Of a DNA stretch of 47,373 nucleotides, positions 1-47,373 are shown piece by piece (position 1 is the stretch's first letter; each line of letters starts with the position of its first letter). Made by a program: the position numbers and the translations under genes. The notes beneath the pieces were generated by a model that saw nothing but the letters and a program-made list of their open reading frames with translations, had not been told where the DNA came from and did no database searches. The DNA lies in contig JAGVWX010000006.1 in assembly GCA_018304105.1 (NCBI GenBank), positions 1-47,373 on the forward strand, written 5' to 3'. The DNA is from Candidatus Pacearchaeota archaeon. Lineage in GTDB: Archaea > Nanobdellota > Nanobdellia > Pacearchaeales > GW2011-AR1.

Positions 1-614
1 CGTTTTTCGGTAACAGAAAATACGTCTTTTAACCCAATTAAAGAAAATCCAAATGCCACGACACTTCCAATCAAAACGCCAGTCAGGGCGCCGTAAACTC
101 TCCAACCCAAAAATACAAAGAATATGCCTACCAATAACTTGATCCCAGAATCAAATATCATGTTCAAGCCAAGAGAAAAGAATCTCTTTTGGCCTTGAAA
201 AACGCCGCGCGTAACCGGTGAAAGAACAGAAGTAAAAATTATAAATCCACTTATTGCAAGTAACGAATATTCTATGTTCATAAGGTCAGAAATAAAAAAT
301 GATAGCCCAAGGTAAATGAAAAAGATAAATAAAGAGAGATATCCTGCTTTTCTTAGCGACCTTTTTAAGATGTTTTTCAGCCTGCCATCCCCCTCTCCGG
401 AAGAATATTTTGTTATAATAATCTGAATTGATTCAGTAAACGCAGAAAGAATATAGATTAGAGAAAATATCGCAGCCAAAATTCCGTAATCAGAGACAGT
501 TAGCATTCGGGCCATAGAAAACTGATAAAGAAAGTTGAACAGATTGTAAAAACCAAATGCGATTAAGAGAGTAATCCCTCCCTTGATAAGCCCCCTGTTC
601 AGTTTAAACTTCAT
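1..614 (-). CDS. Polysaccharide/oligosaccharide flippase (Wzx/MATE-like), 3' end outside window
   Basis: The reading frame is open from the ATG at 614 to the window edge, giving 204 residues without a stop. The protein is very hydrophobic, with several predicted membrane helices starting around residue 12 and a short loop around residues 35-45 (MARMLTVSDYG) typical of the N-terminal part of Wzx/RfbX-like flippases, followed by a basic loop with an SSGEGDGR segment. Such proteins move lipid-linked glycans across the membrane. Its start overlaps the stop of the GlcNAc-1-P transferase gene by ATGA, so it is probably translationally coupled to it. Together with AglB upstream it fits an N-glycosylation cluster. 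Family assignment rests on hydrophobicity pattern, loop motif and context; the C-terminal half is missing from the window. Confidence 0.75.
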   Translation of the reverse strand, partial: MKFKLNRGLIKGGITLLIAFGFYNLFNFLYQFSMARMLTVSDYGILAAIFSLIYILSAFTESIQIIITKYSSGEGDGRLKNILKRSLRKAGYLSLFIFFIYLGLSFFISDLMNIEYSLLAISGFIIFTSVLSPVTRGVFQGQKRFFSLGLNMIFDSGIKLLVGIFFVFLGWRVYGALTGVLIGSVVAFGFSLIGLKDVFSVTEK

Positions 615-1618
615 CCAAAGATTCCTCTTTTAAAGATAAAAAAACCTACAACAATAATTGCAATCTGGAAGAGCCAAATTGACAGCACAACCTTTCTTTC
701 AGTTGGCTTTATGCCTGCTTTCTCCATCAACTTAATTGCAACATGGTTCAGGCTGTATATTTTTTCATATCTAAGTGTTAAAGAACCATCTTTCTTAGGT
801 TCCCCAAAACTCTGTTTAACAAATTTCCCGCGGGCCTTTAAGAAAAACTCTATCACAAATGGAATGAAAAAGAAAACTGCAATTTTTTCAAAGTTTCCCA
901 AGATAGCCATAATTGCTATTAGCCCTCCGACGGGATAAGTCAATGAATCCCCAGGAAAAACAACTGCCGGATCAAAGTTGAATATCAAAAAAGCAATCAG
1001 CGAGGCGACCATGCAAAGCGCGATAACTGCAAGCCAGGAGTTTCCAGTAAAATGTGAAACGATAGCCAAAGCAGAGAGGAGGATAATTCCCTGGCCCGCT
1101 TCCAGTCCGTTAAATCCTGCAAGAAAATTATAAGTCGTCGTAGCGCCAACGATTCCCAGAGGAATTAAAATCAGCGGATAAAAAACTCCAATATCCAAAA
1201 CTCCAAAAAAAGGCAGGTTCATTGCACTCTTCCCCGCGTTAATCGCTATCAAAGGTATCGAAGCAAAAACAACAAGAATCACTCTTGTTCTCCGCCTTAA
1301 TCCTATTTTCCATCCGAGGATATCATCAGTAAACGCGATAAATGCTATAAAGAAAATACAGCTCATCAGCGCAAACATTTCGATAAAATTATCTGTTTTG
1401 TTAAAAATAAATGTATTGATTGCAATGTAAACTAATATTCCCAAGGCAAAACCTAAGACCACGGTCACTCCTCCGGCTTCAGCAACTTTCTTTCCGTTTA
1501 TTTTATTAATGTCTCTGCCAACAAGGCCGGCATTTTTTGCTCTCCTTATCCAAGGAAAAATTAAAAACAAAGTTACAAAAAAACTAACTAATATTGGGAT
1601 GGTTAATAGGCGATTCAT
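611..1618 (-). CDS. UDP-GlcNAc:dolichyl-phosphate GlcNAc-1-phosphate transferase-like (Alg7/AglH, MraY/GPT family)
   Basis: A 335-residue polytopic membrane protein of the glycosyltransferase 4 (GPT/MraY/WecA) family. Visible family marks are an early AGGV segment (about residue 48), the cytosolic DD pair in TDDILGWKIGLRRRTR (about residue 98), FNGLEAGQG (about residue 168) and FPGDSLTYPVGG (about residue 219), which correspond to the Mg- and nucleotide-sugar-binding loops. It should start lipid-linked oligosaccharide assembly by moving a GlcNAc-1-phosphate-type sugar onto dolichyl phosphate at the membrane. Start ATG 1618 shares one base with the stop of the upstream aglB-like gene, and its stop overlaps the flippase start, so the three form a tight operon. 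The exact sugar donor cannot be read from sequence. Confidence 0.88.
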   Translation of the reverse strand: MNRLLTIPILVSFFVTLFLIFPWIRRAKNAGLVGRDINKINGKKVAEAGGVTVVLGFALGILVYIAINTFIFNKTDNFIEMFALMSCIFFIAFIAFTDDILGWKIGLRRRTRVILVVFASIPLIAINAGKSAMNLPFFGVLDIGVFYPLILIPLGIVGATTTYNFLAGFNGLEAGQGIILLSALAIVSHFTGNSWLAVIALCMVASLIAFLIFNFDPAVVFPGDSLTYPVGGLIAIMAILGNFEKIAVFFFIPFVIEFFLKARGKFVKQSFGEPKKDGSLTLRYEKIYSLNHVAIKLMEKAGIKPTERKVVLSIWLFQIAIIVVGFFIFKRGIFG

Positions 1619-4314
1619 TAAACTCTCCGTATATCTTCAGGATAATTTACATCAAGATATTTTTTATCTAGCTTTATGTCTTGAGGATAATGAATCTCCC
1701 AAATTCTTATGGGTCCTCTTACTCCATTGTAATAAACCAAATCATTTTCTATAACTGCGTTCTGAGCTTTCATAGCAGCAACTATGTAATCATCTTCATT
1801 ATGAACTAACTTGAAAGCGTCGCTGTCCTGTTTATACAAGTAGAGCCTTGCAAGCTGCGATTTAACAACCCTGCTGCTTAAGTAAAGCAAAGCGCCATCT
1901 TGTTTGATATTCAAACTATTTCCCTGCTGTTCTACTTTAGGCATCAGGAAAACTCCAGATTCTACGCCGAATCCGAAATCTTTAAACTCCCCATCAAATG
2001 CGTATCTGAAAGGCAAGCTATACTGCCGTCCCTCATAAACAAATACTCCTCTAGGGTTAGTTATTATCTTGCTCCCTTGGTCCTTTTCGATTAAAATTGC
2101 CATGAGGCCAGCTATTCCAGAAGGCAAGAAAATCTTCGTGCCATTCTCTTCATAAATTATGTCTCCATCTAATCCGGCCCCGCCTGTATAAACGAACACC
2201 GTGGAGTTTTTCTTCTCCTGAACTTGAGAATCATCTCTTAAAAATGTAGGGATGAAGCTGGTACGATCGTAATTGGCATCGCTTCCGATGCTCGAAAACG
2301 CCGAATACTTTCCGATGTCTGTTGAATCAATAAGAAAGTGAGTCGTGTTATGGGCGTATAAAAATTCCAGCGCCTCGCGTTCATCAGGCCCCGTAAGCGC
2401 ATATCTTCCCATCATATGATTCCAATAAGATATCGCATTGCCTCCGTCTAAAACCGTAGCCCTCTCGCCGATTGTCTGAACCCAATAGCCATAGTCCCAC
2501 CAATGTCCAAATACCGCATCTTTCGGAGTTTCAGTCCTGACCCAGCTCATTGCTTTCTGCCATTGCTGGGTGTAAATAGAAGGAACATAGTTTTGTGCGT
2601 CTGCCTTTGTTGATTGATAGAAACTATAACCCGAAACAATTGTAGTGATTATAATCAAAAGGACTAACCCTCCTGAAACAATCTTCCAAAAAGAATCTTT
2701 AACTTTAGTAACTTTAAACGCCGGAGCGACAGCGAAGTACCCTACAATTATCGAAGCGGCCGGAACTAACATCATAATTAGCCTGACCGCGCTCCTGGCC
2801 GAAATCAAACTGATTACGAAGAAGACCAGCAAGAAGATTAAACCAAAATCAAATTTCTTGAATTTTTCCCTTCCCTCTTCTGTCTTGTAATCTTTAAAAT
2901 AATAATGCCCCAAAGTTAAAACAAGCACTACGAATCCCAATGCATAAAGGAACAAGCTTATCATATTCGTTCCGTTTAAAGTGCCCGACTCGGAATACCT
3001 GCTAAAGATTAACCCTACCAAAAACAGGGCATATGCAGCAGTCAGCTTCCAGCGATCTTTTTTGAACTCTCTAAAGGCAAAATAAAACAAATGAATAGAA
3101 CCAAAAAAGAACAGCCAAAATGTTAGGGCTCTTTCTTTAATGTGCGGGCCAAAACTAGATTCCCATTCTGAAAAGAATGGCTGCCTGTTTTCTGCAACAG
3201 TAACACCCAGCCTGTCAGCAACAGGAGTTACTAAAAGATTCTTAATTTCCACAGACTTGTTAAATATAAATCCAGGCCCGAATATAACGCTAGCAATAAC
3301 AATTGCAACGATAACTGTAATCATCAAAGAAATCAGCGGACGAGGCAATCTGCCGATTTTCGTTTTTTCGATTCTTTTCCCGATGTCTGTCTTAAATAAG
3401 GCCAGGTCTATCATTGATAATGCAAAAACAAAAATGCAAATTCCGGTAAATGCAGAAGCCACAAACCCTAAAACAGTATACCTCTCAGAAAAACCAATAG
3501 CCAGGCCAAACGAAATAACAAGCCATAACCCCAAAATAATAATTCTCTGTTTATTTAATTGCCCAAAAATAAACGCAATCAGCGTCGCCAGGCCAATAGA
3601 AGCAAAAATATAAGTGTTTCCGCCCCAAACCAAAGTCATTATTCCAGTGGAAACCCCCGCAAGAATTACCATGAGATACTTCATATATTTATTCTCTGAA
3701 TCCCAGGCAGCCAAAAAGAAATAAAATGCTAGAAACATAAACGGCAGAGCGCTTGCTTCTTTTTCAGGGATTCCCGCAATTGTTCTGGGAAGCAAAGCAG
3801 GTATAACCGACAAGAAAAATACAGCAACCAGCGCGATAATAGTAGATTGTTTTTCACCAAGGCCCTTAACAAATATTTTTCTTGTTAAAAAGAAAAATGC
3901 TATCATTGCAAACCCGAACATAAATGCAGGATAAAGAATCGCAGAAAGGGTCACAGAATCAGAGCCGAATAAGACTGCAATTCGATGAAACCAGGCCATA
4001 AGATAAGACTGCAGCCCGAGTTCCAGGAGTGTATTAAATCCTAAAGGCACATACCTCATAGCATCGTTGACCATCAAATGGCCATGTTCTACTATATACT
4101 GCGTCCATCTCAAAAACAAGAAAGGGTCTAAATCGGGCCCGAGAGTCCACGTCCCCGTTGTGACGTCCTTCAATCCAGCCAGATTTGATGTCCTTATTTT
4201 TACAGCAATCCAAACAAGAACTGCCAGAACAACATAACTCACCAAACGGTAATTCTTCTTAAAGAAACTAACAACCTTTTTCTTTCTCTCTTGAATTAAT
4301 TCGCTCTCTTCCAT
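1618..4314 (-). CDS. aglB: Oligosaccharyl transferase, AglB/Stt3 family
   Basis: An 898-residue membrane enzyme that transfers lipid-linked glycan to Asn in N-X-S/T sequons on the outside of the cell. The diagnostic WWDYG motif lies at residues 605-609 (FGHWWDYGYW), preceded by about 12-13 membrane helices and followed by a soluble C-terminal domain. An acidic loop (LGPDLDPF, about residue 60) matches the first external catalytic loop, and an IPEKEAS loop near residue 185 is also typical. It heads a run with the GlcNAc-1-P transferase and flippase genes on the same strand. Length fits archaeal AglB. The abundant secreted proteins in this window, including the S-layer protein, are likely substrates (inference). 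Confidence 0.95.
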   Translation of the reverse strand: MEESELIQERKKKVVSFFKKNYRLVSYVVLAVLVWIAVKIRTSNLAGLKDVTTGTWTLGPDLDPFLFLRWTQYIVEHGHLMVNDAMRYVPLGFNTLLELGLQSYLMAWFHRIAVLFGSDSVTLSAILYPAFMFGFAMIAFFFLTRKIFVKGLGEKQSTIIALVAVFFLSVIPALLPRTIAGIPEKEASALPFMFLAFYFFLAAWDSENKYMKYLMVILAGVSTGIMTLVWGGNTYIFASIGLATLIAFIFGQLNKQRIIILGLWLVISFGLAIGFSERYTVLGFVASAFTGICIFVFALSMIDLALFKTDIGKRIEKTKIGRLPRPLISLMITVIVAIVIASVIFGPGFIFNKSVEIKNLLVTPVADRLGVTVAENRQPFFSEWESSFGPHIKERALTFWLFFFGSIHLFYFAFREFKKDRWKLTAAYALFLVGLIFSRYSESGTLNGTNMISLFLYALGFVVLVLTLGHYYFKDYKTEEGREKFKKFDFGLIFLLVFFVISLISARSAVRLIMMLVPAASIIVGYFAVAPAFKVTKVKDSFWKIVSGGLVLLIIITTIVSGYSFYQSTKADAQNYVPSIYTQQWQKAMSWVRTETPKDAVFGHWWDYGYWVQTIGERATVLDGGNAISYWNHMMGRYALTGPDEREALEFLYAHNTTHFLIDSTDIGKYSAFSSIGSDANYDRTSFIPTFLRDDSQVQEKKNSTVFVYTGGAGLDGDIIYEENGTKIFLPSGIAGLMAILIEKDQGSKIITNPRGVFVYEGRQYSLPFRYAFDGEFKDFGFGVESGVFLMPKVEQQGNSLNIKQDGALLYLSSRVVKSQLARLYLYKQDSDAFKLVHNEDDYIVAAMKAQNAVIENDLVYYNGVRGPIRIWEIHYPQDIKLDKKYLDVNYPEDIRRV

Positions 4315-4420
4315 CTTTTCAAGTCTTCATATGAATAAAATATCCTTTATATAAAGTTTGCTTATGGACTAAACAACACTGGAGTAATAAAAACTTCAAC
4401 AAGGGCAGCAAAAAAAAGAA

Positions 4421-5218
4421 CTACAGGATAATCAAGTTGAGTGAGTCCTGAAGAACGCTCCAGAATTTTTCAGTGCCGGTTTCATGTCTTATAACTGCAA
4501 CAGAAATCATTCCACCAGCCAAAGCGATGACAAAATAAGAGCCAATTTCAAAAATCCCGTGTGTGAAAAATCTCAATAGCCCAAGCGGGAGAGCAGATAG
4601 CTGATAGTCTGTGAAGATTCCAATTGCCGCCCCAATAACGCTCGCGTTCCAAGCCAAAATAAAAATCACTCCCGCGCCAAAAATCAGCGAAAAAACCAGT
4701 GTGAACAACAGCACGTACATGTTGTTTGTGAAAATTAAGAAAAGTCTTTCTGTATTCGTCAGAAAAGGAGTGACTTGCGTTGAATCCTTCACTCCGTATT
4801 GTTTTACGCACTCATCAAAATTCCCCGGCCGGTTTATCATGCAATAAGTTTCAATCTGCTCCCTAAAACTCTGCGTACTCGGAAGAATGCTATACCAAAA
4901 AGCAAATGCAATCGTGAAACCCATAAATAACCACATAAATGCATAAATCGCATGTCTGTGTTCTTTCAATAACTGCCAGCTTCCAGAACTTTTAGCTATT
5001 TTCTTTTCTTCAAACCTTATCGTGTAGTATATGAAAGGCATAGAAAACAAAACAGTGAAAAGCACAACTAGTATTCCCGACCTCTGGCTTAAAACAGCGT
5101 CCTGCGCAAAAACCCAGTTCACAAGCAAAACAGCCAGGCTGGAATAAAACGCCCCAATGAAAAACATTTCCCACGGCCTCCTCTCGGCCTTCTTGGGATT
5201 GATAAGCATTTCTAACAT
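4421..5218 (-). CDS. SpoIIM/DUF95-like integral membrane protein
   Basis: A 265-residue protein with about six membrane helices. The C-terminal half has the stage II sporulation protein M pattern: a FGAGVIFILAWNASVIGAAIG segment followed by LPLGLLRFFTHGIFEIGSYFVIALAGG, where the HGIFEI stretch is the family hallmark. In archaea these proteins are of unknown function and are not tied to sporulation. It has its own ATG at 5218 and lies upstream of aglB on the same strand, separated by about 100 bases that include a TATA-like element, so it is probably a separate transcript. A membrane-shaping or transport role is only a guess. Confidence 0.82.
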   Translation of the reverse strand: MLEMLINPKKAERRPWEMFFIGAFYSSLAVLLVNWVFAQDAVLSQRSGILVVLFTVLFSMPFIYYTIRFEEKKIAKSSGSWQLLKEHRHAIYAFMWLFMGFTIAFAFWYSILPSTQSFREQIETYCMINRPGNFDECVKQYGVKDSTQVTPFLTNTERLFLIFTNNMYVLLFTLVFSLIFGAGVIFILAWNASVIGAAIGIFTDYQLSALPLGLLRFFTHGIFEIGSYFVIALAGGMISVAVIRHETGTEKFWSVLQDSLNLIIL

Positions 5219-5361
5219 TTTTCACCTTTATATTTCTAAATCATCCCCCCAACTTAAATAGTTTTGTATGTCAAGCAAAACCCTTATGACTTCAACTCTT
5301 TTTAGTGAAGTCGTCAAGATTGCTCAGCAATCTTTATAATCTTTAAATCATTTAATCAATT

Positions 5362-5829
5362 ATGGAAAAAGAAGTCTCAACAATCTTCTTGGCATCAGAC
5401 CACGCAGGCTTTGCATTAAAAGAAAAAATCAAAGACTATTTAATTCTAAAAGGCTATACCATTTTCGATTTCGGGCCTTTCAAATTCAACAAAGACGACG
5501 ATTACTCAGATTATGCGTTCAATGTTGCGGAGAAAGTTGTGAAAAGCAAAGATTGTCTCGGAGTTTTAATTTGCGGCTCCGCCGCAGGCATGTGCATCGC
5601 TGCAAACAAAGTTTCAGGCGCCCGCGCCATCGCCGCTTACGACTCTTGTATTTCAAAACTCGCGCGCGAGTACAACAACGCAAACATTCTCTGCTTAAGC
5701 AGCCGTTTCATTTCCGAAGACAAAAACAAAAAAATCTTGGACGCCTTCCTCAAAGCAAGATTCTCCAACGCGGAGAGGCACAAAAGGCGAATAAATAAAA
5801 TTGAAGTTTACGAAAAGAAGCATGGTTAA
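5362..5829 (+). CDS. rpiB: Ribose-5-phosphate isomerase B
   Basis: A 155-residue RpiB/LacAB family enzyme interconverting ribose 5-phosphate and ribulose 5-phosphate. It opens with the family N-terminus (ASDHAGFALK) and has the active-site region CGSAAGMCIAANK (Cys about residue 72), then GARAIAAYD and the LAREYNNANILCL block. Most relatives read CGTGIG, so the SAA variant is slightly unusual but keeps the Cys. The TATA-like AATCTTTATAATC just upstream of the ATG suggests a nearly leaderless transcript. The stop overlaps the start of rpe by 8 bases, which indicates coupled expression of two consecutive pentose-phosphate steps. Confidence 0.92.
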   Translation: MEKEVSTIFLASDHAGFALKEKIKDYLILKGYTIFDFGPFKFNKDDDYSDYAFNVAEKVVKSKDCLGVLICGSAAGMCIAANKVSGARAIAAYDSCISKLAREYNNANILCLSSRFISEDKNKKILDAFLKARFSNAERHKRRINKIEVYEKKHG

Positions 5830-6451
5830 AATAATCCCAACAATCTTCTCCCACAACAAAAAAGAATTCAACGAACGATTCAAAAAACTTCTTTCAATTT
5901 CAAATAACTTCCAGATTGATTTCATGGACGGAAAATTCGTTCCTTCAAAATCAATAAATCTAAAAGAAATTCCAAATCTGAAAAAATTCAGGAAGAATTT
6001 TGAAGCTCATCTTATGTGTTTGCATCCAGAAAAATACCTTTCGCAATTAAAGAAGAAAGGTTTCAAAAAAACCATCTTCCATATCGAATCAACAAGATCT
6101 CTGGAAGAAGTTATCAAGAAGATAAAATCTTTCAAGCTAATCCCTTTCATGGCCATCAATCCAGAAACTCATCTAGAAAAAATACTTTCTCACATCTCTT
6201 CTGTTAAAGGAATTTTATTCATGGGAGTTCATCCTGGAAAAGAACATCAAAAGTTCATCCCAAGTGTCTACAAGAAAATTTCCCAGTTAAGAAAATTAAA
6301 TAAAAAGATAATCGTTCAGGTCGACGGAGGAGTAAACGAAAGCGTCGCTAAAAAACTTGCAAAGTTAAAAGTCAGCATCATCAACTCTGGCTCTTACATT
6401 TCGGATTCAGAAAATCCAAGAGAAACATTAAGAAAATTAAAATCTCTTTAA
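5822..6451 (+). CDS. rpe: Ribulose-phosphate 3-epimerase
   Basis: A 209-residue TIM-barrel epimerase converting ribulose 5-phosphate to xylulose 5-phosphate. Visible motifs are FQIDFMDGKFVPS (metal ligand Asp of the first DxMDG block), FEAHLMCLHPE (ligand His), GVHPGKEHQKF (usual MxVxPGxxGQxF) and VQVDGGVNE (usual DGGI/V). The ATG at 5822 is chosen because it preserves the normal N-terminus (IIPTIFSHNK) and creates an 8-base overlap with rpiB. With RpiB and the transketolase at 11821-13650 it supplies a non-oxidative pentose-phosphate route to nucleotide precursors. Confidence 0.93.
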   Translation: MVKIIPTIFSHNKKEFNERFKKLLSISNNFQIDFMDGKFVPSKSINLKEIPNLKKFRKNFEAHLMCLHPEKYLSQLKKKGFKKTIFHIESTRSLEEVIKKIKSFKLIPFMAINPETHLEKILSHISSVKGILFMGVHPGKEHQKFIPSVYKKISQLRKLNKKIIVQVDGGVNESVAKKLAKLKVSIINSGSYISDSENPRETLRKLKSL

Positions 6452-6653
6452 ACAGGGTATTCGGCTCTGTTGAAAATATTCTTTGGCAGGTTTAGGATTC
6501 CCACAATAAATTTCACTTTCAGTGAAAAGCCCACCCTTGCCACGCCCCACCCCCCGCCCCAAACAAAAGAGTAAACCTGCAACTTAAACTTTTTCAACAA
6601 AGCCAGAGTATTCACAAAGTTTAAATATTATACTTAATGTATAACTTAACAAA

Positions 6654-6869
6654 ATGGCGATACAAACTAGATTGCGCAGATGGGGAAATTCATTCGGGGT
6701 AGTTGTGCCAGTCGAAGCCTTAAGAAAGAAGAATCTGCAGGAAGGAGAAGAAGTCATTATAGAAATCGAAAAAGCAGAACCAGTCTCTAAATTATTCGGT
6801 TCATTAAAAAGCTGGGGGATAAATCCGCAAAAAGTTAAAGACGACATAAGAAAAGAGGAAAATGACTAA
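6654..6869 (+). CDS. AbrB/MazE-type antitoxin-like DNA-binding protein
   Basis: A 71-residue SpoVT/AbrB swapped-hairpin protein. The first 45 residues have the canonical RRWGNSFGVVVPVEALRK...L.EGEEVIIEIEK pattern; the C-terminal tail (KLFGSLKSWGIN) would be the toxin-neutralising part. It overlaps the following PIN-domain gene by 8 bases, the usual arrangement of a type II antitoxin and its toxin. An AAGTTTAAATATTAT TATA-like element lies 25-40 bases upstream. These antitoxins normally repress their own promoter; that is family knowledge, not visible here. Confidence 0.85.
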   Translation: MAIQTRLRRWGNSFGVVVPVEALRKKNLQEGEEVIIEIEKAEPVSKLFGSLKSWGINPQKVKDDIRKEEND

Positions 6870-7230
6870 ATATTTCTTAGATACTTACGCTCTAATCGAA
6901 ATTATCATCGGAAACAGAAAATATAAAAAATATCTCTCTTCCGACCTTTTTACTTCGATATTTAACTTATACGAGTTGTATTATAACATCTTGAGAGATT
7001 TTAATGAAGAAACTGCCAAGAAGTATTTCTTGCAGTTTAAGAAAATCTTAATTCACTTCACCGATGCAGAAGTTTTTCAGGCTTCGCAATTCAAATTGAA
7101 ACATAAGAAACAAAAACTGTCCTACGCAGATTGCTTAGGTTATGCCATCGCCGTTAAGGAAAAAATGAGGTTTCTAACAGGTGATAAAGAATTTAAAGAC
7201 ATCCAAAATGTGGAATTCGTTCAGAAGTGA
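6862..7230 (+). CDS. PIN-domain toxin (VapC-like RNase)
   Basis: A 122-residue PIN nuclease. The N-terminal FLDTYALIEII places the first catalytic Asp (residue 6), a conserved Glu is in NLYELYY (about residue 37), and the third acidic patch is LSYADCLGYAIA (Asp about residue 90) with a terminal FLTGDKEFKDI block (Asp about 112). This is the full PIN acidic quartet. It forms a toxin-antitoxin pair with the overlapping AbrB-type gene and would cleave RNA when free. The specific RNA target is unknown. Confidence 0.87.
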   Translation: MTKYFLDTYALIEIIIGNRKYKKYLSSDLFTSIFNLYELYYNILRDFNEETAKKYFLQFKKILIHFTDAEVFQASQFKLKHKKQKLSYADCLGYAIAVKEKMRFLTGDKEFKDIQNVEFVQK

Positions 7231-7288
7231 ACTATACAGCCGTCGTTATTAACATAATCTTTTTAACCTCAAAATTCTTACTAAAAAC

Positions 7289-8014
7289 ATGGCACCAGAC
7301 ATTCTAATCGAGCTCGATAACGTAAAGAAGTATTATGAAATGGGAGAAGAAACAGTCAAAGCTGTCGACGGCATTTCAATAAAAATAGAAAAAGGCGACT
7401 TCGTCGCAATAATGGGTCCGTCAGGAAGCGGAAAATCAACAGCAATGAACCTTGTTGGCTCTTTGGATTTAGCAACAGAAGGTGAAATTTATCTCGATGG
7501 CAAAGACATTGAGCATCTCGGGGAATCAGAGCTGGCTCAAATCCGCGGCAAAAAAATAGGTTTCATTTTTCAATCTTTTAATCTGATTGGAAACCTCACT
7601 GCAAAAGAAAACATAATGCTTCCGATGTTATTTCAGGGAACTGACAAAGCAGACCGCGAAGAAAAAGCAGAAGAGCTTCTCAAATTAGTTGAGCTCACTG
7701 ACAGAATGGACCATTATCCAAATCAGCTTTCTGGCGGCCAGCAGCAAAGAGTTGCAATTGCGCGCGCTCTTGCGAATGATCCCGAAGTGATTCTGGCAGA
7801 CGAACCGACCGGAAATTTAGATACAAAAACAGGAAACATAGTCATGGATTTTCTTGAAAAGATGAACGAGAAAGAGAAAAAAACAATCATCATGGTAACT
7901 CACGACCCGGAAAAAGCTCTTAGTCACGCGAAAACAATTTATTGGCTGGTCGACGGAAAAGTCGACAAGGTTACGAAAAAAGTTAACAAGCAGTGGAAAA
8001 CCATAAAGAGTTAA
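7289..8014 (+). CDS. ABC transporter ATP-binding protein, MacB/LolD type
   Basis: A 241-residue ABC ATPase with Walker [10 protein letters not shown] at residues 43-51, Q-loop [13 protein letters not shown] near residue 93, signature [15 protein letters not shown] from residue 147, Walker [13 protein letters not shown] from residue 167 and the switch His in MVTHDPE. The GNLTAKEN and PTGNLD motifs are typical of the MacB/LolD/FtsE branch that partners FtsX-fold permeases. The two permease genes at 8358 and 9577 are the obvious partners. This exporter type acts on peptides, lipids or envelope components; the substrate cannot be read from sequence. Confidence 0.93.
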
Positions 8015-8024
8015 CCTCTAATGA

Positions 8025-8204
8025 TTAATCAGAAAACTTCTCTTCTGCCTCTTTAGTGGCATCTTCGATAGGAACAAATCCTTCATCAGACATTAGAAAA
8101 TCTCTCAATAGTTCTTTTTCTATTATTTCTTTTCTAGACCCGATTTCCTTTGTTTTCATAGATTCGAGAATTGCTGTACTAATGGAATATATCAATTTAA
8201 TCAT
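8025..8204 (-). CDS. Small acidic hypothetical protein (59 aa)
   Basis: A complete ATG-to-TAA frame of 59 residues, antisense to the surrounding ABC transporter genes. The protein is charged and predicted helical, with a Lys/Glu-rich middle (SRKEIIEKELLRDFL) and an acidic C-terminus (EDATKEAEEKFSD). Composition looks protein-like, and the region would otherwise be an unusually long gap of about 340 bases between an ABC ATPase and its permeases. I do not recognise a family. It could be a lineage-specific small protein or an antisense regulator of the transporter; the latter is speculation. Confidence 0.5.
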   Translation of the reverse strand: MIKLIYSISTAILESMKTKEIGSRKEIIEKELLRDFLMSDEGFVPIEDATKEAEEKFSD

Positions 8205-8357
8205 TTAAACTTTTCGTAACACTATTAGTTATATTCAATTTTCATAATCTGCGTGAAAAATTTAAGAAAGAAGTTATCGATACTATCTGGAATAAAATCT
8301 GAAGGCATTAAACACCATAAAGCAAAAACCTAAAAGCATTAATTCTTTCTAATTCCT

Positions 8358-9575
8358 ATGCTTACCGACTATTTCAAACTAGCATTCAAAAATGTAAAGA
8401 AAAGGGGCATAAGATCTTGGCTTACAGTATTGGGAATTTTCATAGGCATCGCTGCAGTTGTTTCTCTGATTTCTTTAGGAAATGGTTTGCAGGCAGCCAT
8501 AAACGCCCAATTCGGAGTAAGCACAACAGAAGTAATCACAGTTCAGGCCGGCGGATTAAATAATTACGGTCCCCCTGGTTCCGGCGCAGTCAATCCTCTT
8601 CTCGAAGGCGACGTGGAAGCAATAGGCAGGCTCAGTGTAGTTGAGCGCGCCATTAGAAGAAACATCCGCGCCGGAAAGTTGGAATTCAACGACAGAACAG
8701 TCTTTGGTTACGCTACAAATATTCCGGATGGCGAAGACAGGCAGTTTGTTTACGACACAATCGAAGCCGAAGCCGAAGCAGGCCGCCTTTTGAAAGACGG
8801 CGACGATAAGCGGGCAGTTCTCGGTTATAATTTCTATGTCGATAAAGTCGGGCTTGGCAAAGAAGTCAACCCAGGAAACAACGTTTTAATTAACGATGAA
8901 ACTTTCGAAGTCGTCGGAATAATGAAAAAGAAAGGAAGCTTCATTTTCGACAACATTGTTTTAATTAATGACGAGCCGATGAAAGACCTCTTGGACTACG
9001 GCGACGAAGTCGATGTAATCGCAGTCCAGGTAAAGAACAAAGATGAAATAGATTTGGTTAAATCAGAAATTGAAGACCTAATGAGAAAAAGGCGGGATGT
9101 CGAGAAAGGCGAGGAAGATTTTGAAGTCTCAACCCCCGAAGCCTCTCTTGAACAAGTCAACAGCATACTCAACGGGGTGAAAATATTCATTTCTCTTATA
9201 GCTTTCATTTCTATTTTCGTAGGCACCATCGGAATCATAAACACGATGACCACATCAGTCTATGAAAGAAGAAAAGACATAGGCGTTATGAAAGCCGTTG
9301 GCGCAAAAAACTCGCACATCTTCCTGATTTTCTTAATTGAATCCGGCTTGTTAGGATTGACAGGGGGAATTCTCGGTGTTCTCGTTGGCGTAACAGCAGG
9401 GTATTTTGGAACAATAGGGATAGGCAGTTACATAGGCTCATCGATAGAACCGCAAATAGACCCTCTTCTTGTAGTTATTCCTATCATCGGCAGCTTCGTC
9501 TTAGGAGCAATCGCTGGAATTGTTCCCGCACTGCGTGCTGCAAGCCAGCGTCCTGTGGAGGCTCTGAGGAGTTAA
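8358..9575 (+). CDS. MacB-like ABC permease with periplasmic-type core domain (first copy)
   Basis: A 405-residue permease of the MacB/FtsX superfamily. It has an N-terminal helix after KKRGIRSWLTVLGIFIGI, a MacB_PCD-type extracytoplasmic domain (about residues 45-245) and three C-terminal helices (about 270-400). The linker YERRKDIGVMKAVGAKNSHI is the conserved coupling segment that contacts the ATPase, and the end PALRAASQRPVEALR is the family's typical finish. It is followed after 1 base by a second homologous permease, so the transporter is likely a heterodimer driven by the ATPase at 7289-8014. Confidence 0.92.
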   Translation: MLTDYFKLAFKNVKKRGIRSWLTVLGIFIGIAAVVSLISLGNGLQAAINAQFGVSTTEVITVQAGGLNNYGPPGSGAVNPLLEGDVEAIGRLSVVERAIRRNIRAGKLEFNDRTVFGYATNIPDGEDRQFVYDTIEAEAEAGRLLKDGDDKRAVLGYNFYVDKVGLGKEVNPGNNVLINDETFEVVGIMKKKGSFIFDNIVLINDEPMKDLLDYGDEVDVIAVQVKNKDEIDLVKSEIEDLMRKRRDVEKGEEDFEVSTPEASLEQVNSILNGVKIFISLIAFISIFVGTIGIINTMTTSVYERRKDIGVMKAVGAKNSHIFLIFLIESGLLGLTGGILGVLVGVTAGYFGTIGIGSYIGSSIEPQIDPLLVVIPIIGSFVLGAIAGIVPALRAASQRPVEALRS

Positions 9576-9576
9576 A

Positions 9577-10785
9577 ATGATTAGCCTTGAACTGGTAAAT
9601 TACTCTCTGAAAAATCTCTGGAAAAGCAGGGGCAGAAGTTTTCTCACGATACTTTCTATTTTTATAGGAATTACCACAATTTTTATTTTCGTTAGTTTTG
9701 GATGGGGGCTTTATGATTACACAAATTCTTTTACAACGGGCTCATCGGTTGACAAAGTTGTTATACAAGCCAAAGGTTTGAGCGCCCCCGGGCTTGATGA
9801 ATCTTTCAAGCTCACCGATGATGACATTGAGGCAATCCAAAAAACCACAGGGGTTTACGAAGTGTCTGGCTCGTATTTCAAGGCAGCTGAGGTCAAGCAA
9901 AAGAAAAAAACCGTATACACTTTCCTTGCAGGCTATGATCCGGAAACACCCATCATGCTCGAACTCTCAAATTTAAAAATCCAGGAAGGCAGATTGTTAA
10001 GGCCCGGCGAAAAAGACGCAGCGTTATTAGGTTATAACTATTTGCTCGCAGATCGTGTTTTTGCAGAGCCTTACAGCTTAAGCGACAGAATCGAAGTTGG
10101 CGGAAGAAAATTGAAAATTGCGGGCTTCCTGGAAGAAGTAGGCAATCCTCAGGACGACTCGCAGATTTACATAACAAATGATTTCATGGAAGATATCTAC
10201 GGAAAAGATAATCTTTCTTACGGCATGATTGTAGCGCAGGTTGACATAAACGATATGCCGGAGACTATCGCGCGAATCGAAGAAAATCTTAGAAAAGAAA
10301 GAGACTTGGATAAGGGCAAGGAAGATTTCTATGTCCAGTCGTTCGAAGATTTGATTGCATCATTTAAAACTGCGCTTAATGTCATCATTGCTTTCGTCGT
10401 CTTAATCGCTTTCATTTCAATCGTTGTCTCAGCAGTCAACACAGCAAACACAATGGTCACTTCTGTTTTGGAAAGGGTCAAGGAAATTGGAATAATGAAA
10501 TCTGTCGGCGCAAAAAACTCTGAAATTTTCAAGATATTTTTGTTTGAATCAGCATTTCTCGGATTCGTAGCAGGCGTTTTCGGTGCATTTCTTGGCTGGC
10601 TTATCAGTTACGTCGCAGGCGTCACTTTGGATAATCTCGGCTGGGGCTTCCTCTCGCCCCACTTTTCAATTTCTTTATTCGCAGGATGCGTAACATTCGC
10701 AACTCTAACAGGAGCGATTTCTGGAGCCTGGCCCGCGTGGCAGGCAACAAAGATTAAACCAGTTGATGCTTTGAGGTATGAATAA
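9577..10785 (+). CDS. MacB-like ABC permease (second copy)
   Basis: A 402-residue paralogue of the preceding permease with the same plan: N-terminal SRGRSFLTILSIFIGIT helix, large extracytoplasmic domain, ERVKEIGIMKSVGAKNSEIF coupling segment near residue 297, and three C-terminal helices ending WPAWQATKIKPVDALRYE. It starts one base after the stop of the first permease, so the two are translationally linked. Two different permeases with one ATPase suggest a heterodimeric exporter. Its 3' end converges on a COG1361-type surface protein gene. Confidence 0.92.
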   Translation: MISLELVNYSLKNLWKSRGRSFLTILSIFIGITTIFIFVSFGWGLYDYTNSFTTGSSVDKVVIQAKGLSAPGLDESFKLTDDDIEAIQKTTGVYEVSGSYFKAAEVKQKKKTVYTFLAGYDPETPIMLELSNLKIQEGRLLRPGEKDAALLGYNYLLADRVFAEPYSLSDRIEVGGRKLKIAGFLEEVGNPQDDSQIYITNDFMEDIYGKDNLSYGMIVAQVDINDMPETIARIEENLRKERDLDKGKEDFYVQSFEDLIASFKTALNVIIAFVVLIAFISIVVSAVNTANTMVTSVLERVKEIGIMKSVGAKNSEIFKIFLFESAFLGFVAGVFGAFLGWLISYVAGVTLDNLGWGFLSPHFSISLFAGCVTFATLTGAISGAWPAWQATKIKPVDALRYE

Positions 10786-10814
10786 AACTATTATAATCTA
10801 TAAATCCTTGAAAA

Positions 10815-11717
10815 TTATCGCTTATTACTCTCTCTTCTTTCCTTCTCTCGTTTCTTCCTTTTCTTCCACCAGCCCCTAGCCCAAACAATAACAACCGCAA
10901 GCAAGAGAAGGTAAAATAGGTAATAGTAAATTGATTTCGGCTGAACCTCATCTGCCTTCCTGTCTGTAAAATAAGATGAATCATAATAAACTTTTTTTAT
11001 CATACTTCTTCTTTCATTTATCGAGTCAGTGTAAGAAATCGCAAGTTCTATCTCGCCATCTTTTGGCATCGCTTCGTATTTGAAAGTCGTATCATCATTT
11101 GCATCCAAGTCTCCGATAATTTCCCTATTCGAGCCTTTTACAGCAACGCTATCTTGCTTGGGAACATCTACAGTTAAAGCAACAACATTGTCCTCCCCGG
11201 TGTTCAATATTTCAAAAGTTAAAGTATTAGTTGCAGAGTCAAAATCCCTAATCGAAACTTCAAAATCTATCTTTACCCCTTTAACATTCACATTAAACTG
11301 TTCTGTCTGTGAAATGGCTTCCCCGCCAATAGTCGTATATCTTAAAATTCCTTCAATCTCATTGTCGCCATCAACAGCATCTTTGTCAACTATAAATTTG
11401 TAAGGTGCCAGTGCAGTAGATTTAAAGTTTCTGACGTACGTTGCCCCGGAAAACTCATAGCTTCTAACTTCGTCAGGATCCATAGAAAATGGAAAATTTT
11501 CTTTCAACTCAAAAGAGACCTTATCACAATCCGGATTGTTTAGTCCATTAATCTGGAAAACAACCTTCACGTATTCGCCTGGATTCGCCGGATAAGGGTC
11601 TTGGTTAACTAACTCGACGCTAAGCGAGCATCTCGTTAATAGCGCAGCAGCCCGTGGAAACTGAATGCTGAGCAAAACCATCGCCAGTAATGCAATCCAC
11701 AAGATTCTTTTTTTCAT
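10815..11717 (-). CDS. Secreted/membrane-anchored COG1361-like protein with C-terminal helix
   Basis: A 300-residue protein with a signal peptide (MKKRILWIALLAMVLLSIQF), a beta-rich exterior (about residues 28-240) and a C-terminal membrane helix (YYYLFYLLLLAVVIVWARGWW) followed by a very basic cytosolic tail. The phrases NPGEYVKVVFQINGL and FEILNTGEDNV are typical of the CARDB/COG1361 beta-sandwich domains found in archaeal cell-surface proteins. Orientation would be exterior domain outside and the Lys/Arg-rich tail inside. It converges with the ABC permeases; a functional link to that exporter is possible but not shown. Confidence 0.75.
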   Translation of the reverse strand: MKKRILWIALLAMVLLSIQFPRAAALLTRCSLSVELVNQDPYPANPGEYVKVVFQINGLNNPDCDKVSFELKENFPFSMDPDEVRSYEFSGATYVRNFKSTALAPYKFIVDKDAVDGDNEIEGILRYTTIGGEAISQTEQFNVNVKGVKIDFEVSIRDFDSATNTLTFEILNTGEDNVVALTVDVPKQDSVAVKGSNREIIGDLDANDDTTFKYEAMPKDGEIELAISYTDSINERRSMIKKVYYDSSYFTDRKADEVQPKSIYYYLFYLLLLAVVIVWARGWWKKRKKREKERRESNKR

Positions 11718-11820
11718 TCCAATACTCCTATCAACTTGAATGGAAAGCGTGGGAAATTTATTTCACTTTTTTTCATAATCCTATTAGAAAAAGTCTTTTT
11801 TTAAATGTTTTTGTAGATGT

Positions 11821-13650
11821 TTATATCAACTTCTTTGCAGCCTTCGCAATCGCTTCAGCATCAATCCCATATTTTTTCAATAGCTCTTCTGGCTTTCCCG
11901 AATGCGGAATCTCTCCAACAAACAAATGCTTCATTTCAATTCCCGCGTCTAAATTTTCAAGCTCTTCAGCCAACATTTCTCCAATTCCGCCTTCTTCATA
12001 ATGATCTTCAGCAATAACAATTTTCTTTCCATGCTTCCTTACAAAACTAACAAACTTTTTAGGCTCAAAAGGTTTAACGCAGTAAAGGTCAACAACTGCT
12101 GAATCAATTTTGCTTTTCTTTAACATTTCATAAGCAGCTAAAGATTCATGCAGCGTAATTCCAGCTCCAACTAAAACAACTTTGTCTTTTTTGCTTTGCT
12201 TTAAGACTTTAAAATCTCCTAGTTTGAATTTTTCCTTCTGCGAATAAACAACTGGAGTTTTTCCGCGAGTTGTCCTTATGTATTTCAACCCCCTCGTTTT
12301 CGCAGAAAGATAAACTAATTTCTCTGTTGAAACTCCGTCGCTCGGATAAAGAACAATCGAATTTGGCAACGCTCTGAACATTGCGATATCTTCCAGCCCC
12401 ATTTGCGATGCCCCATCTTCTCCTATCGAAACTCCTGCGTGCGAACCGCAAAGTGTGAAATTTGCATTCGACAAGGCGCTCATTCTTATTTGGTCATGCG
12501 CTCTGCTAAGAAAAGCCGCGAACGTAGAGCCAAAAACGTTAAATCCTTTCTTGCTCATTCCAAGGCAAATTCCAACCATGTCCTGCTCCGCAATGAACGC
12601 CTCGACAAACTGCCCTGGCCTGACTTTTTTTACTTCATCAGAATGCGTAGAGTTTGAGACTTCCGCATCAACCGCAATTACCTTTGCGTCAGAAATCGCA
12701 AGATTCCTCAATGCTTTCCCATAAGCCATCCGCGTAGCAACTCCCGCATTCAATTCATAAGAATTAATCTCAATTTTCTTTTTCTTATTTACAGCAACTT
12801 CTAATTTTTCCGGTTTCTCAATTTTCACCTTAGGTATTTTAACATTTGGAATTTCTTTCAGCGCAATCTCCAGCTCTTTTTTGTTCATAACCTTCCCGTG
12901 CCATTCTTCTTTATTTTCCATAAAGCTCACACCCTTTCCTTTGAAAGTCTTAGCAATAATTGCAGTCGGCATTCCTGATTTGTGCGCTTCCCCAAGCGCT
13001 TTAATTAATTCTCCAACATTGTGTCCATCAACAATTATAGTATGCCATTTGAAAGACCTGATTCCCTCGGCAAATCTTTTTAAGCCATGCCCAATCATCG
13101 TCTCTCCTCTCTGCCCAAGCCGATTAGCGTCAATAATCAAACATAAATTCTCCAGGTTGTAATGCGGCGCTAACTGTAATGCTTCGTAAACTGAACCTTC
13201 CGCCATCTCACTATCGCCGAGTAAAACATAAGTCCTGAATTTTCTTCCTTGCAATCTTCCAGCCAAAGCCATTCCAATTCCAATTGACGCTCCCTGTCCA
13301 AGACTTCCAGTCGCAACCTTAACCCATTTTAATGACTGGGGCGTAGGATGTCCCTCAAGCGGACTCCATAATTTTCTCAGACTTTTCAAATTTTGTTTGA
13401 TGCAACCCGCCCTAAATAAAGCAGAATAATAAATCGGAGCAGCATGTCCTTTGCTCAAAATAAATTCGTCATTATCGGGGTTTTCAGGATTTTTCACGTC
13501 GTATTTCATCTCATGAAAAAACAAAGTCGCCATTATCTCCGCGCACGAAAAGCACGAGCTCGGATGTCCGCTTCCCGCCGCGCTTGTCATCTCTGCTACG
13601 TCTCTTCGCAAGACGTTTGCAATGTCAAAAAGTTGTTTTTCGTTCGCCAT
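11821..13650 (-). CDS. tkt: Transketolase (single-chain)
   Basis: A 609-residue transketolase with the pyrophosphate-binding half and the pyrimidine/C-terminal halves fused in one chain. Visible marks: SAAGSGHPSSCFS (TPP/substrate His), the thiamine motif GDSEMAEGSVYEAL...NLCLIIDANRLGQ, the pyrimidine-domain block EAFIAEQDMVGICLGMSK (catalytic Glu) and the C-terminal domain VVDLYCVKPFEP. Many archaea carry the two halves as separate genes, so the fused form is worth noting. It exchanges two-carbon units between sugar phosphates and connects with RpiB and Rpe encoded at 5362-6451. The start ATG at 13650 faces the divergent metalloprotease gene. Confidence 0.95.
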   Translation of the reverse strand: MANEKQLFDIANVLRRDVAEMTSAAGSGHPSSCFSCAEIMATLFFHEMKYDVKNPENPDNDEFILSKGHAAPIYYSALFRAGCIKQNLKSLRKLWSPLEGHPTPQSLKWVKVATGSLGQGASIGIGMALAGRLQGRKFRTYVLLGDSEMAEGSVYEALQLAPHYNLENLCLIIDANRLGQRGETMIGHGLKRFAEGIRSFKWHTIIVDGHNVGELIKALGEAHKSGMPTAIIAKTFKGKGVSFMENKEEWHGKVMNKKELEIALKEIPNVKIPKVKIEKPEKLEVAVNKKKKIEINSYELNAGVATRMAYGKALRNLAISDAKVIAVDAEVSNSTHSDEVKKVRPGQFVEAFIAEQDMVGICLGMSKKGFNVFGSTFAAFLSRAHDQIRMSALSNANFTLCGSHAGVSIGEDGASQMGLEDIAMFRALPNSIVLYPSDGVSTEKLVYLSAKTRGLKYIRTTRGKTPVVYSQKEKFKLGDFKVLKQSKKDKVVLVGAGITLHESLAAYEMLKKSKIDSAVVDLYCVKPFEPKKFVSFVRKHGKKIVIAEDHYEEGGIGEMLAEELENLDAGIEMKHLFVGEIPHSGKPEELLKKYGIDAEAIAKAAKKLI

Positions 13651-13704
13651 TTATCATAATTCTAAGTTCAAAAGATATAAAAGATTTGGCATTCTAATGA
13701 AATC

Positions 13705-15414
13705 ATGGCACTCAACCTTTCACTCGCTTCATTCGTCATAATCGCTCTTTCCGTAATTGCCCTAATCTTAGGCACAATCTTACTCCTTAACCTAACTATC
13801 TTCAGTCAAGACGTTGTGGAAACAGACCTTCCTTCCCCATTTATCGAAGGAACAATCTCCAGCAATACAAGAATTGATGTTCAAGTCACACCTTCAACTT
13901 CCCAAGAAGGCACGGTCTTCGCAATCGTCGCAGACACCTGGCCTCCAACAGATTCACAAGACCTTCAAGTAGTTATTGAAAACCAAGGGAAAGAAATTCC
14001 TTTAACATTATTTGACGACGGCCAGCACCAGGACGGTGAAGCGAACGACGGAAAATTCGGCGCGCTCTTAGACTCTCAAAACTTCGACTTAGGAACTTAC
14101 AAAATTAAAGATTCCAATGCAAACGAACTTTCAGAATTCACTCTTCAGGATTCAAAATGCCAGTTGCTCATTGGCTCTCCGGCGTATGAAAAAACCAATT
14201 TCCTAATCATTCCATATGGTTATTCAGACATCGAAGATTTCAAGAAAGATGCAAAAAATCTCATTCTCGGAAAAGATACGCTGTCTGAAATAGAACCTTT
14301 CAAATCAAACTTCGATGAATTTTCTTTTTCATTCGTTGAGCCGTCTGAAGACATAGAATGCGAGGTCGGTTGCAAAGGCGTTGAAACAATGGTTTGCTGC
14401 AATGACGCTAAAGTCTCAGATACTGCTTCGCAATGTCACCACGATAGCGTAATTGTTTTGATAAATTCAAACGTAGGTTGCGGGACTGCTTCATTTTACG
14501 CAAAGTTCTGCGCAAAATCCGACCTTAACGGTTTGATACTTGTTCACGAACTCGGGCATTCTTTCGGCGGCCTTGCAGATGAATACACCTATTCTGATTA
14601 TTTCAACTACAACGTTCCGGAAGAGATTATTCTTAAAATGCCTAACTGCGACGTTTCCGGCTGTCCAAAATGGGCAAACATAACTGGCGATTGTTATGAA
14701 GGCTGTACTTCTCCAAACTTTTACAGGCCTTCACAAAATTCTATAATGAGATACGTCTCTTTCGGCGCTTTCAACGAAGTCAGCGAGCAAGGTCTTCTGA
14801 ATGAAATTCACACGCGGACTCAATCCGAATCACAAATGCACAAAGAAAATCCCCAATGGAAAAGTTATTACGTCAACTTAGATTACAGCAACGGCGAGGT
14901 TAAGCTCAGCCCAGTCACAACCCGCCCAGTTAAATCAGGGGTGATGACAACAAATGGTTTCTTCACCGCAACCCTCAAAGACGAAAACAATAACCCAATT
15001 TACTCGTCTCAAATTCCTCTTCCGCTCATAGAATTTCCAGCATTAGAAATTTCAGAAAAACCAATCATAAACGACCAAATCACTCTCCCAGTTACTCTGC
15101 CTTTCAATCCAAGTGCGAAAACTCTTGAAGTTTCTCACAACAATCAGGTTTTAGCAACCGCGTCATTGGCAGCCTTTTCAGATAGATGCGGCGACGGCAT
15201 TTGTCAGCCCTCAGAAAATCACGTTAGCTGCACAAGAGACTGTTCTCTAGAAAACGACAGCTTCTGTGAATCGTCTCAATGCGATCCCAACTGTCCGAAT
15301 TATGAAACCTGCAGCAGCCAAACAAGCAAAAAGAACTATCTCTGGCCAATTTTATTAATAACGATTCCCATAATACTAATAGTTATTATGATAATCAGAG
15401 CAAAAAGAAAATAA
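13705..15414 (+). CDS. Surface metalloprotease, M64 (IgA-peptidase)-like
   Basis: A 569-residue membrane-anchored protein. An N-terminal helix (residues 8-33) is followed by a beta domain and a zinc-protease core with HELGHSFGGLADEY at residues 281-294, that is HExxH plus a downstream Asp-Glu typical of M64-like metallopeptidases. A Cys-rich region surrounds it (residues about 219-245 and 259-269). Near the C-terminus comes another Cys-rich knot (CGDGICQPSENHVSCTRDC), then a final membrane helix and a basic end. It should sit outside the cell. Substrate unknown; roles in scavenging or cell-surface processing are inference. Confidence 0.82.
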   Translation: MALNLSLASFVIIALSVIALILGTILLLNLTIFSQDVVETDLPSPFIEGTISSNTRIDVQVTPSTSQEGTVFAIVADTWPPTDSQDLQVVIENQGKEIPLTLFDDGQHQDGEANDGKFGALLDSQNFDLGTYKIKDSNANELSEFTLQDSKCQLLIGSPAYEKTNFLIIPYGYSDIEDFKKDAKNLILGKDTLSEIEPFKSNFDEFSFSFVEPSEDIECEVGCKGVETMVCCNDAKVSDTASQCHHDSVIVLINSNVGCGTASFYAKFCAKSDLNGLILVHELGHSFGGLADEYTYSDYFNYNVPEEIILKMPNCDVSGCPKWANITGDCYEGCTSPNFYRPSQNSIMRYVSFGAFNEVSEQGLLNEIHTRTQSESQMHKENPQWKSYYVNLDYSNGEVKLSPVTTRPVKSGVMTTNGFFTATLKDENNNPIYSSQIPLPLIEFPALEISEKPIINDQITLPVTLPFNPSAKTLEVSHNNQVLATASLAAFSDRCGDGICQPSENHVSCTRDCSLENDSFCESSQCDPNCPNYETCSSQTSKKNYLWPILLITIPIILIVIMIIRAKRK

Positions 15415-15459
15415 ATTCATAACCAATAAGACATCTCCGCTTCAAGTCGGTCGGCTGCC

Positions 15460-15477
15460 TCAATGCGTAAGCATTGA
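15460..15477. terminator. Perfect hairpin with GTAA loop between convergent genes
   Basis: TCAATGC at 15460-15466 and its exact complement GCATTGA at 15471-15477 enclose GTAA, a GNRA-type tetraloop. It lies between the convergent ends of the M64-like protease gene and the prefoldin alpha gene and could end or stabilise the protease transcript. No T-run follows at once, so a terminator call is uncertain; a small structured RNA is the alternative. Confidence 0.35.
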
Positions 15478-15541
15478 CCACGTCAGTGTGTTGGGCTAAT
15501 ATCTTTATTAATTATTTTGGCTAATTCGACAGTTTAGCGAA

Positions 15542-15949
15542 CTAATTCCCCTTAATCCCTTCAACTTCTTTAAGCATCTTCCTGAATTCTTCCGCATGTT
15601 CATGCAGCTGCGAAGTAAGATGCAGTTTCGCTTCTTGAAACTTTTGAATCTGTTTCTCTACAATCTTCGTTGCTTCTTCAGGCGTCTTTTTTACAACAAC
15701 TCCCGCCCCAACTTCAACAAACAATTTCTCGTCTTTCTCTTGCGAGACTTTCATATGCACTCCTCTCCCAATGTTCGCAAGCATCTCTCTTTCTTCGTTC
15801 TCCCCCAAAACTTCCAAGTTAGAATTGAAATCCGTCAGCTCTTTAATTTGCTCGCTCACAAATTCGAGTTGTCTCTCAATTTCTTCAGATTGCTCTTTCA
15901 GTTGCAACGCTCGTTGCAAAAGTTCCTGGCTTTTTTGTTCTTCGTTCAT
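15542..15949 (-). CDS. pfdA: Prefoldin alpha subunit
   Basis: A 135-residue protein with the prefoldin alpha plan: N-terminal coiled coil (residues 1-45), central beta hairpins (LANIGRGVHMKVSQEKDEKLFVEVGAGVVVKKT, about 58-92) and C-terminal coiled coil (93-130). The VEVGAGVVVKKT segment is characteristic of alpha-class prefoldins. It assembles with beta subunits (encoded at 35778-36113) into the hexameric co-chaperone that delivers unfolded proteins to the thermosome. It sits next to the DGR and is not part of it. Confidence 0.9.
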   Translation of the reverse strand: MNEEQKSQELLQRALQLKEQSEEIERQLEFVSEQIKELTDFNSNLEVLGENEEREMLANIGRGVHMKVSQEKDEKLFVEVGAGVVVKKTPEEATKIVEKQIQKFQEAKLHLTSQLHEHAEEFRKMLKEVEGIKGN

Positions 15950-16000
15950 AAGAAGTTGAGAAAGTTAGGGGTTTTAAGTTTTACTAATCCAAATAAAAAG

Positions 16001-16471
16001 TTAAACCTTTCTCCAAATAGCATCAATAATTTCTTCTTTTATTTTTTGTCTCGATTTACAAGTGTTTGCCCATTTAGCATACGCTTGCCAACCTTGATAG
16101 ACTTCAGATAATGAACGGAAATCCAATAACCCCTCTTCAAATAGTTTAATTTTTATCTTCATGCTTCTAATGTTCCTCTTTCTTAATATTTTATAATGAT
16201 TAAAATTTCTAAAGCCAACAAAATCGATTCCTCTTGCTAATGGAATCACGCGTGATTTCTGTTTATGCAATTCTAGCTTCAAGTTTCTATGTAAGAAATC
16301 ATCGATTTGTTCTTTCCAAATATCTAATTGTTTTTTTGAGCGATGCAAAATCACAAAATCATCAACATAGCGAATGTAATATCTTATTTTGAGAACATTT
16401 TTGGCGAAGTAATCAAGCTCGTGTAAGTAGACGTTTGCAAAAAACTGCGAGGTTAGATTGCCAAGAGGCAT
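16001..16471 (-). CDS. DGR-type reverse transcriptase, C-terminal part (frame-disrupted)
   Basis: This frame encodes the second part of the reverse transcriptase. It begins at an internal Met inside motif 4, MPLGNLTSQFFANVYL; the LGNLTSQ form matches the (I/L)GxxxSQ signature of DGR reverse transcriptases rather than the QGxxxSP of group II intron enzymes. YIRYVDDFVIL holds the catalytic YxDD (about residues 35-38). A thumb-like end (VYQGWQAYAKWANTCK) follows. On its own it lacks the first catalytic Asp, which is in the upstream frame. Reading through the 10-G tract with one extra G, or two fewer, would join the two parts as ...TPQIGGGGERLRGMPLGN. The independent start is therefore probably not real. 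Confidence 0.88.
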   Translation of the reverse strand: MPLGNLTSQFFANVYLHELDYFAKNVLKIRYYIRYVDDFVILHRSKKQLDIWKEQIDDFLHRNLKLELHKQKSRVIPLARGIDFVGFRNFNHYKILRKRNIRSMKIKIKLFEEGLLDFRSLSEVYQGWQAYAKWANTCKSRQKIKEEIIDAIWRKV

Positions 16472-17040
16472 GCCTCGGAGTCGTTCGCCCCCCCCCCGAT
16501 TTGTGGCGTATTAGAAAGTATTTGCCTGACAAGCCAAATAATCTCGCAGTCTATAATTTTTCGTTTGAACATTGAAAGCAAAATCTCATGGTCAATCTCG
16601 GCAAAATAATGCCTAACATCAGCTTTAAGACAAAAAGCATTTCGAGAATAATTTTGAGTGACTTTTCTTATGAAATAATCAAATCTTTTTAATGCAAACA
16701 AAGTTCCCTTGCCTTTCTGGTTTGCACAGGAGTCATAAATAAATCTTCTCTCAAAGATTTGACCAATAACAAGAATTAAAGCATGATGGACAACTCTATC
16801 TTTAAAGTTGGATTTCGAGATAACTCTTGTCTTTGGATCTCGAAGAACAAAAGTCGTTAAAGGTTTAGGTTTGTAAGTTTTGTTAATCAACTCCTTATGC
16901 AATTCAAGTAAATTTTTCTCCAAGTTTTCTTCAAATTTAAGAACATCTTTTTTATGGGCTTTTCCTTTCCGAGCATTTCTCCACGCTAAAGTCAAGTTGC
17001 CCATAGAACAAAGATACTCATACGAAATATTCTCATTCAT
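16453..17040 (-). CDS. DGR-type reverse transcriptase, N-terminal part (frame-disrupted)
   Basis: This frame encodes the fingers and first palm part of the reverse transcriptase. ATG 17040 is chosen because GAGGG lies seven bases upstream; the frame is open further upstream, but that stretch is the TR. Motifs include NLTLAWRNARKGK near the N-terminus, SKSNFKDRVVHHAL (motif 2 region) and LKADVRHYFAEIDHEILL with the first catalytic Asp. After TPQI the gene enters a run of ten G and goes out of frame, ending 12 residues later. The rest of the enzyme continues in the overlapping frame at 16001-16471. It would make cDNA from the TR transcript at 17061-17143. No Avd-like accessory gene is visible beside it. 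Confidence 0.88.
   Translation of the reverse strand: MNENISYEYLCSMGNLTLAWRNARKGKAHKKDVLKFEENLEKNLLELHKELINKTYKPKPLTTFVLRDPKTRVISKSNFKDRVVHHALILVIGQIFERRFIYDSCANQKGKGTLFALKRFDYFIRKVTQNYSRNAFCLKADVRHYFAEIDHEILLSMFKRKIIDCEIIWLVRQILSNTPQIGGGANDSEACLLAI
16488..16497 (-). repeat. 10-G homopolymer that breaks the RT reading frame
   Basis: Ten consecutive C on the + strand (G on the coding strand) lie inside the reverse transcriptase gene, just before the LGxxxSQ motif. Frame continuity needs 8 or 11 G. A -1 ribosomal slip or one added G during transcription would also restore the frame. Runs of this length are rare in this AT-rich window. Confidence 0.9.
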
Positions 17041-17047
17041 TATAATA

Positions 17048-17052
17048 CCCTC
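17048..17052 (-). promoter_or_regulatory. Ribosome binding site deciding the RT start
   Basis: The coding strand reads GAGGG seven bases before ATG 17040. This supports that Met over the upstream in-frame TTG at 17091, which would fall inside the template repeat. The site starts about eight bases after the 3' end of the TR, so TR and RT probably share one transcript. Confidence 0.6.
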
Positions 17053-17060
17053 GACCAAGG

Positions 17061-17143
17061 TCATTCCGAAAGCATTGTTGTCATTGTCCAAGTTCCTGTT
17101 CCTGCAGTTGAGGTTAGAACCGTTCTGAGGATTGTTGAACCAC
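17061..17143 (-). repeat. DGR template repeat (TR)
   Basis: This 83-base segment aligns without gaps to 17495-17577 inside the target gene at a constant offset of 434 bases. In coding orientation the TR holds 28 adenines and 55 other bases. Twenty adenines differ in the VR and none of the other 55 bases do. The TR is rich in AAC/AAT codons (Asn) in the target frame, which is the standard DGR design because A-mutagenesis of AAY reaches many amino acids but no stop codon. It lies between the target gene and the RT start, the usual non-coding TR position. Confidence 0.97.
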
Positions 17144-17200
17144 GGCGCTTGTAGCCATTGTTGTCTTCACATCACCGAAACAGCACGCATGCGGTTTCTG

Positions 17201-17210
17201 TATTTTATAG
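17201..17210 (-). promoter_or_regulatory. Putative archaeal TATA box for the TR-RT transcript
   Basis: The minus strand reads CTATAAAATA here, a good archaeal TATA box. Transcription would start about 25 bases downstream, near 17180, placing the TR about 40 bases into the RNA and the RT start about 140 bases in. This would let the TR-RT unit be made independently of the target gene. Confidence 0.5.
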
Positions 17211-17312
17211 CTTAAAATCAACGCAAACAAACATTAACAAAATGGCGTGTGGCCTCTTGCCTCTTTTCAGAGTGGTCGAGGCATACTTACTAGAAAGGGG
17301 ATGTTTAAAAAT

Positions 17313-18122
17313 CTACTCACTTCGCATTCTCAATTTTTCTAAAAGACCTTTAGACAATGGTCGTGTAATTGTATTTGCTAAACCAGAAAGTCCTGCTTCT
17401 TGAAGCACTACTGGAATAACTTCAGAGTTCGCTTTTCCAATTTCAGTTAAGCTATATCTAATTTTTCGCGCGCTGGCTTCGCCAGAAACACGACGCACCC
17501 CGAAAGCACCGTAGCCATCGCCCAAGCCCCTGCCCCAGCAGTTGAGGTAAGAACCGCCCTGAGGACTGCCGAACCACACATAATTTACTGTTGCATTTTT
17601 TGAATCTGCATCTAAGCCAAAAAACGGAATGCCTTTAGGAGAAAACTTTTCAATATACTTTCCTGCGTTCCCTTCTAACAAGAATCTTGTCTCGTCCATT
17701 TCAGGAGTTAAATTAAAATTGCCATCTTGAGAAACAACAATCGCGGTTCTGTCTTCTGGCTCAATTCCTTCTTCGCTCTTCGCTATTGCTTCCACAGCAT
17801 CGTAAAGCTCTCGAGGCATCTCAAGGTATTTTCCATTTCTATGCTGTTGTACTGCTAGAAAAGCCATTGCACGATTCATTAATGGAGATGGCTTATACAA
17901 AACAGTCTTCGCACCCTTTACTTTTACAGGAGCAACACTTGTTCGCGTAAAATCATTAGAAAGCCCAGCAATTCTAATCATCGCTGTTTCAGCCGGAGTT
18001 ACCAAATAAGGATGTGCAATCCCAACATCTTCAAAAGCCTTAATCTGCTCATCTAAAGGCGCAGCTATCTGAAACACTTCACCAAGTCCTTCAACATTTC
18101 CCAAGCTTCTTGCTTCTGCCAT
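17313..18122 (-). CDS. DGR target protein with variable C-type-lectin-like segment
   Basis: A 269-residue protein whose residues 183-209 are encoded by the VR. The region WFGSPQGG...CWGRG...AFGVRR resembles the variable tail of C-type-lectin/FGE-like DGR targets, which usually end in GFRV. Compared with the TR, residues 185, 186, 189, 192, 196, 197, 199, 201-205 and 209 have been changed (now G, S, G, Y, W, G, G, G, D, G, Y, G, V). Residues 1-170 match no family I know. No signal peptide or membrane helix is visible, so it looks cytosolic. Unlike many targets it continues 59 residues past the VR. A TATA box 22-29 bases upstream of ATG suggests a leaderless transcript. What it binds is unknown. 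Confidence 0.9.
   Translation of the reverse strand: MAEARSLGNVEGLGEVFQIAAPLDEQIKAFEDVGIAHPYLVTPAETAMIRIAGLSNDFTRTSVAPVKVKGAKTVLYKPSPLMNRAMAFLAVQQHRNGKYLEMPRELYDAVEAIAKSEEGIEPEDRTAIVVSQDGNFNLTPEMDETRFLLEGNAGKYIEKFSPKGIPFFGLDADSKNATVNYVWFGSPQGGSYLNCWGRGLGDGYGAFGVRRVSGEASARKIRYSLTEIGKANSEVIPVVLQEAGLSGLANTITRPLSKGLLEKLRMRSE
17473..17485 (-). promoter_or_regulatory. Hairpin just downstream of the VR 3' end
   Basis: On the coding strand CTGGC, GAA, GCCAG form a perfect 5-bp stem with a 3-base loop, starting nine bases after the VR ends. Known DGRs such as that of phage BPP-1 have a GC-rich hairpin/cruciform just after the VR that aids target recognition. Position and GC-rich character match; function is inferred. 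Confidence 0.5.
17495..17577 (-). repeat. DGR variable repeat (VR)
   Basis: This is the mutated copy of the TR inside the target gene, covering codons 183-209 plus one base on either side. The changes from TR are 16 A to G, 3 A to T and 1 A to C, all at TR adenines. Several are double changes in one codon, for example AAC to GGC four times. The invariant blocks encode WF, PQ, GGS/L-N-C, R and AFG, which would form the scaffold. The absence of any non-A difference suggests recent retrohoming. Confidence 0.97.
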
Positions 18123-18143
18123 ATTTTTTTTAGAAGTTTTAGC

Positions 18144-18151
18144 TATTTAAA
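18144..18151 (-). promoter_or_regulatory. TATA box of the DGR target gene
   Basis: TTTAAATA on the minus strand ends 22 bases before ATG 18122. At the normal archaeal spacing, transcription would start at or just before the start codon, giving a leaderless mRNA. Confidence 0.6.
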
Positions 18152-18203
18152 CTTTTCGGCATGTCACTATTATAAGAGGGTAACTAAGTTTTACGTATCT
18201 CCC

Positions 18204-18235
18204 CCAAACCATAAATTTACAACTTAATGGTTTGG
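18204..18235. repeat. 9-bp inverted repeat between HemK-like gene and DGR target
   Basis: CCAAACCAT (18204-18212) and ATGGTTTGG (18227-18235) are exact complements separated by 14 bases. It lies 20 bases past the stop of the methyltransferase gene and upstream of the DGR target promoter. It may be a transcript end structure for the former or an operator for the latter; no T-run follows. Confidence 0.5.
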
Positions 18236-18255
18236 AAGGTATCATTGTTATTTGC

Positions 18256-18786
18256 TTAGTCACGAGTAATTTCCCAAACATCCAATCTCTCCATAAACAA
18301 ATTCTTAGACGCAACAACTCTCTCATGAAACTTCTTTTCCTTCAAAATCTTTCTTATTTTTCCAAGCGGAGTCAAAGAAGAAACAACTAAGAGAATCTCG
18401 CCGCCAGAAGCAAGATGCTGCTCAACAGTTTTCAAGAAATTTACAATTATCTCGTCTCCCCTTTCTCCTCCTGTCGTCGCCAAAGCACTTTCCGCGTCCT
18501 CCCGAGAATCCAAGGGCAGATAAGGCGGATTAAATACAATCAAATCAAACTTTCCATAGACTTTCTCAAGTAAGTCGCTTTTCTTGACTTCAAACTCTTC
18601 ATTTTTTAATTTTTCAATCGCTCCAGTATCAATGTCCACCGCTAAAACTTCTCTCGCCCCTGAACTCCACGCCGCCCTCGCCTGAATCCCGTTTCCCGTC
18701 CCAACATCCAAAACTCGCTTTCCCCTCGCTCGTTTCTTAACTTCTTCCTCAAGCAAATAAGAATCTTCTGAAGGTTGGTAAATCAT
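18256..18786 (-). CDS. HemK2/Mtq2-like class I methyltransferase
   Basis: A 176-residue SAM-dependent methyltransferase. The N-terminal YQPSEDSYLLEE is the classic start of the archaeal/eukaryotic HemK2 group, VLDVGTGNG (about residue 25) binds SAM, AVDID is motif II, and FNPPYLP (about residue 85) is the NPPY catalytic motif of amide-N methyltransferases. HemK2 homologues methylate the Gln of the GGQ motif in release factor aRF1/eRF1; that substrate is inferred from the family. Its start is one base from the stop of the small membrane protein gene upstream, so it belongs to an operon with the genes at 18788-20265. Confidence 0.88.
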   Translation of the reverse strand: MIYQPSEDSYLLEEEVKKRARGKRVLDVGTGNGIQARAAWSSGAREVLAVDIDTGAIEKLKNEEFEVKKSDLLEKVYGKFDLIVFNPPYLPLDSREDAESALATTGGERGDEIIVNFLKTVEQHLASGGEILLVVSSLTPLGKIRKILKEKKFHERVVASKNLFMERLDVWEITRD

Positions 18787-18787
18787 T

Positions 18788-18970
18788 TTATCTATTCACG
18801 GCTTTAACTATTAAAATAAAAACTGAAACAATTAATCCAAAGAGTGTTAAAGAAATATCAACAATATCCAATATCCCAACACGCAATGCTTTGATAAAAA
18901 CAAACAAGATGATAAAATAGTTAAGAACTGCGCCAATCCAATTCACCATTAAACTTTTCCTGTCATTCAT
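18788..18970 (-). CDS. Small membrane protein (60 aa)
   Basis: A 60-residue protein with two predicted helices (ILFVF... and LFGLIVSVFILIVKAV) separated by a short polar turn. ATG 18970 is preferred over the TTG two codons upstream because it overlaps the stop of the preceding 35-residue gene by 8 bases, a common coupling arrangement. I do not recognise a family. The gene ends directly before the HemK2-like methyltransferase. Confidence 0.6.
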   Translation of the reverse strand: MNDRKSLMVNWIGAVLNYFIILFVFIKALRVGILDIVDISLTLFGLIVSVFILIVKAVNR

Positions 18971-19070
18971 TAACAAAAATCCCGATTATTCCGATAATTA
19001 AAAATATAATTGCAGCTACCCCTAACGCGATTGCCAAATAATTAAGAAATTCTTTCAATCCGTTTTTCAT
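18963..19070 (-). CDS. Tiny membrane protein (35 aa)
   Basis: A 35-residue frame with ATG start and TGA stop: a short amphipathic N-terminus (MKNGLKEFLNYL) and one membrane helix (ALGVAAIIFLIIGIIGIF). Its stop overlaps the start of the next small membrane gene. A TATA-like TATAAATATTTT segment lies just upstream. Unknown function; hydrophobic pattern and tight packing argue that it is real. Confidence 0.5.
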   Translation of the reverse strand: MKNGLKEFLNYLAIALGVAAIIFLIIGIIGIFVNE

Positions 19071-19106
19071 CTTATTAATTAATAAAATAATTATAAATAT
19101 TTTTGC

Positions 19107-19823
19107 TTATTTTTTTAAATCTACTGTTTCCACAAATCTCGTCAGCACGGCAACAAAATAAGGCAAAAGTAAACCAAATAGTAAAATATCTCCGATAAAA
19201 CCCCTTATCCAATCTAAAGCAAAAAACAGCGCAAAAAACACAAGATTAAGAATCAGCGTGGCCAAATATTCTTTCTTCACAAATTTTATTGACTCATAAA
19301 CGGCGCGGTGAATCTTCAAATTTTTAATAACCAGCATAAAGTTTGAGAAAGTTAGAAAAATCAACAAGCTCAGCAATCCCAGCAGATAAATCAACACGAA
19401 AACAATTACTGCATTGGCAGTCTCAAGTCCTGCCGCTCTGCCGATGTAAAGTGCTCCATAATGGGCGATTCTCCCGATAAGTAAAGAACTAATAAGTATG
19501 AACAGTATGACAAAAAAACTTCTCAACCAAAATCTGTTCGCATTTGCGAAAAATCTTCTGTCTGTTTTTTCTTTTGGCTTTCTCGAAACTCCAATCATTC
19601 CTGCAAGAAAATATGAACCGACAATAAACGACACAAATGCGACAGCAATTGTCCATGCAACATTTGCTCCTGTCGTCTGAAAGTTCGGAGCAAGATATTT
19701 CCCAATTGACGAAACTCCCAACAAAACCAGCCACAAAACCAGCCCAGACAAGACCAACGACGGATTCTTTGCTATGATTTTTATTCCTTCATTAAAACTG
19801 TCAAGTATTTTTTTAACTCTCAT
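19107..19823 (-). CDS. Polytopic membrane protein, unknown function
   Basis: A 238-residue protein with about five to six membrane helices and a Lys-rich cytosolic segment (SRKPKEKTDRRFF) in the middle. It starts one base after the stop of the 146-residue upstream gene, so the two are likely made together. The layout resembles DUF4013-like archaeal membrane proteins, but I cannot confirm this. Function unknown. Confidence 0.75.
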   Translation of the reverse strand: MRVKKILDSFNEGIKIIAKNPSLVLSGLVLWLVLLGVSSIGKYLAPNFQTTGANVAWTIAVAFVSFIVGSYFLAGMIGVSRKPKEKTDRRFFANANRFWLRSFFVILFILISSLLIGRIAHYGALYIGRAAGLETANAVIVFVLIYLLGLLSLLIFLTFSNFMLVIKNLKIHRAVYESIKFVKKEYLATLILNLVFFALFFALDWIRGFIGDILLFGLLLPYFVAVLTRFVETVDLKK

Positions 19824-19824
19824 T

Positions 19825-20265
19825 TTACTTCATATAAAGAACATAAAACAAATATCCGAGCGAACCCAAAAGAATCAACGCAGCGACAATTATCATCGTT
19901 ATCAAAAGCGCAGTGTTCCCCCCTTTCTTCTTTTCGGGAGGATTTCCGGGCGGCGCTATTGGCGCTGCTTGCGGTTGCATCTGCGATGGATATTGTTTCG
20001 CTTGGTTCGGGTTCTGTTGCAAAGGTTGGCGCTGATTTCCATAATTCCCAATTGCCTGCCTTGTATTCTGCTGTATCTGAACTCCTGGTCCAGAAGGCAT
20101 ATTCGCATTCGCAATAACATTTGATGCCCCGGAAGAAAGCATTTGATATGCTGCTTTGACTTCTTGCGGATTATACCCCGCGTTTATGAAACTTTGCGCT
20201 GCTTGCTCAAGAGTCTGGCCTCGCGCAACCGCGTTCTTCATCCCCGCAATTATTTCATCACGCAT
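19825..20265 (-). CDS. C-terminally anchored protein with helical GYxxxEV domain
   Basis: A 146-residue protein in three parts: an N-terminal helical module (residues 1-45, with INAGYNPQEVKAAYQML, a motif also seen in the 87-residue protein at 37482-37745), a Gln/Pro-rich linker (about 60-110, NQRQPLQQNPNQ type), and a C-terminal membrane helix (ALLITMIIVAALILLGSLGYLFY). The helical module would be cytosolic. Such tail-anchored Q/P-rich proteins recur in DPANN genomes; function unknown. Confidence 0.72.
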   Translation of the reverse strand: MRDEIIAGMKNAVARGQTLEQAAQSFINAGYNPQEVKAAYQMLSSGASNVIANANMPSGPGVQIQQNTRQAIGNYGNQRQPLQQNPNQAKQYPSQMQPQAAPIAPPGNPPEKKKGGNTALLITMIIVAALILLGSLGYLFYVLYMK

Positions 20266-20313
20266 TTGAATTGACCTCTGATTGAATTCGAATGCATGAA
20301 TTTATTTCATCCA

Positions 20314-21651
20314 TTATATAATAAGCATTCCCCCATTTTCCATTAAATGAACAGTCCTATTTAATTTATACCCCATCTCAACCGCAAGCGTCGCTCCAGC
20401 AGTAGTTTTCTTTAAGTCTCCGTGCGAAGGAATCACATGCTCGGGCCTAGTTAAATTTATCAAGTCCCGCAAGTCTTCTCTTCCCCCGTGTCCGGAAACG
20501 TGAACATTGTCAAAAATCCTCACTTGAAATTTCTTTAATCTTTTAGTCAGCTGCTCTTTGTTTGCCTCGCTTACCGGCGTGGGAATTGTCTTTGAGGAAA
20601 ATATAACCTGGTCGTTGCTGTTCAACTTCAAATGCAGTTGTCCTCTTGAAATCCTATCTAATATGCTTCCCGGCTCACCTTGATGCCCTGTGCAAACAAC
20701 AAGGTATTTCGGTTTATTCTTGCTAACCTTTTCAAGCCCCTTTTCAAGCTGTCTCCTATATGTCAGAATTCTAACGTTTCTTGCAAAATCCGCCTTTCCT
20801 ATATTCTTTGCAGCCTGGACATACTTGCTCAAGCTTCTTCCAAGAAAAACAACTTCCCTCCCAAGTCTCTGCCCAAATTCAGTAATTGTCTTGAGGCGCG
20901 CAATGTGCGAAGAAAATGTTGTGATAACCATTCCTGAATTTCTATTTTCAGTGGAAAAGAAAACATCTTCTAAAAGTCCCTTTGCAATTTTTTCAGAGGG
21001 CGTTTTTCTGTCATCCGGCGCATACAAGCAGTCAACAATCAACGCCCTGACGCCAATTCTGGAAAGCTCTTTCAATCTTTGATAATTTGGTTTGTCTCCA
21101 AAGATTGGGGAATTATCTAATTTGAAATCGTTGGCATAAATTACAATTCCTTCAGGAGTATGAACTGCAATGCATGTGCTCTGAATCGTTGAATGCGTCA
21201 TGTTGATAAATTCAACTTTGTAGTTCCCACTTTTTCCTCTCACAACATAAGTAGCGTTCAACTTCACAGGCACAATTTTATTTCTTATTCCTTGGTTGTT
21301 ATCCCTCATCAAAGTTTTCAGAACTTCCATCGTGAACGGGCTTCCAACAATATCTGCATTGTATCTATCAGAAAGATATGGAACGCCCCCAACATGGTCT
21401 AGATGCGCATGTGAAATCAAAATCGCCCGAACTTTATTTCTTAATCCGAATTTATCTAAATACAAATCATCAGGCAATGCGCCTATGCTCCTCATTCCCT
21501 TTGCCGTCGGAATTTTCTCTCTTTCTTCAACAGCAACTATCGCTGGCAAAAACAGGCCAGCATCAAAAAGCAGGACATCTTCACCATATTCCAAGGCGGT
21601 CATGTTCTTTCCCACCTCATTATAACCTCCAATCGTATGGATTTTTATCAT
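20314..21651 (-). CDS. Archaeal RNase J (beta-CASP metallo-beta-lactamase RNase)
   Basis: A 445-residue RNase J-type enzyme. The N-terminal GGYNEVGKNMTALEYGEDVLLFDAG block and the zinc motif SHAHLDHVGG (H81, H83, D85, H86) define the metallo-beta-lactamase core. The beta-CASP part has VITTFSSHIARL and VVCTGHQGEPGS, and the C-terminal VSGHGGREDLRDLINLTRPEHVIPSHGD holds further zinc ligands. It is expected to be a 5'-3' exoribonuclease in mRNA turnover. The length matches archaeal RNase J without the bacterial C-terminal domain. Confidence 0.95.
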   Translation of the reverse strand: MIKIHTIGGYNEVGKNMTALEYGEDVLLFDAGLFLPAIVAVEEREKIPTAKGMRSIGALPDDLYLDKFGLRNKVRAILISHAHLDHVGGVPYLSDRYNADIVGSPFTMEVLKTLMRDNNQGIRNKIVPVKLNATYVVRGKSGNYKVEFINMTHSTIQSTCIAVHTPEGIVIYANDFKLDNSPIFGDKPNYQRLKELSRIGVRALIVDCLYAPDDRKTPSEKIAKGLLEDVFFSTENRNSGMVITTFSSHIARLKTITEFGQRLGREVVFLGRSLSKYVQAAKNIGKADFARNVRILTYRRQLEKGLEKVSKNKPKYLVVCTGHQGEPGSILDRISRGQLHLKLNSNDQVIFSSKTIPTPVSEANKEQLTKRLKKFQVRIFDNVHVSGHGGREDLRDLINLTRPEHVIPSHGDLKKTTAGATLAVEMGYKLNRTVHLMENGGMLII

Positions 21652-21717
21652 TCTCAGATAAAGAAAATCTGCTTTAAATAGCTTTTGAGAAATTTTATTA
21701 TAACTTAACTGGTCTTA

Positions 21718-22038
21718 ATGGTTTCAGCAAAAAACAAAATCCATGGATTCTTAAATAAATCTATGGAGATTAAGAAGTTTTTGAAGCCGACAAAAGTAAA
21801 GATAATTATTTTTATGATAATTGCTTTTTTATCAATGTCATTAATAGTTTTAGCATTAGTTATTATAATTGATTCATCTTCAGTCGAACTATTTACTAGG
21901 AACTTCGGTAAATTAACAGTTGCTGTATTGATTTTATTGCAATTCTTTTATTGGTATCTTGTGTCTTGCATAATTGTATGGTTATTAGATAAGATTAAGA
22001 AAATTAACAACTCTCAAAAAAGAAACTTTCTTAAATAA
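21718..22038 (+). CDS. Small membrane protein (106 aa)
   Basis: A 106-residue protein with a Lys-rich cytosolic start and two membrane helices (IIIFMIIAFLSMSLIVLALVIII and FGKLTVAVLILLQFFYWYLVSCIIVWLL). The promoter is shared head-to-head with RNase J. No family recognised; the C-terminus is basic. Confidence 0.6.
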   Translation: MVSAKNKIHGFLNKSMEIKKFLKPTKVKIIIFMIIAFLSMSLIVLALVIIIDSSSVELFTRNFGKLTVAVLILLQFFYWYLVSCIIVWLLDKIKKINNSQKRNFLK

Positions 22039-22056
22039 AAACTTCTTTAAGCAATC

Positions 22057-22713
22057 ATGAAAAAGTGCGGTTTAAGCAAAACAACATGGCTTGTTTGTTC
22101 TTCTCTTGTAATTCTTGCAGTCGTTCTTTTTTTGATATTCTATTTTTCAGGAGGCTTAAGTTTTTCGCCTCCTAAACAAGACACTTACTTTTCTTGCGTA
22201 AACAACGCTTGCACTCTTGTCGAAGGCGTTGGCGTAAATGAATGCCACAGCGAAGGCTCGTTCTGCGGTTGCATAGACACAGACATTGAAGAGAATTATC
22301 CGTCCGGAATGAACTTTTTCTTGCAGGGAACTGCCAGAAACTCGACCCTCTCGCAAACAGATTTCTGTTCAGCCAACGGCAGATTGGTGGAGTATGCATG
22401 CTATAACAACGAAATTTCAAATTTTGAAATCGCATGCGAGTCTCTGGGAGATTATGCCTGTGTCTCTGGCGAATGCTTCCCGGACCATTTAGAATTTGAA
22501 GATTGCGAAGACAGCGACGGCGGACTCGACTACAATGCAGAAGGCCGCGCATTCAATGGAAAAGTCAGATTGGCAGACTATTGTACAGGCGACGGCAAGC
22601 TAGCCGAAATTTACTGCTCCCAGGATAATGAAGGAATACTCATCCAAATATTCGACTGTTCAACTCTTAGAAACTCCATCTGCGAATATGGCAAATGCGT
22701 AAGCGCCGTTTAG
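22057..22713 (+). CDS. Membrane-anchored Cys-rich extracellular protein
   Basis: A 218-residue protein with one N-terminal helix (TTWLVCSSLVILAVVLFLIFYF) and an outside domain containing about 17 Cys in repeated units. The pattern C...C...C...E..DGGLDYNAEGRAFNGKVRLADYC.G.GKLAEIYC resembles archaeal modules with paired disulfides around a D-G/DYC core, with at least two related units (about residues 85-135 and 150-205). Probably surface exposed and disulfide stabilised. Function unknown. Confidence 0.68.
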   Translation: MKKCGLSKTTWLVCSSLVILAVVLFLIFYFSGGLSFSPPKQDTYFSCVNNACTLVEGVGVNECHSEGSFCGCIDTDIEENYPSGMNFFLQGTARNSTLSQTDFCSANGRLVEYACYNNEISNFEIACESLGDYACVSGECFPDHLEFEDCEDSDGGLDYNAEGRAFNGKVRLADYCTGDGKLAEIYCSQDNEGILIQIFDCSTLRNSICEYGKCVSAV

Positions 22714-22747
22714 CAAATTATAAATAGCTTTCTTACGAACTTAATTT

Positions 22748-23623
22748 ATGATTCCAGACCAGCTCCACAATTCTCACAGAAGGCATCGAAACGCTCTTTA
22801 CAGTTTAGTGGTATTGCTCGCAATCCTTCAAACAGTTTCTTTCATAATAATCAGCATGCAGGTTTCAAAACTCAACATAAAAATCGACGATGAAACCGCC
22901 CGCACAGCCTCTGAATTAAAACAATACACTTCAAATATGGTTGAAACTTACGACTCAATTTATCAGGAAAATTTCAATCAAATTTCAGATTCTATAATTC
23001 ATCAGCAGGAAAGTTTCGATACAGAAATTAAAAATCTTAAATCTTCTGAAGGAGATTTTTCAGGGGTTGTTGAAGATGTCGTCCGGGGAGTTGTAACAAT
23101 TCGAACAGAAGATTCTATCGGCACTGGTTTTTTTGTCAACTCCCGCGGATTTTTAGTAACAAACTACCACGTAATCAAAGATAAAGAAGATGCGGTTGAG
23201 ATAATCACATACGGCCGGGAAGTTTACAAAGCAAATTTCATAGGCAAGGACGAAAACCGTGATCTCGCCCTATTGTTAGTTCCAGGCAGTTTTGATTCAA
23301 TTGAGCTTGCAGAAACAGAAGACATACAAGTCGGGAAGAAGGTAATTGCAATAGGCAATCCCCTCGGTCTTTCGTTTACTGTAACTGAAGGAATAATATC
23401 TGGAATAGACCGCGTAGGGCCAAGCGGCATGGCAGAGTACGTTCAGACAGATGTCTCTCTCAACCCCGGAAATTCAGGAGGTCCCTTAATCGATACTCGG
23501 GGAAAAGTTATAGGGATAAACAATTTCAAAATTAGTGGGGCAGAGGCCCTTGGTTTCTCTTTAGCAGCTCCGGTTATCAAAGAACAAGTTAACGCTATTG
23601 CAAATCAGACAATCATTCCTTAA
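22748..23623 (+). CDS. Membrane-anchored HtrA/Deg-like trypsin-fold serine protease
   Basis: A 291-residue protease with an N-terminal helix (residues 17-37), a coiled-coil spacer (about 45-100) and a trypsin-like domain. The catalytic triad is visible as His141 (TNYHVI), Asp172 (NRDLALL) and Ser243 (NPGNSGGPL). The PDZ domain usual in HtrA is absent; the protein ends soon after the protease fold. It should cleave misfolded or surface proteins outside the cell. It is followed at once by rnp2 and the class III signal-peptide genes. Confidence 0.9.
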   Translation: MIPDQLHNSHRRHRNALYSLVVLLAILQTVSFIIISMQVSKLNIKIDDETARTASELKQYTSNMVETYDSIYQENFNQISDSIIHQQESFDTEIKNLKSSEGDFSGVVEDVVRGVVTIRTEDSIGTGFFVNSRGFLVTNYHVIKDKEDAVEIITYGREVYKANFIGKDENRDLALLLVPGSFDSIELAETEDIQVGKKVIAIGNPLGLSFTVTEGIISGIDRVGPSGMAEYVQTDVSLNPGNSGGPLIDTRGKVIGINNFKISGAEALGFSLAAPVIKEQVNAIANQTIIP

Positions 23624-23624
23624 G

Positions 23625-23909
23625 ATGAAACTAAAAATCAAGCCTTCAGCAAGACTAAATCGTCGCTATCTTCTTTTAGAAGCAGATAATAAACAAGAAG
23701 TAGAATCTGCGATTTTGGATTACATCGGTCTGCTCGGCTGGGCAAAAGCGGCTCCCATTTTTGTAAACAGTTCGGGAAAAGCTCACGTCTTGGCCATAGA
23801 ACGGACAGAACTAACAAACGTCAGAGCCGCCCTCGAAGCTTCAGAAAAAAAAATCAAGCTCGTGAATGTATCTGGAACGTTAAAAGGTTTGAAAAAGAAA
23901 AATGGCTAA
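23625..23909 (+). CDS. rnp2: Ribonuclease P protein component 2 (Pop5 family)
   Basis: A 94-residue Pop5/Rpp14-like protein: MKLKIKPSARLNRRYLLLEA at the N-terminus, a central GLLGWAKAAPIFVNSS segment and a C-terminal VSGTLKGLKKK. ATG 23625 directly after the protease stop is chosen because the MKxKxxPSxRxxxRYL start is the family N-terminus. In archaea Pop5 joins Rpp30, Rpp21 and Rpp29 on RNase P RNA and helps mature tRNA 5' ends. It overlaps the next gene by 8 bases. Confidence 0.82.
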   Translation: MKLKIKPSARLNRRYLLLEADNKQEVESAILDYIGLLGWAKAAPIFVNSSGKAHVLAIERTELTNVRAALEASEKKIKLVNVSGTLKGLKKKNG

Positions 23910-24474
23910 AATAAACAAAAGAGCTCAGGAAGTTTTTGGAATGTCGTTCAGCATGATTTTTGCAATTATCTTGATTATCTTCATAATTGCTGTCGCATTT
24001 TTTGCTATAAAACATTTTGTAGGCTTGAGTAAATGCACAAACGTGGGATTATTCTACGACGACTTGAGAGAAAAAGTCAGAGACGCTTGGAGCTCATCCT
24101 CAGGAAGGTACGAAGCAGACTTCACGGCAAAAATTCCAAAGAAGGGTCTTTTCGGCACAGGAATCGAGTACATTTGTTTCGGCAAGTTAATTGACACACC
24201 ATCTGATGCAACCTCCACAGACATCAAAGAAAAACTCATAAATGAATACTTGTTCGACCCAAGCAGCGAATACAATGTTTTCGCTTATCCCCCGGATAAA
24301 GGATGCGACTCCGGTTTAGGTGCAATCGTCTTGAAATGTGGCAGCGCAGATTGTGTAAACACCAAGGACAGCACGGGTGCTTCGCAATTTTTCTGCAAGC
24401 CCGTTGCAGACGACGGCTCAATAACAGTCAATCTGCGAAAGAAATCTCAAGATTACCAAATAACCCTTTGGTAA
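23902..24474 (+). CDS. Pilin-like protein with class III signal peptide (1 of 4)
   Basis: A 190-residue protein beginning INKRAQEVFGMSFSMIFAIILIIFIIAVAFFAI. The basic KRAQE followed by a hydrophobic helix is a class III (type IV pilin) signal, normally cut after the Ala/Gly before Q/E by the preflagellin/prepilin peptidase. The outside domain has several Cys. It starts inside the end of rnp2 (8-base overlap). First of four consecutive genes of the same type, so the four probably build one surface filament or pseudopilus. Confidence 0.75.
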   Translation: MAKINKRAQEVFGMSFSMIFAIILIIFIIAVAFFAIKHFVGLSKCTNVGLFYDDLREKVRDAWSSSSGRYEADFTAKIPKKGLFGTGIEYICFGKLIDTPSDATSTDIKEKLINEYLFDPSSEYNVFAYPPDKGCDSGLGAIVLKCGSADCVNTKDSTGASQFFCKPVADDGSITVNLRKKSQDYQITLW

Positions 24475-24505
24475 GTTTTATAACCTTCTTTGCTTTATTT
24501 GATAA

Positions 24506-25525
24506 ATGATGAAAGTCTTTTCAAAAAGAGGTTATGAGTTTAGCTTCGCTTGGATATTCGCGATTTTTGCCGGCGCGGTGATAATATTCTTTGCCATTTA
24601 CTTCGCAATGCAGTTGGTCGGGCAGTTGCAACTAACTCGCGACGTCACTCAAGGAAAATCTCTCGGCATTTTGCTCACGCCAATTGAAACCGAAATTGAA
24701 GAAGGAAAATTCGCCACTATTTACTTGACAGACCCAACTAGAATGTATTTCGAGTGCAAGCCCCCAGTTTCAAGCAATCCATTTGGTTCGCAGAACCTCT
24801 GGCTTTCAATAAAACCCCCGCTCGGCTCAAAATGGGAACCGTCAGACTCTCCGCCCCTGACTTTCCACAATAAATACTTCTTTCCTTCCGCAGAACCAAC
24901 AGAAAACGAAAATGTCTTCATGTCCGAAGGCGACGAAAAATTTTATGTCCTGTCTAAGCCATTATATCTTCCCTTCAAGGTAGCCGACATGATGATTCTC
25001 TATTCCGACAAGAAGCAATATTGTTTTACAAACGCTCCGTTAGATTTTAAAAAGAAACTTCAGCAAATTAACATGACAAACGTTTTCTTCAGCAACTGTA
25101 ATTCGAATGAACAAACAATAATCTGTTTCGAGGGAGCATCGGGACCGTGTAACATCACAGTGATTGATCGTCAAAATAAAGTCACAAAAAACGGAGAACC
25201 GGAACCAGTATTCTACTTGGAATCTTCCAGCAGTGACCCATACGCTATGCTTTACGCAGCAATTTTCTCAGATTCAGAAACTTACGGATGCCAAGTCAAA
25301 AGGCTCATGGCTCACACTTCAAAATTGTTAGATATTTACTATTCGAAGTCTGAACGTATAGAACTTATTTCTGGAGGTTGTAGCCAAAACCTCCAGTCAG
25401 CCATTATTTCTTTCAACGACATCGTCTCTAGAGCCGCCGAAACCGGAGACCTCTCAAGCGTAAAAACTTATTTGAATTCAAATCCAAACTTTCTTTCAGG
25501 AGGCAACATCTGTGCGCTCTTCTAA
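24506..25525 (+). CDS. Pilin-like protein with class III signal peptide (2 of 4)
   Basis: A 339-residue protein with N-terminal KRGYEFSFAWIFAIFAGAVIIFFAIYFA, matching a class III signal in which Gly precedes the mature start, then a large outside domain with Cys pairs. It is the longest of the four-gene group and could be an adhesin or tip subunit (inference). The start may be either of two adjacent ATG codons at 24506 and 24509. Its end overlaps the next gene by 14 bases. Confidence 0.72.
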   Translation: MMKVFSKRGYEFSFAWIFAIFAGAVIIFFAIYFAMQLVGQLQLTRDVTQGKSLGILLTPIETEIEEGKFATIYLTDPTRMYFECKPPVSSNPFGSQNLWLSIKPPLGSKWEPSDSPPLTFHNKYFFPSAEPTENENVFMSEGDEKFYVLSKPLYLPFKVADMMILYSDKKQYCFTNAPLDFKKKLQQINMTNVFFSNCNSNEQTIICFEGASGPCNITVIDRQNKVTKNGEPEPVFYLESSSSDPYAMLYAAIFSDSETYGCQVKRLMAHTSKLLDIYYSKSERIELISGGCSQNLQSAIISFNDIVSRAAETGDLSSVKTYLNSNPNFLSGGNICALF

Positions 25526-26042
25526 AAAAGCCCAAATGAAAATCCAGCAAATGGCTTTCATGCTGGTCGCAGTCATGATATTTTTTGCAATGGTTGCAAT
25601 TGTCTATTTTACAATAACTTCTTCTAAACTCCGCGACACAGCAGATGACTTGCGGGAAGAAGAAGCAAAAGAACTAGCACGTCAAATGGCTGGCACTCCA
25701 GAGCTGATGTTTTCAAAACAAGCCTCTCCCTACTCTTCATCGGTTGATTTCGACAAAGCTTTCGCTCTTTCAAAAATGAACGTCTATAAAAACAAGTATT
25801 GGAACTTAGATTATTTGATGATTGAGAAAGTTTATCCCTCTTCAATCAATGAAGATTGCACTTCTGGAAATTATCCGGATTGCAGATACTTAATCCTTAT
25901 CGACAACACTCGCGGCAATTACACAGGAACTCAAACCGCCCCGGTAGCAATAGTCTGGTGGGATCCAAAACTCGAATCAATCGGCAATTATCGCTTTCAA
26001 CTTGGCAGAATTCACGCCCTCGCACATGACCCCACAAAATAG
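25512..26042 (+). CDS. Pilin-like protein with class III signal peptide (3 of 4)
   Basis: A 176-residue protein starting at GTG 25512, with SSKKAQMKIQQMAFMLVAVMIFFAMVAIVYF as class III signal plus helix. A heptad-like charged stretch (LRDTADDLREEEAKELARQM) follows the helix, then a small domain with one Cys pair. It overlaps the upstream gene by 14 bases and the downstream gene by 17, so all four are translationally tied. Confidence 0.72.
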   Translation: MRSSKKAQMKIQQMAFMLVAVMIFFAMVAIVYFTITSSKLRDTADDLREEEAKELARQMAGTPELMFSKQASPYSSSVDFDKAFALSKMNVYKNKYWNLDYLMIEKVYPSSINEDCTSGNYPDCRYLILIDNTRGNYTGTQTAPVAIVWWDPKLESIGNYRFQLGRIHALAHDPTK

Positions 26043-26541
26043 GATAAATAAAAAAGCGCAGGAAGAAATGGTCGGATTCGTATTAATAATGCTAGTCGTA
26101 GCTATTATGTTTCTTGTCTTTCTAGGCATTTATTTAAGGGACGCAGCTAAAACTCACGAAACAGAAGGAAAGGACGTAGCTAGCTTCCTTGAAGCCATAA
26201 CCAAGTTTACCATCGAGTGCGATTACATCGGGGCATCTTCACCTTTGTCTGATTTAATTCTAGAATGCGATGCAAGCTCAATATCCACATGTTCTAGCGG
26301 AGAAAAAAAATGCGACGTCTTGCGCAACACTTTAAATCAAGCAATAAACTCATCCTGGAACTTTAATGAAAACAGTCCAACCAAAGCCTATTTCATGGAT
26401 GTGTTTAAGGAGACCGATAAGGGGGAGAAGGCATTATTTAATTCAACCCCAATAACTTCAGGAATATTAACAAATAATATTCGTGCAGCCGAAAAACCTT
26501 TTTCCAAAGGCATAATCCTGAGATTAGAGATTTACTATTAA
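26026..26541 (+). CDS. Pilin-like protein with class III signal peptide (4 of 4)
   Basis: A 171-residue protein. ATG 26026 is chosen because it puts the NKKAQEEMVGFVLIMLVVAIMFLVF signal near the N-terminus; an earlier in-frame ATG would add eight residues inside the upstream gene. The outside domain has four Cys. It is the last of the four-gene group and ends convergently 2 bases from the winged-helix gene on the other strand. Confidence 0.72.
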   Translation: MTPQNRINKKAQEEMVGFVLIMLVVAIMFLVFLGIYLRDAAKTHETEGKDVASFLEAITKFTIECDYIGASSPLSDLILECDASSISTCSSGEKKCDVLRNTLNQAINSSWNFNENSPTKAYFMDVFKETDKGEKALFNSTPITSGILTNNIRAAEKPFSKGIILRLEIYY

Positions 26542-26543
26542 CC

Positions 26544-26900
26544 TTATAGTTTTATGTGAATATGCATCGAATCTACAACCAAAATCGGCCGCAGCCTTTC
26601 TCTCTTACCCGATTTTTCAGCAATCATATCAACAAAACCAAATTTTTCAAGCAGTTTAACATCATCACTTACAGACTTAAAATCCCTGCCAAGCATTTTC
26701 GCAAGCCCATAAATTGAACCGGGGTTTTTTTTCTTTATGGTATATATAAGTTTTGCTTTCCCATTGCTCAAAATCCTTCTCAACTGAGTTAAACCCTCAA
26801 AATCAAAATCTCTCTCTCCGGTAAACCTTCTCATAATGACATCAAATGTACCTCCCTCGTCGATAATTGTTATTTCTCTAACCTTTGATTTTTCAGTCAT
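26544..26900 (-). CDS. Winged-helix DNA-binding protein (HVO_A0114-like)
   Basis: A 118-residue protein with a C-terminal winged helix: KAKLIYTIKKKNPGSIYGLAKMLGRDFKSVSDDVKLLEKFGFV, where the SIYGLAKMLGRD...D recognition helix is typical of the HVO_A0114/MarR-like archaeal family. It is divergent from the S-layer gene and its long leader, with about 485 bases between them, so it could control that promoter or its own. That link is positional only. Confidence 0.78.
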   Translation of the reverse strand: MTEKSKVREITIIDEGGTFDVIMRRFTGERDFDFEGLTQLRRILSNGKAKLIYTIKKKNPGSIYGLAKMLGRDFKSVSDDVKLLEKFGFVDMIAEKSGKRERLRPILVVDSMHIHIKL

Positions 26901-27057
26901 TTTGTATATATGAGTTCTTTACTACGATATCTACAAAATACATGAAGTATTTATATGTTTAGTTCCTCAATATATTATTATAAAAACATATATCTTCAGT
27001 TTACCAAGAAATAAATACAATAGGAAATAGTTTTCAACTTCCAGTGACACCAAAAGG

Positions 27058-27070
27058 TTTATATATAAAA
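27058..27070 (+). promoter_or_regulatory. Candidate upstream TATA box of the S-layer gene
   Basis: TTTATATATAAAA is a strong archaeal TATA element. A start about 25 bases downstream would give a leader of nearly 300 bases before the S-layer start codon. A second candidate follows at 27105-27113. Confidence 0.5.
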
Positions 27071-27104
27071 AATAAAAAGCCAAAAGAAAGCCGAACTATT
27101 TAGT

Positions 27105-27113
27105 TATAATATA
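27105..27113 (+). promoter_or_regulatory. Candidate proximal TATA box of the S-layer gene
   Basis: TATAATATA would place the transcript start near 27137, about 20 bases before the first unit of the tandem hairpin array and about 250 bases before the start codon. Either promoter yields an unusually long leader for an archaeon. Confidence 0.4.
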
Positions 27114-27155
27114 GAAAGCTTTTTAAAGAGATTTTTGTTTACCAGTTGTAACCTT

Positions 27156-27271
27156 ATTAGGCTTTGACGTCGATGAAGATCGGCGTGTGGCGGGTCAATC
27201 AGGCCTCTATGTCAATGAAAATTGACGTGTGGTCATCAGGCCTCTATGTCAATGAAAATTGACGTGTGGTC
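27156..27271 (+). repeat. Three tandem 37-base units, each with a hairpin, in the S-layer leader
   Basis: Units lie at 27156-27192, 27198-27234 and 27235-27271. Units 2 and 3 are identical; unit 1 is diverged. Each has a 6-bp stem with a 4-base loop followed by GTGTGG. The hairpins are at 27169-27184 (GTCGAT, GAAG, ATCGGC), 27211-27226 and 27248-27263 (GTCAAT, GAAA, ATTGAC). Stem differences between unit 1 and the others keep pairing (a G:C pair becomes A:U; a U:G pair becomes U:A), which favours an RNA function. Two smaller hairpins follow (CCTC/GAGG near 27278-27289, GCC/GGC near 27292-27303). Confidence 0.85.
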
Positions 27272-27366
27272 TTGACCTCCTCTAAGAGGGTGCCTCGCGG
27301 GGCTGCCAATGTTTAAAGCTGAGAGCGAATCAAAGATTTGCAATCATCTTTTTACAAAAAAAGCTG

Positions 27367-27374
27367 AAAGGAGG
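27367..27374 (+). promoter_or_regulatory. Strong ribosome binding site deciding a TTG start
   Basis: AAAGGAGG sits 11 bases before TTG 27386. It supports TTG as the S-layer start because translation then begins with a proper signal peptide (MRFKKIASVLASAAMVFS); no ATG fits. Confidence 0.75.
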
Positions 27375-27385
27375 ATATTAAAAAA

Positions 27386-29722
27386 TTGAGATTTAAAAAA
27401 ATTGCGAGCGTATTGGCTAGTGCAGCAATGGTATTTTCTACCATTGGCTTTGCAGCAGCTACTACTTATCCAGCACCATTCATAAATAATGGCGCAGCCG
27501 ATGTTGCTATCGTTTACGGTAGCCATCCATCAGCAATAGATAATGCAGCTGTAGTAAACATACAGGATAGCCTAAACAGTAAGCTCACTGCTGATAGCGT
27601 AAGTGGCAGTGCTACACCTGAAGGTGGAGAATTTGTCAAGCTAGAAAAAGCATCAACAAAGTTCCAGTTAGGAAATGGAATTATTGATGTAATATCAAGT
27701 TCAGTGACAGATGACGACTTGGAAGTTCTTCTTGCAGACGGAACATACACAGACGATGATAATGACGATTTTGAGTACACTCAAAAGCTTACGATAGCTA
27801 ATTTGTCGTTAACAATGTTTGATGATAATGACTACAAGGAAGACACTCCAACAGTAGGATTTAGTGTTACTTCAAATACTAATGTATTGAACTACACGCT
27901 TGACTTCAATACAGAGCCTTTGTGGGCAGATTTGCCTCAAACAGACATTAAGATAATGGGTAAAGATTACTTTATCTTAAGCGTCACTACAAACACTACT
28001 CTTAATTTGCTTGATTCAGGAGTTACATCCCTAGTTAATGAAGGAGAAGCTGTAACCGTAGGAGATTTTGAAGTCTCTACACAAGTCTTTAGTTCAACTC
28101 AAGCTATACTTACCATAAACGGTGAGAGAACAAACTCATTGAATGTAGGCGAGACGCAAAAGCTTGCAGGAACAGATACATACGTGGGCATTAAGAATAT
28201 CTTCTATGTATCAAAAGACACAGGAATTAGCAGTGTTGAATTCGCCATAGGTTCTGGTAAGATTGAACTTATAAATGCACAAGATGTACAGATAAATGAT
28301 GACAGCATAAACGGTTTAACAGCGAACTTTACATCTAGCTCTGAAAAACTTCAAAAGATAGTTATTCAGTGGAATGCAGACGATGATTTGTTTGTTGCAG
28401 AGGACAGCTCAATAACCATACCGGGATTTGAGAATGTAAAAATGTCTTACACGGGAATAACTTATCCCGCAGAAGAATTGTTTACAGTTCAAGGAGGTTC
28501 ATCGACTTACGTTCAGTTGAACGACTTTCCACTAAAGGACAGTACAGAGGATATCAATCTTCTTTACGGTGCTAGTGGTGCGTTTACTGGAATAGGAAAG
28601 GACGCCACTAACAAACTAAGAACAACAAACTTAAGCACTATTACCTTTGATGGGGATACTGATGCATACCTTGTTGCTTCTTATGACGACGGCTCAGATG
28701 CAGAATCCTATCTTATAAAAACGACAAGCTTCTCAACTGAAAATGCTGTTAATAGAACAACAATCCAGTTCAGAGAAAACGGCGCTTGGGTTAACAAGAA
28801 GGAAAACGCAGAACCAACCGACACTGTCTCTTTAGGAAATGTTCAGTTAACTGTGGGTTACATTGACAAAAACGCTAAAACTGTTGTTTTAAATGCTAGC
28901 GCAAGTACAAACTTCAACCGACTTTACTCTAAAGAAGGCTTAAAAGTTTGGTTGCCTTGGGAAGTGAATGGCACCGACGCACAAGTGACTTCGTTTACAC
29001 ATGGAGCGATAAACTTTACGTCCAATGTATCTCAGCACAATGCAACTTCTTTCGCATTGGCATTCTTTGAAGAAGACAAAAATGAGAACATTGGAGATGG
29101 TAAAGGCTTCAACACGACTCTTGCTTGGAATGCAGATAGCGAAGCGCATGTCTCTGATTTAGTAGGAGAATCTGTTACAGCTGCCGAAGTAGGCGATACT
29201 AACATCTTTAGAACCTTCATGTACTCTGCTTTAGCTACAGAGTTTATGTGGGATCAAGGAAGTGGTTCTAGCGAGCAGGATTCTATCAAAGTTACCTATC
29301 ATGGAGCCGAATCTTCTGCTAACGTATTCCTTACAGATATTAGCGCATCTACTGGAGGTACCAATACTATTGGTACACCAATTTTGGATACTGAAATAGC
29401 TCAAGCCTCTGGCAAGAATTTAATTGTTGTTGGAGGAAGCTGTGTAAACACAGTCGCAGCAGAATTGCTGAAAGGCTCTGGAGCCGCAAGGTTCTGTGGA
29501 GCTGATTGGACTGCTGCTACAGGTCTTGGAGCGGATAGATTCCTGATTCAAACCTTTGCCCGAACTGACGGAAACGTCGCTACATTGATAGCAGGTTGGG
29601 GCGCTGTTGATACACAGAACGCAGCTACAGCATTGACTACAAGATTGTCAGTTGACACAAGCGTTGGCGCAAAGCATACAGGTTCTACAGTAGATAACAT
29701 CGAATCAGTAGTAACGCCATAA
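27386..29722 (+). CDS. S-layer protein
   Basis: A 778-residue secreted protein with a signal peptide (residues about 1-26) and the archaeal S-layer N-terminal pattern TYPAPFINNGAADVAIVYGSHPSAIDNAAVVNIQDSL right after it. The body is Thr/Ser/Asp/Asn-rich with many N-X-S/T sequons (for example NTT, NLS, NRT, NAS, NVS, NAT) suitable for AglB. Near the C-terminus GKNLIVVGGSCVNTVAAELL and GADRFLIQTFARTDGNVATLIAGW match the closing S-layer domain. Codon use looks tuned for high expression. It should form the outer lattice of the cell. The TTG start is supported by a strong ribosome binding site. Confidence 0.92.
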   Translation: MRFKKIASVLASAAMVFSTIGFAAATTYPAPFINNGAADVAIVYGSHPSAIDNAAVVNIQDSLNSKLTADSVSGSATPEGGEFVKLEKASTKFQLGNGIIDVISSSVTDDDLEVLLADGTYTDDDNDDFEYTQKLTIANLSLTMFDDNDYKEDTPTVGFSVTSNTNVLNYTLDFNTEPLWADLPQTDIKIMGKDYFILSVTTNTTLNLLDSGVTSLVNEGEAVTVGDFEVSTQVFSSTQAILTINGERTNSLNVGETQKLAGTDTYVGIKNIFYVSKDTGISSVEFAIGSGKIELINAQDVQINDDSINGLTANFTSSSEKLQKIVIQWNADDDLFVAEDSSITIPGFENVKMSYTGITYPAEELFTVQGGSSTYVQLNDFPLKDSTEDINLLYGASGAFTGIGKDATNKLRTTNLSTITFDGDTDAYLVASYDDGSDAESYLIKTTSFSTENAVNRTTIQFRENGAWVNKKENAEPTDTVSLGNVQLTVGYIDKNAKTVVLNASASTNFNRLYSKEGLKVWLPWEVNGTDAQVTSFTHGAINFTSNVSQHNATSFALAFFEEDKNENIGDGKGFNTTLAWNADSEAHVSDLVGESVTAAEVGDTNIFRTFMYSALATEFMWDQGSGSSEQDSIKVTYHGAESSANVFLTDISASTGGTNTIGTPILDTEIAQASGKNLIVVGGSCVNTVAAELLKGSGAARFCGADWTAATGLGADRFLIQTFARTDGNVATLIAGWGAVDTQNAATALTTRLSVDTSVGAKHTGSTVDNIESVVTP

Positions 29723-29747
29723 ATAAGCTAATCGCAAAAATCAAATT

Positions 29748-29792
29748 GTTTTATTTTTTTCTTTTTCTCTTTTATTTTTTCTTTTTCTTCTT
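29748..29792 (+). terminator. T-rich transcription end of the S-layer gene
   Basis: Several T-runs follow the S-layer stop by about 25 bases (TTTTATTTTTTTC, TTTTTCTC, TTTTATTTTTTC, TTTTTC). Archaeal RNA polymerase stops at such oligo-T tracts without needing a hairpin, and strong genes often have several in a row. Confidence 0.65.
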
Positions 29793-30179
29793 AGCTTAGA
29801 ATGAAAAGTTTGAATAGTAAATTTCATAGCCAATTTTCAAACCTCGCTTTTGTTTTTCTTCTTTAATCTTCTCATATAAAAAAAGCGGTTAGTGCAAATA
29901 CGGACTAATTAATGTCCAAATAAGTCCACACAATTGTTAGATTCATTTCAATAATTATCAAATAGCGTCGATAAACCTTAAATAATTAACCTATCTTAAT
30001 GTTCATTACCTTAAAGTTCGCATTTCTGTCGTCCAGACACTTTTTCAGATATCTTATCGCCGTTATATTGTTTAAAATTGGTCCGTTAAATACCTAATCA
30101 CCCAAAATTAATCCGTTAAAGTCTGATTCCGAAACACCGTTAGGAAAAAGTTTAAATAATGGTTCTTACTTAATAGGAA
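29793..30179. other. AT-rich intergenic stretch, no gene seen
   Basis: About 390 bases between the S-layer terminator and the AbrB-type gene contain no convincing frame on either strand. A short motif TCCGTTAAA occurs twice about 35 bases apart (near 30081 and 30111), and AAGTTTAAATAATGG just before 30180 is the likely TATA box of the antitoxin gene. Confidence 0.5.
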
Positions 30180-30419
30180 ATGATAATCAGGAGAGAAATT
30201 GGAGAAAAAGGACAGATAGTGATTCCAAAAGATATTCGTAAGCATTTGGGCTTAGACATAGGGATAAATATAACGTTTGAAGTGAAAGATGACGAATTAG
30301 TTATAAAAAAAGAAAAGGACCCTATTGCGACGGTTGAAGATTTCTTTAACACGCCCAAAATTAAGAAAAAAATTTCCACAAAAGAACTAAAGAAATTGTA
30401 CGAAGAACAATATGAATAA
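30180..30419 (+). CDS. AbrB-type antitoxin (VapB-like)
   Basis: A 79-residue SpoVT/AbrB protein: MIIRREIGEKGQIVIPKDIRKHLGLDIGINITFEVKDDELVIKK is the standard swapped-hairpin DNA-binding domain, followed by a charged tail (FFNTPKIKKKISTKELKKLYEEQYE) suited to toxin binding. It overlaps the PIN toxin gene by 8 bases, like the pair at 6654-7230, but the two antitoxins are only distantly similar. Confidence 0.88.
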   Translation: MIIRREIGEKGQIVIPKDIRKHLGLDIGINITFEVKDDELVIKKEKDPIATVEDFFNTPKIKKKISTKELKKLYEEQYE

Positions 30420-30816
30420 AAAATATATAGATGCCAATGTTTTTATTCAGGGAATTATCAGGGACGATAAAAGAGCAAAAGATGTTATCTTCAAAGTAGC
30501 AAACAATGATTTTACCGGAGTTACCTCTGTGCTAAGCTGGGATGAAATAGTTTTTGTTGTAAGAAAATTTTTAGGTGCTGATGTGGCCAAAGAAGAAGGA
30601 AACAAATTCTTTAAGCTGCCAAATTTTGAATACATTGACGCAAAAAAGGACATTATTCTGAAAGCACAAAAGTTGGTTGAGAAATACGATTTAAAACCGC
30701 GCGATGCGATTCATTGTGCGACCGCAATTCATTTAGGTATTAAAGAGATTATCTCTGAAGACAACGATTTTGATAAAGTTAGCGAGCTGATTAGAATTAA
30801 TCCGTCAACACTATAA
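30412..30816 (+). CDS. PIN-domain toxin (VapC-like RNase)
   Basis: A 134-residue PIN nuclease: YIDANVFIQGI (first Asp), WDEIVFVVRK (conserved Glu), LKPRDAIHCATAIHLGI (central Asp) and IISEDNDFDKV (last acidic residues). Complete acidic site, so probably active. Toxin partner of the overlapping AbrB-type antitoxin. Confidence 0.88.
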   Translation: MNKKYIDANVFIQGIIRDDKRAKDVIFKVANNDFTGVTSVLSWDEIVFVVRKFLGADVAKEEGNKFFKLPNFEYIDAKKDIILKAQKLVEKYDLKPRDAIHCATAIHLGIKEIISEDNDFDKVSELIRINPSTL

Positions 30817-30863
30817 AATTCCCCCAGAGCAAGATTTTTATAACCATTAATTCTTAGTTTTTG

Positions 30864-31430
30864 ATGAGAAGACTTGGTTCTAAAAAAGACGCAGAAGAAA
30901 AACGCAAAAGAAACACTCTTATCTTAAGCATATTCATGTTATTCATTTTAGTGGGTGGAACTGCTGGCTACGCATTTATTTCTAACCCAAGTCAGAGTGC
31001 TCAGGTTAATGCCCCAGAAGAAAACGGCAGCAGTCTGGCCCGTCTTGTAGGAAACCAATGGGTCGTTACTCTCAACGGTAGAAATCTTCCATTTATAAAT
31101 TCCCCGGAGTCTGTAGCAGATGTTCTTGTGAACACGACTGTTTCAATTACAACATACAGCGGACTCTCTCTTTACATATCTTCAGGCAATAGCGCAGTCA
31201 ATGCCGAAATTACCGCAACTCTTGGTAATTATGCTTCAAGAGTGCAAAGGGCATGTTACGGCTTCTGCGAAGAAGACCTGCCGGAAAAAGACTGTTCCGA
31301 CAATTTAATAGTCTGGAAAGACAGTCCGCAAAACAGGGTTTACCAGGAAGAAAACTGTGTATTCATAGAGGGCGACCTTAGGGCCGTCGACGCATTTCTT
31401 TACAAAGTGCTGGGAATACAAGAACAATAA
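30864..31430 (+). CDS. Membrane-anchored extracellular protein, unknown (related to next gene)
   Basis: A 188-residue protein with a basic start, one helix (NTLILSIFMLFILVGGTAGYAFI) and an outside domain with five Cys. ATG 30864 is preferred to the TTG just upstream. The order of elements (N-helix, strand rich middle, late NCVFIEGD block with a C-terminal helix) resembles the following protein at 31462-32148, with which it shares the strand, a short gap and a similar layout. Function unknown. Confidence 0.65.
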   Translation: MRRLGSKKDAEEKRKRNTLILSIFMLFILVGGTAGYAFISNPSQSAQVNAPEENGSSLARLVGNQWVVTLNGRNLPFINSPESVADVLVNTTVSITTYSGLSLYISSGNSAVNAEITATLGNYASRVQRACYGFCEEDLPEKDCSDNLIVWKDSPQNRVYQEENCVFIEGDLRAVDAFLYKVLGIQEQ

Positions 31431-31461
31431 TGTTTTTAAAACCGCGATTCGATAATAAAAA

Positions 31462-32148
31462 ATGAAAGAAAAAAAAGAACAAAGGGAGCAAAAAACTTCT
31501 TCCAAGACAGACAAGGAACTCTATTGGGTTCTCGGAGTCATGGTCGCAGCAATCGCTGTTTTCCTAGTCGGTTTTACTTTGTTAAAAGAATCTGATTCTT
31601 TTAATTATAATGGGTTGGATTTCCAAAAAGAAATGTTAGGTAACATTCCTCTTTACAAACACACTTATTTGACGGAGAGAGTTACTAGAACCACCGGACA
31701 AGTTGTAAGAACGGGAGATGCCTCTTCAGTAGCCATATTGCTAAGAAATGACCCCCGCAGACTTGAAGACATTCCGGTCGAAGGGAAAATCGAGTTTCTT
31801 TCGGTGGAGCAAACTATTTACATATCAGTAAATTCCGCCCCCGAGTTAAGCTGCGATTACAGCCCTATAGCAATGCACGAATTATCTTCCTTTTTTACAC
31901 AAAACGGATTCGCTGCGAAAGCGGGAATTTCAAATGAAACCATGGCCGAAGAAAATAAAATAGATTACATCACTTGTGAAAATCGCCCGGATAGAATGGT
32001 CATCTCGTTCGCATCAGGGGACTCGCCTTCAATTGTTAGAAATGGAAATTGTTATATTCTAACAGTAGCCAATTGTGACATCCTTGCCCCTACTGAAAAA
32101 TTCATAATTCAGTCAATTATCGACGCCAAAGAAGACATCTCTTCTTAA
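31462..32148 (+). CDS. Membrane-anchored extracellular protein, unknown (related to previous gene)
   Basis: A 228-residue protein with a Lys/Glu-rich cytosolic start, a helix (YWVLGVMVAAIAVFLVGFTLL) and an outside domain with four or five Cys. The end (NGNCYILTVANCDILAPTEKFIIQSIID) parallels the NCVFIEGDLRAVDAFLYKVLG end of the preceding protein, suggesting an old duplication. Function unknown. Confidence 0.65.
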   Translation: MKEKKEQREQKTSSKTDKELYWVLGVMVAAIAVFLVGFTLLKESDSFNYNGLDFQKEMLGNIPLYKHTYLTERVTRTTGQVVRTGDASSVAILLRNDPRRLEDIPVEGKIEFLSVEQTIYISVNSAPELSCDYSPIAMHELSSFFTQNGFAAKAGISNETMAEENKIDYITCENRPDRMVISFASGDSPSIVRNGNCYILTVANCDILAPTEKFIIQSIIDAKEDISS

Positions 32149-32172
32149 TTTGATTCTAAGATATAGAATAAA

Positions 32173-32715
32173 CTATCTTCTTCTGCGCGGCACAGCATCC
32201 TCATAAAGACTTTTCACGTCTGTATAAACCGGAATGTTTTTGATTTTAAATAAGCCTACCGCCAAGAACCATATTATCACAACCATTATGGTGCTTCCAA
32301 AATACCACATCATCATATGGGCTATATCAAAATAGTTTCCCCCGCCGGCAGCGATTCCCGCGAAGACGGCAATGCGAAAAATGTTAAACACTAAAAAGAC
32401 CACAATAAGAAACAAAATGCTCCACATCCGTTTCATTGCTTTCATCGGAGTAGTTAAATTCAAGATTAGCAAAAGGTAATAAGCGGCTCCAGCAACACAG
32501 GCAGAGATGATTCTGGCATAAACATTCGCGTAGGAAATAACATGGCCCGGAAGTGAAGCAACATTATCATAAAACAAATTCAGTATCCCAAGCACCGGCC
32601 AGTATGTCAAAGGCGTAAAAATGAATTCAAATGTCCCGCCATAAACTAAAGCAAAACCAAGCACTATCAAAATGAAGTATCTGGCAACAACATCAAGCGC
32701 CTCCTTATTATCCAT
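32173..32715 (-). CDS. Archaeosortase/exosortase-like membrane protein
   Basis: A 180-residue protein with about five to six helices. The three conserved polar residues expected of the exosortase/archaeosortase family can be placed: Cys73 in ISACVAGAAYY, Arg114 in VFNIFRIAVF, and His133 in FDIAHMMMWYF, each next to a membrane helix on the outer side. These enzymes cut C-terminal sorting signals and are thought to attach proteins to lipid. The neighbouring gene at 32746-34734 ends with the expected substrate type: outside domain, one helix and an Arg-rich end. Assignment is good on residues and context but needs a profile search. Confidence 0.72.
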   Translation of the reverse strand: MDNKEALDVVARYFILIVLGFALVYGGTFEFIFTPLTYWPVLGILNLFYDNVASLPGHVISYANVYARIISACVAGAAYYLLLILNLTTPMKAMKRMWSILFLIVVFLVFNIFRIAVFAGIAAGGGNYFDIAHMMMWYFGSTIMVVIIWFLAVGLFKIKNIPVYTDVKSLYEDAVPRRRR

Positions 32716-32745
32716 TCACCAATCAAGACGCAACAGTTTAAAAGA

Positions 32746-34734
32746 TTATCTTCTCGTTACTTTGACTGCAACAATTATAATCAGGATAATCAACACAACA
32801 TTGACTGCTCCGATTATCCACAAGAATGAATTATCTCCAAGGTTAAATATTCCAGTTCCAGACTGTGTGGTTCCTCCAACATTCAATGCGATTTCCCTAA
32901 GCTCAGAACCGCCCAATCCATCCTTTACCTCAATTTCAAAGGACTGTTCTCCTTCAACGCCTTCATCAACAGCGAATGTTAAAAGCACTTCTTTGCTTTC
33001 TCCTGCATCTAAATCAACAATTCTTGGAGAAATACTTTCAAGTGTCGCCCAGGATTGATAGCCCAAGGCATCAACTGCAAAGGCCGTTCTTTGTGACTTC
33101 AAATTTGCAATTGTCGCTCTTACAACAACTTCTCCGCCAGCAACAACTTGGTCTGATTCCAATTCTGCACTGATTGTGACAATTCTATTGCCGCCAGTTG
33201 ACGCATTGCCAGAAGTTGTTCCGCAGCCAATAACTCTCAATTGAACGCTCATGTCTTCATCCGATTCTTGCCTGTAAGTTCCTTTATTATAATCATATTC
33301 AGAAGACAAAGCCAAATTGTAAACTTTATCCTTTGCATTGTTTGGAATCGCAATATCAAAGTTAATAGTTTCTTTATCTCCCTGGTCAAGTCCGGACCTT
33401 ATCTCAACAAATTCGTCAATTCCTAGTTCTGTATTCTTCAAATTTATCCTAACTTGGTCTTGATCTTCATCGCCAATATTATAAACATCAAGCGTCGTTG
33501 AAATTCGGTCACCGCAAGTTGCTTCTGTTGGTGTGAATTCGATATTATCAAATGCAATGAATTTTCCACTGTCGCTTTCCCTCTCAATGTCTACCGAATT
33601 AAACCTGTCACTCTCTTCAAAATCAGACGCAGTATCAATGCATTGTTCATCTTCTCCGACATCGTCGCTATAAGCTTTAAAGGTCAGGTCATAGCTTCCG
33701 TCTGTAAAATCGGCTGGAACTGTAAAAGTAAACGTGGCTGTATCTTTATCTCCATCACTGAGACTGCCCAAATCGAATTTTTCCTCATCAGCATTATCAA
33801 AATTAAGGTCCGAAACTTGATTTATTCCATCGGAATCAAACACGCCCATTTCTACAAAAATATCTTTGATTTTATCGTTGCCGGTATTTTCTATTTCGAC
33901 TTCTATCTCAATAGTGTCAAGAAGATTCCATTCGTTGTCGTCTCCATTTCCTTGGTTGTCTATCTTGATATTTCTTATTTCCAAGTCTCCTCCAACAGAG
34001 CCGACCTCACAGAATGATCCTGCAACGTTTAAAATTAAATTCGCTTTCGTTATGCTGTCATCTGCTGTCGCAGTAATTGTAGTGCTCACTCCGCCAAAAT
34101 CAACTGTATCAAGACCAACTCCTTCCACTTTGACAGTTTTCTTCTGTCCAGCAGTCAAGTCAAGGTTTGTAATCTGGTTTCCAGATGAGTCATAAAAGTT
34201 CACAGTGAAACTTCCAGAGCTAGTTAATTGGACACCGCTCCAATCCTTATTCCCGTTGTTCTCAACTTCGATTGTGCCATTAGTTGTAGGAGTAATCACA
34301 GTCTTAGAAGTCAATTTAATAGAAGGCTTATTATTAATAGCCACTGAAAAAGGAACATCGCGCGAATCGCCAAGTCCGGCAGGATCTACAATTATCTTTC
34401 CAGCCAAATTCCCATCTTGGAATGCTGTAAAGCTGACAGTGCCGCTAACATGAATCATTACAGATGTTGTTGTGCCGTCTCCGATTGGCACATTTGGCAT
34501 GGTCAATGTAGCTGTGCCAGAAGTCATCACCAACGTGAATCCTATTGCTGAATCTGCAGCGCCACCATTAGTGATATCGAAAGATATCGGGAAAGAACCC
34601 GCACTGTGTTCAATAGTAGAAGGAAAATTAACATTGCTAACAGCCAAAGACGCTGCGCTAACTGCGCCACTCATCGCCATGAACGCTAGAAACACCAAAG
34701 CAGTCAAACCGCAAAATTTTGTTTTGTTTGTCAT
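32746..34734 (-). CDS. Large COG1361-like surface protein, candidate archaeosortase substrate
   Basis: A 662-residue secreted protein: signal peptide (KFCGLTALVFLAFMAMSGAVSAA), then several repeated beta-sandwich domains of the CARDB/NPCBM-like type (phrases such as VEVENTGNDKIKDIFVEMGVFDSDG, TLDVYNIGDEDQDQVRINL), and a C-terminal FLWIIGAVNVVLIILIIIVAV helix ending KVTRR. Strongly acidic, as usual for surface proteins. The tripartite C-terminus resembles a sorting signal and the archaeosortase-like gene is the next gene on the same strand, 30 bases on. Confidence 0.8.
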   Translation of the reverse strand: MTNKTKFCGLTALVFLAFMAMSGAVSAASLAVSNVNFPSTIEHSAGSFPISFDITNGGAADSAIGFTLVMTSGTATLTMPNVPIGDGTTTSVMIHVSGTVSFTAFQDGNLAGKIIVDPAGLGDSRDVPFSVAINNKPSIKLTSKTVITPTTNGTIEVENNGNKDWSGVQLTSSGSFTVNFYDSSGNQITNLDLTAGQKKTVKVEGVGLDTVDFGGVSTTITATADDSITKANLILNVAGSFCEVGSVGGDLEIRNIKIDNQGNGDDNEWNLLDTIEIEVEIENTGNDKIKDIFVEMGVFDSDGINQVSDLNFDNADEEKFDLGSLSDGDKDTATFTFTVPADFTDGSYDLTFKAYSDDVGEDEQCIDTASDFEESDRFNSVDIERESDSGKFIAFDNIEFTPTEATCGDRISTTLDVYNIGDEDQDQVRINLKNTELGIDEFVEIRSGLDQGDKETINFDIAIPNNAKDKVYNLALSSEYDYNKGTYRQESDEDMSVQLRVIGCGTTSGNASTGGNRIVTISAELESDQVVAGGEVVVRATIANLKSQRTAFAVDALGYQSWATLESISPRIVDLDAGESKEVLLTFAVDEGVEGEQSFEIEVKDGLGGSELREIALNVGGTTQSGTGIFNLGDNSFLWIIGAVNVVLIILIIIVAVKVTRR

Positions 34735-34869
34735 CGTGTTGTAATTTGATAGTTACAAACCACTATTTAAATATTTCGGTGCTGAAAAATTTATTTCAAA
34801 AAACTAAAATTCCCATCCTTTAGAAAGTTTAATAAAGTTCAGTGTCATACGAACCTTAAAGAGGACAAA

Positions 34870-35256
34870 ATGCCGATAAAATCTAGGGAAAATCTTGTTG
34901 GAGCATATGCGTTCCTAATTGCGATTATACTTGCAGTATCCGTAGGAGTTGCAACAATTACTCTTGGGCCAAGTGAGTCTGTGACTAAAATTTTAACAAG
35001 TTTGCTTGCGATTCTTGGATTAGTCGCAGGCTACTTTGTTTCAGAAAAAGATGTAAAGACATTCCTATTCGCTTCAGTTTCCTTAGTGCTCGTCAGCTTC
35101 GCCGGCCTTCAAGGAGGATTCTTAAGCGCAGCAGTTCTCGGGGTTGTGAGCGTAAGCAAGCTCATTACAAATATTCTCGGGGCACTTATGTTTGTTTTCA
35201 TCCCCGCAACGATTGTTGTTGCATTAAAGGTTGTCTTCTCGCTGGCTAAAACTTAA
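34870..35256 (+). CDS. Small polytopic membrane protein (128 aa)
   Basis: A 128-residue protein with four predicted helices connected by very short loops; the only charged cluster is SEKDVKTF in the middle and KSRENL at the start. Compact, Gly/Val/Ala-rich. AGTGTCATACGAACCTTAAAGAGG lies upstream with a GAGG ribosome site seven bases before ATG. No family recognised. Confidence 0.65.
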   Translation: MPIKSRENLVGAYAFLIAIILAVSVGVATITLGPSESVTKILTSLLAILGLVAGYFVSEKDVKTFLFASVSLVLVSFAGLQGGFLSAAVLGVVSVSKLITNILGALMFVFIPATIVVALKVVFSLAKT

Positions 35257-35338
35257 TTCAAGCGTTTTTTATTTAGCCTAGCAAGAAATTTTTAAAGCCA
35301 TAAATCATATTCAACCAATTTAAAAATTTTCAGAATAA

Positions 35339-35728
35339 TTAATAATCCCATCTATCTTTAGCGTTCTCTTTCTTCTCAGGCATACTTGGCTTGTGAATAT
35401 GCGCAAAACTTGGTGTGGCAAGAACAATGTTGTCTCCAAAGCCCGCGATAGTTCCTTCAAGAGCATCAACTGTTTTCTTTATTTTAGAAATCGCTCTCTT
35501 TAATTCAATCAAATCCTTCGACTTCAATGGCTTTATATCAATTACCGCAATGGTGTAACCAGTCCTAAGTGCGTTAAGAATTTCTTCCATTCCTTCATAA
35601 TCTCTCAAGACGAATGGTTTTACAATTACTTTGCTGTCTTCCTTTTTGGCAGCATTAAGGTCAAGTTCAAGATATTCCTCTTCGTTACCATTTCCCCCTC
35701 CGAACAATCCTTTAAAATTAAATGCCAT
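35339..35728 (-). CDS. sepF: SepF-like cell division protein
   Basis: A 129-residue SepF/DUF552 protein. ATG 35728 is chosen because it yields the MAFNFKGLFG membrane-binding start typical of SepF; the frame extends upstream but without likeness. The core VIVKPFVLRDYEGMEEILNALRTGYTIAVIDIKPLKSKD and the IAGFGDNIVLATPSFAHI end are the family's dimer fold. Archaeal SepF anchors FtsZ to the membrane at mid-cell. It lies downstream of the pfdB and rpo12 genes on the same strand. Confidence 0.9.
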   Translation of the reverse strand: MAFNFKGLFGGGNGNEEEYLELDLNAAKKEDSKVIVKPFVLRDYEGMEEILNALRTGYTIAVIDIKPLKSKDLIELKRAISKIKKTVDALEGTIAGFGDNIVLATPSFAHIHKPSMPEKKENAKDRWDY

Positions 35729-35777
35729 GCATCTTTTCAGATAAATGAGTATATAAATATTATTATATTTCTCGGTA

Positions 35778-36113
35778 TTATTCTTGCCGCGAAACAAATT
35801 TGCTGATTTCTTCTCTTAGCTTAGCGACATCTTTTTCAATTAATTTTTCTTGCTTCTCTATAGCCCCAATCCGAACGCTCAACAACTTCTTTTTCTCTTC
35901 CAATTCTTTTTTTACTTTCTCTTCGTTAGACTTAATCAAAAAACCAGAAGTCATTTTATAAACTTCATCTCCCGAATTCTTTAATTCACCGAATGCATTT
36001 TCAATTTCATTCAACTCAATTTGCATCGCCTGTTTTTGTGCAAGAAAACTTTGAAGATGAGTTTCAAGAAGCTGCAATTCCTCTATTTTTTTATCAGTCT
36101 CTTCCCGAGCCAT
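35778..36113 (-). CDS. pfdB: Prefoldin beta subunit
   Basis: A 111-residue coiled-coil protein with the beta prefoldin pattern: an N-terminal helix (LQLLETHLQSFLAQKQAMQIELNEIENAFGELKN), the short beta hairpin VYKMTSGFLIKSNEEKVKKELEEKKKLLSVR and a C-terminal helix. Forms the hexamer with the alpha subunit at 15542-15949. Its ATG follows directly after the stop of rpo12, an arrangement common in archaea. Confidence 0.92.
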   Translation of the reverse strand: MAREETDKKIEELQLLETHLQSFLAQKQAMQIELNEIENAFGELKNSGDEVYKMTSGFLIKSNEEKVKKELEEKKKLLSVRIGAIEKQEKLIEKDVAKLREEISKFVSRQE

Positions 36114-36251
36114 TTAAACGGCCTTCATTTTTGCTACTTTATTTCGCGGTTTGTAAAATACTCTGGAGCCGCAATGCGGACAAACGAATCTTTTATCCAA
36201 AACTTTGCTGCTCAGTGACTTTTCACACTGAAAACATTTGTATTGTGCCAT
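36114..36251 (-). CDS. rpo12: RNA polymerase subunit Rpo12 (RpoP)
   Basis: A 45-residue zinc-ribbon protein: YKCFQCEKSL and VCPHCGSRVFYKPRNK give the CxxC...CxxC ligands and the basic GSRVxxKxR end that defines archaeal Rpo12, the counterpart of eukaryotic Rpb12. Too short for a normal frame list but unmistakable. It stops one base before the pfdB start. Confidence 0.93.
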   Translation of the reverse strand: MAQYKCFQCEKSLSSKVLDKRFVCPHCGSRVFYKPRNKVAKMKAV

Positions 36252-36321
36252 CTCATTTCTAGCGATAGACCTTTTTTAAAACTTGCGATTCATATTTTTT
36301 AAAAAACAACAAAGAAAATCT

Positions 36322-36329
36322 TTAAATAC
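36322..36329 (+). promoter_or_regulatory. TATA box of the 38-residue acidic gene
   Basis: TTAAATAC/TTTAAATA around 36321-36329 lies about 30 bases before ATG 36360, giving a leader of roughly ten bases. The flanks are divergent from rpo12. Confidence 0.5.
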
Positions 36330-36359
36330 TTTAAGATTCAAGAGAAATAAAAGAGTAAA

Positions 36360-36476
36360 ATGGATGCAAAAAGAGGTTCAGAGGAAAACAGATCAACTGA
36401 AGCAGAAACCCTTGAGGAAGATTTCGACGTCGATGACCTCACGGCGGGCTTAACTGCAACAGACGAATCCAAATAA
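36360..36476 (+). CDS. Small acidic hypothetical protein (38 aa)
   Basis: A 38-residue frame (start MDAKRGSEENRSTEAE, end DFDVDDLTAGLTATDESK), strongly acidic. It is backed by a TATA element about 30 bases upstream and by a hairpin plus T-run starting six bases after its stop, so it looks like a complete single-gene transcription unit. The LxxDFDVDDLTxGL pattern could be a short linear motif. No family recognised. Confidence 0.5.
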   Translation: MDAKRGSEENRSTEAETLEEDFDVDDLTAGLTATDESK

Positions 36477-36481
36477 TTTCT

Positions 36482-36502
36482 TACCTCCTCGGAGGTATTT
36501 TT
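36482..36502 (+). terminator. Hairpin and T-run after the small acidic gene
   Basis: TACCTCC (36482-36488) and GGAGGTA (36491-36497) are exact complements, followed by a T-run. It resembles an intrinsic terminator; archaeal polymerase would also stop on the T-run alone. Confidence 0.6.
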
Positions 36503-36513
36503 TATTTTATTTA

Positions 36514-36687
36514 TTAAAAGATTTTAACAACATCAGAATAACTCTCATAAACATTCTTATAAAATACTAATCCTTTATCTTCAATTGTTTCTGGGTTAAG
36601 ATAATTCCAATACGCTACAAGCAGCAATCTTGAATTGCGGGCAATGTCTGACAGATGATTATTAATTACCGTCGTTAGTATAACCAA
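36514..36687 (-). CDS. Possible small protein downstream of the TPR-like gene (57 aa)
   Basis: A 57-residue frame from TTG 36687 to TAA 36514, fifteen bases after the stop of the TPR-like gene on the same strand. The composition looks protein-like (NNHLSDIARNSRLLLVAYWN, then ETIEDKGLVFYKNVYESYSD), but there is no ATG and no clear ribosome site. It may be a small coupled gene or the remnant of a longer one. Confidence 0.3.
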   Translation of the reverse strand: MVILTTVINNHLSDIARNSRLLLVAYWNYLNPETIEDKGLVFYKNVYESYSDVVKIF

Positions 36688-36702
36688 TTTGGCTATCTTC
36701 GA

Positions 36703-37266
36703 TTATTCATTAAAAACTTTTCTTCTTAGATTTCTTGACCTATTGAAGTCGCCAAGCCCTTCATAAATCTTCAATAATTCTTCCTGAACTTCCCTTTTCT
36801 CACTTGAATCTAAATTCATCATGAGGAGTTTTTCATAAAATCCTGCGGCTTGCCTTCTCTTGCTGCCATCAACGAAAACCTTCGCCTGAATTTTGTAATA
36901 TTCTCTGACCATTCTTTCAATTTCTGTCTGTTTTTCTAAAGGAGCGATAGCAACGGCCTTTTTCTTCATAGCATCAGCAGAATCAAAGTCCCCTCCTCGA
37001 ATATAAAGCTCTACTGCTTTAACAAAATCAGAAATCTTCGCCGCGACACTAGTATTTATCTCTCCAGCTGCCTTCATCATCTTTCCAGCCTCCAATAACA
37101 TTCCCTTGGTTTCATACAATCCAGCCAGTTTCACAAGCACAAATTTCTTCGTGTCAAAATCAAGCTGGTTCTTCAAACAATCTTTCAGATATTCCATCCT
37201 AAGATAATCGTTCATCTCAAGAAACTTCTGTTCTATCTCTTTTCTCGTCGTCTCTTTTACTCTCAT
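36703..37266 (-). CDS. TPR/SNAP-like helical repeat protein
   Basis: A 187-residue all-helical soluble protein. ATG 37266 is used since the codons before it lack a start context. Helix pairs such as LAGLYETKGMLLEAGKMMKAAGEI, AVELYIRGGDFDSADAMKKKAVAI and LLKIYEGLGDFNRSRNLRRKVF read as tetratricopeptide-like repeats. Probably a protein-protein adaptor; partners unknown. Confidence 0.65.
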   Translation of the reverse strand: MRVKETTRKEIEQKFLEMNDYLRMEYLKDCLKNQLDFDTKKFVLVKLAGLYETKGMLLEAGKMMKAAGEINTSVAAKISDFVKAVELYIRGGDFDSADAMKKKAVAIAPLEKQTEIERMVREYYKIQAKVFVDGSKRRQAAGFYEKLLMMNLDSSEKREVQEELLKIYEGLGDFNRSRNLRRKVFNE

Positions 37267-37481
37267 GCAAAATCCTATATTTCGGAGTTTATAACAATTA
37301 CCATACATTTTTGTACATAAGTCTATTGAAATGTCATATCCCTAATGGTCCGCAGATTACTATAATCTCAACAATCCACAATCCCTTTTCGTTGTGATAA
37401 TTGTATTTCAGAAAACTGAAGCTACTTTCTTTCAAATGTAAAAGAAGAAGTTTTTATAAACTCAAAACAATCATTTTAACG

Positions 37482-37745
37482 ATGTTTCAAAAAAAGAAAC
37501 TCTTGGAAGAACTCGCAGATTATTTCAAGAATAACTTGAAAAAGGGTTATACAAAGGAATCTCTAAGATGGGCTTTAGTCAATCAAGGCTATTCAAGGAT
37601 GGAAATCGAAAAAGCAATTAGAAAAGCAGAGCTTGATTTGGCTGCGTCCGCTCCAATACTCAAGACAAAGCCAGAGATAAAATATGAAATTGTAACAGAG
37701 GACAAACCCGAAAAGAAGAGACGATGGTTCGGTCTTTTCTCATAA
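37482..37745 (+). CDS. Small basic helical protein with GYSxxEIEKAI motif (87 aa)
   Basis: An 87-residue protein starting at ATG 37482. The first 50 residues (LLEELADYFKNNLKKGYTKESLRWALVNQGYSRMEIEKAIRKA) form two or three helices and carry the same GYxxxEVxxA motif as the N-terminal module of the protein at 19825-20265. A Lys-rich linker leads to a basic, aromatic end (KKRRWFGLFS). A TATA-like TTTTTATAAAC lies about 30 bases upstream. Function unknown. Confidence 0.62.
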   Translation: MFQKKKLLEELADYFKNNLKKGYTKESLRWALVNQGYSRMEIEKAIRKAELDLAASAPILKTKPEIKYEIVTEDKPEKKRRWFGLFS

Positions 37746-37756
37746 ACTTCCTTGTA

Positions 37757-37838
37757 CGCCAACGCCCGGAATCGAACCGGGAGATCCTTACGGAAAGCGG
37801 TTCTCAAGACCGCCGGAGTACCATTGTCCCACGTTGGC
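37757..37838 (-). tRNA. tRNA-Ser (anticodon UGA)
   Basis: The minus strand folds as a class II tRNA: acceptor GCCAACG/CGTTGGC with G discriminator, a 3-bp D stem, anticodon stem GCGGT/ACCGC with loop CTTGAGA (anticodon TGA), a long variable arm (TCC GTAA GGA) and T arm CCCGG TTCGATT CCGGG. The long variable arm agrees with serine. CCA is not encoded and no intron is present. Its first 16 bases recur twice upstream in a tandem repeat. Confidence 0.95.
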
Positions 37839-37940
37839 ATTGTCACCACGTGAGACTTGAGCAGTTCCTTGCGATTGTCCCACGTTGGCATTGTCACCAC
37901 GTGAGACTTGAGCAGTTCCTTGCGATGTCCCACGTTGGCA
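37823..37940 (-). repeat. 51-bp tandem repeat containing the 5' end of tRNA-Ser
   Basis: Two identical 51-base copies lie at 37823-37873 and 37874-37924, followed by a partial third copy at 37925-37940. The first copy includes the real tRNA 5' end; the others repeat its acceptor strand and beginning of the D arm (GCCAACGTGGGACA). On the tRNA strand the precursor would thus carry two extra copies of this segment before the real tRNA. Confidence 0.93.
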
Positions 37941-37948
37941 ATTATCAC

Positions 37949-37967
37949 AATGTAACTAACTTACATT
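37949..37967. repeat. 7-bp inverted repeat upstream of the tRNA-Ser repeats
   Basis: AATGTAA (37949-37955) and TTACATT (37961-37967) flank CTAAC. It lies near the expected transcript start of the tRNA unit (TATA-like TTTATAAG near 37995 on the minus strand). Function unknown. Confidence 0.4.
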
Positions 37968-38010
37968 AGCATCGTTTTAGAAAATTAAGATGGCTTATAA
38001 AACTTTATAC

Positions 38011-38424
38011 TCAATTCGCAGACGGCCTTAGCCCAGTTCGCTCATTTTGAACATCGTATCTAAAGACACAATACTGTATTGTAACATAATATCCTCTGCT
38101 CGTAACAACGTAATCATTATTACCCGGGTTTCCGTTAGCTACTTCTTCTCTAGTCTGATTAACAAATAAAAAGCCATTTGAGCCGCTCGGTTTTGCTTGA
38201 ACATTGTCGGTATTTGATGTTCCTTTGACCGCACTCCTAAGAAGGACTCTTGGCGGAATAATACGAGTGCCACTGTCCCGGGTTATATAAAATCGTATAG
38301 GAATTCCAGCATCGCTCATAACAACTTTTCTTCCCCGCACAAAGAGCCCCCCTCGATTATCGCGATTTACAAGATCATAATGCTCTCGTTCAGAAACTCT
38401 GACTCTTTGTTCCCATGTAGTCAT
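38011..38424 (-). CDS. Hypothetical protein (137 aa), soluble
   Basis: A 137-residue basic, mostly beta-rich protein without signal peptide or membrane helix. Sequence features include an Asn/Arg-rich middle (LVNRDNRGGLFVRGRK) and a Thr/Asn/Gly-rich segment around residues 75-110. A TTTAAAAATTC-type TATA element lies about 20 bases before the ATG. I recognise no family, and no TR-like sequence is present in it. Confidence 0.55.
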   Translation of the reverse strand: MTTWEQRVRVSEREHYDLVNRDNRGGLFVRGRKVVMSDAGIPIRFYITRDSGTRIIPPRVLLRSAVKGTSNTDNVQAKPSGSNGFLFVNQTREEVANGNPGNNDYVVTSRGYYVTIQYCVFRYDVQNERTGLRPSAN

Positions 38425-38518
38425 TCAACATAACAATCTCGAGAATTTTTAAACATATTTGTATTACAATTCACACTAAATAAATCCTCTTCAGTAAAAA
38501 CAACAATAAAACAAAGAC

Positions 38519-38806
38519 TTAACCGAAGAGACTAGCTAAACCAGCAGCTGACTCGCTGACTTTTTCTTCTTTCTTTTCTTCTTTCTCTGGCTTTGCTGTT
38601 CCACTCGCTGCTGCAGGTGCCGCTGCCACTGCGCTCGCGTTCGCAAGCTCGTGTGCAATGTCCACGCCATTTAACGACGCAATCAAAGATTTAACCTTGG
38701 ATTCGTCAACGTGTGCTCCAGTCGCAGAAATCACTTTATGCAAATGCTCTTCGTCAACTGGTTTGCCAAGCTTATGCAATAACAAAGCTCCGTAGATATA
38801 TTCCAT
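38519..38806 (-). CDS. rpl12: Ribosomal stalk protein P1/L12 (archaeal)
   Basis: A 95-residue acidic stalk protein: N-terminal dimerisation domain MEYIYGALLLHKLGKPVDEEHL..., a short Ala-rich hinge, a charged KPEKEEKKEEK region and the conserved factor-binding end AAGLASLFG. AAGGAGG precedes the ATG by nine bases. It binds the C-terminal spine of uL10 and recruits translation GTPases. It closes the uL1-uL10 run. Confidence 0.95.
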   Translation of the reverse strand: MEYIYGALLLHKLGKPVDEEHLHKVISATGAHVDESKVKSLIASLNGVDIAHELANASAVAAAPAAASGTAKPEKEEKKEEKVSESAAGLASLFG

Positions 38807-38870
38807 TACGCGCCCTCCTTACATTTGAATGAACGCATGAATTCGAATGTGTGAAAGGCTAGTGATAAAC

Positions 38871-39173
38871 TCATTGGCTTTCACCTTTTTTGTCTTGTTG
38901 ATTAGCTATTATACACTCGACCAATTCGATCCCATACTCTTGATATTCTTCCATAACCTTAACATAAGCTTGCGCCCTTTGTTCTAATTCCGCACGCGTC
39001 GGATTATTTGAATTCAACCTTTTTATTTCTGACATTATATCGCTGTAGCCATCAAAACACCATGAATGAGCCCAGTCATTAAATACCTTGGCCCCCCGAA
39101 GGTTTCCTTTCTTCTTTGCTTCATTTCTTTCTATTTCTAAGTTAACCGGTCTTTCAAAATCTAATCTATTCAT
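38871..39173 (-). CDS. Hypothetical protein inserted in ribosomal stalk operon (100 aa)
   Basis: A 100-residue charged helical protein lying between uL10 and P1 genes; its start overlaps the uL10 stop by ATGA. One motif, WAHSWCFDGYSDIMSEIKRL, stands out. Composition and tight overlap argue that it is a real gene. I do not recognise a family; position suggests coupling with stalk assembly or simply co-expression. Confidence 0.6.
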   Translation of the reverse strand: MNRLDFERPVNLEIERNEAKKKGNLRGAKVFNDWAHSWCFDGYSDIMSEIKRLNSNNPTRAELEQRAQAYVKVMEEYQEYGIELVECIIANQQDKKGESQ

Positions 39174-39988
39174 TCTGCTCCTCCAGCGTTTACATTTTTG
39201 CTTTCATAAATTTTCTCCAATGCTTTCTCTTGCATCGCAGCTTTGCTGATGAAATAAGAAATTGTTTCCTTCACAGTATAACCGATGTTCACTGCAAATC
39301 CAAGTGCCTTGCCGATTGATGCTCTTAGCTCATCCAACGTTCCGGCTTTGTCGATTTTAATTTCGGTATAAATCACTTCATTCACTGAATCATAAGCCCC
39401 AACAGGAATAAATCCGACCCTCATCGGAGAGATGTTCAGTTTTCCAAGAACGCTCGCCACTTTATCATTTATGACCTCTCCGGCTTTCACAATAGTCGCT
39501 GCTTGTCGTATAGACAGTTTGCCATTTTCAACAGCGACTTTCAATCCAACGCTTCCAAGTTCAGAAATTGCCGGGCCAGGAATCAAATCGGTTGGGCCTG
39601 CTTCAACATGTATGTCTTCTGGAGCAATGTCTCCCGCTTTAGCTTTCGAGGCAGACTGATTATCAACAAGTTCAGATGCTAATTGGAAAGCGTCAAGTTG
39701 GGAAAACATTAAGCAGGTGTCTGCTTCTATTAATTCTTTAATATTCTGAAAATTTACTTTCTCAACTTTTGAAATTGCCCTTAGTAAAATGGATTTTTTA
39801 GCCATAACCACTTCTGCCTTTCCGGTTAATTTTTTCTTTATCTTCTGAAATTGCGAAGCTGGAAGGCCTTTGATTGACGCAACAAGAAGGGTCTTGCTAG
39901 ACTGCATTTTTTTAACTAAAACATTAAGCAGTTTCACTTTGTCTTCCGGAATTGGTTTCTCTCTCGTCAATTTTTTTCTTTCGGCCAT
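39170..39988 (-). CDS. rpl10: Ribosomal protein uL10 (P0), short C-terminus
   Basis: A 272-residue P0-type uL10. Family marks are LVASIKGLPASQFQKIKKKLTGKAEVVMAKKSILLRAI in the rRNA-binding domain and the archaeal insertion GDIAPEDIHVEAGPTDLIPGPAISELGSVGL. It ends soon after the first helix of the C-terminal spine (VKETISYFISKAAMQEKALEKIYE) and lacks the usual further spine helices and terminal GLGALFG tail of archaeal P0. Its ATG overlaps the uL1 stop as TAATG. Confidence 0.93.
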   Translation of the reverse strand: MAERKKLTREKPIPEDKVKLLNVLVKKMQSSKTLLVASIKGLPASQFQKIKKKLTGKAEVVMAKKSILLRAISKVEKVNFQNIKELIEADTCLMFSQLDAFQLASELVDNQSASKAKAGDIAPEDIHVEAGPTDLIPGPAISELGSVGLKVAVENGKLSIRQAATIVKAGEVINDKVASVLGKLNISPMRVGFIPVGAYDSVNEVIYTEIKIDKAGTLDELRASIGKALGFAVNIGYTVKETISYFISKAAMQEKALEKIYESKNVNAGGAE

Positions 39989-40605
39989 TATTCCACTTCC
40001 ACCTTGAATGGTTTTGTCATAGTGAATTTTATCATTGTATTTTTCAGATTCTCTTTCTTTTTTGGCAGGGCATTAATAACTCCATGATAAACCGCGTCAA
40101 TATTCTGCGCAATTTTCTCATCGCTCATGCTTTGTTTTCCGACGGCAATTTTCACGCTTGCTTCTTTCAGCCTTATTTTCAAAGAAGAATTAATCTTATC
40201 CAATGTATCTTTTATCGATTGTTCGTTTTCTTGCGGCAAAATTCCCAACTGAGGCGAAGGCATTTTTCCCGCCGGCCCAAGAATTTTACCGAAGGTCGTA
40301 GCCACTTTCGGCATCAGTTTTGCGACAGACAAAAAATAATCGTAATTATCAACGAGTTTTTTCAGCTCTTTCTTGTCAGAATATTTTGCAAACTGTCCTT
40401 CCGTTATGCTGTCAACAATTTTTGATTTTTCAGTCAGGAAACCGCAGACTTTTTTGTCTTTTACTTTATGGGGAAGAGTTATTACAGCGTTCATCTGATC
40501 TTTTTTCACATCAATTCCCCTCAGATTAATAATTAACTCTACAGTTTGGTCAAACTTTGCTCCTTTCTCCTTGCGCAATTCCGCTAATGCTTCCTGTACT
40601 TTCAT
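39988..40605 (-). CDS. rpl1: Ribosomal protein uL1
   Basis: A 205-residue uL1: QTVELIINLRGIDVKKDQMNAVITLPH at the start, central KLMPKVATTFGKILGPAGKMPSPQLG (the hallmark GxxLGPxGxMP region) and the C-terminal KIAVGKQSMSDEKIAQNIDAVYHGVINALP. It binds the L1 stalk rRNA. First gene of the uL1-uL10-P1 run, with a TATA box around 40698 and an 80-base leader. Confidence 0.95.
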   Translation of the reverse strand: MKVQEALAELRKEKGAKFDQTVELIINLRGIDVKKDQMNAVITLPHKVKDKKVCGFLTEKSKIVDSITEGQFAKYSDKKELKKLVDNYDYFLSVAKLMPKVATTFGKILGPAGKMPSPQLGILPQENEQSIKDTLDKINSSLKIRLKEASVKIAVGKQSMSDEKIAQNIDAVYHGVINALPKKKENLKNTMIKFTMTKPFKVEVE

Positions 40606-40636
40606 TGTTATTCGTTCCTTTCATCTCCTACCTATG

Positions 40637-40666
40637 CCCGTAAACCATAGAAATTTATGTTTCGGG
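40637..40666 (-). promoter_or_regulatory. Hairpin in the uL1 leader, possible autoregulatory site
   Basis: CCCG-AAAC pairs with GTTT-A-CGGG across a 13-base loop in the leader of the uL1 operon. Archaeal uL1 is known to repress its own mRNA by binding a site like its rRNA target. I cannot match the known internal-loop consensus with confidence. Confidence 0.3.
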
Positions 40667-40702
40667 ATGTAGTGCGATTATTATGATGATTGTTGAGCGT
40701 AT

Positions 40703-41182
40703 TTAAACTTTTCTGGCTTTCTCTTTCTTTCTTAGATTCTCCTCAATCTCTTCTACGCTTCCGGAAATAACCACCCAGTTCTTCACTTCTTCAAATCCTA
40801 ATTTCTTATACCATTCAAGAGGAAACTCTTTGTCCTTGAATATAATCCCATCAAAGATAACTGCATCATACTTTTCGCGCGCGGTCTTGCATAGCTCTTT
40901 CATAAGTGCGCGCGCTATCCCATATTTCTGAAAATCAGGATGTACAAATAATTCTCCATCGAATAAGTGATTTCCGTCGCACCAGGGTTTTATTCCGGAA
41001 AGAACCGCGCCGACTATTTTATTTTCATATTCTGCAACAAACGCAAGGTCTGGCTGTTTCTCAAAAAAATATTGTAAGATTTTTCGCGCAGACTTCTTGT
41101 CCCATGTCTCTCCAACGTTCGCTTCATTATAAGCCAACGCATAAATCGAAGCAAGAACTTCCAAGTCTTCTTTTTTCATCAT
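40703..41182 (-). CDS. GNAT-family N-acetyltransferase
   Basis: A 159-residue acetyltransferase: AYEN..VGAVLSGIKPWCDG, then GELFVHPDFQKYGIARALMKELCKTA (the acetyl-CoA loop Q-x-x-G-I-A) and a late FPLEWYKKLGFEEV block, all classic GNAT elements. It sits between uL11 and uL1 genes on the same strand but has its own upstream gap of 165 bases. Substrate unknown; acetylation of a ribosomal protein N-terminus is a guess from position. Confidence 0.85.
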   Translation of the reverse strand: MMKKEDLEVLASIYALAYNEANVGETWDKKSARKILQYFFEKQPDLAFVAEYENKIVGAVLSGIKPWCDGNHLFDGELFVHPDFQKYGIARALMKELCKTAREKYDAVIFDGIIFKDKEFPLEWYKKLGFEEVKNWVVISGSVEEIEENLRKKEKARKV

Positions 41183-41347
41183 ACGTTGGAATAACCCTAA
41201 CTATTTTTTCAACAACTTTTTTATTCTCTAACAATCCTTCTATATTACTGGTTTTTTCATATTGGTAAGGATAATTTTCGTAAGTGCTTATTCGTGAGTG
41301 AGAGTAGGTTGTCATTTTATAGAAACTCATCAAGAATATTTATATGT

Positions 41348-41857
41348 TTACTTCTTCTTTCCTTTGGCTTCTTCTTTCTTTGCCCCAGCCGCAGGCGTTG
41401 CCGCAGCAGGAGTAGCAGATTTTCCGGCAGCAGGTGTTGCGCCCGCCGCAGGAGTTCCAATAGTCGCGCCGGCAGCCGTCGCTGCAGCAGCTTTCGCTTC
41501 TTCTTCAGCAGCCTTCGCTTCAGCCAAAGCCTTCTTGCTTTTCTCTTGTCTAACACTAAGGTCTTTCCAAAACTCTTCAAGCTTTTTCTTCTTGTCAGCC
41601 GAAGGCTCGGTTATCTCGTTGTCAATCTCATTATCATATTTTCCAGCTTCAATTTCTCTCATGATTTCTTTTCCATTTTTACTATCAATCAAAACTCCGA
41701 GAGAAACGCAGCTTCCAACCGCAAGCTTCACAGCATTCTTCAAATTTCTCGCCAGCAAGCCAGGTTGTTTTGTCTTCGCGATTCCAACAATCTGCTCAAA
41801 AGAAATATTTCCTACATAGTTTTTACCGGCCTCTCCGGAGCCAGCTTCAAGTTTCAT
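41348..41857 (-). CDS. Ribosomal protein uL11, C-terminal domain as separate gene
   Basis: A 169-residue protein whose first 85 residues are the uL11 rRNA-binding domain: EAGSGEAGKNYVGNISFEQIVGIAKTKQPG...NLKNAVKLAVGSCVSLGVLIDSKNGKEIMREIEAGKYD. It begins with ATG overlapping the stop of the N-terminal-domain gene as ATGA. After the domain comes a charged coiled coil and an Ala/Pro/Gly-rich tail (TPAAG-type repeats) ending in Lys. Normal archaeal uL11 is one chain of about 160 residues. The linker TSxLIKK normally between the domains is missing from both halves. Confidence 0.88.
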   Translation of the reverse strand: MKLEAGSGEAGKNYVGNISFEQIVGIAKTKQPGLLARNLKNAVKLAVGSCVSLGVLIDSKNGKEIMREIEAGKYDNEIDNEITEPSADKKKKLEEFWKDLSVRQEKSKKALAEAKAAEEEAKAAAATAAGATIGTPAAGATPAAGKSATPAAATPAAGAKKEEAKGKKK

Positions 41858-42069
41858 TTCTGCGGAGATAAAACTTCAATCGAGTAACCTTTAGTCTTTG
41901 GATTAACATCCAGCTCAACAGGAACTTTCAATCCCTTGAATCCAGAAGTCGCAGTATTCACATCGCTAATAACTTTCCCAAGATTAACCCCCATTGGTCC
42001 AAGCTGTTGGGCTATCGCTGGCCCTGGCTTCATGGACCCGCCCTCAACAATTAATTTAATTTTCGGCAT
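41854..42069 (-). CDS. Ribosomal protein uL11, N-terminal domain as separate gene
   Basis: A 71-residue protein equal to the uL11 N-terminal domain: KIKLIVEGGSMKPGPAIAQQLGPMGVNLGKVISDVNTATSGFKGLKVPVELDV...SIEVLSP. ATG 42069 is chosen over the upstream TTG. The domain keeps the PGPA...GPMGVN motif that contacts factors and P0. The stop forms ATGA with the start of the C-terminal-domain gene, so both halves are probably made in equal amounts. It overlaps the upstream hypothetical gene by 14 bases. Confidence 0.9.
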   Translation of the reverse strand: MPKIKLIVEGGSMKPGPAIAQQLGPMGVNLGKVISDVNTATSGFKGLKVPVELDVNPKTKGYSIEVLSPQK

Positions 42070-42370
42070 CTTCGCCCCCAATAACTCTTTTTAAAAATGC
42101 AACTGCAGATTGGCCTTCCATTTCAAGAATGTGTAACTCTGTCGCCTGTTCTGTGATTAAGCGATCCATAGAATTCAATAAGCCAGAATTTTCTGCCTGC
42201 TTCCTTTGACCACCATTTGTCATTATATTCCTTCGTGCGTCTAATAATCTTTGATATTTATCAAAAGCCGCGCTGTACTGTTCAGCTAGTCTTATTTGCA
42301 TTAAAGGTAAGTTGCCTGCCACCAAAGCATCGGCAAAAGAAGGCTGCGGGCCATACATCTTACTGTTCAT
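42056..42370 (-). CDS. Hypothetical protein between Spt5 and uL11 (104 aa)
   Basis: A 104-residue helical protein starting directly after the Spt5 stop codon (TAG-ATG). Pattern AEQYSAAFDKYQRLLDARRNIM and MDRLITEQATELHILEMEGQSAVAFLKRVIGG suggests two long helices forming a hairpin. No family recognised. Location in an otherwise conserved operon suggests a lineage-specific factor co-made with ribosomal proteins. Confidence 0.6.
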   Translation of the reverse strand: MNSKMYGPQPSFADALVAGNLPLMQIRLAEQYSAAFDKYQRLLDARRNIMTNGGQRKQAENSGLLNSMDRLITEQATELHILEMEGQSAVAFLKRVIGGEDAEN

Positions 42371-42901
42371 CTAAAATTCCTCCGCGAACTCGTCAAAAGA
42401 ATCTGTCTCAGGTTCTTCTTTCTTCTTTCCTTTAGTTTCATCTTTATTTTCCTCTTCTCCCTCTTCAGATTCACGCCTTATAACCTTTACGTTGTCCATC
42501 TTAACCGTTACTGGAATAGGGACACTCGCTCCAAGTAGTGAAACAACAACTTCTCCTTTCTGCTTGTCGATTCTCGTGACCTTCGCCTGTTCGCCTTTGA
42601 ACTGCCCAAGCATTTCGACAATATCCCCGATTGCAATGTTCATCTCTTCAGTTTTCGGCTCAAGCATATTCTTTATTTCTTCGTAAGAAACAGTCTTTCC
42701 GATAATTCCTTTTACATACGGCAGATTGAAAACCGCTTCTTCCGCAGTTTCTCTGTCAGCGGCCTCGACAATAATGTAACCCTTCAATCCGTGCGGCTTG
42801 ATTACAGAATAAACCGAAATAGAATTCTTTCTCACTCTGTCCCCAATCATTTCCATTGCTCGTTCTTCTTTATTCGTCGTGACTTTTATGATAAATATCA
42901 T
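42371..42901 (-). CDS. spt5: Transcription elongation factor Spt5 (archaeal NusG)
   Basis: A 176-residue Spt5: NGN domain (IIKVTTNKEERAMEMIGDRVRKN...SVIKPHGLKGYIIVEAADRETAEEAVFNLPYVKG) and KOW domain (IGDIVEMLGQFKGEQAKVTRIDKQKGEVVVSLLGASVPIPVTVK), then an acidic Glu/Lys-rich tail. It binds RNA polymerase with Spt4 and keeps it processive. It heads the uL11 operon as in other archaea; SecE, often its upstream neighbour, is not visible here. Confidence 0.94.
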   Translation of the reverse strand: MIFIIKVTTNKEERAMEMIGDRVRKNSISVYSVIKPHGLKGYIIVEAADRETAEEAVFNLPYVKGIIGKTVSYEEIKNMLEPKTEEMNIAIGDIVEMLGQFKGEQAKVTRIDKQKGEVVVSLLGASVPIPVTVKMDNVKVIRRESEEGEEENKDETKGKKKEEPETDSFDEFAEEF

Positions 42902-43002
42902 TTTGTTTGTTTTTCCGTTTTGTTTTAGTTCGCTCTACTTCAAGACATCTAGAAGCAGATATTCAATAGACAAGTTGAGGGTTTTTAAATTTTCGCTTTC
43001 GT

Positions 43003-43794
43003 TTAGAGTAATAGTTCAACAATTATTATGCCCTCTTTTTCAAAAATCTCTTTGTTAAGAAAATCCAAGGAGCCTTTATTCTCCTCTATCCATCTTCTAA
43101 CAGTTAAAATATTCCTTTCGCCAATTCCATGAATGTGCACGAAGTCCAATCCATATTTTTTGGATAAATCTATTTTTCTTCTTAAATCTTGCGTGATCTC
43201 ATAATCGCTCATTTGACTGCTAACAAAAACAGCCATAGCCGATTTCGAAACAATGACTTCATAAATTTCCTTAAAATCTTCTCTCGAATAATTATAAAGC
43301 TGAATTAAAAACTTTTCAAAATAGCCGGCAGTACACAAGTTGGAAATATTGTTTCCCCTATCCCCAAATCTTCTACGAATATCCTCTTTTAATTTTCGTA
43401 CATCCAATCGTTCGCTAAATTTCTTTCGAAGATAAAGTGATGCCTCTAAGGCCTCATAGTCATCTTTTGGAATCAATGGGGCGAAGAAGTCTAAAACCTT
43501 CTTGTCTTCACCTTTATTTTTCTGGTAGTCATATAAGTCTTTTAAAAGAATGTAAGTTTTGTCTTCAAAGACCTCCCCTCCGCTTTCTACACGATCTCTA
43601 AATATTTCGGCTAATTTTTTCTTTTTTTCTTCAGGCAGCCCATCGTAATTAACATATAATCTCTGTTTTTCTTCATCAATCGAATACCCCTTGCCCCTTA
43701 AACTATTATCAGAATTTCTGGTTACATTAATGTTTATCAACGGAGAATTAACTTCAATATTGAATAAGGCCTTTAGTTTATCGAGCCAACTCAT
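43003..43794 (-). CDS. Hypothetical protein (263 aa), second of two-gene unit
   Basis: A 263-residue soluble protein rich in Lys, Glu and Arg with no membrane helix. It starts with an amphipathic MSWLDKLKALFNIEV segment. A C-terminal part (KSAMAVFVSSQMSDYEITQDLRRKI ... FVHIHGIGERNILTVRRWIEENK) looks like an alpha/beta domain. Its start is one base from the stop of the 80-residue upstream gene. No family recognised. Confidence 0.6.
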   Translation of the reverse strand: MSWLDKLKALFNIEVNSPLININVTRNSDNSLRGKGYSIDEEKQRLYVNYDGLPEEKKKKLAEIFRDRVESGGEVFEDKTYILLKDLYDYQKNKGEDKKVLDFFAPLIPKDDYEALEASLYLRKKFSERLDVRKLKEDIRRRFGDRGNNISNLCTAGYFEKFLIQLYNYSREDFKEIYEVIVSKSAMAVFVSSQMSDYEITQDLRRKIDLSKKYGLDFVHIHGIGERNILTVRRWIEENKGSLDFLNKEIFEKEGIIIVELLL

Positions 43795-43795
43795 T

Positions 43796-44038
43796 TCATT
43801 GCTTAGAAAGCCTCATGAGAGAAACAAGGTCATTCTTGATGAAAACCTCAGAGCCCTTCCGAATACCTCCAAACTCTACTTCTCTCACCTCTTGACCATC
43901 TGTACTGAGAACATGCTGATTTGGATTCGTCTTCTCAACAATTATCCCTTCTTCATTCACATCCTTGCCAAAAAAACCAAGCACTTCTCTTCTCAAACCA
44001 GAATCAAATGTTAAGGTTGTCTTTTCATCCATTTTCAC
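43796..44038 (-). CDS. Hypothetical protein (80 aa), first of two-gene unit
   Basis: An 80-residue protein (start MKMDEKTTLTFDSGLRREV). A strong ribosome site GAGGAG lies just before ATG and a TATA element ATATATATTTAAATA about 30 bases upstream. Predicted mixed alpha/beta, with a KGSEVFIKNDLVSLMRL end. Nearly abutting the 263-residue gene, so the two are co-expressed. Confidence 0.6.
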   Translation of the reverse strand: MKMDEKTTLTFDSGLRREVLGFFGKDVNEEGIIVEKTNPNQHVLSTDGQEVREVEFGGIRKGSEVFIKNDLVSLMRLSKQ

Positions 44039-44151
44039 TCCTCACATTTTAAACTGGCATTCGGTATTTAAATATATATCGTTTCCTTTGATTACTTTCG
44101 CCCATCTAAGTTTCTCCAAACTCTCTTCTTTAATATCGTGACCATTACGGA

Positions 44152-44178
44152 ACTGTATTTTGCTAAGCAAAATACAGT
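44152..44178. promoter_or_regulatory. 27-bp perfect palindrome, possible operator
   Basis: ACTGTATTTTGCT, A, then its exact complement AGCAAAATACAGT: 13-bp arms around a single base. It lies downstream of the winged-helix gene (stop at 44208) and upstream of the two-gene unit, close to a TATA-like AAATATAAATATTTT on the minus strand near 44185. The near-absent loop favours a protein-binding DNA site over an RNA hairpin. Confidence 0.55.
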
Positions 44179-44207
44179 ACTCAAAAATATTTATATTTTT
44201 CGTTAAC

Positions 44208-44651
44208 TCACCCCAATCTCTCCAAGTATTCCTTAATCCTCTCAATCGTCTGAGGAATCAGAAAATTCTCAATCTTTGTCTCAAAAATTCTTCCAAGCGG
44301 CTCGAACTCGCTAAGACGATATTTGTTCTCCTGCTTATCTACCAACATGGCGTCACGAAGACGTTTCAATTGTCTTCGTATATTGCTCTCCGCGAGGCCT
44401 TTCTCCTCAAGCGAATGCTCTTTCCTTTTTTCCTGCACTCTGTCTCGTATCTCAAAAGAGTTAAGCCAATTTTTATTCGGTCTCGCTTCTTCCAAAGTCA
44501 TAAGCATGTCAACGATAATGTCCCTCGAATCTCCCGGCTGCAAAAGTCCAAGGCTCAAGCAAACCTTTCTTATCAACTCCCTCTTCGAAGAATTATACGG
44601 CCTTTCATATTTCCTAAGCGTTATTTCCGAGAGTGGCAGATCTTTCACCAT
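44208..44651 (-). CDS. Winged-helix transcriptional regulator-like protein
   Basis: A 147-residue protein. ATG 44651 is preferred to the TTG at 44693. The N-terminal PLSEITLRKYERPYNSSKRELIRKVCLSLGLLQPGDSRDIIVDML is followed by a charged helix-turn-helix-like section (GLAESNIRRQLKRLRDAMLVDKQENKYRLSEFEPL) typical of winged helices. DPANN genomes often carry this type. It may bind the palindrome just downstream (inference). Confidence 0.7.
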   Translation of the reverse strand: MVKDLPLSEITLRKYERPYNSSKRELIRKVCLSLGLLQPGDSRDIIVDMLMTLEEARPNKNWLNSFEIRDRVQEKRKEHSLEEKGLAESNIRRQLKRLRDAMLVDKQENKYRLSEFEPLGRIFETKIENFLIPQTIERIKEYLERLG

Positions 44652-44911
44652 ATTTATTTCAAACGATGAATTGTTATAAATCTTGCTAATCAACCTTTAT
44701 ATCTCAATCCAATACAGAAACAACTCACCTTTCTCGGTCTGGGTTGGTGGTGTGATAACTTCTCGTTAATACAATTTTGTAAAATAGCTTAAACTTTCTG
44801 ATTTAATTATTATAGCAACGACGAATCGGAATATAGTTAAATGAAAACTGAATTTCTTAAAAACCCATCAATCATCAAAATCATTATAAACCTAACTCAT
44901 TTATCTGAGAA

Positions 44912-45271
44912 ATGAAACTCGTCGCATACATCAATCAAGACAGCTCTACTTACGGCCAAATCTCCGCGCTGATTAATCGCATGGAAGAACTCGAGCAAAT
45001 TCTCATCGTCAAAGACAAGTCAACTCCGATGCCATTTTTAAATCCTGCCTGCAAATCAATTAACGTAGATTCTTCAAAAGACTTGTCTTCTTTCAAAACA
45101 GAAATTCAGGAAAAACTAAAGCCGTTTCTCAAAGGCGATTTCGAAGTCGCGCTCAGCATCGCATCAGGCAACGGCAAAGAGCACATGGCTCTTATCTCCG
45201 CGCTCCTCACACTTCCTGTCGGCATAAAACTAACAGCTTTCACAAAACAAGGCGTAGAATTTATTTCTTAA
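44912..45271 (+). CDS. Hypothetical protein (119 aa) with Rossmann-like/CARF-like end
   Basis: A 119-residue protein: beta-alpha start (MKLVAYINQDSSTYGQISALINRM) and a C-terminal SIASGNGKEHMALISALLTLPVGIKLTAF. The latter resembles the S-G-x-x-K-x-M-A...LP pattern of CARF-type nucleotide-binding domains, but the protein is shorter than normal and no effector or CRISPR genes are near. TATA-like CATTATAAACC lies about 30 bases upstream. Function unknown. Confidence 0.6.
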   Translation: MKLVAYINQDSSTYGQISALINRMEELEQILIVKDKSTPMPFLNPACKSINVDSSKDLSSFKTEIQEKLKPFLKGDFEVALSIASGNGKEHMALISALLTLPVGIKLTAFTKQGVEFIS

Positions 45272-45311
45272 TTTCTCTTCGGGCAGTTATAAAACTCTTT
45301 AACTCATCCGC

Positions 45312-45422
45312 TTATACATTATTCCATCGTTCATCTAATTCGTTGTCCCAATCTTTTCTAAGAATTTCTTCAGATGCCAACATCGTCAGAATACTTTCCA
45401 CATCGTTAATATTTTTTACCAT
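45312..45422 (-). CDS. Possible small acidic protein (36 aa) after S2P gene
   Basis: A 36-residue frame with ATG eight bases after the stop of the M50 protease gene on the same strand. Sequence starts MVKNINDVESILTMLASEE and ends in an acidic, Trp-containing stretch. Predicted helical. Coupled expression with the protease is likely if real. Confidence 0.4.
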   Translation of the reverse strand: MVKNINDVESILTMLASEEILRKDWDNELDERWNNV

Positions 45423-45430
45423 ATTTTCTA

Positions 45431-46825
45431 TCAAATAAAAGTCATCGCCCACTTGACCATCATCACAACAATCAGCGCAAGTATGAACCAAGTGATTGCC
45501 TTGTAAGCCCACTTCCCGATTTTCTCTTTTCTGGTTATTCCCCACACGGTCAGATAAAAGAATCTTCCGCCATCGAGAATTCCAACTGGTAGCATGTTGA
45601 ACAACGCCACTAAAAAGTTCAGCACAATTATCCACCATAGCAAATAGTAAATGAACCATCCAAACTCTCCAACCTTAGATTCATAATGCGTGAACGGATC
45701 TTTGATGTCTGAAAAGACCTTGTAAATCCATCCGGTAATTCCTCCGTTGCCCCCCTGTATGAAAATAATTCCCAACGCCGCCTTGCCCTCGCTGTTTTCT
45801 GTCAGATTGAATGTGTACTCTCTCGTTTCAGCCACAGTCCCCTGTCCCGGGTCAAGGACTGCCGTCTTGACATTTACTTCGTCTCCCGGCTTGTACTGCC
45901 CAAGAACACTTCTTAAATCTTCAATCGAAGTAATCTTTTTTCCGTCAATTTCCGTTATCGCTCCGACCATCTGGCTCCGAAACGCTGGCGTATCTTCGTA
46001 AACAATCACGCTTTTCAATTTATTTTCAACAGAAGCATCCCAAATTTCATTCTCAATAAAGTAATACTTTCCGTCAGATTCCAATTGCAAATATCCTTCA
46101 ATTGAACTATTTCCTATCACGCTTACATTTACCATCGGCAGTTCAGCAAGGCCATAACTGCTAAACTTCACTCCGGCAGGTACAAACAAATTTGTAAAGA
46201 ACAGGGCCATTACGCCAGTGAACAGCAAGGCCACAACAACATTAGCAAAAGTTCCTGCGGCAAGAACAACCATTTGTTTCAATCGCGGCGCTTTTTCCAT
46301 CTGCTTCTCGTCTGGTTCAACAAACGCTCCAAGAATCGGACCAAGAAAAGCAAAACCAGTAGAATGAATCTTAAACTTGTAAAATCTTGCGAAAATCCCG
46401 TGAGAAAACTCATGAACAACCGCGATGATTCCAAGTACGACTATGAAATAGGTGAAGTATAAAGGAGGAAACAAAGATTCCAATCCAAAAATCTTCGGGA
46501 AATACGGAATCACCGGAAACACTGGCGGCGCCCGAATTACTTGCGCAATCGAAGTCGTCAAATACAAATATGTCGACTGGGAAAGCAGCCAAACAATTCC
46601 AATCATTAATCCATATCCGGAAGCAAGAACAACATACTGCAATAATTTAAGCGGCTTGGCAAAAGTTTTCGCAAACCAGTCTATAAAATTAATTCCAAGT
46701 TTTGTCTTGTAAAGATAAAGAATTCCCTGCCTTTGCAGGTTTTTTCTTCTTGTTGAAAGAAATATGACTACAAAAATTATAAAAATTCCCAAAAATACAA
46801 AATCATAAACTTCAAACGCAACCAT
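45431..46825 (-). CDS. Site-2 protease (M50 family) with PDZ-like insert
   Basis: A 464-residue intramembrane metalloprotease. HEFSH at residues 138-142 and LDG at 417-419 supply the zinc ligands. Between them lies an outside part including a PDZ-like domain (VIVYEDTPAFRSQMVGAITEIDGKKITSIEDLRSVLGQYKPGDEVNVK). The membrane core AAGTFANVVVALLF matches the family. It cuts membrane proteins, often to release regulators. The next upstream gene is eL40, four bases away. Confidence 0.92.
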   Translation of the reverse strand: MVAFEVYDFVFLGIFIIFVVIFLSTRRKNLQRQGILYLYKTKLGINFIDWFAKTFAKPLKLLQYVVLASGYGLMIGIVWLLSQSTYLYLTTSIAQVIRAPPVFPVIPYFPKIFGLESLFPPLYFTYFIVVLGIIAVVHEFSHGIFARFYKFKIHSTGFAFLGPILGAFVEPDEKQMEKAPRLKQMVVLAAGTFANVVVALLFTGVMALFFTNLFVPAGVKFSSYGLAELPMVNVSVIGNSSIEGYLQLESDGKYYFIENEIWDASVENKLKSVIVYEDTPAFRSQMVGAITEIDGKKITSIEDLRSVLGQYKPGDEVNVKTAVLDPGQGTVAETREYTFNLTENSEGKAALGIIFIQGGNGGITGWIYKVFSDIKDPFTHYESKVGEFGWFIYYLLWWIIVLNFLVALFNMLPVGILDGGRFFYLTVWGITRKEKIGKWAYKAITWFILALIVVMMVKWAMTFI

Positions 46826-46829
46826 TTCG

Positions 46830-46994
46830 TTACTTCTTCCTTATCGGCCTAAAGGCGCGGCCTTTACACCGAGGACAAGAAATTTTTCCTGCAACGACTC
46901 TCACAGAAGGCGACCTGACTTTCTTGTTGCAATTTTTGCACACATAAACATTGTGGAACATTCTCTTCTGCGCTATTGGTATTTTTGTTGCCAT
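46830..46994 (-). CDS. rpl40e: Ribosomal protein eL40
   Basis: A 54-residue zinc-binding ribosomal protein: IAQKRMFHNVYVCKNCNKKVRSPSVRV and KISCPRCKGRAFRPIRKK give the two CxxC pairs and the R-x-F start. Short but clear. Lies between aIF5A and the S2P gene on the same strand with small gaps. Confidence 0.92.
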   Translation of the reverse strand: MATKIPIAQKRMFHNVYVCKNCNKKVRSPSVRVVAGKISCPRCKGRAFRPIRKK

Positions 46995-47000
46995 ATTTAT

Positions 47001-47373
47001 TTACAAAACCCTCATTAACATTTTCTTTCCTTCAATGTCCCAGACCTCTGCTTGCTTGTCAGTTTCAGCAGAACCCCTGGCATCCGCATGAATCGGCACA
47101 TCAATCGTCTCATAACTCTCAAGGTCCATGACCGAGGCGTTCTCTCCATTCACGCTCAGGATTTGAACTCTCTTCTTTTCAACCATCGGCACATCAAACC
47201 TGTCGTGTCCTGGAATAGTAATTACCTTCTTCCTGTCCACAAAAACTCCGGTCGCAAGAATTCTGCACTTAGCATGTCCATGCTTTCCTGTCTTGCTGAC
47301 ATCATTCGACTTTACAATATAAGGCTCGTTATCAACCAAAATCATCGCGCCTACTTTTGCTTCCGTAGCGTTA
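47001..47373 (-). CDS. eif5a: Translation initiation factor aIF5A, 5' end outside window
   Basis: The frame runs from the window edge to TAA at 47001; the first visible residues (ATEAKVGAMILVDNEPYIV) show that the true start lies outside. SKTGKHGHAK is the hypusine loop with the modified Lys between GKHG residues. The OB-fold half follows (VPMVEKKRVQILSVNGENASVMDLESYETIDVP). It relieves ribosome stalling at difficult peptide bonds. Confidence 0.95.
   Translation of the reverse strand, partial: NATEAKVGAMILVDNEPYIVKSNDVSKTGKHGHAKCRILATGVFVDRKKVITIPGHDRFDVPMVEKKRVQILSVNGENASVMDLESYETIDVPIHADARGSAETDKQAEVWDIEGKKMLMRVL

Follow-up and report, generated by a model that had tools for sequence, protein, structure and literature searches.

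A simple sequence repeat interrupts the reverse transcriptase gene of a Pacearchaeota diversity-generating retroelement and probably makes it phase-variable

The window analysed here, 47,373 nucleotides of Candidatus Pacearchaeota archaeon (GCA_018304105.1, contig JAGVWX010000006.1, positions 1-47,373), carries a diversity-generating retroelement (DGR), all parts of which lie on the minus strand in the order target gene (18122-17313), RT-16 RNA (17281-17146), template repeat (TR, 17143-17061) and reverse transcriptase (RT, 17040-16001). The RNA stops 2 nt short of the TR, and the gap between the TR and the start of the RT is just 20 nt. The list of open reading frames holds no additional gene between target and RT, and no Avd gene was seen in the window cassette. 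The cassette sits among ordinary archaeal genes, flanked by one for a prefoldin subunit and one for a HemK2-like methyltransferase; searched at the DNA level, the host assembly (1.06 Mb in 23 contigs) yielded one copy of the cassette only. A scan of viral_contigs with the catalytic half of the RT returned zero matches and so gave no sign of a viral origin; we take the DGR to be cell-encoded.

The TR (17143->17061) and the variable repeat (VR, 17577->17495, minus strand, target codons 182-210) align without gaps in coding orientation and differ at 20 positions, every one of which is an adenine in the TR. Thus 20 of the 28 TR adenines are changed (16 A to G, 3 A to T and 1 A to C), compared with 0 of the 55 other bases (P = 3.8e-13 for all 20 mismatches to fall on the 28 adenines by chance); the count becomes 19 of 27 adenines if the last TR base is dropped. 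This computed alignment bears out the repeat positions and the adenine-only differences given in a preliminary description of the locus, and the 13 changed residues reported there (185, 186, 189, 192, 196, 197, 199, 201-205 and 209) are right as well. To these we add residue 208, where the difference is silent, and residue 210, where the change comes from the last TR base, at the extreme edge of the repeat. The same adenine-restricted pattern is found in most related loci. Just 3' of the VR, a possible hairpin (CTGGC-GAA-GCCAG, 17473-17485, minus strand) is a weak candidate for a recognition stem-loop; its 5-bp stem folds no better than shuffled sequences.

The target gene (17313-18122, minus strand) encodes a 269-residue protein that is predicted to carry the archaeal CLec fold of AvpA, the crystallised nanoarchaeal DGR variable protein (PMC5006420). 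The AlphaFold model has a pLDDT of 87, and the top Foldseek match is AvpA itself (5ioo, E 5e-6), with the next match at 0.8. The likeness is by predicted fold only; no sequence relatives of the target were found in Pfam, NCBIfam, PHROGs or the PDB, and its closest named relative comes from a Candidatus Pacearchaeota genome. The preliminary description had matched the N-terminal domain to no known family, and indeed we found no sequence family for the target, but the domain belongs to the predicted AvpA-like fold. The VR occupies residues 182-210 and is followed by two predicted tail helices (225-242 and 246-268), the tail being modelled with lower confidence. In AvpA, the VR spans residues 181-203 and the tail, of 46 residues, is predicted as two helices (PMC5006420). 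Among related target genes, those of loci L004, L006 and L013 have a stop codon within or just past the VR region, that of L004 lying within the VR.

The RT-16 RNA (RF03019; 17146-17281, minus strand) is detected by Rfam above the gathering score both in the window and in 19 of 20 DGR loci tested among the relatives, where its end lies at or close to the TR. Because of this recurrent placement, we consider RT-16 to be the structured leader of the template RNA here. By RNA folding and complementarity, the 5' end of RT-16 (17273-17281) can pair with an arm beyond the TR (17049-17057, minus strand), forming a candidate long-range helix round the TR, the equivalents of which lie in loci L074-L176. 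In pairing tests among these relatives, leader/post-TR duplexes average -26.6 kcal/mol when both strands come from the same locus versus -19.6 kcal/mol when they come from different loci, and an anchored 12-bp stretch pairs in 80% of own-locus versus 65% of cross pairs (30 loci). Compensatory changes are seen in the helix, with C-G in 19 and T-A in 11 at one position. The Rfam model of RT-16 stops at the TR, and the long-range helix falls outside it.

As assembled, the RT reading frame is not intact. The N-terminal half (16453-17040, minus strand) starts with the ATG at 17040 and ends at a stop shortly past a G10 tract (16488-16497, minus strand; C10 on the plus strand), while the catalytic half (16001-16510, minus strand), which runs from GMPLGNLTSQ through YVDD, is open in another frame. 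Of the tract lengths tried, 6-15, only 8, 11 and 14 leave the RT open along its full length. This tract is the only G/C homopolymer of at least 9 across the whole 1.06-Mb assembly. The enzyme otherwise has the marks of the DGR clade, with SQ in motif 4 (LGNLTSQ) and a YxDD box (YVDD). In the PDB, both halves match 8ub7_A best (E 6e-20 and 4e-15), ahead of group II intron RTs; we take 8ub7, a 328-aa RT, to be the DGR enzyme of Bordetella phage BPP-1. The match of the two halves to RVT_1 is weak and that to a phage RT PHROG is strong, and over the catalytic half, identity to the RT of ANMV-1, an archaeal virus that carries a DGR, is 43%. The adenine-only TR/VR differences, the RT motifs with the 8ub7_A match and the AvpA-like target together support the DGR reading of the preliminary description, which had overlooked the break of the RT into two frames and the RT-16 RNA next to the TR. 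An intact RT frame is not strictly required for DGR status (PMC3521204, PMC8008677). A split enzyme that restarts at the Met of GMPLGN was also considered; the same Met is present in most in-frame RTs and is thus not evidence for a split enzyme.

RT loci with their surrounding DNA were gathered at the levels of genus, family (138 genomes, of which 50 have an RT) and class (376 genomes), the relatives being represented by draft assemblies with one genome per species. A simple sequence repeat (G8-13, C11 or (AG)n) is present in 41 of the 107 related RTs, with (AG)n reaching 54 nt. Thirty-nine of the 41 tracts end 7-82 nt ahead of the motif-4 Met, a site that in 8ub7 corresponds to a short loop only; the other 2 lie past YVDD, away from the usual site, and count against the switch proposed below. 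The density of repeats in the RT genes is 34 times that of the flanking DNA. On a tree of the 107 RTs, repeat status switches at least 29 times, with at least 7 of the switches forced by well-supported branches, so repeats come and go repeatedly at one site.

The presence of a repeat goes with a broken frame. In the family set, which was unselected, 29 of the repeat-bearing RTs are out of frame and 6 are in frame, compared with 2 and 31 of the repeat-free RTs (Fisher 4e-11). For family and class together (n = 107), the numbers are 34 out and 7 in frame with a repeat and 6 out and 60 in frame without one, counts that are biased in that 39 class-level RTs were partly picked as short-frame matches. 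Adding or removing 1-2 repeat units reopens 30 of the 34 out-of-frame RTs, whereas random placement does so in 91 of 1360 trials.

The out-of-frame RTs might be pseudogenes, dead enzymes in decaying cassettes; inactivated DGR RTs whose VRs are fresh were described before in a few cases and taken as recent losses (PMC3521204). However, the breaks sit at the repeat, the catalytic half remains open with YxDD in nearly all loci, and the VRs of the broken loci have not decayed. At out-of-frame loci, the VRs differ from their TRs at 57% of adenines and 1.5% of other bases, and at repeat-free in-frame loci at 51% and 1.1%; non-A divergence is equal in the two groups (p 0.83). By this measure, VR copying is recent in both, and therefore the out-of-frame state is either short-lived or leaky. 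Just 6 of the 66 repeat-free RTs are broken, which speaks against general decay, although breaks of this kind also count against phase variation. Pseudogenes are, in our estimate, a very unlikely reading.

Phase variation explains the fresh VRs of out-of-frame loci directly, and we think it probable that the RT gene is phase-variable, with a repeat-slippage switch acting on a cell-encoded, Pacearchaeota-like DGR. The repeats at the same RT spot in dozens of relatives suggest that hypermutation is turned on and off by slippage. In the mechanism that we propose, the RT would copy the TR, within an RNA bearing the RT-16 leader, into adenine-mutagenised cDNA, and this cDNA would replace the VR of the AvpA-like, lectin-fold protein. 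The simple repeat, placed in a tolerant loop ahead of motif 4, would gain and lose units by replication slippage, and the catalytic half of the RT would thereby shift into or out of frame; most cells would not hypermutate, and a minority would. At the level of sequence, the DGR anatomy, TR/VR differences confined to adenines, a reading frame broken at the tract, the recurrence of repeats at this site and the fresh VRs of out-of-frame loci are established. From these we infer that tract length varies within populations and that active RT is made in in-frame cells only, and the purpose of the switch would be to limit the cost of hypermutation. More broadly, it seems likely that DPANN archaea widely gate the DGR hypermutator by repeat slippage, a two-tier diversity system in which the repeat would be repeatedly gained and lost at the same loop of the enzyme.

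The distribution of tract phases bears on this proposal in two ways. Tracts fall into the three phases 7, 15 and 15 times, which is compatible with random drift (p 0.18), but in-frame tracts (7 of 41) fall below the one third expected (p 0.03), which counts against phase variation. That 34 of 41 repeat-bearing RTs are out of frame and yet have fresh VRs is what programmed recoding would account for: through transcriptional or ribosomal slippage on the repeat, an out-of-frame gene would steadily yield small amounts of full-length RT. Such an interpretation has been given for the DGR RT of the Quimbyvirus phage, which spans three frames and is read as programmed frameshifting (PMC8008677). However, recoding by a set signal should always shift in one direction, and opposite shifts are needed equally often (15 and 15). 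Moreover, some repeat-bearing RTs are in frame, and dinucleotide repeats of up to 54 nt occupy the same site. Recoding is therefore the main rival to phase variation, albeit in our view an unlikely one.

The length of a homopolymer as assembled may itself be wrong, which also counts against the phase-variation reading. Some data types are prone to errors at long homopolymers, and the assemblies are drafts, so the frame breaks might be sequencing or assembly errors in RTs that are truly always in frame. Errors of this kind would leave the recurrence of the repeat at one RT site unexplained. In addition, the frame is also lost at tracts of only 8-9 G (L118, L120, L122 and L147), lengths that should cause assemblers little trouble, and coding G tracts outside RT genes are mostly in frame (6 of 8, a small sample). 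We regard assembly error as very unlikely.

DPANN DGRs and AvpA-like targets are known, as are DGR RTs that are occasionally broken (PMC4372165, PMC5006420, PMC3521204), and DGRs of subterranean Nanoarchaeota and other DPANN with such targets have already been described (Paul 2015, PMC4372165; Handa 2016, PMC5006420), in agreement with the statement in the preliminary description that DGRs occur in some DPANN archaea. The window DGR resembles these in its adenine-specific TR/VR differences, its orphan target of AvpA fold, the short helical tail past the VR and its cell-encoded nature, but the available sections of both papers mention neither a repeat tract nor an out-of-frame RT. Similarly, the Quimbyvirus system shares with the loci studied here a DGR RT that extends over several frames and fresh adenine-specific VRs, and differs in that the part of its report available to us makes no mention of a repeat tract (PMC8008677). 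With the DGR of Bordetella phage BPP-1, the window cassette has in common a related RT, adenine mutagenesis and a CLec-fold target; it differs in that no Avd gene was seen among its open reading frames and in the short gap between TR and RT start noted above. In the window, the structured RNA precedes the TR on the 5' side, whereas it trails the TR in BPP-1 (PMC8867640).

The closest parallel for the tract is with the contingency loci of Neisseria and Campylobacter, in which G tracts or dinucleotide repeats lie within the reading frame and several frame states occur among relatives (PMC5084427). As at those loci, the RT gene of the window has a long coding repeat that is rare elsewhere in its genome, and its relatives occupy several frame states that whole units mostly restore; the difference is that the gene switched here is the mutator RT of a retroelement and the host is a DPANN archaeon. 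The open-access literature searched, subscription papers being outside that scope, held no description of a phase-variable DGR RT. A 2022 review suggested that DGR hypermutation is suppressed under stable conditions, which would avoid loss of fitness (PMC8867640), and the RT repeat switch would be a concrete, testable mechanism for such restraint. If it is real, a mutator enzyme is subject to phase variation, in archaea whose genomes are very small, and one contingency mechanism gates another. In practice, RT genes split by a tract could be taken for pseudogenes, or could escape DGR surveys that require a full RT frame.

Several further observations were made in these loci. Between Pseudoalteromonas phage ACA1 and prophage proACA1-A, the DGR RT, which is unannotated in the prophage, varies by a single A within a short A6 run (L291 versus L292, alignment position 1360), a difference that we did not count as the same mechanism. 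Contigs often stop ∼0.5-0.8 kb upstream of the RT, near the VR (L118, L119, L122, L123, L133, L137, L144 and others), and the diversity of the VR may be what breaks the assemblies there. Among G tracts of at least 8 in RT loci, taken with the intergenic tracts of G003 and G005, 24 of 62 distinct tracts are followed by CGAA at the DNA level; this holds across reading frames and beyond RT genes as well. Finally, G/C or AG/CT tracts outside RT genes (L068:3280-3291, L069:2245-2255, L070:1657-1667, and in L243, L246, L247, L248 and L284) lie ∼55 nt upstream of genes whose proteins open with a signal- or membrane-like segment, or right where such genes begin, a placement that resembles that in phase-variable surface genes.
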